A stretch of DNA of 64,000 nt, taken from Candidatus Gastranaerophilales bacterium. GTDB lineage: Bacteria > Cyanobacteriota > Vampirovibrionia > Gastranaerophilales > Gastranaerophilaceae. Shown here piece after piece: positions 1-64,000 of this stretch (within the stretch, counting starts at the first letter, position 1; each line of letters starts with the position of its first letter). A program made the translations under genes and the position numbers. The notes beneath the pieces were generated by a model. The model searched no databases, was not told the origin of the DNA, and saw only the letters and a list, made by a program, of their open reading frames with translations. The stretch covers positions 62,001 to 126,000 of the forward strand of contig CALURU010000001.1 in assembly GCA_944323255.1 (NCBI GenBank), read 5' to 3'.

Positions 1-1767
1 AAAACTTATTTGCTTTCATATTCAACAGGGCTTGAACAGAATTTGAAGAAGTACAATACACGACCTTTTATCGAGAGCGAAAAAATCAGCACAAATCCAA
101 ACAGTCTGCGACTTATTTATCTTGCAGCAAATTCGGCGGAAGAAAATAGCGAAAAGGTTCTAAAAACGCTTTTTGAAACATTAAATAATGTAAAAAAGCC
201 TGATAAAGAAGCTTTGAATGAAATAAAGCAAAGAATCCTCCGATACAAAGAAGAAAGTTTTGAATACTCTTCCGAAGTAAATAACATAATCGGGAATGCG
301 CTTCTTAACAACAATCTGGAGTATATTACAGAGTATGAAAATATCCTAAACTCAATTACACCAGAAGAGGTTGAGCAGGGAATAAAAAAATACTTTGACC
401 TGAATAAAGCCTCTATTGTTCTTGTTCACCCGCAAAAAGAAAATCAGGTTTCTTTTAAAGGAAAGCGAGAACCTCTAAAAACTGAAAAAATAAGCGAATT
501 TGCTTTAAATAACATGTTTGATGTAGGTTTGTATAAAACAAAAAGTAACAACATTGAGTACAACATAGCACTTTATCTTGATAAACCTTACAACAAAAAA
601 GCCGGAGTTGTTGAAGTTTTAAACGAAATATACACAATGGGAATTGATTCTATGCCCGAGTATGAACTGGAAAAGTTTGAAGAGAAAAATAATATAAGCC
701 TGCGCGTCTCTGTTTCGCCTGCTAAATTAAAAATCTATTCAAACAGCAGTTATAGCAACAGAGAAATTATTTTCGATAACGCCGGAAAGTTTTTGTATAA
801 ACCTCGAATTACGGAAGAAAATCTGCAAAAAGCAAAAGACAGAATAAGAGATTATCTTACAAGGGCGCAGGATAGCGCTTACAGACTTTATATAAATTAT
901 GAAAGCAAAAATAACCCTTATGAGTTTTCAGAAAAAGAGATTTTAGATAATCTGGATAATATAACAATAGACGATGTTAAAGACTGTCACAAGTACCTGT
1001 TGGAAAACTCTCGAGGAATAATTACCGCAAATATCCCGGATGAATATCCAGAGGTTGAACAGGATGTTCTGGAAACTTCTAAGACATTGCATAATGTTCT
1101 TCCTAATAAGAAAAAAACGCTAAAAATTTACAAAGCAAACACTAAACCTGTAGTTATTACAAAAATAAACAACCATTCACAGGCTGATATAATGCAGGTT
1201 CACAAGTTCGAATGTGACAATTCTATTAGAGAAACAGCACTTGCAGAGATTATAAATTCTATTCTTACAAACTCAAGCATAGGACTGTTTAATACATTAA
1301 GAGAACGTGATCACCTTGCTTATTCGGTTTATTCCTCTATTGAAAAAAACGGAAACTGTGGAGAGATTTCCTGCAATATTCTAACAACAACTGACAACAA
1401 AGAAATCGGTGAAGTATCTTATGATAACATACGGAAAGCCATTGATGGTTTTAACAGGCAGATTAATGAATTAAAAAGTGGTAATTTTACAGAGCAGGAT
1501 CTTGAAAATGCAAAATTGTCAATGAAAGCGAATCTGCTCAATAAAGAAGGCACAAGCTCAAAATTAAGCTCTATAAATGCCGGATTAAATTCTAAATACG
1601 GTATAACCTACACAAACCTGCTTTTCAATGAAATTGACAGCATTACAAAGCAGGATATAGTTAATTTTGCAGAAAAAATCTTCAAGAATCCGCCTGTTTA
1701 TTCCATTGTTGCAAGCAAAGATACAATAGAAAATAATAAGGATTATTTTGCAGCGCTGGAAGCATAA
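1..1767 (+). CDS. M16 family zinc peptidase, C-terminal part (gene runs in from the left edge)
   Basis: The reading frame is open from base 1, so the gene starts upstream of the window and only about 588 residues are present. The visible part matches the later domains of an insulinase/pitrilysin-type M16 peptidase. A stretch near residue 430 of the visible part (GLFNTLRERDHLAYSVYS) is the Arg/Tyr substrate-binding signature of the last M16 domain. The HxxEH zinc motif belongs to the first domain and would lie outside the window, so catalytic competence cannot be judged. M16 enzymes degrade peptides or process precursors. No signal peptide can be assessed. The last 25 bases overlap the convergent tyrA gene. 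Family assignment is fairly secure; substrate and location are unknown. Confidence 0.8.
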   Translation, partial: KTYLLSYSTGLEQNLKKYNTRPFIESEKISTNPNSLRLIYLAANSAEENSEKVLKTLFETLNNVKKPDKEALNEIKQRILRYKEESFEYSSEVNNIIGNALLNNNLEYITEYENILNSITPEEVEQGIKKYFDLNKASIVLVHPQKENQVSFKGKREPLKTEKISEFALNNMFDVGLYKTKSNNIEYNIALYLDKPYNKKAGVVEVLNEIYTMGIDSMPEYELEKFEEKNNISLRVSVSPAKLKIYSNSSYSNREIIFDNAGKFLYKPRITEENLQKAKDRIRDYLTRAQDSAYRLYINYESKNNPYEFSEKEILDNLDNITIDDVKDCHKYLLENSRGIITANIPDEYPEVEQDVLETSKTLHNVLPNKKKTLKIYKANTKPVVITKINNHSQADIMQVHKFECDNSIRETALAEIINSILTNSSIGLFNTLRERDHLAYSVYSSIEKNGNCGEISCNILTTTDNKEIGEVSYDNIRKAIDGFNRQINELKSGNFTEQDLENAKLSMKANLLNKEGTSSKLSSINAGLNSKYGITYTNLLFNEIDSITKQDIVNFAEKIFKNPPVYSIVASKDTIENNKDYFAALEA

Positions 1768-2519
1768 AGCTTACCTCGGAAATCTTTAATTTTTTCAGCT
1801 TCTTCTCTGTAATTTCCTTCAAAAAGTTTGTTTATATTGTTATTTAGAAGAGTTATCACATCCTTAATATTATCACCATTCATAACAACCATATCGTTTG
1901 CCATTTCTGTATTGGAAAGTGCCAGTCTTGTTGTATCTCTAAATCCTGAAGAAGCAAGCTTTTGAGCAAGTTCATTATCCTCAATATTTTTACAAAGCGC
2001 CTGCGCAACAAGCATTGGAGCATGAGAAATTAATGCAACAGTTCTGTCATGCTCAAGCGGAGTTGTCATAACAACTTCTGCCCCCATAGACTCAATTACA
2101 GATTTTAACACCGTAAAATCTTTTAAATCAGTGTCTTTCTTTGGAGTAACAGCCCATACCGCACCATCAAAAAGCTCCGGGAATGAATATTTCCAACCAT
2201 TATGTTCAGTACCAGCCATCGGATGCGACGGAATAAATTTGTAGTTGTAAGTTTTATGCGATACAAATTCTTTCAGACTGCAAACGTCAGTAACTATAGT
2301 CTTTTCTTTAAGATAGTTTTCCAGTTTATCTAAAATTTCCAACGTTTTATTCATAGGAGTACATACAAAAACTACATCACAGTCCTTTAATGTTGAATAG
2401 TTACTGCTTATATAATCTTCTTTTACAGAGCGGGAAACTCCGACCACTTCGTACTTTTCACGGCACTTTTTAAATATAGAGCCGCCAATCAACCCCAGAC
2501 CTATAACTCCTATTTTCAT
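1743..2519 (-). CDS. tyrA: Prephenate dehydrogenase
   Basis: Oxidatively decarboxylates prephenate to 4-hydroxyphenylpyruvate in tyrosine synthesis (cytosolic, NAD(P)-dependent). The 258-residue protein opens with a Rossmann dinucleotide motif, GLGLIGGS, at about residues 7-14, and carries the family motif SHPMAGTEHNGW near residue 98. It has no chorismate mutase or ACT extension, so it is a short monofunctional form. The start follows a GGGAG-type ribosome site. It is the last gene of a leftward cluster behind proA (33-bp gap) and overlaps the M16 gene by 25 bases tail to tail. Prephenate dehydratase (pheA, 49150) is also in the window, so both branches from prephenate are present although unlinked. 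Confidence 0.93.
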   Translation of the reverse strand: MKIGVIGLGLIGGSIFKKCREKYEVVGVSRSVKEDYISSNYSTLKDCDVVFVCTPMNKTLEILDKLENYLKEKTIVTDVCSLKEFVSHKTYNYKFIPSHPMAGTEHNGWKYSFPELFDGAVWAVTPKKDTDLKDFTVLKSVIESMGAEVVMTTPLEHDRTVALISHAPMLVAQALCKNIEDNELAQKLASSGFRDTTRLALSNTEMANDMVVMNGDNIKDVITLLNNNINKLFEGNYREEAEKIKDFRGKLYASSAAK

Positions 2520-2552
2520 ATATTCTACTCCCGATTTCCCCGTATATTTACC

Positions 2553-3824
2553 TTATATATTTACCCCACCCAGATCTTTATGGTGAAAGTGTTTTATACC
2601 TTCAACGTAGTCTTTTACAATTTCACCGTTTCCTTCAAGGGTATATTTGTATATAGTGAGCCCCTCTAAACCGACGGGACCTCTGGCATGAGTCTTGTTT
2701 GTGGAAATTCCAACTTCTGCACCAAAACCGTATCTAAACCCGTCCGCAAACCTTGTAGAGACATTATGATAAACTCCTGCTGAATCAACAGCATTCATAA
2801 AGATTTTTGCATTCTTTTCATCTTCTGTAATTATAGACTCTGTGTGACCTGAAGAATATGTATTTATATGTTCAATTGCCTCTTCAAGCGAAGATACAAA
2901 TTTGTATGAAAGAATTTTATCAGAATATTCTTTATGCCAGCTTTCCGGAGTTGCAACAAGTTCTATATCAGCATCCTCCAGAGCCTTCAACAGTTCTGTT
3001 TCATACTTAAATTCCTTATGAATTAAAAGTGTTTCAACAGAATTGCAGGCAGACGGATATTGAGTTTTAGCATCAATAATAACTCTTTTCGCTTTTTCTA
3101 AATCCGCACTTGCATCTACAAAAATATGACAGATTCCGTCAGCGTGCCCAAGTACCGGAATCTTAGTATTGGTCTTTATGAATTTTACGAGATTATTGCC
3201 GCCTCTTGGAATAATTAAATCAATATATTTATCCTGCGAAAGCATATTAGAAACATCATCTCTCGTAAAGACCTGAGTCAAAACATCTTTCGGGAAGTTT
3301 ATAGTATTATCCAGAGCCTCCTGAATAACACGCATAATTTCTTTGTTGGTATTAATTGATTCTTTTCCGCCTTTTAGAATAACAGCGTTAGAGGATTTAA
3401 TAGCAAGAGCTGAGATTTGAGATATAACATCAGGTCTTGCTTCAAAAATTATTCCCAAAACTCCTATAGGGCAGGAAACTTTGGTCAAAATTAAACCATC
3501 ATCAAGTTGTCTTTTTAATAGCGTTTTACCTATTGGATCCTCAAGATTAGAAATGTCGATAATTCCCTGTACCATATCACGCATTTTGTTTTCATCAAGT
3601 TTAAGGCGATTATATGTGGATTGGCTTAGATCTCCGGATTCCACAAGAGATTTAGCCTCTTCCAAATCCTTTTGATTTGCTTCAAAGATTTTATCCTTAT
3701 TATCTTTCAAATTCTTCGCAATATTTAATAAAGCTGTATTTTTCACACCGACAGGAAGTGTCGCAATTTTTTTTGAAGCGGCTTTTGCCCTCTGTGCTAA
3801 TTCTATAAATTTATCTTCTTCCAT
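2553..3824 (-). CDS. proA: Glutamate-5-semialdehyde dehydrogenase (gamma-glutamyl phosphate reductase)
   Basis: Reduces gamma-glutamyl phosphate to glutamate-5-semialdehyde with NADPH, the second step of proline synthesis. The 423-residue length is typical of ProA. The N-terminal helix bundle (AQRAKAASKKIATLP), the SCPIGVLGIIFEARPDV segment, and the catalytic-cysteine region YPSACNSVETLL near residue 260 are all present. The C-terminal RGPVGLEGLTIYKY block is also family-specific. The start follows a GAGGA ribosome site and overlaps the upstream 73-residue gene by 14 bases, which indicates translational coupling. No proB is seen in the window. Confidence 0.95.
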   Translation of the reverse strand: MEEDKFIELAQRAKAASKKIATLPVGVKNTALLNIAKNLKDNKDKIFEANQKDLEEAKSLVESGDLSQSTYNRLKLDENKMRDMVQGIIDISNLEDPIGKTLLKRQLDDGLILTKVSCPIGVLGIIFEARPDVISQISALAIKSSNAVILKGGKESINTNKEIMRVIQEALDNTINFPKDVLTQVFTRDDVSNMLSQDKYIDLIIPRGGNNLVKFIKTNTKIPVLGHADGICHIFVDASADLEKAKRVIIDAKTQYPSACNSVETLLIHKEFKYETELLKALEDADIELVATPESWHKEYSDKILSYKFVSSLEEAIEHINTYSSGHTESIITEDEKNAKIFMNAVDSAGVYHNVSTRFADGFRYGFGAEVGISTNKTHARGPVGLEGLTIYKYTLEGNGEIVKDYVEGIKHFHHKDLGGVNI

Positions 3825-4032
3825 TTCTATAATCCTCGCAAAGCTTGCAATACATCATACGCCTCAAATTTACCATTCTTGAGAATTTCTTTCTCATAAG
3901 GTGTTCCTGAAGAGACATTGCCGGCTTTTCATCCAGAATGGTCGGACGTTTTACGATATAGCCGGACAAATTCATAAAAGGAACAGCATTTCTGTAATCC
4001 ATATATGGATTCTTTCTGTATTGTTCGCTCAT
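3811..4032 (-). CDS. Small basic protein of unknown function leading the proA operon
   Basis: Encodes 73 residues with a good AAGGAG ribosome site 5-6 bases before the ATG, and overlaps proA by 14 bases, so it is very likely translated as the first gene of the proA-tyrA operon. The C-terminal half is rich in Arg/Lys (RKKFSRMVNLRRMMYCKL) and has one CKLC pair near residue 58, which is not enough for a zinc site on its own. I recognise no family. A promoter with a palindrome next to its -10 box lies just upstream. Confidence 0.7.
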   Translation of the reverse strand: MSEQYRKNPYMDYRNAVPFMNLSGYIVKRPTILDEKPAMSLQEHLMRKKFSRMVNLRRMMYCKLCEDYRNGRR

Positions 4033-4056
4033 ACCTACTCCTTATTTGTGATAGTC

Positions 4057-4077
4057 TTTGAATAAATCTTATTCAAA
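4057..4077. promoter_or_regulatory. Perfect 21-bp palindrome abutting the -10 box (putative operator)
   Basis: The arms TTTGAATAA and TTATTCAAA are separated by 3 bases. The palindrome begins directly next to the -10 box at 4078-4083, so it covers the expected start site of the leftward small gene-proA-tyrA transcript. This is the position expected for a repressor site; a 5'-leader hairpin is the alternative. It is seen in the sequence; the function is inferred. Confidence 0.5.
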
Positions 4078-4105
4078 ATATTACAATGTATCAAGGCTTT
4101 GTAAA
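4078..4105 (-). promoter_or_regulatory. Promoter of the small gene-proA-tyrA operon
   Basis: Read on the minus strand: a -35 box TTTACA (4105-4100), a 16-base spacer and a -10 box TAATAT (4083-4078) preceded by TG, as in extended -10 promoters. It lies about 46 bases before the start codon at 4032. Confidence 0.5.
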
Positions 4106-4128
4106 CGAAAATTTACTAAACTTTTAAC

Positions 4129-4157
4129 TTGAAAATTTTTTATCTTGTTGATATAGT
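4129..4157 (+). promoter_or_regulatory. Promoter for tRNA-Arg
   Basis: The -35 box TTGAAA (4129-4134), a 17-base spacer and the -10 box TATAGT (4152-4157) match the housekeeping sigma consensus well. The predicted start near 4164 gives a precursor with about 80 bases of leader before the tRNA. Confidence 0.6.
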
Positions 4158-4242
4158 AAACAAGGAACGTAAGTTCTGTAGTAGAAAAATAAGCCAGAAT
4201 ATGAAAAGTCTTTTTGCATATTTTTTTCTACAGAAGAAGTAT

Positions 4243-4316
<74 letters not shown>

Positions 4317-4325
4317 AATTTAATT

Positions 4326-4349
4326 AAGAGTCTAAGGACTCTTTTTTTT
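4326..4349 (+). terminator. Intrinsic terminator after tRNA-Arg
   Basis: The stem AAGAGTC / GACTCTT (4326-4332 and 4337-4343) has a TAAG loop and is followed by a run of T. It is correctly placed 10 bases after the tRNA. Confidence 0.85.
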
Positions 4350-4539
4350 ATTAATCAGGTTGTTTTGTGCGGTGTATTTGTCCAGACATTTCAATCGTGT
4401 ACGGTTAAAATGATTATTGGCTGAAAAGTAGCGTTGTGTTTAGGTTATAATTCTCACCGTCCTACAACTATAGTAACAGTGGCGATGCCATCCAGAGCGT
4501 TTTTTAGCGAGGGCTAAAGTACGGGGTATCCGTCTTAAA
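4350..4539. other. Intergenic stretch between tRNA-Arg and the end of the giant fliD
   Basis: No reading frame with a ribosome site is seen in these 190 bases. A small hairpin (TTTAGC / GCTAAA with a 4-base loop, about 4505-4520) lacks a proper T run on either strand, so it is not called as the fliD terminator. Confidence 0.4.
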
Positions 4540-7500
4540 TTACGTAACTAAAAACGAGCTGTATTGTTGCTGCATGTTAGCGATAAGGATATCCATAGAA
4601 GCGAATTTAGCTTCAAGTTGAGCCCTGTATCTTTCAAGCGCTCTCTGCTGCTTATCAATCTTGTTGTCAATAGATTGGATTTCTCTCTGGTAAGAATCAT
4701 CCGCAGAAGCAAAATACCCCGTAACAGATTGGAGTGTAGATTCAAGCAGAGTCTCAATCTTTGTAAATATACCTGTATTACTGTCACTTCCGATTAGCAA
4801 AGCTTTAACCGCATCTTCATCCGCCTCAAACGCCTGAATAAATTTATCCTTGTCAAAAGTCAATTCTGTAATACCTTCCGTAGAAATATTATTAGCACTT
4901 GCAGAATCAACACTAATACCAATAGAATCAAGGTTTCTGAAAATAGTAGTTCCGGCATCGGACGCAGTCATCATTGTTCTAAGCTGATTCCTGATAAGTT
5001 TTAACAAAGATTGATCGTGTAACTCTCCATCAATAGCAATAGCCTCATCAACATTAGAAATAAGTTCATTGTAAGCATCAACAACATCAGAAATAGCCGT
5101 AGCAAGAGTTTCTTTATCTCTCTCAACAGTAAGTTTTACTGCAGACCCTTCTGTAAGCCCTTTAAGGTTTATTGTTACACCCTTAATTCTCGAAATGTCA
5201 CTGGTAATAGTATTAGACGCAGAAGTATATGTAGTTCCGTTAATAGAGAACACAGCATTCTTACCAACTTCCTGCGTATTAACATTCATCTTCGTTGTAT
5301 CAACATCACCATCAGCTTCCCAGGTCGTATTTGTATACCCCATAATATCTGTAAAATTACTTGTACCAGCTTCAATATTAATCAACGAAGAGCCGGTTGT
5401 TCTCGCCTGGATAACAAATTTACCCTGAATGCTGTCCCAATATGCAGTAGCATTTGCCTCATCACTCGAATTTATCTGTGAAATAATATCTGCTAATGTC
5501 GTTTTGTCTGTAATACTGAATGTAGCATTTCCAATAATAAATGTACCTTCAGTTACATCACCTCTTCTGAATAAACCGGTATGCGTTATCACTGAATCAG
5601 AATTAACGCTATACAATTCTCGTGCACTTACTACAGCACCTTCGCCATTACTTGACAAACCTGTTATTGCAGAGAAGTTTGAAGTATCTGTTGTAGACCC
5701 TACTTCTACTGAATGACCATCTTTGGAATAAAATTTTAAATACCCGTCTTCAAAAGTAATATCAACATCCGCAAACGATGCCGCTATTCTTGATCTCAAA
5801 TCCGTAAAGGTTTCGTCTGAATGGATATCAATAGTAGCTTTTTCGCCATCTCTGTATATTGATAAGGTTCCATCAGATATATTAAGAAGTCCCATCTCTG
5901 TATCAAATCCGGCATAATTTGCAACAGATAGTGTCCTTTCCTCTATCTCTGTTGTTGTCGCCATAGTGGTCTGGGAACTCGCTGCAAATCCGCCAAGATC
6001 CTGATTATACTTCAAACCTATAGTCGCAAGCAAGCTCGAAGTCGTACCATCATTATTAATAGTAAATGTATCAAAACCACTCTGTATAATCAGCTGTCCA
6101 TCAGAAGTAATAGAAGCTTCCAAACCCAAATCCTCAAATTTTGAAATTAATGAGCCAAAGGTTTCATCCGCAGTTATCTCTATAACTGCATTCTCATCAT
6201 TTACAGTAACTGACAATGAACCCTCTGCCTTGAGTGTTGAACCGCCCCAAGGGGTATCAAAGTAATTCAGAAGGGTCTCTTCTGTTATTGCCGAAGTTGT
6301 TGTTACTATCTCACTTGTCTGTTCCAAGCCTGAATAACTATAGCTGGAGTCGTGAGTTGTATCACCAAAAAGTTGTTCCACTACATTAGATGAGTTGGTT
6401 GTACTGGATGACTTAGTGATATACGAATCGCCATTACCTATTATTGTAAGTATTGAACTGTCTCCATCACTTACCAGAGAAGTCTCTATACCAAAGCTTT
6501 TTAAGGTCTCAAGGAAAGATCCCATTGTCTCGCCGGTTGAAATATATGCGGTATATTTTACACCATTATTGTAAATATAGTATTCACCGGTGGTTACACC
6601 TAGCAAAGACAATTCCGTATCCATTGTGATGGCGGCATCTATAGTGGTAGTTGTTACTACATTCAATGTCGAACTTTCATAGTTATTAGTCTGAACCCAG
6701 TTATTCAAATCTATACCAAGCAATGTTAGAGCATTGGACGCCTGACCACTGCCGGTATAATTCTGTAATAAGCTGTTGCCTGTATTTTTAATAATCAATT
6801 GCCCGTTGTCATTAAGTACTGTCTCAAAACCATACAATGCAAGCTCATCCATCAATGTGCCAATGGTATCGTCTGCAGTAAGTTCGATATTTGTTTGGAC
6901 ACCATCTTTTACTACAGTTATGAAGCCAGGCTGATACACCCCTTCATTAATATCAGAAAGTTTTGTATCTCTATCTACTGCTACGACTACATCCTCTGGT
7001 ATCTCCAGATTGTTTGAAGTATAAATATTAACAAAATCCCATTCGGCAAACAGGGTCGATACAATATTAGAGTTCTGACCGGAAAGCGCTGAGGTTGCCA
7101 AATAACTGTTATTATACGCTCCTACAGAAATCTGACCATTTTCAGAGATATCAACAATAAGTCCGTGTTCTGCAAGAAGTGCTTTCAGATCATTTACTGT
7201 CATATCGGCGGTTATCGTTTCAGTATTTCTGACTCCGCTGTTATAGACATAGAAGGTGCCCTCGGTGATGCCAAGGTTATTGCCTGACGCATCCTGGAGA
7301 TCACTCAGTTTTGTTGAACCGGTTACTACATTATCTACTTCTACAGTATATGAAAGGTTACCGCTTGTTGAATCATATCTCTCTGACCAATCCTGTATAT
7401 TGAGCTTCTGCAAGATATTAGATGCGCCGGAAGTGATGCCGGACGTGGTCATATAACTGTTATTGGTTCCTTCAAAGTATAAACTGCCATCACTTGAAAG

Positions 7501-10500
7501 CTCCATAGAGATTCCATATTGGGAAAGTTTTGCTGCAAGAGTCTGCAGGGTATCATTATTATTGATACTTACCTGATAACGGGTACCATCCTGATATACA
7601 TATATACTGCCGCTTGTTATACCAAGGTTGTTGCCTGCTGCATCGGTTAATTCGTTGAGCCTTGTATCAAGGGTTGTTTCGTGTACGATGGTCTCTTTGT
7701 CCTCAAGGTGGTCGGAGGTCTGCGTGACTGTGCCCATATCCCAGTCGGTTAGACCAAATACGTCAAGAATATTTGAGCCGCCGCTAAGTGAAGTGAGATA
7801 ACTTTCGCCTATACCGCTTACTGCCAAACGACCGGCGGCATCTATTTCCGATGAAAAGCCGTATTCTGCAAGGAAGTTCATGAAATCAGAAACAGTTAAT
7901 AGCTGGGTTGTATCTATATTAACTGTATAATTTACGCCTTGCTGCGTTATCAGAATATTGCCGCCTCGTATTCCAAATGTTGAAAGAAGAGTGGACGGAG
8001 TCATTGGACCAACAGTTGTTTCCACAAGGTTTGTTGATATATTATACGTATCGCTTGTGCCGTAGTCTTTGGTATATGAACCCATGAGGAGTTGACCAAG
8101 ATTACCAGATATCTCAAAATCCGTAAGAGTTGAGGAGGACATTGAAAATCTTCCGGAGGCATCGAGGATTGCCTGTATGCCGTATTCAGAAAGTTTATCT
8201 ATTACGTCATAGATAGACTGGGTGCGGGAGAACGTTAAGGTTACGTGTTGATTGCCGGCATCGGAGGTCGTTTGCAGGATGATTGTGCCATTGCCTGAGC
8301 CCATTGTATTACCGTTTTGATCCGCCAGATTACCGAGCTGGGTGCTGCCGCTTGCGGCAACAGTTGTTATTTGGGATAAGACATTCGAAGTGCGGTTTAC
8401 AGTTACGGTCTGGACATTGTATACAACATTACTCATTTTCATGGAGGTTAATATATTGCTTCCGCCGCTTACTGCCTGAAGGTAGACATTACCGACGCCT
8501 TCTATACTTACACGACCATCACTATCTATGTTGCCGACAAGACCATAGCGGGATATCTGCGTAAAGAATTCGCTTACGGTATCGGAGGCGTTAACAGTTA
8601 TCGTCACAAAACGTCCGTCGATCTGGTGTACGACTAATTTTCCGTTGCCGTTATTGAATCCATTGATGCTCGATAAGACTGTATCTCCGGTTATTCTTAC
8701 GTCATCATCTTCGTAGGAAAGGTAGTTAGAATCGGTATTGATCCAAGTTTTTTCTACTTCTGTAGTCCAGGAGTTATTTTCTCCGGCTTTTAGCGCTAAA
8801 GCGTTTGATATATTGCTCGATATCCCAACTATATAGCTGCCGCCTTCTCCGTCAAAGCTCAAACGACCGTTATTCACATAGCCCGCTATACCGTAACCAG
8901 CTAAAGTAGAAATGATATCATCTACTGTCTTATCAGGGGTTATGGTTACTACGTGGTTCGTTCCGTCTGAATGAACGGTAATTGTGCCGTTTGAATTTAC
9001 GCCCAAATCTTCCATGGTCGTACTCGTGGATAAGGTGACGACTTTGTTCTTATTCAATCTGTTTGAATCATCGTTGTAGTATATCTGATCTGTTTCTGTC
9101 CGGTATGTATTATTTGCACCGACTTTGAGTTTCAGAGCATTGGAAAGGGTTGTTGTCATACCGAGAATATACCCTTCGTCCGTTCCAGTAAATGTCAGTC
9201 TGCCGTTGTTTACAGAACCTGAAATTCCATAGCCTGCAAGAGTTGATATCAAATCATCCACCGTTGTATCGCCGGTTACTGTTACTACGTATTGTGTGCC
9301 GTTGCTGCGAACTGTTACATATGCATTAGAAGTCAGTCCGAGTGATTCCAGGGTTGAAGAAGTACTCATTGTGACGGTTACGTTCTTATTCAATCTGTTA
9401 GAATCATCGTTGTAGTATATCTGATCTGTTTCTGTCCGGTATGTATTATTTGCACCGACTTTGAGTTTCAGAGCATTGGAAAGGGTTGTTGTCATACCGA
9501 GAATATACCCTTCGTCCGTTCCAGTAAATGTCAGTCTGCCGTTGTTTACAGAACCTGAAATTCCATAGCCTGCAAGAGTTGATATCAAATCATCCACCGT
9601 TGTATCGCCGGTTACTGTTACTACGTATTGTGTGCCGTTGCTGCGAACTGTTACATATGCATTAGAAGTCAGTCCGAGTGATTCCAGGGTTGAAGAAGTA
9701 CTCATTGTGACGGTTACGTTCTTATTCAATCTGTTAGAATCATCGTTGTAGTATATCTGATCTGTTTCTGTCCGGTATGTATTATTTGCACCGACTTTGA
9801 GTTTCAGAGCATTGGAAAGGGTTGTTGTCATACCGAGAATATACCCTTCGTCCGTTCCAGTAAATGTCAGTCTGCCGTTGTTTACAGAACCTGAAATTCC
9901 ATAGCCTGCAAGAGTTGATATCAAATCATCCACCGTTGTATCGCCGGTTACTGTTACTACGTATTGTGTGCCGTTGCTGCGAACTGTTACATATGCATTA
10001 GAAGTCAGTCCGAGTGATTCCAGGGTTGAAGAAGTACTCATTGTGACGGTTACGTTCTTATTCAATCTGTTAGAATCATCGTTGTAGTATATCTGATCTG
10101 TTTCTGTCCGGTATGTATTATTTGCACCTACACGGAGTTTCAGAGCATTGGAAAGGGTTGTTGTCATACCGAGAATATACCCTTCGTCTGTTCCTGTAAA
10201 TGTCAGTCTGCCGTTGTTTACAGAACCTGAAATTCCGAAACCTGCAAGAGTAGATATTAAGTCATCAACAGTTGTATCGCCCGTTACTGTCACTATGTAC
10301 TGGGTGCCGCTGCTGCGGACGGTAACATATGCGGTTCCTGTCATTCCTAGCTCATCAAGGGTTGATGAGGTGCTCATCGTGACGGTTTCTGTTTTACTTA
10401 ATTTGTTAGAATCGTCGTTAAAGTATAGTTGGTCGGTTTCTGTTTTGTATGTATTATTTGCTCCGACTTTAAGTTTCAGGGCGTTAGAAAGAGTATTGGT

Positions 10501-13500
10501 CATACCGAGGATATACCCTTCATCAGTTCCCGTGAAGGTTAATTTACCGTTATTTACTCCTCCGGATATACCGTAGCCTGCAAGAGTAGATATTAAGTCA
10601 TCAACAGTTGTATCGCCCGTTACTGTCACTACGTACTGGGTGCCGCTGCTGCGGACGGTGACGTATGCGGTTCCTGTCATTCCTAGATCATCAAGGGTTG
10701 ATGAGGTGCTCATGGTAACGGTTGTATACTCTTCCAGATACTTGGATTCGGTATTTACCACATATTCACCTTCGCCCGAAACATATGTTTCGCCCTCGCC
10801 TGTTGTGAAGTCAAGCATATCTTTTACGTTCTGGCTCATACCTTCTACATATGACTGTTCGCCGCCAACAAGGGTTAGTTTACCCCCGTGCACGGAGCCC
10901 GCTATATCAAAACCGCCAAGGGTTGATATCAAGTCATCTATTGTATCTGTGCTCTTGATGGTTACTACGTGTTCTGTGCCGTCTGATACAACGGTTACAT
11001 AGCCTGATTCAGCCTCGCCCAGTCCGAGTAGTTCAAACAAGGTCGCTGTTGATAAATCAAGTTCGTCTGCGTGGGACAGAAGGTCGGAAGTTGAGTTCAT
11101 TGTGATTGTAACAACCACCATACCGCCTCCGCCGCCAGAGCCGCCGGCTCCCGCACCACTGCCTGCCTCGTAGTAACGGTAAAGGATACAAGAGTCGGTG
11201 TTGACTATTACATAATCCTCATAGAAAGTATACACGTTTTCTGTAACCTCGGTTGTTCTGCCGGAGCTTGTTATATTTAATTTCGGAGGTTCGCCGGTTT
11301 CGTATGTCCAGCCCTTATCAGCGGTAAAGCCGTAGCCCTCCATTGTTGTTTGGTCGCACATGTCGGAGTAGGAAAGTCCGGTGGTGTTATCTTGCATTAG
11401 GGAAATTGGATCTGGTCTGTAGCCTATAGATCTAATATAACCAATTGCTCCGGCATTATCATCCGAATTATATACTAATGAAGAACTAAATTCAGGAGTT
11501 AAGGTTGTAGCGGGCTGCCCATCTACATTGCCAATAATTCCGCCATTATATTGTCCTCCATATGCTTCGCCACTAAAATAGCATGTATTAAAACCCAGCG
11601 TATAAGTACCATCAGGTGTTATTGGTGTTGTGCTCGAAAATTTGGAATCATCCGGTAAATATAAATACCCTATTAATCCGCCTGCACTAGTACCACTATT
11701 ATCTATCAACGCATCAGTTATGAATACATCCCCTGTAGCATAACAATTGTTTATTGACGCAGTCTCCTGATAGTACATATTTATCATTCCTACTATGCCG
11801 CCGGCATAGCTGGTATCAGAAGATATATCACCTGTACTATAGCTATTGGAAACAACAATTGTAGCACTGTACTCACCTACTCTCATAGCTGTATCTTGAT
11901 TAGCGCCGAGTATACCGCCAGTCCTCCCAGATCCATGAATGTCGCCTGTTGAATAACAATTGTCAATAGTAATAAGGTTACCATCAATACCACCGACAAT
12001 ACCTCCAATAAGATCACCATTAGTATCTATATTCATTTCACTACTACAATTTTTGATAGTGCCTGCATAAGAGTTACCAATAATTCCTCCTACTAAATTA
12101 TTAACATATAGTGAATTAATTGAACCAGATGATTTACAATTACTAATAACAATATTTTGATTATTAGCATCAGCTATAATTCCGCCATATGCACTACTAT
12201 AACCACTACTGCCAATACCAGTACCATATAATGTAATATTTCCGGAGTATTCTAAATTGGAAGCTGCCTGGACACTATATGCTATTCCTACAATACCACC
12301 GACATAATTTGCACCCTCAATATCCGCATTGACAGAAGATTGAGTAATTGATGCACCGTACAAGTACCCAACAATGCCACCGGTACCTGAATTATAAGTT
12401 CCAGTATTTATGTTTATAATATTTAATTCAGAATGACAATTAGAAATTGAACCATTGTTTAACCTTCCAACAATACCGCCAACGTAACCATGGCTTGAGC
12501 ACTGTATACTTCCAGTTATATTGGAAAGATTCAAATTAGAAAGCGAAGTACCTCCAACGTACCCAAAGTATCCACCGATGTCACCAGAAGTAGCACCTGT
12601 TCTATCAGTGCTAATTATATTAAGGTTTGAACCGGATTTTATTGCAAGATTAGAGATTGTGGTACTACTAGATAAAGATCCAACCATTCCACCGACACAC
12701 TCTGCAGAAGGAAATGAAATATTTATATTACCTTCCATAAAAACGTTTGATAATTGACCTTGCAAATCTCCTGCAATACCACCAATATTACTACGATTTG
12801 AACCACTACTATTGTAAAAAGTGACATCTATATCTACAAAACCGGAAGTATATACATTAGAAATTGTTGAATTATTACCACTTCCGACTATTGTTCCAAT
12901 ACTTTTATCAGAATAACTGCTCTGAAATGTTGATTTAATAGAACAATTTTTAACATAACAATTATTTATCGTACTCCCGTTAGAACGACCAGCTATTGCG
13001 CCTATATACTCGAAAATATACGAATAGTTTGTATCATCTGCTATTACATTTATGTTTTCTATTCCGAGATCTTGAATAGTTGCATACTCTATACATATAA
13101 ATAAACCTATTCCCCTGTATCCAGAGTCAGTATCATATAATGATATATTAGAAATTTTGTGTCCATTACCTGCAAATACACCATTAAATTCCCTTATTGT
13201 ATCAATTTGTTGTCCATTAAAATTCAGATCTTTAGTTAATACTATTGTACAGTCGATACCATGCATACTACTAGAATTATTACTACTTGAAGCATAATAA
13301 TCATTAGCTAATTCTATAAATTTTTTGTACTCATCAGTTGTACTTATTGTATAAGTATTATTTTGTACAAGCTCAGTTACAAATGATATAGGTGTTGCAT
13401 TGCTGGCTGTTACAGTTGAAATAACAGTTAGGAAAGAAGTTGTTGTCAATTTAGTAGTCGTTGATATCTGCATTTGAGACAACATACCACCCGGAGCAGC

Positions 13501-16500
13501 ATCTTCTGCATAAATTTCATTTTTATTATCAAGGTAAAGGACTCCACCAGACATATAGGTATCTATCCCATTACTATTTAAAAAGTGAATTAATTCATCA
13601 ATGGTAGAGTATGTATGAAACACTTGTGATGCAATAATGTCTCCATCTGAATTTTTGACATTTATCGTAAAAAATTCAGAACTGCCAAAATTTATAATAT
13701 TGCCCATAGTATCACTGCCAACAGCAATACCGCCATCGGCAGCACCGCCTATTAATATACCGTTATCAATAATATCCTGCAAATTTTCAGAACCGGTATT
13801 AGTACCGTTTAAAGGTTTGTAAAATGTTATTCCACTTCCATTGCCAACATAACAATCTCTTTCATGTCCTCTTGTATGCGTAGGATGAGAATTTATACTG
13901 GAACCGGCATCTGTAGATTTTACATAACAATTTGTAATTATACCATCATTACCAACACCGCCTTCAGAAGGATAGCCATATTGACCTACAATATAACTCT
14001 CCATATTTTCTGTCGATTCAAAATAACAATTATTTATTCCTCCGGTATTATAGCGAGCAATACTGCTAAAATGGGAGCTCACAAGATTTTTCACTCCTAA
14101 ATCACTTATTGTACCTGAAGCAGATATAGTACCAAATAAGTAGCCCTGACGATTAGATGTAATAACATGTCCATTTCCATAAAATGTCCCAGCAAATTCA
14201 CCTATAGTATAATTAACAGAATTAATACCACTATTTTGTAAAGTTATATCGCTAGTTAGAATAAATGTTGCGCCACTACCTTTATTAGCACTTGCATTAA
14301 TTAAGTCAACAAAAGCTTTATATTCTGTGACACTATTAATCGTATACACATGACCTGCCAAAAAACCACTTGAGCTTAAAACAAGCTCAGAAATAGAAAT
14401 AGCATCATTGTCCACGACTTTGGTAACTTCAACGAGGAATGAAGCGGTAGTAGATTGCTGCGTGGTGACTTTAACTCCGATTTGCGTGAGCAGCCCGCCT
14501 GTAGTAGCATCTTCGGCATAGAAACCTTTGGAGTTATCAATAACTAAGATGTCATTTTGAATGGAAGCGCCGACGTTGTTGTCATTGAGGAACTTAATGA
14601 GATCTTGGATAGAGGCAGTTGCATAAAATTCTTGTGAAGCAACGATAAACCCGTCGGAGGATTTAATATTAATAGTCGTTGTTGCGTTGAGGAAATAACC
14701 GAGCTGTCCGAGCACGGCATTATCAGCTTTATCTCCACCGGCAACAATTCCGCCGCCGGCACCTCCTCCGGAGCTATTACCGATGCCGATATACTTAATG
14801 GCGTTGATACCAAGAGCATCAGCAACGTCTCCTGTCACATATTGCCCGTCTTGTGGTTGAAGCGATAGTACGCCGTTAATGAGCTTGGAATCAATACCGT
14901 TGTCTTTAAGCGAATTCATGAGTTGCTCAAAGGTAGTGGAATTGGATACTGTAATTGTAGCGATTTCTTTGTTGTTTTTGGAGTTAACGATTAGCGTATT
15001 CCCTAGATTGAGATCAATGACGTCAGATATTAGAGAGTTTTCGGTAGCGAGTACTGTATCTGTGTAAGTGATAGCGGATCCGGACGTAGCAACGAGTCCT
15101 ATAGTACCATTAGCTTGAATGGTTTTGGTGTAGATATTCATGAGACTAAGCAGGTCGGCATTTCCTCCTCCAGATACAATGTAGTTGTTTTCCGGGGATG
15201 AGATATGAATGATCCCGTTTACGATAGAGGCATCGATACCGTATTTAGCGAGTTCATCGAACATATCAGCGAAAGTGCTGTTGTTCAAAACCGTAACGGT
15301 TCCTACGATGTCTCCGTTCTGGTTTTTGACATCAATTTTCCCTTGTGTTCCATCAGCATAATTCGCCTGTGTTAAAACACTTACGAGCGAATCTTCCGTT
15401 ACCGCTATATTATCTGTATATGTAATTTGTGTAGTAGACGAGGCTGTCATACCAACGGTGTTGGTTACAGTAATTGTTTGAACACCGACTCCGATTTGTG
15501 TAAGAATGTTTCCGGCGACGTAGTACCCGTCTTGGGAGGTCATTGAGATGACTCCGTTGGAGATACCTGCCTGGATACCGTTTGCAGCGAGGGCGTTGAA
15601 GAGATCGTCGAGTGTTGACGTGGAGTTCAGAGTTATTGTGCTAACAGCTGTTCTATTATCATTGTAGACAATGATGTTGGAAGTTCCGGAGGAGTTCATG
15701 GTGGCGAATTCTGTTATCAGAGTATCCCCGGTGGCGTTGATATTATCTGTATGTGTAATTTGTACAGTTGAAGAGGAGGTCATACCGACAGTGTTAGTGA
15801 CGGTAATTGTTTGCATACCGATTCCGATTTGTGTAAGAATGTTTCCGGCGACGTAGTACCCGTCTTGGGAGGTCATTGAGATGACTCCGTTGGAGATACC
15901 TGCCTGGATACCGTTTGCAGCGAGGGCGTTGAAGAGATCGTCGAGTGTTGACGTGGAGTTCAGAGTTATTGTGCTAACAGCTGTTCTATTATCATTGTAG
16001 ACAATGATGTTGGAAGTTCCGGAGGAGTTCATGGTGGCGAATTCTGTTATCAGAGTATCCCCGGTGGCAGTAATATTTTGTGTATGCGTAACTTGTACAG
16101 TTGAGGAAGCTGTCATACCAACGGTGTTGGTTACAGTAATAGTTTGCATCCCGATACCGATTTGTGTAAGAATGTTTCCGGCGACGTAGTAACCGTCCGG
16201 TGAGGACATAGATATGACCCCGTTAGATATTCCAGCTTGAATGCCGTTGGCAGCGAGAGCATTGAAGAGGTCGTCTAGTGTAGAAGTAGCGTTCAGTGTG
16301 ATTGTGCTTATAGCTTTTTTGTTGTCGTCGTATACGATGATGTTGGAAGTTCCGGAGGAGTTCATGGTGGCGAATTCTGTTATCAGAGTATCCCCGGTGG
16401 CGTTGATATTATCTGTATGTGTAATTTGTACAGTTGAAGAGGAGGTCATACCGACAGTGTTAGTGACGGTAATTGTTTGCATACCGATTCCGATTTGATC

Positions 16501-19500
16501 AAGGAGGTTACCAGTTACGTAGTAACCGTCCGGAGAGGTCATTGATATAACCCCGTTAGAGATCCCAGCTTGAATTCCGTTTGCAGCGAGAGCATTGAAG
16601 AGGTCGTCTAGTGTTGACGTGGAGTTCAGTGTGATTGTGCTTATAGCTGTCTTATTATCGTTGTAGACGATGATGTTGGAAGTTCCGGAGGAGCTCATGG
16701 TGGCGAATTCGGTTATCAGAGTATCCCCGGTGGCGTTGATATTATCTGTATGTGTAATTTGTACAGTTGAAGAGGAGGTCATACCGACAGTGTTAGTGAC
16801 GGTAATTGTTCGCATCCCGATACCGATTTGTGTAAGAATGTTTCCGGCGACGTAGTAACCGTCCGGAGAGGTCATTGATATAACCCCGTTAGAGATCCCA
16901 GCTTGAATTCCGTTGGCAGCGAGAGCATTGAAGAGGTCGTCGAGTGTTGACGTAGAATTCAGAGTTATTGTGCTTATAGCTGTCTTATTATCGTTGTAGA
17001 CGATGATGTTGGAAGTTCCGGAGGAGCTCATGGTGGCGAATTCGGTTATCAGTGTATCCCCAGTAGCGGTAATGTTACTGGTGTATGAGATAATAATCGA
17101 GGAAGTGATTGTTTGCGCGACGGTGTGGGTTTGGGGATTAGCATTTTGTACAGAGATCCCGAGATTAGTCATGATGTTTCCGGTGGCGTAGTTACCGTTA
17201 GCGGAGTATAGTGATATGATACCGTCTGTAATGGAAGCTTGGATGTCGTAGAAAGCGAGTTCATTGAAGAGATCTTGAATAGTAGAGGATGTAGTAAGGT
17301 TGTTAATGGTACCGATAGGATTTTGTTTGTTGTCGAATATAACGATGTTGTCGTTTGGGTTTTTTATGGCCCCGATATCACCGAGCGTAGAGTTCAGGTT
17401 AGCGACAAAAGTTCCGGTGTATGTAATGGCCGCAGTTGATGAGGAAGTTGTGTTAATAACTTCTGTTGTAGATTGCGTAGTTATACCGAGATGATTAGGT
17501 AGCGAACCGGTAATGAACTTCCCTTCGAGAGAAGAGAGGGAAATCACTCCGTTGGCTATGGTACCATCGATACCTTCGTTTTTGAGTAGATTGAAGAGGT
17601 CTTCGATGGTGTTAGTAGCTTGTATGTTTATAGTTTTTAGCGGTTTGTTGAGCTTATCATTTATAATCACCGTAGAGTTACCGGTCAGCCCGAGATCGGA
17701 CATTTTTGTGTTGAGATCGGCGAAGACTTCTTGAGTAGTGTATAGAGTGTTTCCGGTAGCAGAAACGGAGTCTGTTGTAGTAACGGATGTGATCCCGAGA
17801 GCAGAGGCTACTGTTCCGGAGAGTGTACCACCGGAGATATTTAATCTGCCTGTGGCATCGAGGAAAGCTGAACCGCCTTTATCGTGTATCATCGTAATTA
17901 ACTCATTAAGAGTAGTATTAGCATTGACGTTGAGTTCTTGCGAGTTAAATCTAAGCGAGTAACCGCTTTGTACTTTATCTTGTGTATTAAGAGTTTGGAT
18001 AATTTCCCCGAGGGTAGTATCACCTGTTACTGCGGATATAGTTGTAATTGTCATGATGGATCCGAGCGCAAAGGAGGAGAGGTTGGATTCTTCAAGTCCC
18101 ATCGCATTTTCGAGTGTAGCGTTTTTGATGTATCCGTTTTCGATTTTGAGTATTCCGTCGTTGAAAGAGGCATGAATGTTGTTAATGTTGTTTATAAAGT
18201 TAATCAGATCAGCGATTGTTGTGTTTTCGTTCACGGTGAATGATGCAGCTTTGGACCCGTCGGAGGCGAAGATATCAACGGTTCTTTGCGCACTAGACAT
18301 GGAGTTAGAGATTCCGAATTCAGCGAGCTTAGAATCAAGCGTGGCTTCGATGGTGAGCGTTTCTTTTCTTGATAGGGGGTCAGAAGTTACGTATTTACCT
18401 GAAATAGTTTCAGTCAGCTGCAGAATGTCATCGAGGTTAGAGGAACCACCAGTGAGCGTTGCATTTTGAATGGTAATTCTGTGCGTATCGTCGTCGAACG
18501 TAGCTTCTATTCCGATGCTAAGGAGCTTGTCGCAGAGATTTTGAATGGAGTCGGATTGAGTTACGTTAATGGTCCTTTCTTGCCCCCTGACGTTGAAAAT
18601 AGCGGTACCGTTAGGGTACATCCCGAGATTGCCTAGAGTAGTAGACTTGGATGCTAAAATGGTGTTAGTAACGGAATGAGTTAGTGCTTGAGATTTTGAG
18701 TAAGTAGAAGCGACAGTTATTTGATCAGTGGAAATAACAGGAGCTCCGTATAGACAGGTAAGGATGTCGGACCCTTGCTGGTATCTTGGGTCAGCTTCTC
18801 TGATGGTTCCGTTGTCGATTAGTTCTTTTACCCTGTCGTCGGAGAGTGTATCGAAGGCACCACCTGTAATTTCGAGGACACCGTCATCTCTGAGCTTAGT
18901 GTAGATTCCGAGGTTACCGAGATCAGCCATGAAGTCAGCGAGAGTTTGTCCGTGGTAGATTTTTTCGTAGAAGATGTTTCCATCGGCATCAGTAACTTGA
19001 AGATATCCTGCCCTGACTTTGAGATCGTCGACTAACATTGTATCTAGCGTAACGATCTCGAAAGTTTGTATGGTTTCGGTGAGAGGTTTCCCTGTGGTCA
19101 TAGCGGTGTACGGTTCGGTTTTAAGTCCGAAAGCATTAATGGCATCGAATGAACCTCCAGTGATTGTACCACCGGAGATTTCGATAGTACCATCATCGTT
19201 GATGGCGGCATATAGCCCAGCGTTAGATAAATTGGCGAGGAAATCTCCAATGGTAGTAGAGGTACCGACTGTGATTGTAGCATATTCATTGTTGGAGTTT
19301 TTGACAATGACTGTTTGTCCGTTCGAGATGTTAATACCGTCTCCTAAATCAGCGATAAGGGTATCGGATGTAGCCGTTGTAGTTTGTGTAATGATTGATT
19401 TATGTGAGAGGTCGCCGGAGATTTGAGTGTTAGAGAAGACGTCAAAGACGAGCCCTAAAGCATCCGAGAAGTTAGTGCTACCTTCATTGGTAATTTTGGC

Positions 19501-20391
19501 ATCTTGAATGATGAAGTAACCGTCCTCTGATAAAGCTGCGTAAATGTTGTTATCGTTGAATTGTTTGATGATATCTCCTAGCGTGGTGTTGGAGTTAATG
19601 GTAAAGTAGTAGTCGGCGTCATTGGCGTTAACGGTAATGACGCCGTTTTTGACCCCGAGTTCACTGAGTGTAGTATCTTGAGTAGCAGCGGAGAAAATGG
19701 TATCAGTAGTAGAAGTATTTAGAGAGTTGCTTTCGTACCCTTCGTTGACGCCTTCGAGATGGAAAGCGTCTACGATACCGGTGTTGTCGATATCATTAAT
19801 GGCATTAGCATCGATATCCATGGAGAAGAGTCCTGTTTTTTCGTTATATGAAGCATTCACCCCTATGTTGTTGAGCTTATCTACGAAACTTTGTACAGTG
19901 TCATTTTCGGTTATGGTGATACCTCTCTCTACTCCGTTGACAAATACGCCGATGTTTCCGGCTTTAACACCGAGGTTTATAAGCTTGGAGTTAGCAGAGG
20001 CGGTAGTAGTTTGTATAATGGTGGTCATGTAACTAAAGTTACTATTTGCAGCAGTTCCACTAGCAAGTTGATCTACAAGTACATTATACTCTGCCTCTTC
20101 TGCCTCGGTAGTAGCAGTTGCAGTAAGGACATCAAGATCGGCAGAAGAGGCCAAATTTTGGGCAAACAAATCCATTGTTGCTATACCAAATTTAGCATCT
20201 GTCACTTTCTCAATTACCCCCCTGAATGAGGTGAAAAATGACTTTATATTATTTAATGTCTCTTGAGAAAGAAGTACTGTTTCTTTCTCTTCTTCAAGCG
20301 TGTCAATCTTCGCTTGCTTTAATGCGACAAGCGATTCTACCCAAGATGAAGTATCTAGTCCGGAAGCTAACCCGCTGAATGATATTGTCAT
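4540..20391 (-). CDS. fliD: Giant FliD-like flagellar filament cap protein (5283 residues) with an IN-motif array and beta-helix inserts
   Basis: One uninterrupted frame. Ordinary FliD caps the flagellar filament tip as a small oligomer and is about 450-700 residues long; this one is roughly ten times longer. Residues 1 to about 110 are a typical FliD N-terminus (ISFSGLASGLDT, then a long helix). The last 280 or so residues are a typical FliD C-terminus: the VTINLKGLTEGSAVKLTV strand block, the AISDVVDAYNELISNV helix and a terminal coiled coil. Between them I count about 35 units resembling the flagellin hook IN motif (pattern TTxxDLxxxLxxxGIxAxxxNGxIxI), including a 111-residue array at about residues 1097-1654 and a 112-residue array at about 3220-3780. 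Two beta-helix-like inserts (about 2005-2220 and 2335-3040) sit inside Gly-rich flanks. The protein is very rich in Thr, Ser and Asn and has almost no Cys. No other flagellar gene is nearby. It could work as a cap, as a tip adhesin or as a non-flagellar surface protein; the FliD ends are certain, the role is inferred. Confidence 0.9.
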   Translation of the reverse strand: MTISFSGLASGLDTSSWVESLVALKQAKIDTLEEEKETVLLSQETLNNIKSFFTSFRGVIEKVTDAKFGIATMDLFAQNLASSADLDVLTATATTEAEEAEYNVLVDQLASGTAANSNFSYMTTIIQTTTASANSKLINLGVKAGNIGVFVNGVERGITITENDTVQSFVDKLNNIGVNASYNEKTGLFSMDIDANAINDIDNTGIVDAFHLEGVNEGYESNSLNTSTTDTIFSAATQDTTLSELGVKNGVITVNANDADYYFTINSNTTLGDIIKQFNDNNIYAALSEDGYFIIQDAKITNEGSTNFSDALGLVFDVFSNTQISGDLSHKSIITQTTTATSDTLIADLGDGINISNGQTVIVKNSNNEYATITVGTSTTIGDFLANLSNAGLYAAINDDGTIEISGGTITGGSFDAINAFGLKTEPYTAMTTGKPLTETIQTFEIVTLDTMLVDDLKVRAGYLQVTDADGNIFYEKIYHGQTLADFMADLGNLGIYTKLRDDGVLEITGGAFDTLSDDRVKELIDNGTIREADPRYQQGSDILTCLYGAPVISTDQITVASTYSKSQALTHSVTNTILASKSTTLGNLGMYPNGTAIFNVRGQERTINVTQSDSIQNLCDKLLSIGIEATFDDDTHRITIQNATLTGGSSNLDDILQLTETISGKYVTSDPLSRKETLTIEATLDSKLAEFGISNSMSSAQRTVDIFASDGSKAASFTVNENTTIADLINFINNINNIHASFNDGILKIENGYIKNATLENAMGLEESNLSSFALGSIMTITTISAVTGDTTLGEIIQTLNTQDKVQSGYSLRFNSQELNVNANTTLNELITMIHDKGGSAFLDATGRLNISGGTLSGTVASALGITSVTTTDSVSATGNTLYTTQEVFADLNTKMSDLGLTGNSTVIINDKLNKPLKTINIQATNTIEDLFNLLKNEGIDGTIANGVISLSSLEGKFITGSLPNHLGITTQSTTEVINTTSSSTAAITYTGTFVANLNSTLGDIGAIKNPNDNIVIFDNKQNPIGTINNLTTSSTIQDLFNELAFYDIQASITDGIISLYSANGNYATGNIMTNLGISVQNANPQTHTVAQTITSSIIISYTSNITATGDTLITEFATMSSSGTSNIIVYNDNKTAISTITLNSTSTLDDLFNALAANGIQAGISNGVISMTSPDGYYVAGNILTQIGIGMRTITVTNTVGMTSSSTVQITHTDNINATGDTLITEFATMSSSGTSNIIVYNDNKTAISTITLNSTSTLDDLFNALAANGIQAGISNGVISMTSPDGYYVTGNLLDQIGIGMQTITVTNTVGMTSSSTVQITHTDNINATGDTLITEFATMNSSGTSNIIVYDDNKKAISTITLNATSTLDDLFNALAANGIQAGISNGVISMSSPDGYYVAGNILTQIGIGMQTITVTNTVGMTASSTVQVTHTQNITATGDTLITEFATMNSSGTSNIIVYNDNRTAVSTITLNSTSTLDDLFNALAANGIQAGISNGVISMTSQDGYYVAGNILTQIGIGMQTITVTNTVGMTSSSTVQITHTDNINATGDTLITEFATMNSSGTSNIIVYNDNRTAVSTITLNSTSTLDDLFNALAANGIQAGISNGVISMTSQDGYYVAGNILTQIGVGVQTITVTNTVGMTASSTTQITYTDNIAVTEDSLVSVLTQANYADGTQGKIDVKNQNGDIVGTVTVLNNSTFADMFDELAKYGIDASIVNGIIHISSPENNYIVSGGGNADLLSLMNIYTKTIQANGTIGLVATSGSAITYTDTVLATENSLISDVIDLNLGNTLIVNSKNNKEIATITVSNSTTFEQLMNSLKDNGIDSKLINGVLSLQPQDGQYVTGDVADALGINAIKYIGIGNSSGGGAGGGIVAGGDKADNAVLGQLGYFLNATTTINIKSSDGFIVASQEFYATASIQDLIKFLNDNNVGASIQNDILVIDNSKGFYAEDATTGGLLTQIGVKVTTQQSTTASFLVEVTKVVDNDAISISELVLSSSGFLAGHVYTINSVTEYKAFVDLINASANKGSGATFILTSDITLQNSGINSVNYTIGEFAGTFYGNGHVITSNRQGYLFGTISASGTISDLGVKNLVSSHFSSIARYNTGGINNCYFESTENMESYIVGQYGYPSEGGVGNDGIITNCYVKSTDAGSSINSHPTHTRGHERDCYVGNGSGITFYKPLNGTNTGSENLQDIIDNGILIGGAADGGIAVGSDTMGNIINFGSSEFFTINVKNSDGDIIASQVFHTYSTIDELIHFLNSNGIDTYMSGGVLYLDNKNEIYAEDAAPGGMLSQMQISTTTKLTTTSFLTVISTVTASNATPISFVTELVQNNTYTISTTDEYKKFIELANDYYASSSNNSSSMHGIDCTIVLTKDLNFNGQQIDTIREFNGVFAGNGHKISNISLYDTDSGYRGIGLFICIEYATIQDLGIENINVIADDTNYSYIFEYIGAIAGRSNGSTINNCYVKNCSIKSTFQSSYSDKSIGTIVGSGNNSTISNVYTSGFVDIDVTFYNSSGSNRSNIGGIAGDLQGQLSNVFMEGNINISFPSAECVGGMVGSLSSSTTISNLAIKSGSNLNIISTDRTGATSGDIGGYFGYVGGTSLSNLNLSNITGSIQCSSHGYVGGIVGRLNNGSISNCHSELNIININTGTYNSGTGGIVGYLYGASITQSSVNADIEGANYVGGIVGIAYSVQAASNLEYSGNITLYGTGIGSSGYSSAYGGIIADANNQNIVISNCKSSGSINSLYVNNLVGGIIGNSYAGTIKNCSSEMNIDTNGDLIGGIVGGIDGNLITIDNCYSTGDIHGSGRTGGILGANQDTAMRVGEYSATIVVSNSYSTGDISSDTSYAGGIVGMINMYYQETASINNCYATGDVFITDALIDNSGTSAGGLIGYLYLPDDSKFSSTTPITPDGTYTLGFNTCYFSGEAYGGQYNGGIIGNVDGQPATTLTPEFSSSLVYNSDDNAGAIGYIRSIGYRPDPISLMQDNTTGLSYSDMCDQTTMEGYGFTADKGWTYETGEPPKLNITSSGRTTEVTENVYTFYEDYVIVNTDSCILYRYYEAGSGAGAGGSGGGGGMVVVTITMNSTSDLLSHADELDLSTATLFELLGLGEAESGYVTVVSDGTEHVVTIKSTDTIDDLISTLGGFDIAGSVHGGKLTLVGGEQSYVEGMSQNVKDMLDFTTGEGETYVSGEGEYVVNTESKYLEEYTTVTMSTSSTLDDLGMTGTAYVTVRSSGTQYVVTVTGDTTVDDLISTLAGYGISGGVNNGKLTFTGTDEGYILGMTNTLSNALKLKVGANNTYKTETDQLYFNDDSNKLSKTETVTMSTSSTLDELGMTGTAYVTVRSSGTQYIVTVTGDTTVDDLISTLAGFGISGSVNNGRLTFTGTDEGYILGMTTTLSNALKLRVGANNTYRTETDQIYYNDDSNRLNKNVTVTMSTSSTLESLGLTSNAYVTVRSNGTQYVVTVTGDTTVDDLISTLAGYGISGSVNNGRLTFTGTDEGYILGMTTTLSNALKLKVGANNTYRTETDQIYYNDDSNRLNKNVTVTMSTSSTLESLGLTSNAYVTVRSNGTQYVVTVTGDTTVDDLISTLAGYGISGSVNNGRLTFTGTDEGYILGMTTTLSNALKLKVGANNTYRTETDQIYYNDDSNRLNKNVTVTMSTSSTLESLGLTSNAYVTVRSNGTQYVVTVTGDTTVDDLISTLAGYGISGSVNNGRLTFTGTDEGYILGMTTTLSNALKLKVGANNTYRTETDQIYYNDDSNRLNKNKVVTLSTSTTMEDLGVNSNGTITVHSDGTNHVVTITPDKTVDDIISTLAGYGIAGYVNNGRLSFDGEGGSYIVGISSNISNALALKAGENNSWTTEVEKTWINTDSNYLSYEDDDVRITGDTVLSSINGFNNGNGKLVVHQIDGRFVTITVNASDTVSEFFTQISRYGLVGNIDSDGRVSIEGVGNVYLQAVSGGSNILTSMKMSNVVYNVQTVTVNRTSNVLSQITTVAASGSTQLGNLADQNGNTMGSGNGTIILQTTSDAGNQHVTLTFSRTQSIYDVIDKLSEYGIQAILDASGRFSMSSSTLTDFEISGNLGQLLMGSYTKDYGTSDTYNISTNLVETTVGPMTPSTLLSTFGIRGGNILITQQGVNYTVNIDTTQLLTVSDFMNFLAEYGFSSEIDAAGRLAVSGIGESYLTSLSGGSNILDVFGLTDWDMGTVTQTSDHLEDKETIVHETTLDTRLNELTDAAGNNLGITSGSIYVYQDGTRYQVSINNNDTLQTLAAKLSQYGISMELSSDGSLYFEGTNNSYMTTSGITSGASNILQKLNIQDWSERYDSTSGNLSYTVEVDNVVTGSTKLSDLQDASGNNLGITEGTFYVYNSGVRNTETITADMTVNDLKALLAEHGLIVDISENGQISVGAYNNSYLATSALSGQNSNIVSTLFAEWDFVNIYTSNNLEIPEDVVVAVDRDTKLSDINEGVYQPGFITVVKDGVQTNIELTADDTIGTLMDELALYGFETVLNDNGQLIIKNTGNSLLQNYTGSGQASNALTLLGIDLNNWVQTNNYESSTLNVVTTTTIDAAITMDTELSLLGVTTGEYYIYNNGVKYTAYISTGETMGSFLETLKSFGIETSLVSDGDSSILTIIGNGDSYITKSSSTTNSSNVVEQLFGDTTHDSSYSYSGLEQTSEIVTTTSAITEETLLNYFDTPWGGSTLKAEGSLSVTVNDENAVIEITADETFGSLISKFEDLGLEASITSDGQLIIQSGFDTFTINNDGTTSSLLATIGLKYNQDLGGFAASSQTTMATTTEIEERTLSVANYAGFDTEMGLLNISDGTLSIYRDGEKATIDIHSDETFTDLRSRIAASFADVDITFEDGYLKFYSKDGHSVEVGSTTDTSNFSAITGLSSNGEGAVVSARELYSVNSDSVITHTGLFRRGDVTEGTFIIGNATFSITDKTTLADIISQINSSDEANATAYWDSIQGKFVIQARTTGSSLINIEAGTSNFTDIMGYTNTTWEADGDVDTTKMNVNTQEVGKNAVFSINGTTYTSASNTITSDISRIKGVTINLKGLTEGSAVKLTVERDKETLATAISDVVDAYNELISNVDEAIAIDGELHDQSLLKLIRNQLRTMMTASDAGTTIFRNLDSIGISVDSASANNISTEGITELTFDKDKFIQAFEADEDAVKALLIGSDSNTGIFTKIETLLESTLQSVTGYFASADDSYQREIQSIDNKIDKQQRALERYRAQLEAKFASMDILIANMQQQYSSFLVT
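9050..10730 (-). repeat. Tandem 336-bp (112-residue) repeat array inside fliD
   Basis: The same landmark (ctgatctgtttctg) recurs at 9085, 9421, 9757 and 10093, an exact 336-bp period. The units spanning about 9065-10110 are essentially identical at DNA level, two more copies up to about 10730 are diverged, and weaker relatives lie on both sides. Each unit encodes one IN-type motif (GDTTVDDLISTLAGYGISG) plus a YILGM..LSNALKL segment. Near identity points to recent duplication and makes copy number prone to assembly error. Confidence 0.95.
11270..13390 (-). other. Large GLUG-like right-handed beta-helix insert within FliD
   Basis: This covers about residues 2335-3040 of the FliD protein. It opens with a lead-in (TISTTDEYKKFIELAN, TIVLTKDLNFNGQ, FAGNGHKISNISL) and continues with many short turns of the form GGIVG...ISNCYS.GDI. 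This is the GLUG-motif pattern known from large secreted adhesins and peptidases. It ends before a Gly-rich linker (GAGGSGGGGG) near 11130-11160. By eye the DNA is more AT-rich than the IN arrays on either side. Confidence 0.8.
13740..14380 (-). other. Smaller beta-helix-like insert within FliD
   Basis: About residues 2005-2220. It has the same lead-in grammar as the larger insert: TINSVTEYKAFVDLINAS, then TFILTSDITLQ, then FAGTFYGNGHVITS. Turns with NNCYFES and TNCYVKS follow. A Gly-rich linker (SSGGGAGGGIVAGG) lies upstream near residue 1878, and one IN-type unit separates the two inserts. It looks like an older, shortened relative of the large insert. Confidence 0.7.
15440..17105 (-). repeat. 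Tandem 333-bp (111-residue) repeat array inside fliD
   Basis: The landmark aagttccggaggag occurs at 15681, 16014, 16347, 16680 and 17013, spaced by exactly 333 bp. The five units are highly but not fully identical. Each encodes GDTLITEFATMxSSGTSNIIVY, an IN-type motif with LDDLFNALAANGIQAGISNG, and a GYYVAGNILTQIGIG segment. Confidence 0.95.
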
Positions 20392-20710
20392 TTGTTCTCA
20401 CCTATTGTATTTGGGGTAAAGTTTGAGGTGCAACCCCTGAAGCACCTTGATAGTTTATTATAAGTAGAATGACCTAGTCCTTATAAGGTATCGCTCTTCT
20501 TATTAATTAATATACTACTTTTATAGCTAAGATGTCCATTCTTCTTATATTCCTGATTTGTGTAGGGTTATATGCTTAAGTATAAGGTTTGTACAATATA
20601 CTTATAACTATACTATACCACCTTATTATTATATCACATGTATTTACTCTTGTGAACCCCTTAAAAATATTTTTCTATATTAAGTATATATATTTCTTAA
20701 TAATTGACTA

Positions 20711-20739
20711 TTGAGAAATATTTGAAATTAAGGTATACT
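20711..20739 (+). promoter_or_regulatory. Promoter for the secreted protein at 20782
   Basis: TTGAGA (20711-20716), a 17-base spacer and TATACT (20734-20739). The expected start is near 20746, leaving a 36-base leader with a GAGGT ribosome site. The rest of the 390-bp gap from 20392 is AT-rich. I could not identify a convincing fliD promoter in it, including sigma-28 or sigma-54 types. Confidence 0.6.
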
Positions 20740-20781
20740 GAATGTGATTTAAAATATATTTTAAAATATGAGGTAAAATTT

Positions 20782-21492
20782 ATGTTGAAAAAAATGCTTT
20801 CAATTCTTTTTACATTAAGTATTTTGAGTATTAATTCTGTACCGGTTCTGGCACAGACTGCAGAGCAAACAAAGGCAATTGAACATCTGGATGTTCATAA
20901 AAATGCGCCTTGTAATGTTGTTACAATTACTAATTTAAGAAATGTAATTGAAAAAGGTAATGTTTTACAGTTTGTTTTTGATGAGAAATATTTTTCAAAA
21001 TGCTCAAAAGCTGGAGAATTTGTTAATTTTGTAGTGCCGCAAGCATTATACACTAGAGAGGGTACTCTTTTGCTTCCTTGTGGTACAAAAATTGTAGCAG
21101 AAGTTATAAATGTTGAAAAACCTAAGTGGTTTAACAAAAATGCAAGGGTAAGTTTAGTGTTTAGGAAAATTGTTTTTCCTGACAATACTTGTATAGATAT
21201 TAAAGCAAGACCTTTCACCAAAGATTACAAATTGAAAGAAGGACCGTGGACAACAACAGGCAAATTGGTTCTTTCAACTTTAACTCTGGGTATTGTAGGT
21301 GCAGGTGCAGGTGTTGGGTTTGCATTTATTCCTAATCCTGCTGAAATCGGAACTGGTTTAGCTATAGGTATTCCAATAGGTTGTGGTGTCGGTCTTGTTG
21401 TAGGTTTAATAACTCCAGGTTGTCACTACAAAGCTAAAAAAGGTGAAGCTGTTTATGCAATCTTGATGGATGAAGTAAGTATTTGCAAATAA
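20782..21492 (+). CDS. Secreted protein of unknown function with a glycine-rich hydrophobic tail
   Basis: 236 residues from the ATG at 20782, chosen because a GAGGT ribosome site sits 7 bases upstream and the sequence then opens with a clear signal peptide (KKMLSILFTLSILSINSVPVLAQ). An in-frame upstream start at 20704 overlaps the promoter and is rejected. The middle (about 60-150) looks like a beta-rich domain ending in DIKARPFTKDYKLKEG. A hydrophobic Gly-rich segment (GIVGAGAGVGF ... GIPIGCGVGLVVGLITPG) follows. The layout resembles the secreted protein at 28566, which may be a distant relative. No family recognised. Confidence 0.75.
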   Translation: MLKKMLSILFTLSILSINSVPVLAQTAEQTKAIEHLDVHKNAPCNVVTITNLRNVIEKGNVLQFVFDEKYFSKCSKAGEFVNFVVPQALYTREGTLLLPCGTKIVAEVINVEKPKWFNKNARVSLVFRKIVFPDNTCIDIKARPFTKDYKLKEGPWTTTGKLVLSTLTLGIVGAGAGVGFAFIPNPAEIGTGLAIGIPIGCGVGLVVGLITPGCHYKAKKGEAVYAILMDEVSICK

Positions 21493-21512
21493 AAGGATTA
21501 ACTAAAATGTTA

Positions 21513-21546
21513 AAATGCGTCTGGTGAAATCAGACGCATTTTTATT
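21513..21546 (+). terminator. Intrinsic terminator, possibly bidirectional
   Basis: An 11-bp stem AAATGCGTCTG / CAGACGCATTT (21513-21523 and 21531-21541) is followed by TTTATTT. An A-rich stretch on the other side means it could also serve the leftward gene ending at 21566. Confidence 0.85.
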
Positions 21547-21565
21547 TAGAAATTTAAATTGAAAT

Positions 21566-22870
21566 TTAAATAATTTGATGAGGTAATGCAACAGAACCTT
21601 TTTCAAGTCTTTTTTGCAATTCTCCTTCAGGTTTGTAAAATGGTGATACGGTCATTATTTTAGCTGCAATATCAGGATAATGATATATGAATTTTAATTC
21701 ACTTTCCGTCAAAGGTTTTTGAGTATGTACGTTTGCGTAACGTGCAAGTTCAAGAATGTTTCTTGCTTCGTTTTCATCTTTAAATTCAATTTCAAGTTTG
21801 TTATACACATTACGGAAACCTTTAATGCCGCCATATTCTCCAGTAGTAATCATTCTCCCTGTTTCAATTATTTCAGGTTCTCCTCGTCCAAGCTCTTCAA
21901 AATCATAAAGTTCATAGTTTCTACGATCTTTTAACGCTCCGTCTGCATGTATTCCTGATTCATGTGCAAAAGCATTATCACCGACAGCCGGTTGATTAAT
22001 AGGAATAGGAAGTCCAAAGGCATAAGCTGTATATTTAGCTAGTTTCCAAGATTTACTAAGATCAATGTGCTCATCTATTTGATATTGACCTTTAAAACCT
22101 GCAGATTTTAAACATGCAAGCAGGCAGGATACTAAATCTGCATTTCCTGCACGTTCACCCATTCCGTTTATTGCAGTATTAATATATGCATCAACTCCGG
22201 CATCGACTGCGGCTCTGGCGCCTTCAACCGAACAAGCTACTGCCATTCCTAAATCATTATGATAGTGAAGTTCTATAGGCATTTGTGTTTCTTTTGCTAA
22301 GCGATAAATTCTTTTATATGTTGTCTGTGGGTCTTCATAACCTAAAGTGTCACAATACCTGAAACGATATGCACCGCACTTTTTAGCCTCTTTTGCAAGT
22401 TTTATTAAATACTCTAAATTACTTCTTGATGCATCTTCGGCATTAACACCAATGATTTTCGCACCCTTAGAGACTGCGCATTCAACGGCTTCGCAAGTCA
22501 TCTTTAAAATATCTTCCGGTGTTTTTTTACCAAGATATTTTCCATTAATCATTTGCTCTGAAGTTGATTGTGATAAGTTACAATTTTCTAGGAGCGGACA
22601 ATTAGTAAATGATTGTTCTACGTCTACTGCGATGGCACGCATCCAGCCTGATAGTTTTGTCTTTTTTATAACTCCGCGTCTAACTAATTCAAGGTTGGCA
22701 TTAAGATAATTTAATTCGTGCATAGTGGTCGGAAAGCCAAACTCTGATTGTGTAATTCCCATATCATCAAGCATTAAATTGATGATAGTTTTTTGGAGTT
22801 TTGCAAGTCCGAGTCTTGAAGTCTGAACCCCGTCTCTATTTGTAACATCAACGAAATAAATTTTTGCCAT
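21566..22870 (-). CDS. LeuA/HMGL-family synthase: homocitrate synthase-like or Re-citrate synthase-like
   Basis: Belongs to the DRE-TIM acyl-CoA:2-oxoacid condensing family, cytosolic and metal-dependent. The N-terminus VTNRDGVQTSR carries the catalytic Arg-Asp pair. The metal-binding histidine pair is in ELHYHNDLGMAVA (near residue 200), followed by NGMGERAGNADL and the HESGIHADG loop (near 310). At 434 residues it lacks the long leucine-feedback domain of LeuA. It could make homocitrate, citrate (Re-face) or a similar product; motif reading cannot separate these. It is a single gene with its own promoter (22895-22923) and an AAGGAG ribosome site. No nif, lysine or other leucine genes are nearby. 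Confidence 0.8.
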   Translation of the reverse strand: MAKIYFVDVTNRDGVQTSRLGLAKLQKTIINLMLDDMGITQSEFGFPTTMHELNYLNANLELVRRGVIKKTKLSGWMRAIAVDVEQSFTNCPLLENCNLSQSTSEQMINGKYLGKKTPEDILKMTCEAVECAVSKGAKIIGVNAEDASRSNLEYLIKLAKEAKKCGAYRFRYCDTLGYEDPQTTYKRIYRLAKETQMPIELHYHNDLGMAVACSVEGARAAVDAGVDAYINTAINGMGERAGNADLVSCLLACLKSAGFKGQYQIDEHIDLSKSWKLAKYTAYAFGLPIPINQPAVGDNAFAHESGIHADGALKDRRNYELYDFEELGRGEPEIIETGRMITTGEYGGIKGFRNVYNKLEIEFKDENEARNILELARYANVHTQKPLTESELKFIYHYPDIAAKIMTVSPFYKPEGELQKRLEKGSVALPHQII

Positions 22871-22894
22871 AAACTACTCCTTGTTTGCTTAAAT

Positions 22895-22923
22895 ATTCTA
22901 CACTATTTATTTAGTGCCTGCAA
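22895..22923 (-). promoter_or_regulatory. Promoter of the HMGL-family synthase gene
   Basis: Minus strand: TTGCAG (22923-22918), a 17-base spacer and TAGAAT (22900-22895), 25 bases before the start codon at 22870. Confidence 0.6.
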
Positions 22924-22951
22924 GTAAAATTTATATTAAGTATTCCGGAGT

Positions 22952-23482
22952 TTAAAACTTAAAAATCTTTGTTCTTACATTATTAATAGTATCATTTATT
23001 GCTTTTTTCTCTATAATATTTTTTTCTGTACCATTATTAATCGATTTTAAGGTTTTATTAGCTGATGACGAACAAAAGCCGAGCATTAGGGTAAATAAGC
23101 CAATACAACCGAGCGCTGCTGCAGAAATTATTGAATCTCTCTTTTTATTATTAATAATATTGTTTATATCTTCCAATTCAAAATTTTTTCCATTACCATA
23201 GTTTCCAATATTTATCTTTTGTTTGTATGTAATATGCTCGTTATTATTAATGAAATTTGCCTTATTTAAAACATACAAGTCAACTGTGTTATTCTGGGCT
23301 GGATCCAGAAAAAAATGACTATTCTTTTCTGCAAATTTTTCTTCTGTTGTTTTTCCGCTCTTGTCAGGAGTGCGCAGTTTATCTACAATATTTCCTACAG
23401 TTTCGAGCTGTGTATTAGAAAATTTAATATACGGATTTCTGTATATACCGGAAAAACTTGTAGAATCTACTTTATTTATCAT
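22952..23482 (-). CDS. Unknown protein with one membrane segment
   Basis: 176 residues with an AGGAGG ribosome site. The N-terminal region begins MINKVDSTSFSGIYRNP and is polar and Asn-rich. One hydrophobic stretch (SIISAAALGCIGLFTLMLGF, about 115-135) probably spans the membrane, with a short polar tail. There is no signal peptide. It starts only 12 bases after the symporter gene and is probably co-transcribed with it. No family recognised. Confidence 0.7.
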   Translation of the reverse strand: MINKVDSTSFSGIYRNPYIKFSNTQLETVGNIVDKLRTPDKSGKTTEEKFAEKNSHFFLDPAQNNTVDLYVLNKANFINNNEHITYKQKINIGNYGNGKNFELEDINNIINNKKRDSIISAAALGCIGLFTLMLGFCSSSANKTLKSINNGTEKNIIEKKAINDTINNVRTKIFKF

Positions 23483-23494
23483 AATTAAATCCTC

Positions 23495-24964
23495 CTATAA
23501 GAATTTTACTATATCAGAACCAATATTATATCTTTCACAATAACGTTTAAGCTCTTTGATGACAACTCCTGAAAGTGCAAAAACCGCAATTAAATTTGGT
23601 ACCGCAAGAAACAATGTAACAGCATCTGAAAGATTTATAATACTTTTAAAATTCATTGCAGAGCCTGCTATTATACAGATACAATAGATTGCCTGGAAAA
23701 TACGAGTTTTTTTATTAGAATATCCAAATAGAAAATTCCACGCTTTTAAACCGTAATATGAACCGCAAAGCATTGTAGATAATACAAAACAGCTAGCCAT
23801 CACTGTTAGAATTATCGGATACCAAGGACATATTGTTGCAAACGCTTTTGAAGTTAATTCGATACCTGCGATTCCATCTATTGTAAGGTAGGCTTTTGAA
23901 ACAACGATAACAAATGCGGTTGCAACACCTACAATTACAGTATCCACAAACGGCTGTAGCATCGAAATAAATGCCTGCGCTACAGGTTTGTTTGTATTAA
24001 CGGCAGAAAATGCAATTGGGGCAGTTCCTAAGCCTGATTCATTTGCAAACATTGCACGTCTGAAGCCCCAGAGCATGCAGGCAAATGCACCGCCTGTCAT
24101 AGCCTTTGGTGAAAAGGCTTCTTTTATAATTAATGTTACTGTTTCAGGAAGATGATGAATATTAATAATGCATACCAGAAAGGCACTAAAAACATATAAT
24201 GTACACATAACTGGTGTTACTTTAGAGGTAAATTTTCCAATAGCTTTTATGCCGCCAATTATCGTAAACCATGTAATAATTGCAACAATTGTTCCAAGAA
24301 CCCAGCCATTATTAGCAAATATACTACTGCTTCCGCCTGTAACTTCGGTAAATTGCGCCGTCATTGCATTTATCTGAAAAAGATTCCATCCGCCTATCAT
24401 TGCAAAAATACAGCAAATTGCATATATTTTAGCCAGTGAATTTCCAAAATAACTGCCAAATTTCCCTTTGAATGCTATCGGGATGTAATACATTGGTCCG
24501 CCAGATACTGTTCCGTCTGGATTTGTTTTTCTAAATTTTACTCCCAGAAGTACTTCCGAAAACTTGAGTGCCATCGAAAAGAAGCCTGCAATTATCATCC
24601 AGAATATTACCCCTGGTCCGCCTATTGAAACAGCAGCAGCAGAACCTGCAACATTACCAATTCCGGCGGAAGCAGATATTGTCGCACTTAGAGCCTGAAA
24701 TGATGATAATTCACCTTTTTTCTTTCTCTGATATCCATTTGGATTATCATGTTTATATTTATTAGTAATTAATTTAATTGCGTGTTTGAATCCCCAGATA
24801 CCTATAAAGCCTGTTCTTACAGTAAAAAATATAGCTGCTGTGATTAAAAGAGCAACCAGAAATTCAACTTTTACTCCTCCGATTGTAATATAAGAAAATA
24901 TTAAACCGGAGATTTTATCTGCTATTGGTGATAATAAGCTATCAATTACGGCATCAAAATTCAT
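23495..24964 (-). CDS. Alanine or glycine:cation symporter (AGCS family)
   Basis: An inner-membrane transporter taking up alanine or glycine with Na+ (or H+). The 489 residues contain about ten or eleven hydrophobic segments and the AGCS signatures SASAGIGNVAGSAAAVSIGGPG (split across about 75-100) and GTVSGGPMYYI (about 150). MFANESGLGTAPIA near residue 300 is also typical. No Shine-Dalgarno site is visible; an AT-rich TATAAA box sits 8 bases before the ATG, so the mRNA may be leaderless. Substrate preference cannot be read from sequence. Confidence 0.92.
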   Translation of the reverse strand: MNFDAVIDSLLSPIADKISGLIFSYITIGGVKVEFLVALLITAAIFFTVRTGFIGIWGFKHAIKLITNKYKHDNPNGYQRKKKGELSSFQALSATISASAGIGNVAGSAAAVSIGGPGVIFWMIIAGFFSMALKFSEVLLGVKFRKTNPDGTVSGGPMYYIPIAFKGKFGSYFGNSLAKIYAICCIFAMIGGWNLFQINAMTAQFTEVTGGSSSIFANNGWVLGTIVAIITWFTIIGGIKAIGKFTSKVTPVMCTLYVFSAFLVCIINIHHLPETVTLIIKEAFSPKAMTGGAFACMLWGFRRAMFANESGLGTAPIAFSAVNTNKPVAQAFISMLQPFVDTVIVGVATAFVIVVSKAYLTIDGIAGIELTSKAFATICPWYPIILTVMASCFVLSTMLCGSYYGLKAWNFLFGYSNKKTRIFQAIYCICIIAGSAMNFKSIINLSDAVTLFLAVPNLIAVFALSGVVIKELKRYCERYNIGSDIVKFL

Positions 24965-25053
24965 AATTTTATTTTATAATAAAAACTCAATAAATTTTGT
25001 TAATTTTAATTAAGTTCAAATTTTATTAAAGCATATATACTTGATAGCTATAG

Positions 25054-25082
25054 TTGATTTACCTGTTTTTTTAGAGTATAAA
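25054..25082 (+). promoter_or_regulatory. Promoter giving a probably leaderless mRNA for the gene at 25090
   Basis: TTGATT (25054-25059), a 17-base spacer and TATAAA (25077-25082). Only 7 bases separate the -10 box from the ATG, so transcription should start at or next to the start codon. No ribosome site is present. Confidence 0.6.
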
Positions 25083-25089
25083 GTTTAAT

Positions 25090-25941
25090 ATGAGGAAGTT
25101 TTGGGGAGTTATTTTAATAATAGCAATGCTTATGCCAAATTTTGTACAGGCGGCAGAAGAAAGCGTTGTTACTCTGGATAAGAATGGTGTCGAAAAACCA
25201 AAGATTTCTATCGAGTCAACATCAAAACAATTGAAAGGGTCGCTTCTTGTAAGTGATTCAGAGACAGTAGCGCATTTGATAGAGATACAAAAAGAACACG
25301 ACATAAAAGATTTAGAAAAATTATGGCAAGGAACTGTTGAAAATAATCAAATGATTGAGTTTGCACTCAAAAAACTTGCGACACCGGAGTCACAAAGGAG
25401 AATTCACTCATCTCTTATGGCAAAAACTTTGTCAGCAATAATTGCAGGGGCATCTTTTGTACCGAGCCTGATGGGGGCAAATTATGGTATCCAAACTTCT
25501 GCTTTTTCTGCGGGAAGGCTAGCTCAGGGATTATTAAATAAAAAGACAATGCCACAGGAAACTCCTCTTACTGATACTGAATTGATAGAACTTGCAGGTA
25601 TGATTGAAAATTTGCAGGATGCGTTAATAAGTTCATATTATAACTATAAAAATACATTAAGTCAGCTAAAAGATACAAGATCAAAGATGATTTTATACAG
25701 TCGTAACTACTCAAAAGCTCTAGATGGTAAGGACGTTCTGGAAATTGCAATTTCTTCTTCTTTGTATGATGCAATGCGCATACAGGAATTTAATTTGGAA
25801 CAGTCTGCAAAGAAATATCATATACAACTTCAACGACTCGCAGGTAAAAAGGCTGTAGATAGTTTGGAACTTTATCAGTACGATTTCAATTCCGTTTTGT
25901 ATAAGGATGAAGGTAAGGGGGGTAAAAATGCTAAGAAATAA
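25090..25941 (+). CDS. Secreted protein of unknown function, first of a paralogous pair
   Basis: 283 residues with a signal peptide (GVILIIAMLMPNFVQA, cleavage near 22). A central block DLEKLWQGTVENNQMIEFALKK (about 76-97) is shared in pattern with the next protein (DLSLLWQGAATKSDTIKFAIYK). A short glycine/alanine hydrophobic stretch and a long helical, probably coiled-coil, region follow. It overlaps the next gene by 14 bases. The two probably act together at the periplasm or cell surface. No known family recognised. Confidence 0.75.
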   Translation: MRKFWGVILIIAMLMPNFVQAAEESVVTLDKNGVEKPKISIESTSKQLKGSLLVSDSETVAHLIEIQKEHDIKDLEKLWQGTVENNQMIEFALKKLATPESQRRIHSSLMAKTLSAIIAGASFVPSLMGANYGIQTSAFSAGRLAQGLLNKKTMPQETPLTDTELIELAGMIENLQDALISSYYNYKNTLSQLKDTRSKMILYSRNYSKALDGKDVLEIAISSSLYDAMRIQEFNLEQSAKKYHIQLQRLAGKKAVDSLELYQYDFNSVLYKDEGKGGKNAKK

Positions 25942-26824
25942 GGTTATTGCTATATTTTTACTTATGTCCTTGTTTATAATTCCTGTATCAGCTGAAGTTA
26001 AACTTGATGATGTAACTTCTCCTAAAGATTTATTTTATAGATTAGGAACTACAGATTCTCCGGAGAATAAAATTGATATTACCGGGAAAGTTGAAGTAAA
26101 GCCTGCTCTGGTAAAGGATGATATTGCTTATTCTGGTGAAGCATTAACTTATGCGGATTTAAGCATAAAAAAAATGGCGCTGGAAGTCTCTAAATCTGTA
26201 GAGATAGATTATAGTGAGATGATGGAGGATTTATCTCTTTTGTGGCAAGGCGCAGCAACGAAGAGTGATACAATAAAATTTGCCATATATAAGTTGTCTA
26301 ATCCTGATAAAGACAAACCTGATGCCAGTGCAATTAAAAAGGTGTTAACTACTATTGCAGGTATGTCTACCTTTTTAGGCGCAGGTACAGGAAATCCTGT
26401 TTTAGCAAGCGCAGCATTAATCGGCGGTAATACATTAGGTATTATGTCGCAGGATGCAAAAGAATTAAATTATAAATATACGCAGGTAACAGATGCTGAT
26501 ATGATAATTCTTGTAAGAAAAGTTGACGAATTGCAGCAAAAAGTTGTTGATATGTACTATGATTATATGACGGCAAGGCAGCTCTATGATATGACTACCG
26601 GCATGGTTCAGGAAAGATATAATAATTATCATAATGCTCAAAATTTATCTAAAGAGGTTATACTTATTACTGATACTTTTTATAGAGAGGCTCTGGATGA
26701 GCAGGTGAAAGCAAGAGGCAGCTTTTTTGAAAAGCGTTCACGCCTTGAACAGCTGGTCGGCAATGATATTTTTAGGCAGTTCGAAGCGAATGTAGATGCA
26801 AGATATGAGAAAAACAAGTCATAA
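25928..26824 (+). CDS. Secreted protein of unknown function, second of the paralogous pair
   Basis: 298 residues from the ATG at 25928. This start is preferred over an in-frame ATG at 25907 because an AAGGGGGG ribosome site sits 5 bases upstream and the signal peptide (KVIAIFLLMSLFIIPVSA) then starts properly. It has the same order of parts as its neighbour: LWQG block, a Gly/Ala hydrophobic stretch (about 140-180), then a helical region with ELQQKVVDMYYDYMTARQLYDM. It is followed 60 bases later by the Maf-type glycosyltransferase gene. Confidence 0.75.
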   Translation: MLRNKVIAIFLLMSLFIIPVSAEVKLDDVTSPKDLFYRLGTTDSPENKIDITGKVEVKPALVKDDIAYSGEALTYADLSIKKMALEVSKSVEIDYSEMMEDLSLLWQGAATKSDTIKFAIYKLSNPDKDKPDASAIKKVLTTIAGMSTFLGAGTGNPVLASAALIGGNTLGIMSQDAKELNYKYTQVTDADMIILVRKVDELQQKVVDMYYDYMTARQLYDMTTGMVQERYNNYHNAQNLSKEVILITDTFYREALDEQVKARGSFFEKRSRLEQLVGNDIFRQFEANVDARYEKNKS

Positions 26825-26883
26825 TATTTACAGAACCTGAATTTTATGGTATTTTAAGTCTAAAGCATCAAAAAGGATTTTAT

Positions 26884-28557
26884 ATGTATAGCAGGAATTT
26901 AGAGTTTTTAGATAATGATGGGTTAAAATCCCGTTTAGAAAAGATTACATTAGAAGAATCAAGTAAAGATATGTCATATTGTATGACTCCTTCAAATGAT
27001 TATCTTTTAATGAAAAACGAAGTTCCTTTTGATGATATAAATAATCCCAGAGAAGCTGTTAAGGATATGTTAAAGGCTTTAATCAAGAATCCGATGGATA
27101 AGAATGATATTATAATCACTTTTGGGATCGGGCTTTGTTATTTGTTAGACGAAGTTTATAATACATATCCTTGCCGGATTTTTATTTATGAGCCGGATAT
27201 AAAAGTTTTGCATTTTGTTTTGAATAATGTTGATATTTCAGAACATTTGGCAAGTGGAAGAGTTTATATTACTGATAATCTTGATGAATTAATGCGTAAG
27301 CTTGCAGAGCTCTATATCACAAAAGATAAAGTTGAAGTTGTATATTTGAAGAATTATGCAGTTGTCAAAAGTCAGGAACTTTTAGCGCTTACACAAAAAG
27401 TATATGAGACTTGCAGAAGCAAAATGGTTGATATTAATACAATTACAAAGTTTTCAAAGATATGGCTTATGAATACTTTGAGAAATATAAATGCAGTAAA
27501 CAGTTCAAATGCATATAAATTATCTGATTTAAAAGATAAATTCAGCGGGCAGACAGCTTTAATTCTGGCTGCCGGACCTTCATTGAAGGATAATATAGAA
27601 AAAATTAAAGCAAATAGAGATAAGTTCGTAATTTTTGCTGTTAACAAAGTTTTAAGAGTACTTGATGCAAACGGAATAGTTCCTGATTTTGTAGTTTGTT
27701 TAGATTCTTGCAGAATTAACCCGACTTTTGCCGGTCTTGAAGATATTTGTGCAAAAACAAATTGTATTATGGATATCAAATCCGATAGTATTTTATTTAC
27801 AAAAAATTTCAAACGCATTTTTATAACATTTTCGCAAAATGATATGGTTGTAAAGAAGCTTGCAGAATATAATGATATAGTTGCATATGAAAGCGGCGGC
27901 TCTGCTACTACTCTTGCTCTGGTTGCTGCTGTTCAGCTGGGCTTTAGTAAGATTATTTTTTCCGGCTTGGATATGGCATTTAAGGGTGAGGTGATTTATT
28001 CGACGGGCGAAACTATGCATAAAGTTTCAGAAAACCAGATAGAAGTTGCGAAGATTAAAAAGAATCTTGTAAAAGTAAAGTCTGTAACGGGAGAACTTGT
28101 AAATACAAGAGAAGATTATGCAGCATTTATACAACACTTTGAAGCCTTAATAAAAGATTTAGGGTTTAATGAAATTTATAACACAACAAGCTTTGGCGCT
28201 TATATAGAAGGAATGAAGAATGTAAGTTTTGATGATATTCCTTTGTTGTTCTCTTCAATGGGAACGCCATTTATTTTGGGTGAAGTTCAGAGATTTAAAT
28301 TTAAAACTGAAGATTGGGCAAAAGAGGAGCTGCGTTTAATAAATAATGTAATTTCGGTATTATCAAAAGGTGTATTTTCACCGGCTCTTGTTTCATCTAT
28401 AGTAAAAAGTCCTTTGATGTATCAGTATATGCAGGCAGATATTTTACATGTTTTACAGGCAAAAATGGAATCGGAAAGTCCTGATGAATTTATACAAAAG
28501 ACAAAGCTTGCAATAAAAGATATCGTAGACAGTTTACAGAAAAACAGATTAATATAG
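26884..28557 (+). CDS. Motility-associated glycosyltransferase-like protein (Maf / DUF115, MptE-like)
   Basis: Maf-family proteins help glycosylate flagellins with nonulosonic acids in several bacteria (known for the family). The 557-residue protein has the hallmark ALILAAGPSLKDNIEKI near residue 225 and a GGSATTLALVAAVQLGFSK...SGLDMAF block near 340-365, both typical of the DUF115/MptE-like domain. An N-terminal domain of about 200 residues precedes it. It is cytosolic with no membrane segment, and an AAAGGA ribosome site lies upstream. It lies between secreted-protein genes and 6.5 kb from the giant Thr/Ser-rich FliD, so FliD or flagellin are possible targets (inference). Confidence 0.85.
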   Translation: MYSRNLEFLDNDGLKSRLEKITLEESSKDMSYCMTPSNDYLLMKNEVPFDDINNPREAVKDMLKALIKNPMDKNDIIITFGIGLCYLLDEVYNTYPCRIFIYEPDIKVLHFVLNNVDISEHLASGRVYITDNLDELMRKLAELYITKDKVEVVYLKNYAVVKSQELLALTQKVYETCRSKMVDINTITKFSKIWLMNTLRNINAVNSSNAYKLSDLKDKFSGQTALILAAGPSLKDNIEKIKANRDKFVIFAVNKVLRVLDANGIVPDFVVCLDSCRINPTFAGLEDICAKTNCIMDIKSDSILFTKNFKRIFITFSQNDMVVKKLAEYNDIVAYESGGSATTLALVAAVQLGFSKIIFSGLDMAFKGEVIYSTGETMHKVSENQIEVAKIKKNLVKVKSVTGELVNTREDYAAFIQHFEALIKDLGFNEIYNTTSFGAYIEGMKNVSFDDIPLLFSSMGTPFILGEVQRFKFKTEDWAKEELRLINNVISVLSKGVFSPALVSSIVKSPLMYQYMQADILHVLQAKMESESPDEFIQKTKLAIKDIVDSLQKNRLI

Positions 28558-28565
28558 GTATTTAT

Positions 28566-29270
28566 ATGAAAAAGAAATTTTGTTTAATACTTGCTTGTTT
28601 ATTGTTTCAGATGACAGCTGTATTTGCGGCTGTGCAAATGAAAGTGGTTGCAATAAATGAGTTTAGGACTGACAAACCCTCCGATAGTTTAGATGTTCGG
28701 GTAATGAAAGATACCGAGCTAGGGCGTTATAAAATAGTCCAAAATTCAGCTCTTCATTGTAAGGTTATGAAAATTATAGATCCAAAGCGTGGAAAAAGAA
28801 ATGCCACATTTTATGTTCAGCCACTGTATTACATAGAAGGTGATAGGACAATCAATATAGAAGACGAAATTTATGGCAAGTATTCTAAACATGTTTTATC
28901 TAAAGAGGAATTAAAGAATTTTCCTACTTTTAAGGTTATGAAAACTGCTGCACTTGCCGTAGGCAGTTATTTTATAAAGGGTCTTTCAATAGCTTATTCC
29001 TTTGGCGAGGGAATTGTTAAAAATGAGCAGGATAACAGATTGAAATCAGGTGTTGTAAATGCTTATGAATCATCACCACTATCTATAATAAGCGAGGGTG
29101 AACAGCTGGATATTAAAGTCGGCGATGATTTCTATCTTGTATTTAAGACTGCTGACGATGATGAAGAACACATAAGTGCTGATAATTCAGATAAAGAAAC
29201 TTCTAAAGAAATAGTAAAAAATGCGGCTGATGAAAAAGAAACCTCCGATAATGTTGAGGATTCCGAGTAG
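28566..29270 (+). CDS. Secreted protein of unknown function with an acidic tail
   Basis: 234 residues with a signal peptide (KKKFCLILACLLFQMTAVFA). It has a beta-rich domain (about 25-125), a hydrophobic Gly/Ala segment near 120-140 and an acidic, low-complexity C-terminus (DDDEEH ... NVEDSE). The order of parts resembles the protein at 20782. It begins 9 bases after the Maf-type gene and ends 2 bases before the convergent TrmB gene, so it is probably the last gene of the 25090-29270 operon. Confidence 0.7.
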   Translation: MKKKFCLILACLLFQMTAVFAAVQMKVVAINEFRTDKPSDSLDVRVMKDTELGRYKIVQNSALHCKVMKIIDPKRGKRNATFYVQPLYYIEGDRTINIEDEIYGKYSKHVLSKEELKNFPTFKVMKTAALAVGSYFIKGLSIAYSFGEGIVKNEQDNRLKSGVVNAYESSPLSIISEGEQLDIKVGDDFYLVFKTADDDEEHISADNSDKETSKEIVKNAADEKETSDNVEDSE

Positions 29271-29271
29271 A

Positions 29272-30096
29272 TTAGTGTATCATATAGGTAGCATTTGAGC
29301 CGAGAACTTTGTCTTTAAGCCGCTTGAAGCCTTTGCCATAAATGTATTTCATTTGTTCTATAAGGTTTTCTTCAACATCAATTAAATACATATCGTGAAC
29401 GATAAATTCTTTGATAATAAAGACAATACTTTTGTTTTTTGTCCAAATGATGTTCGTATCTGAAATGTCGTTTTTGAGTGAAGAGATTTTGCCTATGACT
29501 CCTTCGTTATCGTCTGCTGCAATAATTACCATTCTTCCACCGAGTGAAAGTTCTATATCTCTACCGAATGCGTGCTCAAAAACTAGACCGAATCTTGAAG
29601 TGAAATTATCATATCCGACAATTCTAATTTCAACATTTCTGTTGTATGCACTTAATAATTCTTTTTCAAAGACTTTATAATCTTGTGACCATACTTCCAT
29701 GTAAATTTCACGTCTGGCATTTTGAATAACTTCAATGATTTTATCCTGAATATTCTGCTTGCCGGTTATCGTAATAATCGGCTCATTGTAGTTGTCTTTG
29801 ACTTCCGGAAGGTGTTTGTCGAGATAATTAATTGTTGAATTGATTTTTTTTGCATAGCTTGCTGTAAGCTGCTTAGGTTTAATAGGAGTGTAGGTTACGG
29901 GTTTTGTGTTAGCCGAAACTACAATGTTTTTTTCTTCTAACGCTTTTAAGGTATCATAAGTTCTGGATTGCGGTATATTAGCAAGCTTTGCAACTTCATA
30001 ACCTGTTGCAGGATACTTTTTTAATAAAGCAATATAAACCTTTGCTTCGTAAGTGTTAAATCCGATTTCTTTAAGTTTTTCCACTAAATCTGCCAT
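29272..30096 (-). CDS. TrmB-family transcriptional regulator
   Basis: A DNA-binding regulator; relatives sense sugars or other metabolites. The 274-residue protein begins with a winged helix (about 8-75: GFNTYEAKVYIALLKKYPATGYEVAKLANIPQ is split by turns, with recognition helix SRTYDTLKALEEK). A linker coiled coil follows, then a PLD-like effector domain (about 110-260) with ARREIYMEVWS. No Shine-Dalgarno site is seen; a TAAAAT box ends 6 bases before the ATG, so it may be leaderless. It is divergent from the gene at 30234, whose promoter elements lie in the shared gap, making that gene a possible target. Confidence 0.88.
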   Translation of the reverse strand: MADLVEKLKEIGFNTYEAKVYIALLKKYPATGYEVAKLANIPQSRTYDTLKALEEKNIVVSANTKPVTYTPIKPKQLTASYAKKINSTINYLDKHLPEVKDNYNEPIITITGKQNIQDKIIEVIQNARREIYMEVWSQDYKVFEKELLSAYNRNVEIRIVGYDNFTSRFGLVFEHAFGRDIELSLGGRMVIIAADDNEGVIGKISSLKNDISDTNIIWTKNKSIVFIIKEFIVHDMYLIDVEENLIEQMKYIYGKGFKRLKDKVLGSNATYMIH

Positions 30097-30102
30097 AAAG
30101 CT

Positions 30103-30108
30103 ATTTTA
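30103..30108 (-). promoter_or_regulatory. -10 box of the TrmB-type regulator gene (probable leaderless start)
   Basis: TAAAAT on the minus strand, preceded by TG(A), 6 bases before the ATG. No good -35 box is seen. Confidence 0.4.
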
Positions 30109-30166
30109 TCAGATTTTGGGGGTAAAATAAACAGGTAAATTACTTTTACAAATCTTTACAATCAAA

Positions 30167-30203
30167 GCAATTTTATTATAATTAGTGACTTTATATATAT
30201 AAA
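30167..30203 (+). promoter_or_regulatory. Shared promoter signature, site A
   Basis: GCAATT begins at 30167 and ACTTTATATATATA begins at 30188, exactly 21 bases later. An upstream element ACAAATCTTTACAA begins at 30148, 19 bases before GCAATT. The same arrangement is found at sites B-E. The start codon at 30234 is 46 bases downstream. Confidence 0.65.
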
Positions 30204-30233
30204 GGTTAATTTAGATAGGTTAGGTTTTATAGT

Positions 30234-31577
30234 ATGACACTTCCGATAAGTTCACTTGCAAATATGGAATATATGCTTTACGGTGGGGCACTGGGTGCAA
30301 ATCCGAATTGTCCTAGCTATGTAAACGGCTATAAAGCTGCAACTAATAATTTGTACGGAGGATACTATAATCCTTCTATTTATAATAATCCTTATTATAA
30401 CTGGCAGAATACGGGACTCTACAATCAGGGAGTACAGAATGCAGTTTCTCAGAGCGGAATTATTTCTCAGCCTGCATCTGCAAATACTGCAGCAAATACA
30501 GTAACTGCTTCCGCAAAAGATATAGACACTCTTGCTGATTATTATAAAGAATGTAATACCTACGTACAAAAATGGGGTGATATAGGAACTAGTGCCCTGA
30601 TGATAGGTTTTATGGAAAATCCGCAGGTGCTTAAACATCCTATAAATTCAATTAAGGCAATAAAGGTAACGAATCAGGTATTTGATAAGTCAAATCCTGC
30701 AATAAAAGCTTTGTGGGAAAAGAATCCGCAGTTGATGCAAAAGGCTTACGGGCAATTACATGCAATTAACAGAAGTGCTCAGAAAAAATGGAAATGGCTT
30801 GGACAAGGCGCATTCCAGAAACCGATAAGTGATGTAGCAAGAAAGGATTTAGAAAAGATAATGGCAGAGGCTCTTAAATCAGGTGATGAAAAAGCTATTT
30901 TGAGAGCAACTGAAACATTAAAAGCATCAAGAGGTATGGATGGCTATATTCCTACTGCTTGGAATAAGATTAGAAACTTCTTTGGCGGAAATGCCAAGAA
31001 TTATACCCCGCAGGAGCGAATTGCAAGAAAAGCTGCTGATATAGAAAAAGCAGTAAATGCTCCTGCAGCAGTAAAACCGGGAATGACCGGACTTTTGAAA
31101 CAGGGTCTGAAAGAAGGTAAAACATTTGCATTATTGGGAATGTTGATTGATTTACCGAAGATAATTTCTGCATACAAAAATGGCGGTGCGGATTCTGCTT
31201 TAACTCAGACTGTACAGAGCGGTTTGAAGTCAGTCGCAGACGGTATCGGATGGACAATAGGCCGTGCAGCAGGCGGCGCAATCGGAACAAAAGTCGGTGC
31301 TGCAATCGGAACAGCGGTATGTCCTGGTTTAGGTACTGCAGTCGGTGCAGTGCTCGGTTTCTTAGGCGGTGCTGCAGGTTCAATTCTTGCAAGTAAAGCT
31401 ATGAAATTAGTCATACCTACTGATGAGGCAACTAAACTTGAAGCAGAAGCACAGAAGAAAACTCCGGAAGGACAGGCTCAGTTGCTTTCTTTAGTTCTTC
31501 AAAAGGTTCAGGCGGGTGAAGAAGTTCCAGAAAAAGTCTTAATATCTGCGCAAAATGTTGCAGCAACAATGAGCTAA
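30234..31577 (+). CDS. Unknown protein with a Tyr/Asn-rich head and a glycine-zipper tail
   Basis: 447 residues. Residues 20-75 are rich in Tyr, Asn and Gly (NPNCPSYVNGYK, YYNPSIYNNPYYNW). The middle is helical and basic. Residues 340-395 form a glycine-zipper hydrophobic stretch (GRAAGGAIGTKVGAAIGTA, then GTAVGAVLGFLGGAAGS), which could span or insert into a membrane. There is no signal peptide. Its promoter carries the shared site A signature. The protein at 60320, under the same signature, also has a hydrophobic Gly/Ala-rich end. No known family. Confidence 0.75.
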   Translation: MTLPISSLANMEYMLYGGALGANPNCPSYVNGYKAATNNLYGGYYNPSIYNNPYYNWQNTGLYNQGVQNAVSQSGIISQPASANTAANTVTASAKDIDTLADYYKECNTYVQKWGDIGTSALMIGFMENPQVLKHPINSIKAIKVTNQVFDKSNPAIKALWEKNPQLMQKAYGQLHAINRSAQKKWKWLGQGAFQKPISDVARKDLEKIMAEALKSGDEKAILRATETLKASRGMDGYIPTAWNKIRNFFGGNAKNYTPQERIARKAADIEKAVNAPAAVKPGMTGLLKQGLKEGKTFALLGMLIDLPKIISAYKNGGADSALTQTVQSGLKSVADGIGWTIGRAAGGAIGTKVGAAIGTAVCPGLGTAVGAVLGFLGGAAGSILASKAMKLVIPTDEATKLEAEAQKKTPEGQAQLLSLVLQKVQAGEEVPEKVLISAQNVAATMS

Positions 31578-31616
31578 TAAAATAATTTTGATATCCTAAT
31601 CTATATCCCTTCTTCG

Positions 31617-31625
31617 TGGTAAAAT
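31617..31625 (+). promoter_or_regulatory. Extended -10 promoter of ilvD
   Basis: TGGTAAAAT fits an extended -10 element; no -35 box is visible. An inverted repeat ATCCCTTC (31605-31612) / GAAGGGAT (31633-31640) brackets it, and its right arm is also the ribosome site of ilvD. Confidence 0.45.
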
Positions 31626-31646
31626 ACATCAGGAAGGGATTTTATT

Positions 31647-33329
31647 ATGAGAAGCGACAGTATTAAAAAAGGCGTTGCCAGAACTCCACACAGAAGCTTA
31701 TTAATGGCAACGGGAGTCTCTAAAAAGAATATGGATTCTCCATTTATTGGTATAGCAAGTTCTTTTTCAGATCTTGTACCTGGGCATATCGGGATGAGGG
31801 ATTTAGAAAGACAAATTGAAAAAGGAATTCATTCCGGAGGCGGTCAGGCGTTTATTTTCGGTGTTCCTGCTGTATGTGACGGGATTTCTATGGGGCATAG
31901 CGGTATGCAGTATTCGCTTCCTTCAAGAGATTTGATTGCAGACTGTATTGAAACCGTTGCAAATGCCCATCAGCTTGACGGACTTGTCTTACTCTCAAAT
32001 TGCGACAAGATTACACCGGGAATGCTTATTGCTGCTGCTAGAATCAATATTCCTTCAATTATTGTAACAGCAGGTCCTATGCTTGACGGTGAGAGCAGGT
32101 GCGAAAAACTTACTATGATAAAAGGAGCTTTTGAAGCAATAGGTAAGTACAGGAATGGTGAAATTACGGAAGAAAGGCTTATTGAGTTAGAAGAGGCTTC
32201 CTGCCCTTCTGCCGGTGCTTGCCAGGGACTTTATACTGCAAATACAATGGCGTGTTTAACGGAAGTTATGGGTATGAGCCTTCCGTATTGTGCAACTTCT
32301 GCGGCTGTATCTTCTGAGAAAAGAAGAATTGCGTTTGAGAGCGGAGTGCAAATCGTTGAATGGGTTAAAGAAGATAAAAAGCCTTTGGATATCTTGACTA
32401 GAGATACGCTTCGAAATGCTATAATAGCCGATTTGGCAATGGGCGGTTCAACAAACTCTTTCCTGCATATTCTTGCACTTGCTAACGCTGCAGGGGTAAA
32501 TGTAGAGGAAAAACCAGGGGGAAATGCAGGAGTAAATCCCTCTGAAAATTCACCGCTTGTTACCCTTAAAGACTTTGAAGAACTTTCCTATAAAATCCAC
32601 CAATTTGTAAAATTAGAGCCGTCTTCAAATATAACAATGACAGGTTTTCATAACGCAGGTGGCATTCCTGCAGTAGTGGATGAACTTATCAAAAGTGTGC
32701 CTGAATTTGTCCCGAATCGTGAATTTGCAGGTGTTTATTCCGACAAAAAAGTAATTCATCCGTATTCAGAGCCTTTTACCACAAAACCGGGGCTTGGTAT
32801 TTTGTACGGTAACATTGCGCCTGAAGGCTCTGTTATCAAAATTTCTGCTGTAGATGAAAGTTGTTATGAGTTTGAGGGAACAGCAAAAGTTTTTGATTCA
32901 GAAGAAGAAGCTATGAGTGCTTTGGAAAATGATTTAATTAAAGCAGGAGATGTTGTTGTTATACGTTACGAAGGACCTAAGGGCGGTCCCGGCATGAGAG
33001 AAATGCTTGCGCCGACTTCTCTTCTTGTAGGTAAAGGACTTGGAACAAAGGCTGCATTGATTACTGACGGCAGGTTTTCTGGGGGGACAAGAGGAATCTG
33101 TGTCGGACATATTTGTCCGGAAGCTGCTGATGGCGGAGTTATTGCGCTTATTAAAGACAGTGATAAGATTAAGATTGATATTAATAAACGTACTCTTGAT
33201 CTGGTTGTATCTGATGAAGAACTTGAAAAAAGGCGCAGAGAGCTTAAACCTTTTGTATCAAATGCCACAGGATATTTGAAAAAATATGCACAAACTGTTC
33301 AGGATGCAAGTCATGGAGCAATTGTTTAA
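31647..33329 (+). CDS. ilvD: Dihydroxy-acid dehydratase
   Basis: Dehydrates 2,3-dihydroxy acids to 2-oxo acids in valine, isoleucine and leucine synthesis; a cytosolic Fe-S enzyme. The 560-residue length is normal. The cysteine motifs are all present: [12 protein letters not shown] (near 114), [16 protein letters not shown] (near 190) and [15 protein letters not shown] (near 480), together with the [12 protein letters not shown] block. The ribosome site AAGGGA lies 8 bases before the ATG. No other branched-chain amino acid gene is adjacent. The folate enzyme gene follows after 13 bases. Confidence 0.96.
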
Positions 33330-33342
33330 TAAGGTCTAAATC

Positions 33343-33852
33343 ATGGATAAAAACTTTCTTCGCAAATGGGCTATAGAAAATAGAACTAAATATATAGATA
33401 GTGAAAAATTGGTTCAAGCTCTTAAAAATTCAGAAATATATAAGATTTCTAAGAATATTATGATTTTTTATCCTCTAAAGAGCGAAGTTAATCTTCTTTC
33501 TCTTCTGGAGGATAAAACTAAAAATTTCTATTTGCCAAGAGTTTCAAAGGATAATTTAAGTTGTTGCCCATATATCTGTGGTGATGATCTTTGTCTATCC
33601 AGGTATAATGTGTATGAACCATTAACTCCGGAGTGTAATAAAAATATTATTGATCTTGTTGTTGTTCCTGCACTATGTTGTGACATTAATAATTATAGAC
33701 TCGGCTATGGCGGCGGTTTCTATGATAGATTCTTAAAAGATTTCTCTGGCAAAAAAGTTGTTTGTTTGCCTAAAGCTTTAATTGTAAAAACTGTTTATCC
33801 GGATGAATATGATGTGCCGGTTGACTTGGTTATTACAGAGTGTAACTGTTAG
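33343..33852 (+). CDS. 5-formyltetrahydrofolate cyclo-ligase
   Basis: Converts 5-formyl-THF to 5,10-methenyl-THF with ATP (cytosolic). The 169 residues show the family landmarks: an N-terminal Arg/Lys segment (LRKWAIENR), FYPLKSEVN near 45, VPALCCD near 108 and the ATP/substrate loop YRLGYGGGFYDRFL near 118-131. It starts 13 bases after ilvD, probably in the same transcript. Its stop codon shares bases with the convergent small gene at 33849. Confidence 0.92.
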   Translation: MDKNFLRKWAIENRTKYIDSEKLVQALKNSEIYKISKNIMIFYPLKSEVNLLSLLEDKTKNFYLPRVSKDNLSCCPYICGDDLCLSRYNVYEPLTPECNKNIIDLVVVPALCCDINNYRLGYGGGFYDRFLKDFSGKKVVCLPKALIVKTVYPDEYDVPVDLVITECNC

Positions 33853-34013
33853 CTTGCTCTCCGCATCAAGTCAGATAGTTTGACATTTTTATTTTTAATA
33901 GAAGGCTCTGCTTTCTTTATAACCTTAGGTGCCTTTAATTGCGATAACCCTATTTTCTGTGGCTCTTTTTCAAATATTAAAATTTTATTTAAAATAATCT
34001 GTAATATATTCAT
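33849..34013 (-). CDS. Small basic protein (54 residues), unknown
   Basis: The ATG at 34013 follows an AGGAG ribosome site 6 bases away, and a TATAAT box lies at 34038-34033. The product is short, Lys-rich and Ile/Leu-rich at the N-terminus (MNILQIILNKILIFEKEP), with a C-terminal VKLSDLMRRAS. It fills most of an otherwise empty 290-bp gap, and its stop overlaps the end of the folate gene. No similarity recognised. Confidence 0.55.
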   Translation of the reverse strand: MNILQIILNKILIFEKEPQKIGLSQLKAPKVIKKAEPSIKNKNVKLSDLMRRAS

Positions 34014-34140
34014 GATAGTCTCCTTATGAAATATTATACAACACTTTATTATTTACTTATCATACATTAAAACTATTTTTTTTATCGAAATCATTATACA
34101 TTATGCTAAGATATAATTATACAATGTGTAGGATATAGAT

Positions 34141-34854
34141 TTGAATACTGGTTTTTATAAAGATTTAGATACTAATTTTGAAAAGGCTTGCAATTTGTCT
34201 GAAAAAGAGTTTTCTCATAGTGAATTGCTGTATTTATTAAAAGTTGGTAATATACCTGAAAAACAAATAGCTGCTTTAAAATTTGATTATGTTGATAATG
34301 AAGAGGAGGCTCAACTTCTTTTGTCCAACTTAACAGGCTGTGACGGAAAGATAAGAGAAGCTATTGCTTTGAAAATATATCAAATGCTTTCTAAAAGTAA
34401 CGATACAAGAAATTTCTTTGCTTCATTGCCATCTAAAGTTTATGCGGATGCAACAATCGATATAAATGCTAATATTTGTAGGTTAGTTACAGACAGCGTA
34501 ACTTTTTTAAGGTGCAATTCCGAATTTGCACATGAGTATACGGAATATTTACTTCAATATTCATTACAAGCTTTAAATACTCTTGATGCATTCGGCTTTC
34601 GTGATAAAAAATATGTTGTAAACAAGCAATTGTTTAAATTATACTGGTGTCTGGAATCTTTAAGAAATTTTTATCAATATGCCGAAGAAGAGCAGCTTTT
34701 GAATGTCCTCACTCGTTCAGCTTCCCAAAGTGAATATACTATAAGAGAAAAAGTAGCTCAAATAGTTATGCTATCTGATAAATATTCCGATTTACAAGAG
34801 CTTCTTAGAAATGATAATAACTATTATGTAAGAGCTGTATTTTTAAATCATTAA
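34141..34854 (+). CDS. Unknown all-helical protein (HEAT-like)
   Basis: 237 residues. It starts with TTG behind an AGGA ribosome site; no better start was seen. The sequence alternates amphipathic helices with acidic turns (QIAALKFDYVDNEEEAQLLLSN and similar split elements), suggesting a HEAT-like or armadillo-like solenoid. No signal peptide or membrane segment. Its end overlaps the convergent gene at 34843 by 12 bases. Function unknown. Confidence 0.65.
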   Translation: MNTGFYKDLDTNFEKACNLSEKEFSHSELLYLLKVGNIPEKQIAALKFDYVDNEEEAQLLLSNLTGCDGKIREAIALKIYQMLSKSNDTRNFFASLPSKVYADATIDINANICRLVTDSVTFLRCNSEFAHEYTEYLLQYSLQALNTLDAFGFRDKKYVVNKQLFKLYWCLESLRNFYQYAEEEQLLNVLTRSASQSEYTIREKVAQIVMLSDKYSDLQELLRNDNNYYVRAVFLNH

Positions 34855-35751
34855 TGCATCTTCCAATAAATCCAAATGGTCATCAAGCAGGAAGTCTGCA
34901 AACTCTTTTGTGTCGACTTGAGCTGCTACGATTGATAATAAATCGTCCGGAAGAAGTGATACCATATCAATCATAGTATCTTTTTCCAAATATATCATAG
35001 GTTTAACCATTTCTGTTTTCATAAGTGTTGATAACATATTTACGTATGTTTCATTTTCGAAAAGCTGTAAATAGTCAGGATTCTGCTTGGTTAATTGGAA
35101 TGTAAGCTGTCTTTGTACATTCGGATCAATTGCAGACATAAAATCTCTGTACTGGTCAATAGGCAATTGTTCTATACTCTTAATTAAGTCTAACGGATTA
35201 GTTTCTTCTGAAGGTTTGCCGGTTATGCCTTCTACAAATTTCTGCATAACTTCAGGCGGCATTGCTTTCAATTGATTTATAACATCGTATTTCTCTAATT
35301 TTTCATTCTGGAAAAATGCTGCTAAGTCATCTTCTGTAAACATCATTACGATTTCTTGTAGTGGAAATGCTCCAAGAATAACATTAACAAGTTCTTCAAT
35401 ATCTACTTCCATAAGCATTGATAAGAGTTTTTCTTTAGTAAAAAAGTACATACCCATTACAAGATCTTCTTTTTCCAATAAAGGAAGTACCATTAATCTT
35501 GTTTTATCGTCCATATTATGAAGTATTACAAATTTATTCTCGACATCGGCAAGTTTGAATATCTTTATTAATTTAGCAGGAGAATTATACATTTCACGGG
35601 CATAATTTATAGCCTGCGTATTACCTTGAGCAGCTTCGGCTTCAATGATTTCATCAACAGTTTTTAAACCATAGTCCTGAATCATTCGGGATGAGGTTAT
35701 ATTCAATCGTTCTGCAAACAATTTCATATTTGTGTCTAAAACTATTGACAT
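34843..35751 (-). CDS. Unknown helical-repeat protein, FliG/MgtE-N-like in pattern
   Basis: 302 residues, very rich in Leu, Met, Asp and Glu. Short helices carry recurring LLPLLEKEDLV, VSLLPDDLLSIVA and FADFLLDDHLDLLEDAL elements. This pattern is like the right-handed helical superhelix of MgtE N-domains and FliG, but I see no FliG C-terminal charged-residue signature, so I do not call it FliG. Cytosolic. Its promoter has the shared site B signature. Function unknown. Confidence 0.7.
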   Translation of the reverse strand: MSIVLDTNMKLFAERLNITSSRMIQDYGLKTVDEIIEAEAAQGNTQAINYAREMYNSPAKLIKIFKLADVENKFVILHNMDDKTRLMVLPLLEKEDLVMGMYFFTKEKLLSMLMEVDIEELVNVILGAFPLQEIVMMFTEDDLAAFFQNEKLEKYDVINQLKAMPPEVMQKFVEGITGKPSEETNPLDLIKSIEQLPIDQYRDFMSAIDPNVQRQLTFQLTKQNPDYLQLFENETYVNMLSTLMKTEMVKPMIYLEKDTMIDMVSLLPDDLLSIVAAQVDTKEFADFLLDDHLDLLEDALMI

Positions 35752-35773
35752 GTACTCTCCTTTTTTACTCTCT

Positions 35774-35808
35774 TATATATATAAAGTATTTATTTTTTTA
35801 ATAATTGC
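35774..35808 (-). promoter_or_regulatory. Shared promoter signature, site B
   Basis: Minus strand: GCAATT begins at 35808 and ACTTTATATATATA begins at 35787 (21 bases on). The upstream element ACAAATCTTTACAA begins at 35827, 19 bases before GCAATT, the same spacing as at site A. It overlaps the -35 region of the divergent hydrolase promoter. Confidence 0.65.
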
Positions 35809-35823
35809 CTTTTTTGTAAAGAT

Positions 35824-35852
35824 TTGTAACAATGAATTTAATATGTTATAAT
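35824..35852 (+). promoter_or_regulatory. Promoter of the alpha/beta hydrolase gene
   Basis: TTGTAA (35824-35829), a 17-base spacer and TATAAT (35847-35852) with a nearby TG. The ATG at 35862 is 9 bases further on, so the leader is at most 2-3 bases. Confidence 0.65.
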
Positions 35853-35861
35853 AAACTATGT

Positions 35862-36617
35862 ATGAAAAGAGTTATACTTATTTTAACATTATTTTTGATG
35901 ATTTTAAATCCTGTTTTAGCAGCAAACAGTGTTAAAAAGGAGTTGACAGTACAATCTGTTGACGGATTTAGTATAAAGGCTACTTTTGAGTATCCAAAAG
36001 TAAAAGGAAAGAAAGAGTTTTCGACGGTAGTACTTTTACATTCTCTCGGGTATTCATCAGAGTGGTGGGAAACTTTGCCGAATGAGTTGATTGAAAGTGG
36101 TTATGCTGTTTTGCAAATTGATCTTAGAGGGCATGGAAAGAGTGTTTATAATTCAAAACTGGAGCGGATGTCCTGGAAAAGTATGACTAATACTGCTTAT
36201 GCAAAATACCCGGAAGATGTTGCAAAAGTTATTGAATATGTAAAATCAGAAAACAGTAAAAAAGTATTTTTTAAAGACTGGGCTATAGTTGGTGCTGATA
36301 TAGGTGGAAGTACTGCAATTCTTTCGGCAGATTTAATTTCTTATAAACCTAAAACAATAGTTATTTTATCACCGGTAGTTAATACCAGAGGTCTTTATGT
36401 CCCGGTAAAGCTGGCTAATCTTACTAATATTGATATTTTTTGTATTTTAGGTACGGATGATTTTGAATCTAAAGAGGCTGCAGAATATTTAAAGAAGTTT
36501 GCTCAGGCGGCTTTTGTTACGTATACTTCTGAATCGAAATCAATGGGTATGATAATGCTTAAAAACGATGTTTCCCTTGCAAAAATTATAACCGGCTGGT
36601 TGAAAGAGTATTTATAA
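35862..36617 (+). CDS. Secreted alpha/beta-fold hydrolase
   Basis: 251 residues from the ATG at 35862, chosen because it gives a clean signal peptide (KRVILILTLFLMILNPVLA); an in-frame upstream start at 35832 falls inside the promoter. The alpha/beta-hydrolase core is visible: STVVLLHSLGYSSEWWETLP (oxyanion region), LQIDLRGHGKS and a conserved turn FCILGTDDFES near the acid position. The usual nucleophile elbow GxSxG is altered to VGADIGGSTA (near 140), so the catalytic serine is uncertain. Substrate unknown; periplasmic or exported. Confidence 0.75.
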   Translation: MKRVILILTLFLMILNPVLAANSVKKELTVQSVDGFSIKATFEYPKVKGKKEFSTVVLLHSLGYSSEWWETLPNELIESGYAVLQIDLRGHGKSVYNSKLERMSWKSMTNTAYAKYPEDVAKVIEYVKSENSKKVFFKDWAIVGADIGGSTAILSADLISYKPKTIVILSPVVNTRGLYVPVKLANLTNIDIFCILGTDDFESKEAAEYLKKFAQAAFVTYTSESKSMGMIMLKNDVSLAKIITGWLKEYL

Positions 36618-37307
36618 ATTAGCACTGCCTGTTTCTTGAATTTTATTCAAGACCTGCTTTGTTCCTTCGAAGTTACGACACAATTTTATAACAAATTCAA
36701 TTGCTGATTTGTCCTGCTGTATAGCATCTTTAAGTTTATAAATATCCGCAAGTTGAAGTTTCTTAGTATCAGTTTCTTCAAACAGGTATTTCCTTAGCAG
36801 TTTCTGTGATTCTCGGTCAAGCCCTGCAATATTGTGTTTATATGCATACCAGTTATAAAATTGGTAGATAAAATAGTATTTATTTATATTCCCTTTGGAA
36901 AGAACGAATCTTGCTTGGGTTTTAAATTTTATTTTTTTGTCAACTGCTAAAGATATGTACAAAGCTTTTGCGCCGCTTGCAGGGTATATAAATCCTTCAT
37001 TTTCTCCTATGGGATTAAGTATTGCTGCTGCATTTTCCGTAAATGTAACTTCTGTGTCACATTTTTTTATATAGTCTAAAATCTCTTCAGGGTTATAGTT
37101 ATATGTTTTTAAAATTTGATTGATTTCTGCTTCTATTTTTAATTTTTCATTTTCAGCAATAGTACTCAGATTAATGCTGCACCCGTCCATATAATGTGTT
37201 TTTTTTCTGGATGTGTTTTTCACGCCTAATGTCTTGGACAGTTTGAGTCTCAATATTTTTTCTTGTATAGAAAAGATTTTATACAATATGGTATTAAATA
37301 GATTCAT
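36612..37307 (-). CDS. Unknown cytosolic protein
   Basis: 231 residues overlapping the upstream 622-residue gene by 14 bases, so the two form an operon. The protein is mixed alpha/beta, basic at the N-terminus (FSIQEKILRLKLSKTL), and contains GFIYPASGAKALYISLAVDKK (about 114-134). No signal peptide or membrane segment. The end overlaps the hydrolase gene by 6 bases. Not recognised. Confidence 0.65.
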   Translation of the reverse strand: MNLFNTILYKIFSIQEKILRLKLSKTLGVKNTSRKKTHYMDGCSINLSTIAENEKLKIEAEINQILKTYNYNPEEILDYIKKCDTEVTFTENAAAILNPIGENEGFIYPASGAKALYISLAVDKKIKFKTQARFVLSKGNINKYYFIYQFYNWYAYKHNIAGLDRESQKLLRKYLFEETDTKKLQLADIYKLKDAIQQDKSAIEFVIKLCRNFEGTKQVLNKIQETGSANL

Positions 37308-39162
37308 AATTTCCTTCTATATTTTTTATCTGTTTAGCTGCTGCATAGCATAAGCCCTTTGTCTGATTTCGGTTTTCTGTTAATTTCGTAACATATTCTT
37401 TATTAACTATACTGCAAATGTATACAAAAGAGCTGTCTGAACACTTTTCGCTGATCTTTATAAGAGTATTCAAATCATATGAACGTATTATTGTTGTAAG
37501 CTGTGGGCGAAGATGCTTAAATCCGGAATAATCAAGTATAATTCTAATAGCGTCACTGCCATATGTTTCAATAGCTTTTTCTACACCTGTTTCGACTATG
37601 TCTCTTGCAATTTTGACCGGATTATTTTGAGGTGCAGACGTTAGTGTTTTTTCTTGAAAAGCTTTTGTTTTTATAGTTTGTGTTGTTTTTTCTTTAGAAT
37701 TTTCAATCTCTGTTGTATCTTGAAGTTTACCAAGATTTACAGGGTTGAATTCTTTCGTGGTTGTGTATTTAGCACTTGAGCCATTATTATATGTAATATT
37801 TATGTTCTGTTCTTTTTGCGGGCTTTCCACCTTTATTGTATATTCATTTTTTGCTTCAAGTTTTGCTTTAATTTCTTTTACTTCAGCAAATTCCGGATTT
37901 GTTTCGATTTCTTTTTTTACCCCTGCCGTAACCTTTTGATAATCATTGAATTGTTTTGCTGTTTTTTCCCAGTTTGATAAGAATTCTGCTTTTTGTTCTG
38001 CATTCAAATTAATATTATTAAGAGCTCCTTTTCCAATACCTTGAGCCGTTGCAGTGTAATATTCATTGCTCATAAGTGATAAAAGGGCTTGTTCTTCTGC
38101 TGTTAATTTCTCTCCGTTTTGCTGCTTAATGAGCGCTTTTTCGTACATTATTCTGTCAGCTTCATACTTAGCTTGGTATGCTAGTAATGCACTTTCAGAT
38201 TTATATTCTGCAAATGCCTGCGTAAAATTGCTTAATGATGTCGCTTCAACAATATCTCCAACATTTTTATAGTCGTTGATTAATTCTTTAGTAAGTGAAT
38301 AGCTAACATAATCTGCGGTTTTTGTTTGCTCCTCTTTATCGCATCTTGTCTCAAGAACTGTACGAGCGCCATACTCCATATCTTTGGAATCAAGTATGAT
38401 CATTGCTCTAACAGCAGTTTTAGAATCTTTTTGAGCAGATATATCTATAAATCTGCCACGCATAATGTGCTGGTGGCGCCTCATTATTCTGGCAGTTTCT
38501 TTTTCTCTTTCTTCTTCCGGAAGAGTTTTTACTTCTTCAAGTTCGTTTTTTAATTCTTTATCAGCATTTTCCCTGCTCTTTTTTAATCTGTTTTTCTTTT
38601 CTGTTTCACTGCATTTGTCAAAGTCTTGACCTAAGTCATTATTAATATCACTGCTTTCTTTTTCAAACTCTTCTATATTATTGAAATTTTTGTCCTGAAG
38701 AGCCTGATATAAGTTGCTTGCATATTTACTGATTAAATTATCTAAATTAGCATTTTTATTGATTTTATTTTCGTCCATTAGTGATTCGAATCTGGTAATT
38801 GTGTATTTGATAATTTTAATTACTAAATTCTTATTTTGTAAAGATAATCTGTCAAATGCTTCCGGTGACAAGCAGGTTACTTTTTCTAAGAGACCGTTGT
38901 TAATTAATTTGCCAATATCTACATATTTTGCGGGAATGTTTTTTAATGATTCTTCAAGTGCTTTTCTGCACATATCATTAGCAGGTTTATTTTCCTGAGT
39001 TTTTTCATTTGCTTTTTCAAACTTATCTTCAGGTTCGTCTGTTTTGCACTCTATTACTGGTGATGAGTCTTTTTTCTGAGAAGTAGAAACTTTTGTATCG
39101 GTGCTTTCTACGCCTAATATCTCTGTTTTTATGAAATTTTTTATCTCGCTTAAAAAACTCAT
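37294..39162 (-). CDS. Large unknown helical protein (622 residues), promoter with site C
   Basis: Highly charged, Lys/Glu-rich and predominantly helical with coiled-coil stretches (about 190-240: LKKSRENADKELKNELEEV). A Ser/Lys/Glu-rich linker occupies residues 20-65. The central part (about 250-420) has TRCDKEEQTKTADYV followed by KQQNGEKLTAEEQALLSL; the upstream gene product has CDKKETRESIAQKA and EFTEEEIQVLLEQQNF in the same order, so the two may be distant paralogues. No signal peptide. Function unknown. Confidence 0.7.
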   Translation of the reverse strand: MSFLSEIKNFIKTEILGVESTDTKVSTSQKKDSSPVIECKTDEPEDKFEKANEKTQENKPANDMCRKALEESLKNIPAKYVDIGKLINNGLLEKVTCLSPEAFDRLSLQNKNLVIKIIKYTITRFESLMDENKINKNANLDNLISKYASNLYQALQDKNFNNIEEFEKESSDINNDLGQDFDKCSETEKKNRLKKSRENADKELKNELEEVKTLPEEEREKETARIMRRHQHIMRGRFIDISAQKDSKTAVRAMIILDSKDMEYGARTVLETRCDKEEQTKTADYVSYSLTKELINDYKNVGDIVEATSLSNFTQAFAEYKSESALLAYQAKYEADRIMYEKALIKQQNGEKLTAEEQALLSLMSNEYYTATAQGIGKGALNNINLNAEQKAEFLSNWEKTAKQFNDYQKVTAGVKKEIETNPEFAEVKEIKAKLEAKNEYTIKVESPQKEQNINITYNNGSSAKYTTTKEFNPVNLGKLQDTTEIENSKEKTTQTIKTKAFQEKTLTSAPQNNPVKIARDIVETGVEKAIETYGSDAIRIILDYSGFKHLRPQLTTIIRSYDLNTLIKISEKCSDSSFVYICSIVNKEYVTKLTENRNQTKGLCYAAAKQIKNIEGNYESI

Positions 39163-39183
39163 TATAATACCTCGTTCCTAATA

Positions 39184-39218
39184 TACATATATAAAGTATT
39201 TATTTCTTATAAAATTGC
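39184..39218 (-). promoter_or_regulatory. Shared promoter signature, site C
   Basis: Minus strand: GCAATT begins at 39218 and ACTTTATATATGTA begins at 39197, again 21 bases apart. The start codon at 39162 is 35 bases on. Confidence 0.6.
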
Positions 39219-39236
39219 TTAATATTAAGAAATATT

Positions 39237-39264
39237 AAGCCCGTACTTTTATAAGTACGGGCTT
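39237..39264 (-). terminator. Terminator hairpin after the 624-residue gene
   Basis: A perfect 12-bp stem AAGCCCGTACTT / AAGTACGGGCTT with a 4-base loop. Only a weak U-rich tail follows on the minus strand. It separates the gene at 39283 from the site C promoter. Confidence 0.6.
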
Positions 39265-39282
39265 AATTTATATATGAGACAT

Positions 39283-41157
39283 TTAAACTGCTGCATTTTG
39301 TTTTTCAGTTTCTTCAAGTGTTTTTTGAAGTAGTTGCTTTTCATTATAAGATAAGTTCAGTTTTTGGATGTCGTCAGCATTTAACAGACCTTTTCTTATT
39401 AATTTTTGTGCCAGATATTTTCTTGCATTTGTAGGAAGTGCATTTAAGATACTAAGAGAATCAGTAACGCTTGCCAGGTATTTTTCAAGAGCCATCTTTA
39501 ATAATGGCGATCTGTCGAAAAATTCTTTAATTACTGTCAGTTTATCCTGATTAGTGTTTGCTGCTGCTAATTTAGCATTAAGCGTATTTGCAGTTTTTTG
39601 TTCATTCGGTTGTGAAATATTTTTTTCTACTCTGAATTTATTATCTTCCACTGTTGTATTTTGAATTTGCTGCTGCAAATATGTTAACCTTGTTGTATCA
39701 ACGCTTTCCTCTTTTTGAGCAAAGCCGTAATCAGGAATTTCTGTAGTTTCAGTTTTAACTTCTTGCGGTGGGTTTAATTCACTTGCTTCAGCTCCTGAAG
39801 AGACTTTTGTATAATTGCCATTGGTAGCCTTGTCTAAGTTTTTAGTCAGTTCTTCGGCAGAAATTTTAATACTATCAGGACATTTTTCTGCAAAATCTTT
39901 GATCTGTTCTAATATATCTTTATATGAAGGAAGTTTATAGCTGTCACGATTTAATATATCTAGATGTTCTTTTTTGAATTCATCGGATATATTGGTATTT
40001 TCTAATGTACCGATAAATTCACCGGAAGAAACACCAATTATAAAGTTTTGTTGTTCAAGTAAAACCTGTATTTCTTCTTCTGTAAATTCAGGTTCTATAC
40101 CTTTTGCTTTTGCTTCCTGTATCTTTTGATCGATTTTTTCAAGAATTTCTTTATTCTTTTCGTACCAGGCATTTCTAGCTTCGTCATATTCTTTGTGGGC
40201 ATTTGCTCTTGCTTCTTCACTCTGGTTTTCAGCAATGATTTTGCCGATTTGGGTTGCATCTTCCTGACTCATTGTCTCATCATTAATAATGTTTCCTTCA
40301 GCATCTCTTATAGGTGCTGTAGTGACTTCTCTAATGTATTCAGGATCTCCTGCTTTTTGAGCAATGCTTTCACGAGTTTCTTTTTTATCGCAGCTTGTCA
40401 TAACTGCATCAAGACCTTTTGCTCTATTGTCTGCATATAAAGATTTTATGACTTCAAGAAACAGTTCTTTTTCTTCCTCGGGAGAATTAATCAATAATCT
40501 TCCAAACGTTTGCAGTTGTGCTAATTTTTCTTTCTCTGTTGGTTTACGTTTTATGTTACCAAGTAGAATTTGATTAAACTTTGTTACAGCTTTTTTAAGC
40601 TCATCCATTGACATGTTATTGATATTGGCGTCTTTAGGAAGACAGCCTGTCTCAATAAGTCTTTCTAAAAGAGAAGACTTTTTAACATTTTGGTTGTGTT
40701 TTTTAAATCCATCAATTGTCCATCCTGTAGCCAAAGCAATCAAATAGTCTTTGCCTAAATCTCCGGCTTTTTTCCAGTCAATTTTATTATCTGAATAGGC
40801 ATCTTTGATAGCTTGCTCAAGTGCAGCCATAATTTTTTCTAATTTTTCTTCAGGTAATTTTTGAAGTTGCTCTTCATTTAAATTGCTAATATTATATAAA
40901 AGATTATTTTTTTTGATGTCCTCAACTGTAATGTTGTATTTCTTCAACCTTTCACAAAGTTTTTGGAGCTGCTTATCAAGCTCTGTTGCATTTGTTGAAT
41001 TCGTATTTGAGGTTTCAGTATTGTTCCCGTTATTATATTCTGCATCTACGTCATAAACAGAATTAGGGGCAGAAGTTTTTTCTGCGCCGCTTGTAGCTGC
41101 AGTTGTGTTATTATTCTGGTATCTATGTTCTGTTTGTTTTACACCATCTAATGCCAT
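39283..41157 (-). CDS. Large unknown helical protein (624 residues), promoter with site D
   Basis: The start is set at the ATG at 41157, which has GAGG 9 bases upstream; the in-frame ATG at 41172 lies within the promoter box. Residues 10-60 are Asn/Thr/Ser-rich and probably disordered. The rest is helical and charged, with a central CDKKETRESIAQKA / LLEQQNF region like that of the next gene. A C-terminal helical domain (about 540-620) contains LPTNARKYLAQKLIRKGLL. No signal peptide. Function unknown. Confidence 0.7.
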   Translation of the reverse strand: MALDGVKQTEHRYQNNNTTAATSGAEKTSAPNSVYDVDAEYNNGNNTETSNTNSTNATELDKQLQKLCERLKKYNITVEDIKKNNLLYNISNLNEEQLQKLPEEKLEKIMAALEQAIKDAYSDNKIDWKKAGDLGKDYLIALATGWTIDGFKKHNQNVKKSSLLERLIETGCLPKDANINNMSMDELKKAVTKFNQILLGNIKRKPTEKEKLAQLQTFGRLLINSPEEEKELFLEVIKSLYADNRAKGLDAVMTSCDKKETRESIAQKAGDPEYIREVTTAPIRDAEGNIINDETMSQEDATQIGKIIAENQSEEARANAHKEYDEARNAWYEKNKEILEKIDQKIQEAKAKGIEPEFTEEEIQVLLEQQNFIIGVSSGEFIGTLENTNISDEFKKEHLDILNRDSYKLPSYKDILEQIKDFAEKCPDSIKISAEELTKNLDKATNGNYTKVSSGAEASELNPPQEVKTETTEIPDYGFAQKEESVDTTRLTYLQQQIQNTTVEDNKFRVEKNISQPNEQKTANTLNAKLAAANTNQDKLTVIKEFFDRSPLLKMALEKYLASVTDSLSILNALPTNARKYLAQKLIRKGLLNADDIQKLNLSYNEKQLLQKTLEETEKQNAAV

Positions 41158-41169
41158 CTTTAAATACCT

Positions 41170-41204
41170 CATATATATAAAGTCTATATTTATTACTTAA
41201 TTTC
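41170..41204 (-). promoter_or_regulatory. Shared promoter signature, site D
   Basis: Minus strand: GAAATT begins at 41204 and ACTTTATATATATG begins at 41183, 21 bases apart. The start codon at 41157 is 26 bases on. Confidence 0.6.
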
Positions 41205-41362
41205 ATCTTTTTCAACTTTTGTTACATAAGTTAACAATGTAAATTTTTGTAAATTTTTTCATTTTTTCTCTAAAGTTTTTGAAAAAAATGCCGTTATACA
41301 AAATGTAAGAAGGAACAGTTTATGTTTCTCAAAACGAATAAACATCGAAAGGAGTATTTGAT

Positions 41363-41491
41363 ATGTATGCAATGTGGCCCGGATGTTATAGTTTTAGAGA
41401 TGAAATAAAAATTTTGGCATTAATGACAAAAGAATGGCTTGATTCTCTAATTTTAAAAATTTATGAAATTGATAGAATGTTACATAGTTAA
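41363..41491 (+). CDS. 42-residue small protein, unknown
   Basis: The ATG at 41363 has a strong AAGGAG ribosome site 8 bases upstream, and the frame closes at 41491. The product begins MYAMWPGCYSFRDEIK and ends in an amphipathic helix (EWLDSLILKIYEIDRML). It sits alone in a 535-bp gap and is followed by a strong terminator. Either a true small protein or a translated leader or small RNA; the ribosome site favours translation. Confidence 0.55.
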   Translation: MYAMWPGCYSFRDEIKILALMTKEWLDSLILKIYEIDRMLHS

Positions 41492-41539
41492 ACAATATAA
41501 ATTGTTTTATAATTTTTCTCTTTCTCTCGTAAGAATTTT

Positions 41540-41578
41540 AGCTTGCAAACTCCCTTTGCAAGCTTTTGTTTTTTTTTA
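41540..41578 (+). terminator. Strong intrinsic terminator
   Basis: A 10-bp stem AGCTTGCAAA / TTTGCAAGCT (41540-41549 and 41555-41564) with a 5-base loop, followed by TTTG and at least eight T. It ends the small-protein transcript before the amidase gene. Confidence 0.88.
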
Positions 41579-41707
41579 TGTTAAAGAGATGAAATATGTT
41601 TTATGATAAATATTAAAAGGGGGAATTTATTACTGTTGGGCTTTACTTTTAGCCCTGATTTTGATAAAATTTTGTTAACGATTTGGGGGGCAAGAGCCTT
41701 TTAGATA

Positions 41708-43618
41708 ATGAAGCGAGTATTATTTTTTATAACAATACTTACAATGTTTTTTTTGCAGTGTTTTGCATTTGTAAATGCAGAACCTTCAAAGGTTATGTCT
41801 ATGAATTATGATGATTCAGCTTCAGTTGTTTTTTTGAATATTTTGGAATCTTCCGAGGGTTTACAAAAATCTCTTAAGTATTCAAAGTTAGAGAATCCGA
41901 ATAGAATCTATTTTGATATAGAAAATTCAGTATTAATTGGGGAAAAGCAGCAGCTGGTTTTCGACAAATCTTCTATAAAAGATATAAAGCTATCGCAGTT
42001 TACAACTGATCCGGATGTAGTTCGGGTAGTTGTAACATTTGAGGAAGGTTTTGATACTTCAAAAGTAAAACTTTTGAATGTAAACGGTAATATAGTGATA
42101 AAATGCTCTCCTATGACATTACAAAATGATTATTTTAGTCCTGTTTATGATGAAAATGCACAAAGTTTGCAATATTCCAGTATAACAGTAAACTCTCAGG
42201 TTATACAAAAGGTGACAATACCACAGGGAGCAGCAGTAAAAGCTCCGGGAAATGTCGTTGCTGATATTCAACAAGCTTTTGAAAATTCTACTTTAAGCAA
42301 TTCTGATGGTAAAACTTATGATTCTGTTATATCTGTGGATTTATCTTCCGATTTAAAGCTAAGGACTCGTTATTACATAAATGGTTACCATATAAAAAAC
42401 GGTGGATTGTTGGTGAGTGGTTTTGGACAGATTTGTGCTTCTAAAATGTTTTATTTAGATAGCCCAAACCGAGTTATTATAGATTTACCAAACACATTTG
42501 TAGATAAGAATATCCGTAATAAAGAACTAAAAATCTGTCAAGATGAGTCTTGTTCTGATACTGCAAGGATAGGGCAGTTTGAATTTAATAAAGCGAGGGT
42601 TGTAATAACAACAGACAATGCAAAAAAATATATTCCTGTATTTTCAGCAGATGCTCAATCACTCTTATTCATTAATGCTGATAAACTAAAACATACAGAT
42701 CTATCATCAATGGTTTCTAATTTAACAAAGACATATGTCAGAAAAATTGATAATAAAACAAGTGAGCTGATTTTGTCATTTACAGAGCCGGTTGTACATT
42801 CGATATTGCGAAATGACAACGCTTTGAATTTGTATTTGTTTAATGTAAAAAGTTATAACGAATTAGATTTGATAAAAACATTAAAAAATACTTCTTACAA
42901 AGAGCTCACGATGTCTTTATTGCCGCAGGTTGGTGTCAGAGCTTCTATGGGGATAAGTAAAGATGATATTGTAAAGATAGACCAGAGTATTGACGGTAAA
43001 GCAATAAGGCTTACAATAATACGTGCAAATACAGGTAATGATAATCAGCCGGTTATAACCGCTAAGAAATCTGCTATAAAAGGGAAGGTTGTTCTGGATG
43101 CTGGGCATGGTGGAAGTGATTATGGAGCAATAAGAGAAGGTATAAATGAAAAGGATATAACTCTTGATATAACTCAAAGAATTGCATCTATATTAAAATC
43201 TAAAGGGTATAAGGTGGCATTAACACGTGCTGATGATACATATGTTTCATTGCAGGAAAGAGTTGATTTTTCAGCCAATGAAACGCCTGAATTATTTGTC
43301 AGTATTCATGTGAATTCTGCAGTAGCTTCAGAGCCAAAGGGAATAGAGACACATTATTATCATGATTTTAGCAAAGAATTAGCAAAGACAGTTCATACTC
43401 ACTTAATGAAAGAAATTGATACTAAAGATAGAGGATTGGTAAAATCGAAGTTTTATGTTATAAATCATACTACAGTTCCAGCAATTCTGGTTGAGACCGG
43501 TTTTATATCAAACGAGAGTGAACGTTCTGAACTAGTGACGGATTCAAGAAAACAGAAAACGGCAAAAGCAATAGCTGAGGGTATAATTGAGTATTTTAAA
43601 GCACAACAATCTAAATAG
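41708..43618 (+). CDS. N-acetylmuramoyl-L-alanine amidase with AMIN domains (AmiC-type)
   Basis: Cleaves the amide bond between MurNAc and the stem peptide, in the periplasm, usually for daughter-cell separation. The 636 residues start with a signal peptide (VLFFITILTMFFLQCFAFVNA). Two AMIN-like beta domains follow (about 35-140 and 225-330; AMIN domains target septal wall). The Amidase_3 domain occupies about 455-632, with zinc-site motifs LDAGHGGSDYGA, the KDITLDI acid and SIHVNSA, and the catalytic LVETGFISN. murI follows with a 32-base overlap, so the two wall genes are coupled. Confidence 0.93.
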   Translation: MKRVLFFITILTMFFLQCFAFVNAEPSKVMSMNYDDSASVVFLNILESSEGLQKSLKYSKLENPNRIYFDIENSVLIGEKQQLVFDKSSIKDIKLSQFTTDPDVVRVVVTFEEGFDTSKVKLLNVNGNIVIKCSPMTLQNDYFSPVYDENAQSLQYSSITVNSQVIQKVTIPQGAAVKAPGNVVADIQQAFENSTLSNSDGKTYDSVISVDLSSDLKLRTRYYINGYHIKNGGLLVSGFGQICASKMFYLDSPNRVIIDLPNTFVDKNIRNKELKICQDESCSDTARIGQFEFNKARVVITTDNAKKYIPVFSADAQSLLFINADKLKHTDLSSMVSNLTKTYVRKIDNKTSELILSFTEPVVHSILRNDNALNLYLFNVKSYNELDLIKTLKNTSYKELTMSLLPQVGVRASMGISKDDIVKIDQSIDGKAIRLTIIRANTGNDNQPVITAKKSAIKGKVVLDAGHGGSDYGAIREGINEKDITLDITQRIASILKSKGYKVALTRADDTYVSLQERVDFSANETPELFVSIHVNSAVASEPKGIETHYYHDFSKELAKTVHTHLMKEIDTKDRGLVKSKFYVINHTTVPAILVETGFISNESERSELVTDSRKQKTAKAIAEGIIEYFKAQQSK

Positions 43619-44387
43619 CAGACCGGTGGGTTTTTTTGATTCAGGTGTGGGCGGACTATCTGTTTATGCAAGATTTAGAAAAGCTTTACCCCATGAAGAC
43701 TGCTTATATTTTGGTGATCTTGCCAATATGCCTTATGGAAACAAGAGCAGGGAGGATTTGATAGGGTTTGCACGCAGAATACTAGATTTTTATAATCAAA
43801 AAGAAGTTAAAGCAGTTGTAATAGCTTGTAATACTTCTTCGGCTCAAGCATACGATACTGTAAAAGATGAATATAGGTTCAAAATATATCCAATAATTCA
43901 GTCTTGCGCAAAGGTCATAGCTTCTGCAAATTATGGTAAGATAGGTGTTTTTGCAACAGAGGCAACAGTAAAGTCAGGTGTTTATACAACAGAGTTACAA
44001 AAGTATAATTCTAGTTTAGAAGTAAAAGAAATTTCTTGTCCTAATTGGGTTCCAATTGTTGAAAATAATAGGTATACTGATAAATCGGCAATTGAAGATG
44101 TAAAGAATCAAGTTTCAAAAATATTGGAATTTTCGCCTGATAGGGTTATTTTAGGATGTACGCACTATCCTTACTTAATGCCTTTATTGAAGGATTTTGC
44201 ACCTGAAGAATTATTTATCGATCCGGCGGAAATTTTTGTTAATTATATAAGTACAGATTTAGAATCGAATGGCCTCTTAAATGAAGTTGGTGGTACAGAG
44301 CAGTTTTTTGTAAGTGCAAATCCCGAAAGTTTTGAATCTCATTCAAGAATTTTTTATCAGCTATTATCACCGCCCGTACTTGTGTAA
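43587..44387 (+). CDS. murI: Glutamate racemase
   Basis: Makes D-glutamate for peptidoglycan. 266 residues beginning at a TTG codon at 43587, chosen because GAGG sits 6 bases upstream and the family start (RPVGFFDSGVGGLSV) follows 12 residues later. The two catalytic cysteines are in VIACNTSSA (near 75) and LGCTHYP (near 190), and FGDLANMPYG is the usual third block. It overlaps the amidase gene by 32 bases in another frame. Confidence 0.95.
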   Translation: MSILKHNNLNSRPVGFFDSGVGGLSVYARFRKALPHEDCLYFGDLANMPYGNKSREDLIGFARRILDFYNQKEVKAVVIACNTSSAQAYDTVKDEYRFKIYPIIQSCAKVIASANYGKIGVFATEATVKSGVYTTELQKYNSSLEVKEISCPNWVPIVENNRYTDKSAIEDVKNQVSKILEFSPDRVILGCTHYPYLMPLLKDFAPEELFIDPAEIFVNYISTDLESNGLLNEVGGTEQFFVSANPESFESHSRIFYQLLSPPVLV

Positions 44388-44431
44388 TTTTAATGTTCTA
44401 CGGGCAGATTTCTTTTAAGATGGTACTTTTC

Positions 44432-45469
44432 TTATCTATTACTTACTCTAGAAAAAACTTCAATATTTATGTCATCAAAAGTATTATCAAAGAAAAAAGC
44501 TGATGATGCTACCATTGAAGCATTATCTGTACAGTATTTCATTATAGGAGCATAAACTTCATATCCTTCATTTTGGAGGTTAAAGATTTTCTTTCTGATT
44601 TCGGAATTTGCAGCAACACCTCCGGCCAGAACAACTTGTTTGTAACCTGTTTCTATCAACGCATTTTTAACTTTTTTAAGAAGAGTGGAAGATACGCACT
44701 CTTGAAAACTTGCGCAAATATCTTTTACAGGCATATCCTGTCCGTCAAAACTTTTTACAAGTCTCAAAACAGCAGTCTTTAATCCGCTGAAGCTGAAATC
44801 ATAGCCGCCGACTTTTGCTTCAGGGAGCTTGAATGCATGCGGATTTCCTTCCTGTGCAAGCTTATCAAGCTTTGGTCCTCCCGGATAAGGAAGTCCGATT
44901 AATCTGGCAACTTTATCATAAGCTTCGCCAACCGCATCATCAATAGTTTCTCCAATTATTTCCATATCTGAATAAGAACTTACTTTAATTATTTGCGTAT
45001 GTCCGCCGCTCACGAGAAGCGCTATAAATGGAGGTCTTAATTCAGTATCAATAAAATTTGCTGCAAGGTGGGCATTAAGGTGGTTTACACCGATAAATGG
45101 TTTATCATATACAAGCGCCAGAGTCTTAGCAGCATTCATTCCGACAAGCAGACACCCTACAAGTCCAGGTCCTACAGTAGCTGCAAAAGCTGATATATCT
45201 TCGCCTTTTACTCCGGCCTGTTTAAGAGCCTCATCAATAACCACATTGATTGCTTCAAGATGTTCTCTTGCAGCTATTTCAGGAATTACTCCGCCGTATT
45301 CTTCGTGAATTTTTATCTGGGAAGCAACAACATTTGCTATAACTTCTCTGCCGCCTTTTACTATAGCACAAGCGGTTTCGTCGCAGCTGGATTCTATTCC
45401 CATAATAAGAGAGTTTTCGTCTATTGTAACAGGTTTGTTACTGAATAATGTATTTTTTACTTTGTTCAT
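44432..45469 (-). CDS. tsaD: tRNA N6-threonylcarbamoyladenosine synthesis protein TsaD
   Basis: Transfers threonylcarbamoyl to A37 of ANN-decoding tRNAs together with TsaB/TsaE (cytosolic). Motifs: MGIESSCDETACAIV near the start, the metal pair NHLNAHLAA and LLVSGGHTQ in the centre, YPGGPKLDKLA, and VLAGGVAANSEIR towards the end. The ATG at 45469 is used (345 residues). It follows a -10 box by only 6 bases and has no ribosome site, so the mRNA is probably leaderless. Internal ATG 45403 would cut off the first beta strand, and the frame also extends upstream to 45499. Confidence 0.93.
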   Translation of the reverse strand: MNKVKNTLFSNKPVTIDENSLIMGIESSCDETACAIVKGGREVIANVVASQIKIHEEYGGVIPEIAAREHLEAINVVIDEALKQAGVKGEDISAFAATVGPGLVGCLLVGMNAAKTLALVYDKPFIGVNHLNAHLAANFIDTELRPPFIALLVSGGHTQIIKVSSYSDMEIIGETIDDAVGEAYDKVARLIGLPYPGGPKLDKLAQEGNPHAFKLPEAKVGGYDFSFSGLKTAVLRLVKSFDGQDMPVKDICASFQECVSSTLLKKVKNALIETGYKQVVLAGGVAANSEIRKKIFNLQNEGYEVYAPIMKYCTDNASMVASSAFFFDNTFDDINIEVFSRVSNR

Positions 45470-45475
45470 AGTAGC

Positions 45476-45504
45476 ATTATAGTACGATAGTTTGCTCAAC
45501 GCAA
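45476..45504 (-). promoter_or_regulatory. Promoter of tsaD
   Basis: Minus strand: TTGCGT (45504-45499), a 17-base spacer and a perfect TATAAT (45481-45476). The expected start coincides with the ATG at 45469. Confidence 0.6.
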
Positions 45505-45522
45505 ATTATGCGAGATGTTCTG

Positions 45523-45897
45523 AAAGTGCACGGACGGACTGGAAAACGGGTTGGTAGTCTTTAGACAAAATGTGTACCGCCCAAAGGGTTCCTAAATAGT
45601 GTAAAAATGTTGTAATTGTGTTCCAAAGGTGTACGGACGAACTAGAAAATGGGTTGGTAGTCTTTAGACAAAATGTGTACCGCCCAAAGGATTCCTAAAT
45701 AGTGTAAAAATGTTGTAATTGTGTTCCAAAGGTGTACGGACGAACTAGAAAATGGGTTGGTAATCTTTAGACAAAATGTGTACCGCCCAAAGGATTCCTA
45801 AATAGTGTAAAAATGTTGTATTTGTGTTCCAAAGGTGCACGGACGGACTGGAAAACGGGTTGGTAGCTATTAGACAAAATGTGCACCGCCCAAAGGA
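45523..45897. repeat. 103-bp tandem repeat between tsaD and obgE
   Basis: About 3.6 copies with an exact 103-bp period; the landmark ttggtag/taatc recurs at 45551, 45654, 45757 and 45860. Conserved pieces are CGGACGGACTGG, ACAAAATGTGTACCGCCC and AATAGTGTAAAAATGTTG. The last copy runs directly into the obgE ribosome site (CCCAAAGGATAAAAAA before the ATG). It is non-coding or regulatory; no stable hairpin with a T run is seen. Confidence 0.9.
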
Positions 45898-45904
45898 TAA
45901 AAAA

Positions 45905-47191
45905 ATGAAATTTTTAGATAAAGCAAAAATAAGAGTAATTTCGGGTCACGGTGGTAACGGTATGGTCGCATGGCGTCGTGAAAAATATGTAGATAAAGGT
46001 GGTCCGGCAGGCGGTGACGGCGGTCGTGGCGGCGATATATATTTTGTGGCAGACGAAAATATGTCTACTCTGCTTGATTTTAAAATAAAATCTGTTTTTA
46101 AAGCACAATCTGGTGAAAATGGTGGTATAAAAGGTATGCACGGAGCTTGTGCAAAAGATTTATACATAAGAGTGCCTCTGGGAACTGTTGTAAGGGATGT
46201 TAAAAGCGGCAAGCTTATTGCTGACTTAACTGAAAATGAACAACAGGTTTTGATTGCAAAAGGCGGCAGAGGTGGAAGAGGTAATGCGAGATTCGCGACT
46301 GCGCAAAAACGAGCACCACAGTTCTGCGAACCTGGTGAGCCAGGAATTGAAAGAGTTCTGGAATTAGAACTTAAACTTATCGCAGATGTTGGACTTCTAG
46401 GAATGCCTAATGCCGGTAAATCAACTTTTATCAGTGCTGTAAGCTCTGCCAGACCAAAAATTGCGGACTATCCGTTCACAACTTTAGTTCCGCATCTCGG
46501 TGTAGTAAAGAAAGATGATGGAGGATCTTACGTTATAGCTGATATTCCTGGTCTTATTGAAGGAGCTTCAGAGGGAGTTGGATTAGGGCACGAGTTTTTA
46601 AGACACGTAGAAAGGTGCAGATTCCTAATTCATGTTGTGGATTTAACTGCTGAAAATCCGGTTGATAATTATAAAATAATTAATAATGAATTAAAAAAGC
46701 ATTCAGAGGGACTTGCTAATTTATATCAAATTCTTGTGCTGAATAAAATAGATTCAGTTTCAAAAGAAGATTTGGAAAAATATTTGGAAGAATTTAAGCA
46801 GTTTTCTCCAGATGTTTTTGCAATTTCCGCTGTAACCGGAGACGGTATAAAAGAACTCTTACACTTTGTTTCACAAAAGGTTGATGAGATTCCAAAACCT
46901 GAATTTGATATCGATATTGAAGAAGATTTGGACGCCTATGATAATGACGACAGTGCTTTTGAGGTTATAAAACTTGATAAAGAAACATACTTAATTTCGG
47001 GAGGAAAGCTCAACAGGCTCGCTAAAGTAACTGATGCAAGAAATACAGAGCAGGTTGTAAGGCTTCAAAATATTATGAAAGGTATGGGAGTTTTTGATGA
47101 GCTGCATAAATATGGACTCAAAAACGGTGATACTGTTATCCTCGGGCACTTAGAACTAGCTTACTACGATGATGAAGTCTGGGGGAGCTAG
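45905..47191 (+). CDS. obgE: GTPase ObgE/CgtA
   Basis: An essential GTPase in 50S ribosome assembly and stress control. 428 residues from the ATG at 45905 (AAAGGA ribosome site); an upstream in-frame extension runs into the 103-bp repeat and is not used. The glycine-rich Obg fold covers about 1-158 (GHGGNGMVAWRREKYV). The G domain has GMPNAGKST (P-loop), DIPGLIEGASEGVGLG (switch II) and NKID. A C-terminal OCT domain (about 345-425) contains YLISGGKLNRLAKVTD. The repeat array in front may carry its promoter or leader. Confidence 0.96.
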   Translation: MKFLDKAKIRVISGHGGNGMVAWRREKYVDKGGPAGGDGGRGGDIYFVADENMSTLLDFKIKSVFKAQSGENGGIKGMHGACAKDLYIRVPLGTVVRDVKSGKLIADLTENEQQVLIAKGGRGGRGNARFATAQKRAPQFCEPGEPGIERVLELELKLIADVGLLGMPNAGKSTFISAVSSARPKIADYPFTTLVPHLGVVKKDDGGSYVIADIPGLIEGASEGVGLGHEFLRHVERCRFLIHVVDLTAENPVDNYKIINNELKKHSEGLANLYQILVLNKIDSVSKEDLEKYLEEFKQFSPDVFAISAVTGDGIKELLHFVSQKVDEIPKPEFDIDIEEDLDAYDNDDSAFEVIKLDKETYLISGGKLNRLAKVTDARNTEQVVRLQNIMKGMGVFDELHKYGLKNGDTVILGHLELAYYDDEVWGS

Positions 47192-47273
47192 GGGTAAATA
47201 TATGGGGTAAATATATTTTGTCCTTTTGTAAAACTACGACGTTATTTGTTGGAAGCATATAAGGGTTAGCAGA

Positions 47274-47693
47274 ATGCAAAGTGCGATAGAGCAAGCGTTA
47301 AAATGTACAATTGATGTGCCGATAGGTTGTGTAATAAAAAAAGACGGCAATGTCATTGCAGCTGCTCACAACCGGCGGGAATTAGATAATGACATTACTG
47401 CGCATGCCGAAATCCTTGCTATAAAACAAGCCCAACAGGTTTTAAATACCTCAAGACTTAATGATTGTGAAATGTTCGTAACATTAGAACCTTGTCCGAT
47501 GTGCAGCTGGGCAATACTGATGTCCGGAATAAAAACTCTCTATTTTGGAGCGTACAACCCTGATTATGGTGTATTTGTTTCCAATCCGCAATGTTTGCCT
47601 CAAAAAAAAATATCAACCCTCAAAATTTATGGTGGCATAGAAGAAGAAAAATGTGGTAAAATATTAGAAGAATTTTTTAATAAGTTGAGATGA
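47274..47693 (+). CDS. tadA: tRNA adenosine(34) deaminase
   Basis: Deaminates A34 to inosine in tRNA-Arg(ACG), the tRNA found at 4243. 139 residues with the zinc deaminase motifs TAHAEILAI (near 43) and PCPMCSWAIL (near 73). It is slightly shorter at the N-terminus than many TadA proteins, starting directly at the first helix (MQSAIEQAL). Its stop overlaps the next start by 4 bases. Confidence 0.9.
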   Translation: MQSAIEQALKCTIDVPIGCVIKKDGNVIAAAHNRRELDNDITAHAEILAIKQAQQVLNTSRLNDCEMFVTLEPCPMCSWAILMSGIKTLYFGAYNPDYGVFVSNPQCLPQKKISTLKIYGGIEEEKCGKILEEFFNKLR

Positions 47694-48457
47694 TTACGAA
47701 AGAACAACTGGATAAATTAGCTAAGAAATACGAAACGTCGGATTTTATAAAAGATGATCCGATACTATTTCCTCATCGTGGTAAAACAAAGGAAGATAAG
47801 GAATTATACGGGTTTATAGCATCTCTTTTTGCGTATGGAAATCGCAAAATGTTTATTAAAAAGCTTGAAGAGCTTGACAAGAGAGCAGGATGGGATATAA
47901 AAAACTACGTGCAGAATGGGGATTTTTCTAATCTTAAAGGTATAGAGTACAGGTTTTCCAAAGATAGTGATATTATTCCGGTTTTTAATATACTTCACAA
48001 ACTTTATAGTGAGTCCAGAGGGCTTGAAGAATTGTTTGAATATGGATTTAATTCGTCTAATTTCTTACAAACAGTTGTTGACTATTTTTATTCAAATGCA
48101 CCTGACACTGTAGGACAAGGGTTTCATCACATGATACCAAATCCAGCAAATGGCGGTGCTATGAAAAGAATGAATATGTTTTTAAGATGGATGGTTAGAA
48201 AATCTGTTGTGGATTTAGGGCTCTGGAATTTTATGAAACCAAAAGATTTGTTAATCCCTCTAGATGTACATGTCGCCCGAGTATCAAGACATATGGGACT
48301 TTTGAATCGTAAAAGTAATGATTTTAAAGCTGTTTTAGAGTTAACGGATAATTTAAAGAAATTCTGTCCTGATGATCCGGTAAAATATGATTTTGCATTG
48401 TTTGCTTTTGGTGTAGAATTAAATAAGAAGAAGTTAGGAGTGAAAATTTATGAATAA
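47690..48457 (+). CDS. TIGR02757/DUF2400 family protein
   Basis: 255 residues, cytosolic, matching the TIGR02757 pattern: DDPILFPHRGKTKEDKELYGFIAS near 20-45, KRMNMFLRWMVRKSVVDLGLW near 165-185 and IPLDVHVARVSRHMGLL near 195-210. The last segment resembles the helix-hairpin-helix region of DNA glycosylase folds, but the biochemical function of the family is not established. ATGA overlap with tadA and an 8-base overlap with the next gene indicate an operon. Confidence 0.85.
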   Translation: MITKEQLDKLAKKYETSDFIKDDPILFPHRGKTKEDKELYGFIASLFAYGNRKMFIKKLEELDKRAGWDIKNYVQNGDFSNLKGIEYRFSKDSDIIPVFNILHKLYSESRGLEELFEYGFNSSNFLQTVVDYFYSNAPDTVGQGFHHMIPNPANGGAMKRMNMFLRWMVRKSVVDLGLWNFMKPKDLLIPLDVHVARVSRHMGLLNRKSNDFKAVLELTDNLKKFCPDDPVKYDFALFAFGVELNKKKLGVKIYE

Positions 48458-49133
48458 TTTCGATTTAGGTTCAAAAAAGTATATGATAATTTTAATGGCA
48501 TTATGTCTGATACTTGTATTACTTGTTGTTAAAGCTTTCGACATGGCTCCAAGTAGTGATAAGGAAAACTATACGCCAGCGGCAAATGCTCCGGTAGCAA
48601 ATACAGTCCCTGAAACTGCCAATAGTGTCAACACAAATTCGTCCGTTCAGACAGATGAACCTGTTGCGCAAGAGGAGCAGACAAGTACTATAGAACAAAC
48701 ACAAAATGCAAATGCAGAGCCAACAGAGGGAATTACTCCTATTGACGGAGCTTCTGAGAATGCTGCTGCAGTCAAAGATGGCGAGCGTAAACTTGCTCAG
48801 GATGAAGAATTGGAATTACAATTTTATAATATTGAAAAATACGTAAAAAATAGTCAATTTGACAGGGCTCTTGCTGAATATAATGCAATATTGAAAGATG
48901 CTCCAAACGTAGATATTACTGCCAGATGTTATGAAGAAATGGCAAAAATATATGGTGTAACAAAACGTTACGGAACTGCAATATCATATGCTCAAAAGGC
49001 TTATAATATGTCACCAACATCTTCAAGAGAAATGTTGATTGCCCGACTTTATTATAAAACCGGTGACAAACAAAGCGCTGAGGAGAGAATATCTAATATT
49101 CTTGAGCGAGAATTTATTGCAGAAGATGAGTAG
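48450..49133 (+). CDS. Membrane-anchored TPR protein
   Basis: 227 residues. One N-terminal membrane helix (YMIILMALCLILVLLVVKAF, about 11-30) is followed by a long Asn/Thr/Glu/Ala-rich linker (35-110) and two or three TPR-like helical pairs (about 125-220, with FDRALAEYNAILKDAPN and YGTAISYAQKAYNMSP). The TPR part should face the periplasm. No specific partner can be named. It overlaps both the preceding gene and possibly the start of pheA. Confidence 0.75.
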   Translation: MNNFDLGSKKYMIILMALCLILVLLVVKAFDMAPSSDKENYTPAANAPVANTVPETANSVNTNSSVQTDEPVAQEEQTSTIEQTQNANAEPTEGITPIDGASENAAAVKDGERKLAQDEELELQFYNIEKYVKNSQFDRALAEYNAILKDAPNVDITARCYEEMAKIYGVTKRYGTAISYAQKAYNMSPTSSREMLIARLYYKTGDKQSAEERISNILEREFIAEDE

Positions 49134-49149
49134 AAAAACAAAGGATAAA

Positions 49150-50031
49150 ATGGTTATAATGTTACCTGAAGTATTAGACACAACAAGAATAAGAAAATTA
49201 CTGTTTCTGGGACCAAGAGGCTCTTACAGTGATTTTGCAAAAAATATGTTTATTGATGCTTTTAAGCTACATTGTGTAAGCACAAATTTGAAGTCGATAT
49301 CAAGCATAATACGAGCCTTGAAAGATGAAAACAGTGAAGATATTGTCGCTGTGATACCAATAGAGAATTCTATTGAAGGTATTGTGCGTGAAACTCTTGA
49401 TAATCTCTCTTCTCTTAAAAAAGAAGGGTATAAAATTATAGCTGAAACTACTATGGGGGTAGAGCATGCGCTTATAGGGTATGCAAAAAGTAAGTCTGAA
49501 ATAAAAGTTGTTCGCTCTCATCCGCAGGCGCTTGCACAATGTAAACGTTATTTACAAGAGAATTTTCCTGACTCATTAATCGAAGAAGCTACTCTTTCAA
49601 CTTCGGCAGCTATAAGGTCATTAGTTTTAGAGGAGCCGGAAGCTGCTGCAATTGGCAGTGTCGATTGTGCCGAACTTTATGATGTGCCTGTTATAGAGGC
49701 AAATATAAATGATGAAATTAATAACCAGACGAGATTTATTTTGTTGGGTAAATTTATGTCTCCACAAACAGGGTATGATAAAACAAGTATTACATTTTCA
49801 ACAGAAAATAAGGCTGGTGCATTAAATAAGATTTTGACTATCTTTGAGCTGCATAATATTAACATGTCATATATAGATTCAAGACCTTCTAAAAAGGAGC
49901 TTGGTGAATATGTTTTTTATATTGATATAGAAGGTCATATATTAGATAAAAAAGTTAAACGAGCTTTTGATGAAATTATGCCGTTTGTAAAAATGTTCCA
50001 TGTAATAGGCTCTTATCATCCGGTTGGATAG
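49150..50031 (+). CDS. pheA: Prephenate dehydratase
   Basis: Converts prephenate to phenylpyruvate for phenylalanine. The start is set at 49150, where AAGGA lies 4 bases upstream; 49126 (overlapping the TPR stop) is an alternative. 293 residues: a PDT domain (about 15-195) beginning FLGPRGSYSDFAKNMF, with the IPIENSIEGIV block and the catalytic NQTRFILLG. A C-terminal ACT domain (about 210-285) contains AGALNKILTIFELHNINMS and SRPSKKELGEYVFYID, the feedback site for phenylalanine. No chorismate mutase domain. Confidence 0.94.
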   Translation: MVIMLPEVLDTTRIRKLLFLGPRGSYSDFAKNMFIDAFKLHCVSTNLKSISSIIRALKDENSEDIVAVIPIENSIEGIVRETLDNLSSLKKEGYKIIAETTMGVEHALIGYAKSKSEIKVVRSHPQALAQCKRYLQENFPDSLIEEATLSTSAAIRSLVLEEPEAAAIGSVDCAELYDVPVIEANINDEINNQTRFILLGKFMSPQTGYDKTSITFSTENKAGALNKILTIFELHNINMSYIDSRPSKKELGEYVFYIDIEGHILDKKVKRAFDEIMPFVKMFHVIGSYHPVG

Positions 50032-50065
50032 GCAATAACAACCTATTATTGTCATAGGTCTAAAA

Positions 50066-51874
50066 CTAGTCACTGAATGTCTTGAACGTGTCTTCAATAT
50101 TATCGGAAATGACTTTCTTAACAGCATCCATTTCTGTTGATAAAGCATTTTGCTCTGTATCAAGCTGTTTCAATCTTAATTCCAGAGTTCTGTCCTCCTG
50201 TTGAATAATAGAGGTCTGAGCATTAATGTCTGCAATTGTTTTTTCGTATTCTTCTTTTTTGTACATATACTCATTCATGGCATCTTGATAAGCAGCTTCA
50301 TCTGTCACTGTTTCAACATTTAATGAATACACAACGCTATCATCATCAAATTTTACAGAAGTAAATCTACCGTTGCCGTCAGTTTCCAATAGTGCATGAT
50401 TTGTTTCTTCTATTTTTGTTTGTATGTAAGAGGCATTGTAATATGCTAACTTGTTTTGAACTTCTATTGGTTTTTCCGGATCATACGGTGTATTTAAGCT
50501 GTTATAAAAATCACTTTCTGTTGTAAAATAGGTTTTTCCGTTCATTTCAAACGAATAAATTCCCTGTCCTTCATATATAAGGTTACCTTTACTGTCGAAA
50601 CTTAAATACTGATTCATAGCTGAATCCGGACAATCTTTAAGAATTTGTGCCAGTTCTGCAGCCTGATCTTCAGTAAAACTAGTTAGTTCTGTTAGTTTAC
50701 AGTTGCCAACATACATTCCCGGAGCGGAAGAATAATCAATTGGATTTTCTAAATCATCCGGAACAAAGAAATGCCATGTTCCATCGGAATCCTGATAGCC
50801 GTAGACATTGTCAGTTGTTAAAACGCCGTCTTTTTCAGCTAGTCCTACAGCTTCTTCAAAAGATCTTAGAGCTTCTTCAAAGCGTGTATCTTTTTCTACA
50901 TCTTCTATTGAATTATAAGTATAAGATTCTTTGCCGTCAGCAGTTGTAATGGTATAAGAGTTATTAACTGGATCAAAAGCCACTTCAGGATGTTGACTAT
51001 CAATGTCTTGTAATTCTTCTTTAAGGAAGAAATGCCATGTCCCGTCAGAATCTTGATAGCCGTAGACTTCTTCATCAGGGATAGCGCCTGCATCATATGC
51101 TAATTCTTTTGCTGTTGCAAAATCGTTAAACTGTTTTTGTAACTCTTCGTCATTTTGCGCTTGTGCTGTAGTTATTTCGTCATATTTAGCAGTAGATCCG
51201 TCTGCATAGGTTACATCATAATATGAAAGTGGATCGACAGGTTCAACATTGTCAATTTCCTCCTGCAAAAAGAAGTGCCACGTCCCTGATGAATCCTGAT
51301 ATCCGTAGACTTCGCCTGCAGGAATTGCACCTGCATCGTATGCGAGATCTCTTGCGGTTGCAAAGTCATTAAATTGATTTCGTAATTCTTCATCACTATC
51401 AGCTTTATCTGTAGTTATTTCGTCCGCATTGACTTCTGTTCCGTCATTTAATGTAACTCTGTTAGCAGGTCCGTATTTTAACACTGCAGACGGGTCTATG
51501 TAACCTTTTTCAACTACATCATTATCTTCAATATGCACTTGAGGATTTTCCAAAAGTTTTTGAGAGCCTGTATAGACATCTGCATAGTAATAATGGTTTA
51601 CAATGTAGTTATAATTAGGATCTGCATTAGATAATTGCTGCCAGCTGTCTAAAACAGATTCATTTTCACCATCAGAGAATGAGTATTGAATCTCTGTATA
51701 ATCAGTAGTTTTAGGAGCATTTGGGACTTCTAAATCAAGCAACCTGTTAAATAAATTTGCACTCTGATTAGCAAGCGCAGTTCTTGCCTGGTTGATCTGC
51801 TGCCCTTCCCATTCGCAGTTTGTTTTTCTTGCTGTTAGTGCTAAATACCTTGCCTGTGATGCTGCCATTCCCAT
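50066..51874 (-). CDS. Unknown protein with three GYQDSxGTWHFF repeats
   Basis: 602 residues with a GGAG ribosome site. The N-terminus (MGMAASQARYLALTARK, then INQARTALANQSANLFNRLL) is an amphipathic helical segment without a signal peptide. Residues about 135-385 hold three diverged units of about 80-88 residues. Each has a helix such as EELQKQFNDFATAKELAYDAG and ends in VYGYQDSxGTWHFF (near 197, 278 and 366). The C-terminal 120 residues are a coiled coil. The overall plan (helical ends, inserted middle) is reminiscent of axial or secreted appendage proteins, but I cannot assign it. Confidence 0.7.
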   Translation of the reverse strand: MGMAASQARYLALTARKTNCEWEGQQINQARTALANQSANLFNRLLDLEVPNAPKTTDYTEIQYSFSDGENESVLDSWQQLSNADPNYNYIVNHYYYADVYTGSQKLLENPQVHIEDNDVVEKGYIDPSAVLKYGPANRVTLNDGTEVNADEITTDKADSDEELRNQFNDFATARDLAYDAGAIPAGEVYGYQDSSGTWHFFLQEEIDNVEPVDPLSYYDVTYADGSTAKYDEITTAQAQNDEELQKQFNDFATAKELAYDAGAIPDEEVYGYQDSDGTWHFFLKEELQDIDSQHPEVAFDPVNNSYTITTADGKESYTYNSIEDVEKDTRFEEALRSFEEAVGLAEKDGVLTTDNVYGYQDSDGTWHFFVPDDLENPIDYSSAPGMYVGNCKLTELTSFTEDQAAELAQILKDCPDSAMNQYLSFDSKGNLIYEGQGIYSFEMNGKTYFTTESDFYNSLNTPYDPEKPIEVQNKLAYYNASYIQTKIEETNHALLETDGNGRFTSVKFDDDSVVYSLNVETVTDEAAYQDAMNEYMYKKEEYEKTIADINAQTSIIQQEDRTLELRLKQLDTEQNALSTEMDAVKKVISDNIEDTFKTFSD

Positions 51875-52026
51875 AGCAAATATCTCCTATATTTATACCT
51901 AATTTTGTTTTAATGTCGTTTTTAGTAAAGTCAATATATAAAACGACCTAATTATACATTACCTTTAAATCCTGAATAAAAAATCCTTCATATAGTGGGG
52001 ATAGGTATAAAAACGCATAAAATAAA

Positions 52027-52055
52027 AAAAGAGGCATAATGTTTGCCTCTTTTTT
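52027..52055 (-). terminator. Intrinsic terminator of the gene at 52057
   Basis: A 10-bp stem AAAAGAGGCA / TGCCTCTTTT (52027-52036 and 52044-52053) with a 7-base loop. On the minus strand the stem is followed by a T-rich run; it is T-flanked on both sides. Confidence 0.8.
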
Positions 52056-52056
52056 A

Positions 52057-52551
52057 TTAATCATTCATTCCTTTAAACCTCATCGGCTTAGGAGTTTCTC
52101 TCGGAGTATCTACACGCCTGAAATCGCACCATTGCTTGAGCATTTTGAAGAGCGTGTTGTCAGAAGACGTATGCCCTTTTTCACGAAACATTGCGGCTTC
52201 TTTATCGACTAATCCGTTCCAGAGCTGGGGAGAACGGCTTACATCGATTTCTAAATCATCAAATAAAGTGCCTTCGCCCTCTCTAAAACTATTCATTTTA
52301 CCTTTAGCGTCAAAGGTAACTGCCTTATACTCTTTTATCAAATCTATATCATAAGCATCATGATAATCAGCCTTGAGTGTCACTTTTTCAAGTGTCCTTT
52401 CGCCTGTTGTGTAGTGTTTGGATAAAATCTTTCTTTGTGCAACCATACATCCGTCTTTGTCAAACATTCTCAAAACTGTCGGCTGGTTGCCTCTTTGTTC
52501 TCTTAATACCGCTTTAATTCCGTTTGTAAATAATTTTACCTGTAATGCCAT
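52057..52551 (-). CDS. Unknown 164-residue protein
   Basis: The start is set at the ATG at 52551, which has a strong AGGAGG ribosome site 8 bases away; the frame is open further upstream but without a site. The protein is mixed alpha/beta, with QVKLFTNGIKAVLRE at the start and DDLEIDVSRSPQLWNGLVD in the middle. No signal peptide, membrane segment or familiar motif. A terminator follows. Confidence 0.65.
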   Translation of the reverse strand: MALQVKLFTNGIKAVLREQRGNQPTVLRMFDKDGCMVAQRKILSKHYTTGERTLEKVTLKADYHDAYDIDLIKEYKAVTFDAKGKMNSFREGEGTLFDDLEIDVSRSPQLWNGLVDKEAAMFREKGHTSSDNTLFKMLKQWCDFRRVDTPRETPKPMRFKGMND

Positions 52552-52957
52552 ATTCTTTTCCTCCTGTGTTATTTGTGTAACTTGTGTAATTTTTTCTTGC
52601 CCCTGTAAGATTAATCCTGTCGTTGCGAGAAAATTTTTGATTTTCGCGGCAATCCTGTTTAATTCAGTTGTCAGGTTTGTTTTAGATTGCTTCGGGCTGT
52701 TCTGGCTATTCCCTCGCAATGACGTAAAATTGGGCGCACCCCTTCACTTTTGAGGGAAGGCTGGGATGGGTGCTATTTTCTATCTGCCTATCTGCGAGCT
52801 TACTTATATTATTGCTGCTACAGAACTTAATATATTTCCACGTCTGCCTTTGGGGCTGCCGCATAACATTTTGGTGCTACGCACGTAGATTTGGGGCGGT
52901 TCCTTGGTGTAATCTCCTGATGTAGCGTCAAATTCCATCTCCGCCTTTAGGTATGGC

Positions 52958-53105
52958 ACATAACAATTTGTATAAAATGTTATGTGATTAGAAATGGCGC
53001 TTGAAAGCGGCATTTTTTTTGTGTGAATTTTTTACTAGGTATTCCCTAAAAGCTTTGTTACAACTTAACTTTTCCCTTGGATAACATTTTATACAATTGT
53101 TATGT
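52958..53105. repeat. Pair of inverted palindromic sites bounding about 148 bp
   Basis: Left site: ATAACA-ATTTGTATAAAA-TGTTAT. Right site: ATAACA-TTTTATACAAT-TGTTAT, which is the reverse complement of the left apart from one base. Between them is a small hairpin, CGCT / AGCG, followed by a T run. This could be a small non-autonomous element or two operator-like sites. Confidence 0.6.
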
Positions 53106-53224
53106 ATATAAAAAAATTTTTTATTTGAAAAATTTGACTAAATTGAGACTCTCAATTTACAAAACTTTACAAACTGTTACTTGAATAATAATACAAAGCT
53201 TTTAATTCCACTAAGCGTAGTGCC

Positions 53225-53308
53225 GTCATTCTGAGGACGCCAGTCCGAAGAATCCCTAAAAAGTTAAAGTGATTCTTCGCCTCTAAATGATTATTGGACC
53301 AGAATGAC
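53225..53308. repeat. Nested inverted repeat (intergenic repeat element)
   Basis: The outer arms GTCATTCTG (53225-53233) and CAGAATGAC (53300-53308) enclose the inner arms GAAGAATC (53247-53254) and GATTCTTC (53271-53278). A separate perfect hairpin, GGTGCGCT / AGCGCACC, lies at 53349-53368. Such elements are typical of dispersed intergenic palindromic repeats; whether other copies exist cannot be seen here. Confidence 0.65.
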
Positions 53309-53457
53309 AATATAGTACTTGCGCACCTTATTTTTGTGCAATTGAACAGGTGCGCTTGTGAGCGCACCCTACGCTTCTATGTTACTTAGTCACTAAATTT
53401 CTATTCACTCCTCACTATTCACTATTCACTGGTTTACACCTTTACCCCAAAATATTC

Positions 53458-53486
53458 TTGCAGGGTATAGGATTTTGGTGTAATAT
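53458..53486 (+). promoter_or_regulatory. Promoter of the GH38 gene
   Basis: TTGCAG (53458-53463), a 17-base spacer and TAATAT (53481-53486) preceded by TG. The ATG at 53494 is 7 bases on, predicting a leaderless mRNA. Confidence 0.55.
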
Positions 53487-53493
53487 TAACTGT

Positions 53494-55596
53494 ATGAGAA
53501 AACAGGTTATTGCTTATCTTCACACACACTGGGACAGAGAATGGTATAGAGAGTTTGAGGTTTTCAGGATGCGCTTATTAAGAGTGTTTGACAATGTTCT
53601 TGACCTGCTTTCAAAAAATCGGATACCCTGTTTTTATTTTGACGGGCAGACAAGCGCATTAGATGATTATCTCGAAATGAGACCCGAAAACAGAGATCTT
53701 ATCTTAACTCTAATCAAACAGAAAAAACTCTTTATAGGACCATTTTACTGTCTGGTTGATGAATTTTTAACAGATAAAACAGTTTTCTCAAAGAATCTTG
53801 AAATCGGGCTAAAAGAAGCGCAAAAATACGGCTGCAAAGATTTTATCGGATATTTAGCCGACACTTTCGGGCATTCTCAAAATATCCCTGATATTTTAAG
53901 AGATTTCGGTATTGATAAATGCATTGTCTGGAGAGGATGCGGAGATTTCCCGTCAGAATTTTCGTGGTGCGGAATGGATACGGTTAATCTCGTAAGAGGC
54001 TATTTTAACGATATATTCTCCATAAAAGAGCCGGTTGAAAAGAAAGCCGAGCTTTTAAAAAGCAACTTAGATAAAATTGCCGCAAAATCAGGAAACGTAC
54101 TTCTGCTTCCGATAGGTGCAGATCACCTGGGTGTTGAAAGGGATATAGATGATCAAATTAAAGCGGTAAATGAGCTTTTAAAAAATGATTATTACATAAG
54201 ACTCGGTTCGCCTTTTGATTACTTCAAAAGGGTAGAAAATCGTTTCAAAGAATTCGAATGGAATGACGAAATCAGAGATAATTCAAAAACTTTTACGCTT
54301 CAAGGGTGCTATTCTTCAAGACTTGACTTGAAAAGAGAAAATGTTGAATCTACTTATCTTCTTGATTTAGCCTCACGCTTTGTAAAACAGCAAAGAGAAA
54401 CGGCATATGATACGACTCTTGAATATGCTTATAAAATGCTTATTCAAAATCAGGCGCATGACAGCATTTGTGGGTGCTCAACAGATGATGTGCATTTGGA
54501 AAACTTAACCCGCTATAAAAAAATTAAACAAATTGCAAATACCATAATTGATGAATTAAAATTCAAAAACCATTTTGAACAAAAGAAGATTATAAACCTC
54601 TCTGACAGGTATTTTTCAGGTGTTATAGAGTTTAAATCTTCGCAAGTTATTGAAGGTTATGACAAAATAAATTTCAAAAAGGGGTTCGATAAATACCTGC
54701 TGACTGATACTCAAAGGATTCCTGTAACCGAGGATTATACAAATATTTATACCTATCTGGCAAATGTTGAAAACTTAAAGCCTGATGAAGTTGAGTTTCT
54801 GATGCCGGCTATAAGTCCATCTGATTTGAAATTAACCAATAATTCCATAGAAAATTCATTTATGCGATTAAGTGTGGAAGAAGGGCGTATTTTTATAAAC
54901 GGGATAGAGTTTGCGCTTATTGATTTTGCAGATCTCGGAGATAGTTATAATTTTGGACCAAAACCAGATGATAACGGTACTGTTCTAAAGGTTATACGAA
55001 CAAAACCGGTATTAAACACCACTTCAAGAATTGCCCTAAAAATAGATTTTGAAGGTGCCTGGGATGTAATTTCACTTGTTGTAAGCCTTGATAAAAATGC
55101 GGCATTTCTGCATTTTAAATTCGATTGGATTAATTCACAGAAAAATCACTTATTAACAGCAGTTTTCTACCTGAAAAATTCTATTAGAGAAGTTTTTTCC
55201 GAGGATATGAATCTATTAATCAAACGCAATTTTGACCCTGATTATGATATAAGAAAAAATCTCCCAAATGTGAGGGGAATTGAGGTTAAGAATAATACAG
55301 CCCCTATGCAGAGAGGATTTTTGATTGATGAAGATGGAAACAATCTTGGTGTTGTAACAAAGGGTTTAACGCAGTATGAAGTTTTCAAAAATAAAATCTA
55401 CCTGCCGATTTTGCGTGCAACAGGCGTAATTTCAAACCCGCAGAATCCCGGCAGAACAACACCTGCAGGACCGCCGATAGAAGTAAATTCACTACAGCAA
55501 ATTGGCAGAAATACAGCAGAGTTTTATGTGTTTTTTGGGAATCAGAATGCTTTTAATGATGTATTAATCCAGGCGTACAACTATATTGTTATTTAA
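53494..55596 (+). CDS. Glycoside hydrolase family 38 alpha-mannosidase-like protein
   Basis: Family 38 enzymes hydrolyse alpha-mannosides. 700 residues from the ATG at 53494, where the family start (HTHWDREWYREFE) follows almost at once; an in-frame start at 53458 overlaps the promoter. The catalytic block YLADTFGHSQNIPDILRDFGI (near 130, with the nucleophile Asp) and the helical-domain motif QNQAHDSICGCSTDDVH (near 325) are present. The C-terminal beta domains are complete to a normal-looking end, though the whole is shorter than many relatives. No signal peptide, so probably cytosolic. It stands alone beside a repeat-rich gap, which suggests acquisition. Confidence 0.9.
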   Translation: MRKQVIAYLHTHWDREWYREFEVFRMRLLRVFDNVLDLLSKNRIPCFYFDGQTSALDDYLEMRPENRDLILTLIKQKKLFIGPFYCLVDEFLTDKTVFSKNLEIGLKEAQKYGCKDFIGYLADTFGHSQNIPDILRDFGIDKCIVWRGCGDFPSEFSWCGMDTVNLVRGYFNDIFSIKEPVEKKAELLKSNLDKIAAKSGNVLLLPIGADHLGVERDIDDQIKAVNELLKNDYYIRLGSPFDYFKRVENRFKEFEWNDEIRDNSKTFTLQGCYSSRLDLKRENVESTYLLDLASRFVKQQRETAYDTTLEYAYKMLIQNQAHDSICGCSTDDVHLENLTRYKKIKQIANTIIDELKFKNHFEQKKIINLSDRYFSGVIEFKSSQVIEGYDKINFKKGFDKYLLTDTQRIPVTEDYTNIYTYLANVENLKPDEVEFLMPAISPSDLKLTNNSIENSFMRLSVEEGRIFINGIEFALIDFADLGDSYNFGPKPDDNGTVLKVIRTKPVLNTTSRIALKIDFEGAWDVISLVVSLDKNAAFLHFKFDWINSQKNHLLTAVFYLKNSIREVFSEDMNLLIKRNFDPDYDIRKNLPNVRGIEVKNNTAPMQRGFLIDEDGNNLGVVTKGLTQYEVFKNKIYLPILRATGVISNPQNPGRTTPAGPPIEVNSLQQIGRNTAEFYVFFGNQNAFNDVLIQAYNYIVI

Positions 55597-55600
55597 CCTA

Positions 55601-56530
55601 TTATTTTAAGCCCTGTTCTATTTTGCTGTTTTTAAATACATTGCTTATTGAGTCTGTTTTTTGTTGTATTAACTTACTGTTTTTACCTTTAAACGGATAT
55701 TTTATCATTGCCCAGAGCTGTCCAGGGGTAATGCTTTCATTAGCTCCTATTTTAGAATACTCTTTACATTTACCAATGTATGCAACAAGGTAATCTAGCT
55801 GTAAAGTTCCTGATGAATTTCTAAACTTTGTAATTGTCATGTCATTACTAATGTTTTCCATTCCAGAAACATTAGGATTTTTCTGCGCCCAACTCTTTGC
55901 TTCTTTTAAACCAGGAGTCGCAAGTTGAAAAATACCATTATATATGCTGTTTTTACTTTTAGGGTTTAATTGTGATTCTCCTGCAAAAATAGCGATTACT
56001 TCATCCATTATCTGCTCTTTTAGTGAAGAATAGTTCTCCTTGTCCCAAGCAGACTCCGGTATTGTCACATTTAATGTTTCTATTACATCATACAATTTTT
56101 CATAAAAATCTTGTTTTAATGGTGATTTCGGGAATTTTGCACTCCACTTGTCATACATTTTTTTGCAAAGATCTTGTTTTGAACGGTTTATTTTTTCTTC
56201 CAGTTTAGAAAGTTCTTTTAGATGTACCTCTTTTACTTGTGTGTCATCCGGTATTACATCTGCTTTATAATTATGAATAGCATCCTGTGGTATGACCTCC
56301 TTACGTATAACATAGTCTTTTAAATTCTGAAATTGTTTATCAATAAGGTCTTTACATTTCTTATACCATGCTTCATTTTCAACTTCGATACCATTATGCT
56401 TACAATCAGCTAAAAATATGCTTAATTCAACGCCTGAGAGTTTGTTATCTTTAACAAATTTGCTGTCAATTTTGGTTGCGATATCTCTTGCTTTTCCTGT
56501 CAAATTGTTTATGTCGAAACTATCTGTCAT
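55601..56530 (-). CDS. Lytic-transglycosylase/lysozyme-like protein without a signal peptide
   Basis: 309 residues with a GGAG ribosome site. The C-terminal third has a goose-lysozyme/SLT pattern: AGESQLNPKSKN (candidate catalytic Glu near residue 185), then IYNGIFQLATPG and a helix with YLVAYIGKCKEYSK. The N-terminal 150 residues are helical and charged, with a segment VKDNKLSGVELSIFLADC. No signal peptide is visible, unusual for a wall enzyme; export by a specialised system is one explanation (inference). Activity not assured. Confidence 0.65.
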   Translation of the reverse strand: MTDSFDINNLTGKARDIATKIDSKFVKDNKLSGVELSIFLADCKHNGIEVENEAWYKKCKDLIDKQFQNLKDYVIRKEVIPQDAIHNYKADVIPDDTQVKEVHLKELSKLEEKINRSKQDLCKKMYDKWSAKFPKSPLKQDFYEKLYDVIETLNVTIPESAWDKENYSSLKEQIMDEVIAIFAGESQLNPKSKNSIYNGIFQLATPGLKEAKSWAQKNPNVSGMENISNDMTITKFRNSSGTLQLDYLVAYIGKCKEYSKIGANESITPGQLWAMIKYPFKGKNSKLIQQKTDSISNVFKNSKIEQGLK

Positions 56531-56616
56531 ACTAATTCTCCAATTTTATAAGATAGATAACGGCATAATTTGAAAAATCTTTAATATTTTAGACTAAATT
56601 GTTACATTTATTTACA

Positions 56617-56643
56617 ATAAAAAAACCTCCTTAGAAGAGGTCT
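56617..56643 (-). terminator. Terminator of the gene at 56650
   Basis: Minus strand: ACCTC / GAGGT stem (56641-56637 and 56629-56625) followed by a run of T (56624-56617). Confidence 0.75.
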
Positions 56644-56649
56644 TTTGTA

Positions 56650-56994
56650 TTAAAATGGTTTAGTTTGATTCAATTTTGCTCTCAGTTCTCTAAATCTTGC
56701 AATATCTTCCTGAGTCTTAGGTGATTCTCTGAAAAGAGCCTGTGAGGTAGGATGTACCATTCGGATTGAATCCATGTGCACTTCCAGAAATTCGTATCTT
56801 CTCGGCGGCTGATTAGAATTTTTTGCATAAATTTCTACATTAACAACTGCTAAAAAACGTCTATCTTTATCATTTAACAACTCAGTTAACTGTCTATTAG
56901 CTGCAACATTATTAGATACGTATACTGTACCCTTAATATCGTCAGTATCAGTTAAAATAATTACTTCTACAGGTATCATATCTTTGTTTGGCAT
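56650..56994 (-). CDS. Small conserved-looking protein, unknown
   Basis: 114 residues with a GAGAGG ribosome site and its own terminator. The N-terminal part reads as alternating beta strands (PVEVIILTDTDDIKGTVYV, then FLAVVNVEIY, then YEFLEVHMDSIRMV). The C-terminal part is a basic helix (EDIARFRELRAKLNQ). The beta portion could be a small barrel-like domain. No family assigned. Confidence 0.65.
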   Translation of the reverse strand: MPNKDMIPVEVIILTDTDDIKGTVYVSNNVAANRQLTELLNDKDRRFLAVVNVEIYAKNSNQPPRRYEFLEVHMDSIRMVHPTSQALFRESPKTQEDIARFRELRAKLNQTKPF

Positions 56995-57058
56995 TGATTT
57001 TCCTCTCTTAATATTAAAATTTTATAATATTTTTATACTTATGTCTAGTGCAAGCAAT

Positions 57059-57952
57059 TTAATGATTACGTTTTTTTACTCTAACACCTTCTACTTCGTG
57101 TACATCTTCTGTTACCAAAAATGCTCGTGGATCAATAGTATGAACCAGTTCTTTTAATCTTGGCATTTCAAATTTATTTACAACACAGTAGGTTTGAATT
57201 TTTTCCTGTCTTGAATATCCTCCCATAGCCTTCATGTATGTAACACTTACATCTAAATCTTTCATAATTGCATTTCCGATTTCTTTGTAGTAATCAGATA
57301 TAATTCTTACAGATTTAGCTTTATCGAGACCTTCCAGAACGGAATCGATTACTTTTGAGGCTATATAATATGTTAGAATTGAGTATAATGCCCTGTCCCA
57401 GCCGTATAAGAAGCCAGCACCCATATAGACGAAAAGATTTATACACATCAAAAGCTCTCCTACTGATATTATTTTTAATTTTTTTGAAAGAGCTATTGAA
57501 ACCATTTCTGTACCATCCAGCGAGGCATTATTTCTCAATATTAAACCGACTCCAAATCCAAGTATAATACCTCCGAATACAGTTGCTAAGAGTAAGTCTT
57601 CTGTAGCTTGTTTCCCATGCAAAATATTGGTTGCAACAGCAAGCATTGCTGTTGCATAGAAAGTTTGAATAACAAATTTTTTCCCTAAATTTTTTAAAGC
57701 CATTAGAATAAACGGAATATTAATACAAAAAATCAAGGTACCAAGATTCCATTTTGTTAGATAAGCTGTCATCATTGAAACACCAACGACACCGCCATCT
57801 ATAATTTTATTGGGCAGCAAAAACATCTCTAATCCGACTGCAAATATGAAAGCTCCTAATGTAAGAAAAAAAGCTTTTAAAATTATTTCTCTAATTATGT
57901 CGGCTTTTGTTTTTTTTACCTGTTCCGGCAATTTTCTCTTACTAAAGAACAT
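57059..57952 (-). CDS. YitT family membrane protein
   Basis: 297 residues. Five or six membrane helices (about 28-205), including GLEMFLLPNKIIDGGVVGVSM typical of the YitT/DUF161 part, are followed by a cytosolic C-terminal domain of DUF2179 type (about 215-290, SVRIISDYYKEIGNAI). The biochemical role of the family is not settled. The start codon directly abuts the cdaA stop codon; the ribosome site (GAGGA) is rather far, 13 bases. Part of the lysA-cdaA-yitT operon. Confidence 0.85.
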   Translation of the reverse strand: MFFSKRKLPEQVKKTKADIIREIILKAFFLTLGAFIFAVGLEMFLLPNKIIDGGVVGVSMMTAYLTKWNLGTLIFCINIPFILMALKNLGKKFVIQTFYATAMLAVATNILHGKQATEDLLLATVFGGIILGFGVGLILRNNASLDGTEMVSIALSKKLKIISVGELLMCINLFVYMGAGFLYGWDRALYSILTYYIASKVIDSVLEGLDKAKSVRIISDYYKEIGNAIMKDLDVSVTYMKAMGGYSRQEKIQTYCVVNKFEMPRLKELVHTIDPRAFLVTEDVHEVEGVRVKKRNH

Positions 57953-58846
57953 TTATTTATTAATTCCTCTTAATATATCAAAAATATTTTTGTGTTTTTC
58001 CTGATTATCTTCTTTTGGTTTTATACCTAAAATCGATTCTAAATCTGATTTTAATGTCATTAAATCTTCATATTTTTTCAGAATTCCATCCATTGTTATA
58101 GAAACGTCTCCTGTTTCTTCTGAAACAACAAGACAAGCTGCATCAGAAACTTCTGACATGCCAATTGCTGCTCTATGGCGTGTACCATATTTCCAGCTTA
58201 ATTTAGGATCCTCTGTAAGCGGAAGTAAAACTCCTGCAGAGTGGATTCTATTATTTTCAATTACCATAGCTCCATCATGCAATGGGGTATTAGGATGAAA
58301 TACTGTCAGAATAAGCTCTGTTGAAATAATAGCGTCAATTTTAGTCCCGACATCAGAATAGATCCCAGCACTCATTTCCTTCTGAAAAACTATTAAAGCT
58401 CCAGTTTTTGTTTTTGTCATATATTTAACGGCTTCAATAATTTCTTTTATAACATCTACTTCGTTATTATCTCCCATACTATTTGAATTAGAAGAAAATA
58501 ACGCTTTTCGTATAAAGCCAGGTTGCCCTAGATATCCCAAAAGTCTTCTTAATTCCGGCTGGAAAATTACAATCAAACTCAAAGAAATTAAAGTTACAAG
58601 TGATTTTAAAAATACCCCTAAAATTCTTAAATCAATCAGGATAAGTATTTCACTGAAAATCCACGCAAAAACAAGAAAAAATAAGCCTTTTACAAGCTTT
58701 TCAGACTGTGTATTCTTGATAAATTTTTGATAAAAAATGAGTAATATAGCTGCTATAAAAGCAATTTCTAATATGTTAATCCAATTTAAAGACCACTGAA
58801 GCGGACTTATAATATCTTGAATTAAAGAAATTAGCGCATCAATCAT
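57953..58846 (-). CDS. cdaA: Diadenylate cyclase (CdaA type)
   Basis: Makes the second messenger c-di-AMP from two ATP, which controls K+ and osmotic balance in many bacteria. 297 residues: three N-terminal membrane helices (about 20-105), then a DAC domain with the two catalytic motifs, LHDGAMVI (near 190) and GTRHRAAIG (near 220). The start overlaps the end of lysA by 8 bases. In cyanobacteria this gene typically sits by lysA, which fits the proposed lineage. yitT follows without a gap. Confidence 0.94.
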   Translation of the reverse strand: MIDALISLIQDIISPLQWSLNWINILEIAFIAAILLIFYQKFIKNTQSEKLVKGLFFLVFAWIFSEILILIDLRILGVFLKSLVTLISLSLIVIFQPELRRLLGYLGQPGFIRKALFSSNSNSMGDNNEVDVIKEIIEAVKYMTKTKTGALIVFQKEMSAGIYSDVGTKIDAIISTELILTVFHPNTPLHDGAMVIENNRIHSAGVLLPLTEDPKLSWKYGTRHRAAIGMSEVSDAACLVVSEETGDVSITMDGILKKYEDLMTLKSDLESILGIKPKEDNQEKHKNIFDILRGINK

Positions 58847-60155
58847 TTTTACTCAACCTATCGGGAATGTTATCATGTGAGATGAGATCATCCAACGTCT
58901 CTCTATATACTATAATATCAGATTGTGAATTATTTACAAGTACCATTGCCGGTTTTTCTACCCGATTGTAGTTAGATGCCATTGAGTAGTTATATGCCCC
59001 AGTATTGTATACGCATAATATATCGCCGGCTTCCAGTTTTGGAAGTTTAATGCTTTCTATTAAAATATCGCCGCTTTCGCAGTATCTTCCTGCTATTGTA
59101 AAGATTTCAGTGTCGTTGTTCATCACTTTGTTAGCAACTTGTGCAGTATATTTTGCCTGGTACATGCTTGGACGGGGATTATCGGCCATACCGCCATCTA
59201 TAGCAACATATTTTCTTCCATTTGGTATTTGTTTCGAGCTTCCTATGGTATATAATGTAATGCCGGAAGTTGATATAATACTTCGCCCGGGTTCAATATA
59301 AATAGTAGGAATCTCTGTAGAATATTTGGTCATTGCTGATGTTACTGCTTTAGCTAATTCAATGACAGAAGGCGGAGTGTCATCTTGTGTATATTTAACT
59401 CCAAGTCCTCCTCCTATATTCATTTCGTTTAATTTTATATTAAATTTTGAATTTATTCTAGAGATTTCTTTTACTAAAATATCAACTTCGTCGTGATAGG
59501 ACTGCAGTTCAAAGATTTGAGAACCAATATGTGCATGCAGACCTCTTAAATTCAAATGTTTATATTTATTTAAAATTAAAGTTATAATACTATCTACTTG
59601 CGAAAGATCAAAACCAAATTTAGAATCAATTTGACCTGTTTGGATATAATTATGGGTATGGCATTCTATTCCCGGGGTTATTCTTAAAAGTATATCTGTA
59701 GTAATACCTCTTTTTTCAGCTAAGTCGTTTAGTAATTCAGCTTCATAAAAATTATCAACAGAGATACGCCCGACTTTGTAGTTTAACGCAAGTTCTAGTT
59801 CTGAAACAGATTTATTATTGCCATTAAACAAAACTTTTGACATATCAACTCCGGATTTGTAGACTGTATAAATTTCTCCTGCTGATACAGTATCGAAGCC
59901 AAAGCCTTCATCATCCAGAATTCGTGTAATTGCAGAGGTACACAGAGCTTTTGAGGCATACATCATTTTTATATTTTTATAACCGGCAAACGCCTGTTTA
60001 TATTCTTTACAAATACCTCTGATTGTAGCTTCGTCAATTACATACAATGGAGTTCCATATTTCTTTGCCAGTTCAACAGTATCACAACCGCCGATTATTA
60101 AGTGATTATTTTTTTCTTCCATTGTTATAGGTCTGATAGATTGATTAAAACTCAT
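58839..60155 (-). CDS. lysA: Diaminopimelate decarboxylase
   Basis: Last step of lysine synthesis (meso-DAP to lysine), PLP-dependent and cytosolic. 438 residues with an AAGGAG ribosome site. Motifs: MMYASKALCT (PLP lysine, near 65), GLHAHIGSQI (near 205), the glycine loop MNIGGGLGV (near 250), IEPGRSI (near 290) and YCESGDIL (near 358). First gene of the lysA-cdaA-yitT operon. Confidence 0.95.
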   Translation of the reverse strand: MSFNQSIRPITMEEKNNHLIIGGCDTVELAKKYGTPLYVIDEATIRGICKEYKQAFAGYKNIKMMYASKALCTSAITRILDDEGFGFDTVSAGEIYTVYKSGVDMSKVLFNGNNKSVSELELALNYKVGRISVDNFYEAELLNDLAEKRGITTDILLRITPGIECHTHNYIQTGQIDSKFGFDLSQVDSIITLILNKYKHLNLRGLHAHIGSQIFELQSYHDEVDILVKEISRINSKFNIKLNEMNIGGGLGVKYTQDDTPPSVIELAKAVTSAMTKYSTEIPTIYIEPGRSIISTSGITLYTIGSSKQIPNGRKYVAIDGGMADNPRPSMYQAKYTAQVANKVMNNDTEIFTIAGRYCESGDILIESIKLPKLEAGDILCVYNTGAYNYSMASNYNRVEKPAMVLVNNSQSDIIVYRETLDDLISHDNIPDRLSKND

Positions 60156-60249
60156 TTATACCTCTCCTTGCGATTATATTAACAAACAAAATCAGCTTTT
60201 ACAAGTGTCTTATGCAGTATTAAATTTTGTAAAGATTTTCTCTTTTTTT

Positions 60250-60284
60250 GAAATTATTTTTTACAAAACGACTTTATATAAATA
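60250..60284 (+). promoter_or_regulatory. Shared promoter signature, site E
   Basis: GAAATT begins at 60250 and ACTTTATATAAATA begins at 60271, exactly 21 bases apart. The start codon at 60320 is 49 bases on. Confidence 0.6.
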
Positions 60285-60319
60285 TAGTGTGTTCATAGTT
60301 AGTGTTGTAAGGATTAATA

Positions 60320-61012
60320 ATGTCATCAGGTTTAGCAATTACATCATTTATGCCATCTGTAGTTTCAAGTAGTATATTTTCTTCCAGACGTGCCAATTCC
60401 GGTGCTGATGCGCTTTCCCAAAGTAATCCTTTTGTTGCTGCGATGAACATGGATATAGCTGGCGGTCAGGTATTAAATGCTGCAAAAGGGCTTTCTGCAA
60501 TTGCGAGAGAGTCATCAAATCCAATTGCAACCGGCTTCACAAGTGCAGAAGAATCGATAAAAGCGCTTTCTAAGAGTGATAAAGTATTAAATGGAATAGG
60601 TAAAGTCCTTAATTTTACTTCAAACTATATAAACCACTTAATAACATTAACGGGAGCTGTAAAGGTTATCACTGCAGATGACAAAAAGGACGCTGCAGTA
60701 CGGGAAACGCTGGGACTTGGCGCTATGTTTACGGCAGAAGCTGCTGCAAAGCGTATTATAGGCATGCCTGTAATTAAGAAAGTTGATGGCAAAAGAGTTG
60801 CTATTGAACGTGAAGGTTTATATAAAAAGAATTTATTTGTAAATAAGCAAGTTGCAGCACTAAAAGATTTTTGTAATACAAAAACATTCTTCAATAAATC
60901 TTTAAAATTTTTACCGGGTATGTTAAAAGGTGCAGGTTTTGTTTGTGCATCAATTGCCGGCTATAAACTGGGTACTGCATTAGCAGATTCTATAATTGGG
61001 GCTAATGAGTAA
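60320..61012 (+). CDS. Unknown Ala/Gly-rich protein, promoter with site E
   Basis: 230 residues with an AAGG ribosome site 8 bases before the ATG. A Ser-rich head (1-35) is followed by helical Ala-rich segments and a hydrophobic C-terminal stretch (FLPGMLKGAGFVCASIAGYKL, about 197-217) that could insert into a membrane. No signal peptide. In promoter type and in having a hydrophobic Gly/Ala tail it resembles the protein at 30234. It ends 5 bases before a convergent gene. Confidence 0.7.
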   Translation: MSSGLAITSFMPSVVSSSIFSSRRANSGADALSQSNPFVAAMNMDIAGGQVLNAAKGLSAIARESSNPIATGFTSAEESIKALSKSDKVLNGIGKVLNFTSNYINHLITLTGAVKVITADDKKDAAVRETLGLGAMFTAEAAAKRIIGMPVIKKVDGKRVAIEREGLYKKNLFVNKQVAALKDFCNTKTFFNKSLKFLPGMLKGAGFVCASIAGYKLGTALADSIIGANE

Positions 61013-61016
61013 TAAC

Positions 61017-61862
61017 TTATTTTACATTAGTAATTTTTCCATTTTCTTTATATAAAGTTTGGAATATTGATTGTGAACGTCTGTAATTATTTATTGTTGC
61101 TTCAAGTGAAGCATTTATTGTCCAGTATATAACAGGTATTGAAACCGTTATTGTTAATATTGCAACGATGGCATGTTTTATTACAGTGTTTATAACTCTG
61201 AATCTGTGTTTTGTTATAGCAATGTCGTCTTGTTCTCTTAGGATTTTGTTAATTAAATTTTTTCTTTCTTTTACCGTTAAACTGTCAATAAAATCAACAT
61301 TCTGCGGATCAATGTAGATGACATATTTTGAATACTTTACATTACCATCAAGAAAATCAAGGCTGTCATTGTAATTCTTTTGAGCTTGTGTCATTGCACG
61401 CTCGGATATATTACCTTTTGTTACCTGTTCAATATTCTCATCTGTTATACTATCAGAAAATGCTGCACTGCTTATAGAATCAGCCGCTTCATTGTGTTTT
61501 GCATCTTTTGAATTTGCTTCTTGCTGTTTATTAAGTCTTGCTTTATATTTTTTTATAAAATTGTCGTCAAAGTTTTTATCGAGATTAAATCCTTTTTTGT
61601 GCGGTTGTGGGGGCTGTGATTCTGATGGGGTACTGTTTAAATTTCCTTCTTGCTTGGCAGGCTCTTCAAACAATGTGGCATCATCATTTTCATTAAAATC
61701 AGCTTTCTTTTTGGGACTTTGAGTTTCATTAAGGGATTGTGCATCTTGGGATAATTTTTGTTGTAATTGATCTATGAGTTCAGGCGAAATGTCATCATTC
61801 AAAGATGCTAGTTCACTAATATCAATTGAATCCTTGTCATTAAAAACATTCTTATCAGCCAT
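61017..61862 (-). CDS. Unknown protein with a C-terminal membrane helix
   Basis: 281 residues from the ATG at 61862 (GAGAG ribosome site); the frame extends upstream to 61928, but those codons lie in the promoter region. Residues 1-190 are hydrophilic and Asp/Asn/Lys-rich (ASLNDDISPELIDQLQQKL). One membrane helix at about 228-250 (AIVAILTITVSIPVIYW) leaves most of the protein in the cytosol. No recognised domain. Confidence 0.65.
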   Translation of the reverse strand: MADKNVFNDKDSIDISELASLNDDISPELIDQLQQKLSQDAQSLNETQSPKKKADFNENDDATLFEEPAKQEGNLNSTPSESQPPQPHKKGFNLDKNFDDNFIKKYKARLNKQQEANSKDAKHNEAADSISSAAFSDSITDENIEQVTKGNISERAMTQAQKNYNDSLDFLDGNVKYSKYVIYIDPQNVDFIDSLTVKERKNLINKILREQDDIAITKHRFRVINTVIKHAIVAILTITVSIPVIYWTINASLEATINNYRRSQSIFQTLYKENGKITNVK

Positions 61863-61945
61863 GCAAAACTCTCTTTTGTTTATAGTATGATATAAGTATA
61901 TTATATATGAGATTTTGATATTAAGCAATCATAAGAGAGATTGAG

Positions 61946-62971
61946 ATGCATATAGAAAAAGATAAACTAATTAATCTTGTAAATAAATTAAAAAGTACAA
62001 AAATCCTTGTTATTGGTGACATGGCTCTGGATGAAATGGTTTATGGAGATACAGAGAGAATATCACGAGAGGCTCCTGTTTTAATTCTGCAACATACACA
62101 TACCAAATTTATTCTTGGCGGAGCTTCAAATGCTGCTCACAACGTATCAACAATAAATAACGGAAATGTTTGTATTATAGGTGTAATTGGTGATGATTAT
62201 CAGGGAATTGATTTAAAGAAAGCTTTTGAGAATGCTAATATTGATACAACTTCTCTAATTATTGATAAGTCAAGAAAAACCACTACAAAAACAAGAATAT
62301 CAGGCTCTTGTTCTCATTCAATAACACAGCAGATTGTAAGAATAGATCGACAGACAAGTACGCCTTTATCAGCAGAAATAGAACAAAAAATTATAACTAC
62401 AGCAGAAAAACATATACCTGAATGTGATGCTGTAATAATTTCAGATTACCACATAGGAACTTTAACTGAAAATGTAATAAGAGCTATTATAAGAATTGCA
62501 AACAAATGTCATAAAAAAGTTGTGGTTGATGCACAAAGAAATTTAAACAAATATTATGGTGTTACTTCAATGACACCAAACTTACCTGATACTCAGAAAC
62601 ATGTTGGTTTTTATTTAAGGACAAAAGAAGATTTTTTGAAAGCAGGTAATATACTTCTTGAGCAATCAGGTGCAAGTTCAATATTGATAACTTGCGGTTC
62701 CGACGGGATGGTTGTTATTGATAATAACGGGAAGTACACACACATACCTGTATTTAATAAAGCAGAAGTTTTTGATGTGACAGGTGCAGGAGATACAGTT
62801 ACAGCATTGTATACGATGGCGTTGGCAAGCGGTGCTGATTCTGTATATGCAGCAGTAATCGGAAATATCGCTGCAGGTATTGTAATTAAGCAATTCGGAT
62901 GTGCGACAACTACTATAGGCGAAATATTAAGTTCTATACCTGATAGTATAACTTTAGATGAAGGAGAATAA
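61946..62971 (+). CDS. PfkB-family kinase, probably heptose-7-phosphate kinase (HldA / RfaE domain I)
   Basis: Phosphorylates D-glycero-D-manno-heptose-7-phosphate in LPS heptose precursor synthesis. 341 residues: VIGDMALDEMVYGD near the start, GGASNAAHNVST near 55 and the PfkB catalytic signature FDVTGAGDTVTALY near 275-290. There is no C-terminal nucleotidyltransferase domain, so it would need a separate adenylyltransferase. The following DUF4330 and O-antigen-ligase-like genes support an envelope role. Another sugar kinase specificity is possible. Confidence 0.85.
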   Translation: MHIEKDKLINLVNKLKSTKILVIGDMALDEMVYGDTERISREAPVLILQHTHTKFILGGASNAAHNVSTINNGNVCIIGVIGDDYQGIDLKKAFENANIDTTSLIIDKSRKTTTKTRISGSCSHSITQQIVRIDRQTSTPLSAEIEQKIITTAEKHIPECDAVIISDYHIGTLTENVIRAIIRIANKCHKKVVVDAQRNLNKYYGVTSMTPNLPDTQKHVGFYLRTKEDFLKAGNILLEQSGASSILITCGSDGMVVIDNNGKYTHIPVFNKAEVFDVTGAGDTVTALYTMALASGADSVYAAVIGNIAAGIVIKQFGCATTTIGEILSSIPDSITLDEGE

Positions 62972-62973
62972 AC

Positions 62974-63522
62974 GTGAAAAATTTGCTTGGTAAATTCAAT
63001 ATTGTTGATATCATTATTGTTTTAGGCGTAATAATAGCTTTACTTGTAGGAGTTGCGACTACACGCCACTTTAGACAAACGGCAGATAAACAGATAGAAG
63101 CTACATCGCAAATTACTTTTCAGGTTTTTTTAAGAGGTGTAACGGTCACCGGTGATGTGTTCCCTATTAAATCAGACGATAAAACTTTTATAACCATAAG
63201 AAATGTGCCATATACTGAGCTAAAAGTTTTAAATGTTACTTCACAAGCAAGACAGACCGCAATATCTTCAGCCAGGGCTAAAGAACAGTATATTTTAATT
63301 AAGGATCCAGCCCAACCTTCAATATATGACGCAATTGTAACAATAACAGACACTGCAAAAATTACGAAGGACGGGGCAGTAGTAGGCGGAAATAAAATAA
63401 AAATGGGTTTGCCTGTTACATTAGAAGGTACAAACTACAAGTTTAACGGTACAATTTCAGATGTTCGTGTTACCTCACAGTCAGGTGTTGAAGATTCTGG
63501 TGCTAATAATCTGGTAGGATAA
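62974..63522 (+). CDS. DUF4330 membrane-anchored protein
   Basis: 182 residues starting at GTG with a GGAG ribosome site inside the end of the previous gene. One N-terminal membrane helix (IVDIIIVLGVIIALLVGVAT, about 10-30) is followed by a beta-rich domain outside the membrane (TFQVFLRGVTVTGDVF; IKMGLPVTLEG), matching DUF4330, a family common in cyanobacteria. Function unknown; likely works with the envelope genes on both sides. Confidence 0.8.
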   Translation: MKNLLGKFNIVDIIIVLGVIIALLVGVATTRHFRQTADKQIEATSQITFQVFLRGVTVTGDVFPIKSDDKTFITIRNVPYTELKVLNVTSQARQTAISSARAKEQYILIKDPAQPSIYDAIVTITDTAKITKDGAVVGGNKIKMGLPVTLEGTNYKFNGTISDVRVTSQSGVEDSGANNLVG

Positions 63523-63530
63523 GGTGCTTT

Positions 63531-64000
63531 ATGTTTATAAATGGTGTCTTATTAAAGCTGCAAAATTTATTTAGCCCTTTGTATCAAAGAAGCTTTTTTC
63601 TAAAAACGATAGATTGGTTTATTGGTTTAAATATATTCTTAATAATATTTACCTCTACTCTTGCGCAGTCAGATTTTATTGGGTACTTTGCAATATTTGC
63701 AGTAATCCTTACGATTGTAAAATTAATAACAAAACCTGATGAAAAATTCGAGCTTACGCTTGCTGAAAAATTTTTGCTTGCATATTTCATTTTTGTAGTA
63801 ATTAGTGTAGCCGGCTCCAGCTTATTTTATTTAAGTTTAAAGGGTTTTTTCAAAACTTTAACCTATTTAGGTTTTTACGTTGCTCTCGTTCATTACCTCA
63901 AGGATAACAGGGATAAAATTAAATATATTTTTCTAGCATATGCTCTTTGTCTTTCTTTTGAAGCTGTTGTTGCTTTTCTGCAAAACTTTTCTTCAGTCGG
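63531..64000 (+). CDS. O-antigen ligase / IctB-like membrane protein, N-terminal part (runs off the right edge)
   Basis: An open frame from the ATG at 63531 (AAGGTG ribosome site 5 bases upstream) to the window end gives about 156 residues. The residues form repeated hydrophobic helices: FIGLNIFLIIFTSTLA, IGYFAIFAVILTIVKL, EKFLLAYFIFVVISVAG and YLGFYVALVHYL. The pattern and the position after DUF4330 fit the Wzy/WaaL/IctB superfamily, which moves or joins envelope polysaccharides. The diagnostic C-terminal half is outside the window. Confidence 0.65.
   Translation, partial: MFINGVLLKLQNLFSPLYQRSFFLKTIDWFIGLNIFLIIFTSTLAQSDFIGYFAIFAVILTIVKLITKPDEKFELTLAEKFLLAYFIFVVISVAGSSLFYLSLKGFFKTLTYLGFYVALVHYLKDNRDKIKYIFLAYALCLSFEAVVAFLQNFSSV

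What the first reader, a model, noticed from the sequence alone, without database searches (positions are those of the whole stretch)
4540..20391. A 5283-residue FliD: a flagellar cap protein enlarged about tenfold
The two ends are standard FliD, but the variable middle, which is a few hundred residues in known caps, is about 4900 residues here. If five or so copies still cap a filament, the tip would carry several megadaltons of Thr/Ser-rich modules. This suggests a flagellar-tip adhesin, or a cap protein reused as a surface fibre. I know of no described system of this size.
Basis: partly seen in the sequence, partly recalled or inferred. Interest (0 to 1): 0.88.

Follow-up and report, generated by a model that had tools for sequence, protein, structure and literature searches.

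The report
Giant second flagellar cap protein
A gut bacterium related to cyanobacteria carries, beside its normal flagellar cap protein, a second copy about nine times larger whose middle is a string of 35 copies of the cap's own head domain plus beta-solenoid-like inserts; most sister species carry versions of very different length, which suggests a long fibre or adhesin on the flagellum tip.

Summary
The 5,283-aa ORF is real. It lies on the minus strand (20391 to 4540), has FliD_N and FliD_C ends, and has 23 other full-length relatives of 1,200-6,131 aa in sister genomes. It is not the organism's ordinary cap: the genome also has a 578-aa FliD, almost invariant (573-585 aa) across the genus. 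The giants form one clade beside it (95/97) and occur in about 25 of 34 genomes of one Gastranaerophilales genus. Outside that genus the longest FliD frame was 1,172 aa in some 470 sampled genomes.

The middle is 35 copies of a ~110-aa beta-grasp module, the FliD D2 head domain, present twice in the normal FliD. Order: 17 modules, 242-aa insert, 1 module, 786-aa GLUG insert, 17 modules. Outer modules keep their positions between species; central ones expanded recently. Both ends sit in the cap core, so the chain should loop out and back with the inserts at the far end.

Best reading: an alternative cap, its core under purifying selection, presenting a long double stalk with a variable tip, probably adhesive. 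Export, capping and adhesion are inferred. New variant of a known kind.

The parts
4540..20391 (-). giant fliD paralogue, 5,283 aa
20047..20391 (-). N-terminal D0/D1 core (residues 1-115; FliD_N at 10-111)
   Evidence: Pfam PF02465 E 4e-14; 51% identical to the ordinary FliD
14440..20010 (-). outgoing array: D2-type modules 1-17 (residues 128-1984)
   Evidence: module HMM; modules 1-9 position-conserved across species
15407..17068 (-). recent tandem DNA array of 333 nt, 5 copies = modules 10-14
   Evidence: TRF; 92-96% protein identity
13714..14439 (-). insert 1, 242 aa (residues 1985-2226), no Pfam match
13393..13713 (-). module 18, between the two inserts (residues 2227-2333)
11035..13392 (-). 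insert 2, 786 aa (residues 2334-3119), GLUG motifs, probable beta-solenoid
   Evidence: PF07581 E 4.5e-21; fold not modelled
5275..11034 (-). returning array: D2-type modules 19-35 (residues 3120-5039)
   Evidence: module HMM; modules 26-35 position-conserved; three modules modelled as beta-grasp
9046..10668 (-). recent tandem DNA array of 336 nt, 4.8 copies = modules 20-24
   Evidence: TRF; 90-100% protein identity
4540..5277 (-). C-terminal D1/D0 core (residues 5039-5283; FliD_C at 5043-5275)
   Evidence: Pfam PF07195 E 1.2e-39; profile finds FliD in PDB
20628..20656 (-). promoter-like TTCACA-N17-TATAAT, similar to that of the ordinary fliD
   Evidence: pattern match only
20413..20420 (-). 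TTTACCCC motif in the leader, recurrent in giant fliD leaders
   Evidence: 11 of 25 leaders with TTACCCC against 0.1 expected in shuffles

Best explanation
It is an alternative flagellar cap protein (a second FliD). After one duplication of fliD, at or near the origin of this Gastranaerophilales genus, one copy stayed at 578 aa and presumably builds the ordinary cap. In the other, the D2-type head domains multiplied into long tandem arrays and GLUG/solenoid-like domains were inserted in the middle of the array. Proposed mechanism: the protein is exported unfolded by the flagellar type III apparatus, its conserved D0/D1 ends assemble as, or into, the cap ring at the distal end of a filament, and each subunit projects a loop of about 17 modules out and 17 modules back, with the inserts at the far end. 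The result is a megadalton tassel on the flagellum tip, most likely an adhesin or long-range tether to mucus, plant fibre or other cells in the gut. Shown here: homology, paralogy, architecture, module fold (by prediction), purifying selection on the core. Inferred: export, capping, loop geometry, adhesion.
For: FliD_N and FliD_C above cut-off. A complete 1,200-aa relative is predicted with D0/D1 helices and matches solved FliD caps (Foldseek E 1e-14, probability 1.00; mean pLDDT 75.8). Window modules predicted at pLDDT 90-98 with disordered linkers; leading structural matches are FliD D2 (Z 5.8-6.6). The module HMM hits 35 times in the giant and exactly twice in the ordinary FliD, filling its whole head. 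17-insert-1-insert-17 symmetry; in most giants inserts lie centrally. Modules 1-9 and 26-35 match the same positions in other species, modules 10-14 and 20-24 their own protein. Core dN 0.07-0.17 against dS above 1. Terminal motifs MTISFSGLASGLDT and QQYSSFL-like kept in both paralogues. Flagellar genes present. Published: FliD heads can be swapped, removed or replaced by the larger H. pylori head and still give working caps, heads with pI below 5 being tolerated (PMC8533109); the head here has pI 4.1.
Against: No expression, localisation or binding data; the organisms are known from metagenome assemblies. About 9 of 34 genomes of the genus show no giant, some of them 97-99% complete, so it is dispensable. 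Four relatives have a stop or frameshift inside the gene. The ordinary FliD could do all the capping. The symmetry is not universal (modules before/after inserts 3/10 in L116, 10/5 in L047). dS is saturated, so dN/dS is rough.
Confidence: 0.6

Rival explanations
1. Secreted fibre or adhesin that borrows FliD ends only as an export signal for the flagellar type III apparatus: it is released, or stays on the cell surface, without capping a filament.
For: The ordinary FliD is present for capping; the giant can be absent in nearly complete flagellated genomes; its gene is not in a flagellar cluster.
Against: Both ends are conserved, including the C-terminal D0/D1, which a mere export signal would not need; purifying selection acts on the whole C-core; predicted core matches assembled caps.
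Confidence: 0.2
2. Mixed cap: one or a few giant subunits co-assemble with ordinary FliD in the same ring, so a tip bears one or two fibres rather than five.
For: Both paralogues share the terminal motifs and descend from one FliD; a mixed ring would ease crowding of five very large heads.
Against: Core identity is only 43-51% between paralogues, and published data show that the terminal coiled coil controls compatibility (PMC8533109).
Confidence: 0.12
3. Decaying or selfish expansion: the array grows by recombination without function.
For: Recent tandem arrays; large length differences between species; four broken copies.
Against: Core and outer modules are conserved in position and sequence across species, most long frames are intact, dN is low.
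Confidence: 0.06
4. Misassembly of an ordinary fliD with other repeats.
For: Metagenome assembly; near-identical modules; many relatives' contigs end inside the gene.
Against: Several independent assemblies hold intact giants of 3-6 thousand aa with matching outer modules.
Confidence: 0.02

Closest known systems
FliD (HAP2), flagellar filament cap with D0-D1-D2-D3 (E. coli, Salmonella, Pseudomonas)
   Same: N- and C-terminal D0/D1 core, head formed by an insertion between core helices, D2 beta-grasp-like module, acidic head
   Different: one or two head domains in about 450-600 aa, against 35 modules plus two inserts in 5,283 aa; here it is a second paralogue beside an ordinary FliD
Multi-domain FliD of Helicobacter pylori and Campylobacter jejuni (D4, D5)
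   Same: extra head domains of similar fold in one cap protein (PMC8306008; PMC12221982)
   Different: one or two extra domains and about 74 kDa, against 33 extra modules, inserts and 558 kDa
Giant flagellins (over 1,000 aa; PMC6248924)
   Same: flagellar subunit with conserved ends and a much enlarged outer region
   Different: filament subunit, not cap; thickens the filament rather than arming the tip
Long repetitive bacterial adhesins such as the 1.5-MDa ice-binding adhesin (4p99, 5irb)
   Same: string of repeated beta domains that could hold a distal module away from the cell; weak Foldseek matches
   Different: other domain fold and, from general knowledge, type I secretion; likeness of plan, not of descent

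Membership tests
FliD / flagellar hook-associated protein 2 | FliD_N and FliD_C domains at the two ends | tested here: met
   PF02465 and PF07195 above cut-off; the C-core profile finds only FliD entries in the PDB, best E 1e-20
FliD / flagellar hook-associated protein 2 | D0/D1 helical core made from both ends, head domains inserted between | tested here: met
   model of a 1,200-aa relative (L077) matches solved caps; not modelled for the 5,283-aa protein itself
FliD / flagellar hook-associated protein 2 | head made of D2/D3-type beta domains | tested here: met
   window modules align to FliD D2, Z up to 6.6; the same HMM covers the ordinary FliD head
FliD / flagellar hook-associated protein 2 | descent from FliD | tested here: met
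   giant clade beside the ordinary FliD clade of the same genus, 95/97
FliD / flagellar hook-associated protein 2 | export by the flagellar type III apparatus and assembly as a ring on the filament end | not testable with these tools
   export genes are present; assembly needs experiment
FliD / flagellar hook-associated protein 2 | needed for filament growth | not testable with these tools
   an ordinary FliD is also present and several species lack the giant
bacterial adhesin (functional class) | binding to a surface or receptor | not testable with these tools
   only GLUG motifs and a repeat stalk speak for it

The most novel reading that the evidence does not exclude
A genus-wide family of alternative flagellar caps in which the cap's own head domain was multiplied into a double stalk, up to 17 modules a side, carrying variable solenoid tips, so that the end of the flagellum becomes a megadalton adhesive or sensing tassel beside a conserved ordinary cap.
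Probability: 0.5. Interest if true: 0.87.

Novelty: new variant of a known kind. Interest (0 to 1): 0.78.

Why it matters
The cap is known as a small folding chaperone at the filament end. A second cap nine times larger, made by multiplying its own head domain and kept in most species of one gut genus, would make the flagellum tip a place to present very large surface structures, and would test how much a flagellar export channel and a five-subunit ring can carry. It also gives a natural series (1,200 to 6,131 aa) in which stalk length and tip vary while the core stays constant, and a lead on how uncultured gut Melainabacteria attach.

Tried and rejected
Misassembly or chance frame: rejected, independent genomes hold intact giants. 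Giant as the only cap of the organism: rejected, an ordinary FliD is present. A second flagellar system unique to this genus that would explain a second cap: a second FlhA-like gene exists, but across the order, also in genera with one FliD. Conserved flagellar neighbourhood: none; flanking genes are metabolic or transport genes and synteny is kept only in the closest relatives. Pfam hits to CBS, OTU1_UBXL, SUMO-like and ubiquitin: read as fragments of one beta-grasp module, not separate domains. Known RNA element in the leader: no credible Rfam match. Literature on a giant FliD: none found.

Full report
1. The observation. The ORF at window 20391..4540 is on the minus strand and encodes 5,283 aa without a stop. 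FliD_N and FliD_C lie at its two ends. The protein is 558 kDa, pI 4.15, rich in Thr and Ser.

2. It is a second FliD. The window's genome (2.23 Mb, 49 contigs, 98% complete) has an ordinary FliD of 578 aa, on a 19.3-kb stretch that occurs twice in the assembly. It also has FliS, FlhA and at least ten flagellins; neighbours of FlhA look like FliQ, FliR and FlhB by eye. So the organism is set up to build flagella.

3. Distribution. In 34 genomes of the same genus, ordinary FliD is 573-585 aa, and most genomes carry one or more further FliD genes with open frames of 741 to 6,137 aa, some cut by contig ends. Judged by either end, about 25 of 34 have a giant; some nearly complete genomes (G011, G020, G017) have none. 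Twenty-five distinct giants with a complete start measure 1,200 to 6,131 aa; one of these, L112, is a 2,017-aa front part cut by a frameshift. In other genera of the order and class FliD is usually single and mostly 480-800 aa, and most sampled genomes of the family have no FliD. In 149 genomes of the phylum of a Saccharibacillus and 150 of the phylum of a Pantoea, the longest listed FliD frames were 1,172 and 915 aa. Named records are Candidatus Gastranaerophilales (Melainabacteria) assemblies, from rumen, horse and yak gut where the title names a source. In a scan of the genome collection, matches outside that group were ordinary-sized FliDs.

4. Descent. On an IQ-TREE of the joined N- and C-cores the giants form one side of a branch (95/97, all 200 bootstrap trees) and the ordinary FliDs of the genus the other; FastTree on the C-core alone agrees (0.988). 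This fits one duplication. The root was placed at the midpoint and the two outgroup rows are long, so the timing relative to the base of the genus is not fixed. Some species have tandem giants (G005, G013).

5. What the middle is. A profile seeded from two repeats and iterated over the FliD set finds 35 modules of about 110 aa in the window protein and exactly two in the ordinary FliD, covering residues 111-337, its whole head. AlphaFold predicts each module as strand-strand-helix-three strands-helix at pLDDT 90-98, joined by about 20 poorly ordered residues. Foldseek puts FliD caps among the leading matches, none below E 0.001; VIA-align puts a module on FliD D2 of E. coli (Z 6.6, 3.2 A, 86 residues), with mostly FliD, FlgK, hook protein and flagellin in the top rows. 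A Z under 8 can reflect a common arrangement only, but the top rows are flagellar and the sequence profile links module and ordinary head directly. A beta-grasp domain in FliD, FlgK and FlgL was proposed in 2007 (PMC1949818), which explains the scattered ubiquitin-like hits.

6. The inserts. Between modules 17 and 18 lie 242 aa without a Pfam match, and between 18 and 19 lie 786 aa with GLUG motifs. Other long giants have one to six inserts, many GLUG-like by eye. The window has 17 modules on either side; in most other giants the inserts are central, with exceptions. That the GLUG insert is a beta-solenoid is my expectation from its sequence, not a modelled result.

7. How the array evolves. 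Modules 1-9 and 26-35 of the window protein have their best match at the corresponding position in other species (54-84% identity), whereas modules 10-14 and 20-24 are closest to each other. The DNA shows two tandem arrays of 333 and 336 nt. The outer parts of the array are therefore old and stable, the centre young and variable.

8. Mechanism. Both termini must return to the same D0/D1 core, which a 1,200-aa relative keeps in prediction. The chain then runs outward and back, so the variable centre lies farthest from the cap: a conserved double stalk with a variable tip. This geometry is inference from topology. Tolerance of large heads is documented in P. aeruginosa, where heads can be deleted, swapped or replaced by the larger H. 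pylori head, and where acidic heads are tolerated (PMC8533109); the giant head has pI 4.1. A native cap is a pentamer (PMC12221982); five giants would make 2.8 MDa. The core is under purifying selection (dN 0.07-0.17, dS saturated). The ends, which in P. aeruginosa control compatibility with the filament, are kept.

9. Regulation. Ordinary fliD genes share GGGTTGAAA...ACATG...TATAAT. The window giant has GGGTTCACA...ACATG...TATAAT, and many giants a similar arrangement with a longer leader. TTACCCC occurs in 11 of 25 giant leaders against 0.1 expected in shuffles, and in 1 of 26 ordinary ones. This is a pattern match only.

10. Verdict. By sequence and fold it is a FliD. It probably works as an alternative cap carrying a tip fibre or adhesin (0.6). 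It is a new variant of a known kind: the domain and the cap are known; the multiplication, the inserts, the size and the genus-wide second cap were not found described.

Noticed in passing
L004 254-19558 and L005 696-20000: A 19.3-kb stretch carrying the ordinary fliD is on two contigs of the window's genome at 99.995% identity: a recent segmental duplication or an assembly duplicate.
   Followed up: partly
window 20413-20420 and leaders of giant fliD genes: TTACCCC motif in 11 of 25 leaders of giant fliD genes (0.1 expected). In the window a hairpin AGGTGC/GCACCT with GGGG in its loop lies just before it and might pair with it.
   Followed up: partly
L053 and L104 (same contig), residues 791-859 of the 2,985-aa giant: An acyl-carrier-protein domain (PF00550, E 2.5e-12) with a DSL motif sits in frame inside the GLUG region of one giant FliD; not found in any other giant held.
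   Followed up: partly
L161 8710-10803, L162 701-2791, L163 4023-5495: Genomes across the order mostly carry three FHIPEP genes: FlhA, a second full-length FlhA-like beside a FliH-like gene, and a protein of about 490 aa with only the C-terminal part.
   Followed up: partly
L163 3-3050 (G000 contig C28): A flagellin of at least 1,016 aa, cut by the contig end, in the same genome; ten or more flagellin genes in all, one apparently split (L165 5556-7345).
   Followed up: no
L112, L108, L118, L100: Giant fliD genes of four relatives are interrupted by one frameshift or one in-frame stop: assembly error, decay or switching.
   Followed up: partly
L082 10928-12499, also L092, L096, L122: A 523-aa protein beginning MGMSATQARYLNLIAQQSDLEF, without Pfam match, lies near the giant fliD in four relatives.
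   Followed up: partly
window 45526-45898: A 103-nt tandem repeat, 3.6 copies, 94% matches.
   Followed up: no
L090 (CAMORE010000001.1): A record titled uncultured Acinetobacter carries a giant FliD of the Gastranaerophilales kind; the assembly is probably mislabelled.
   Followed up: no
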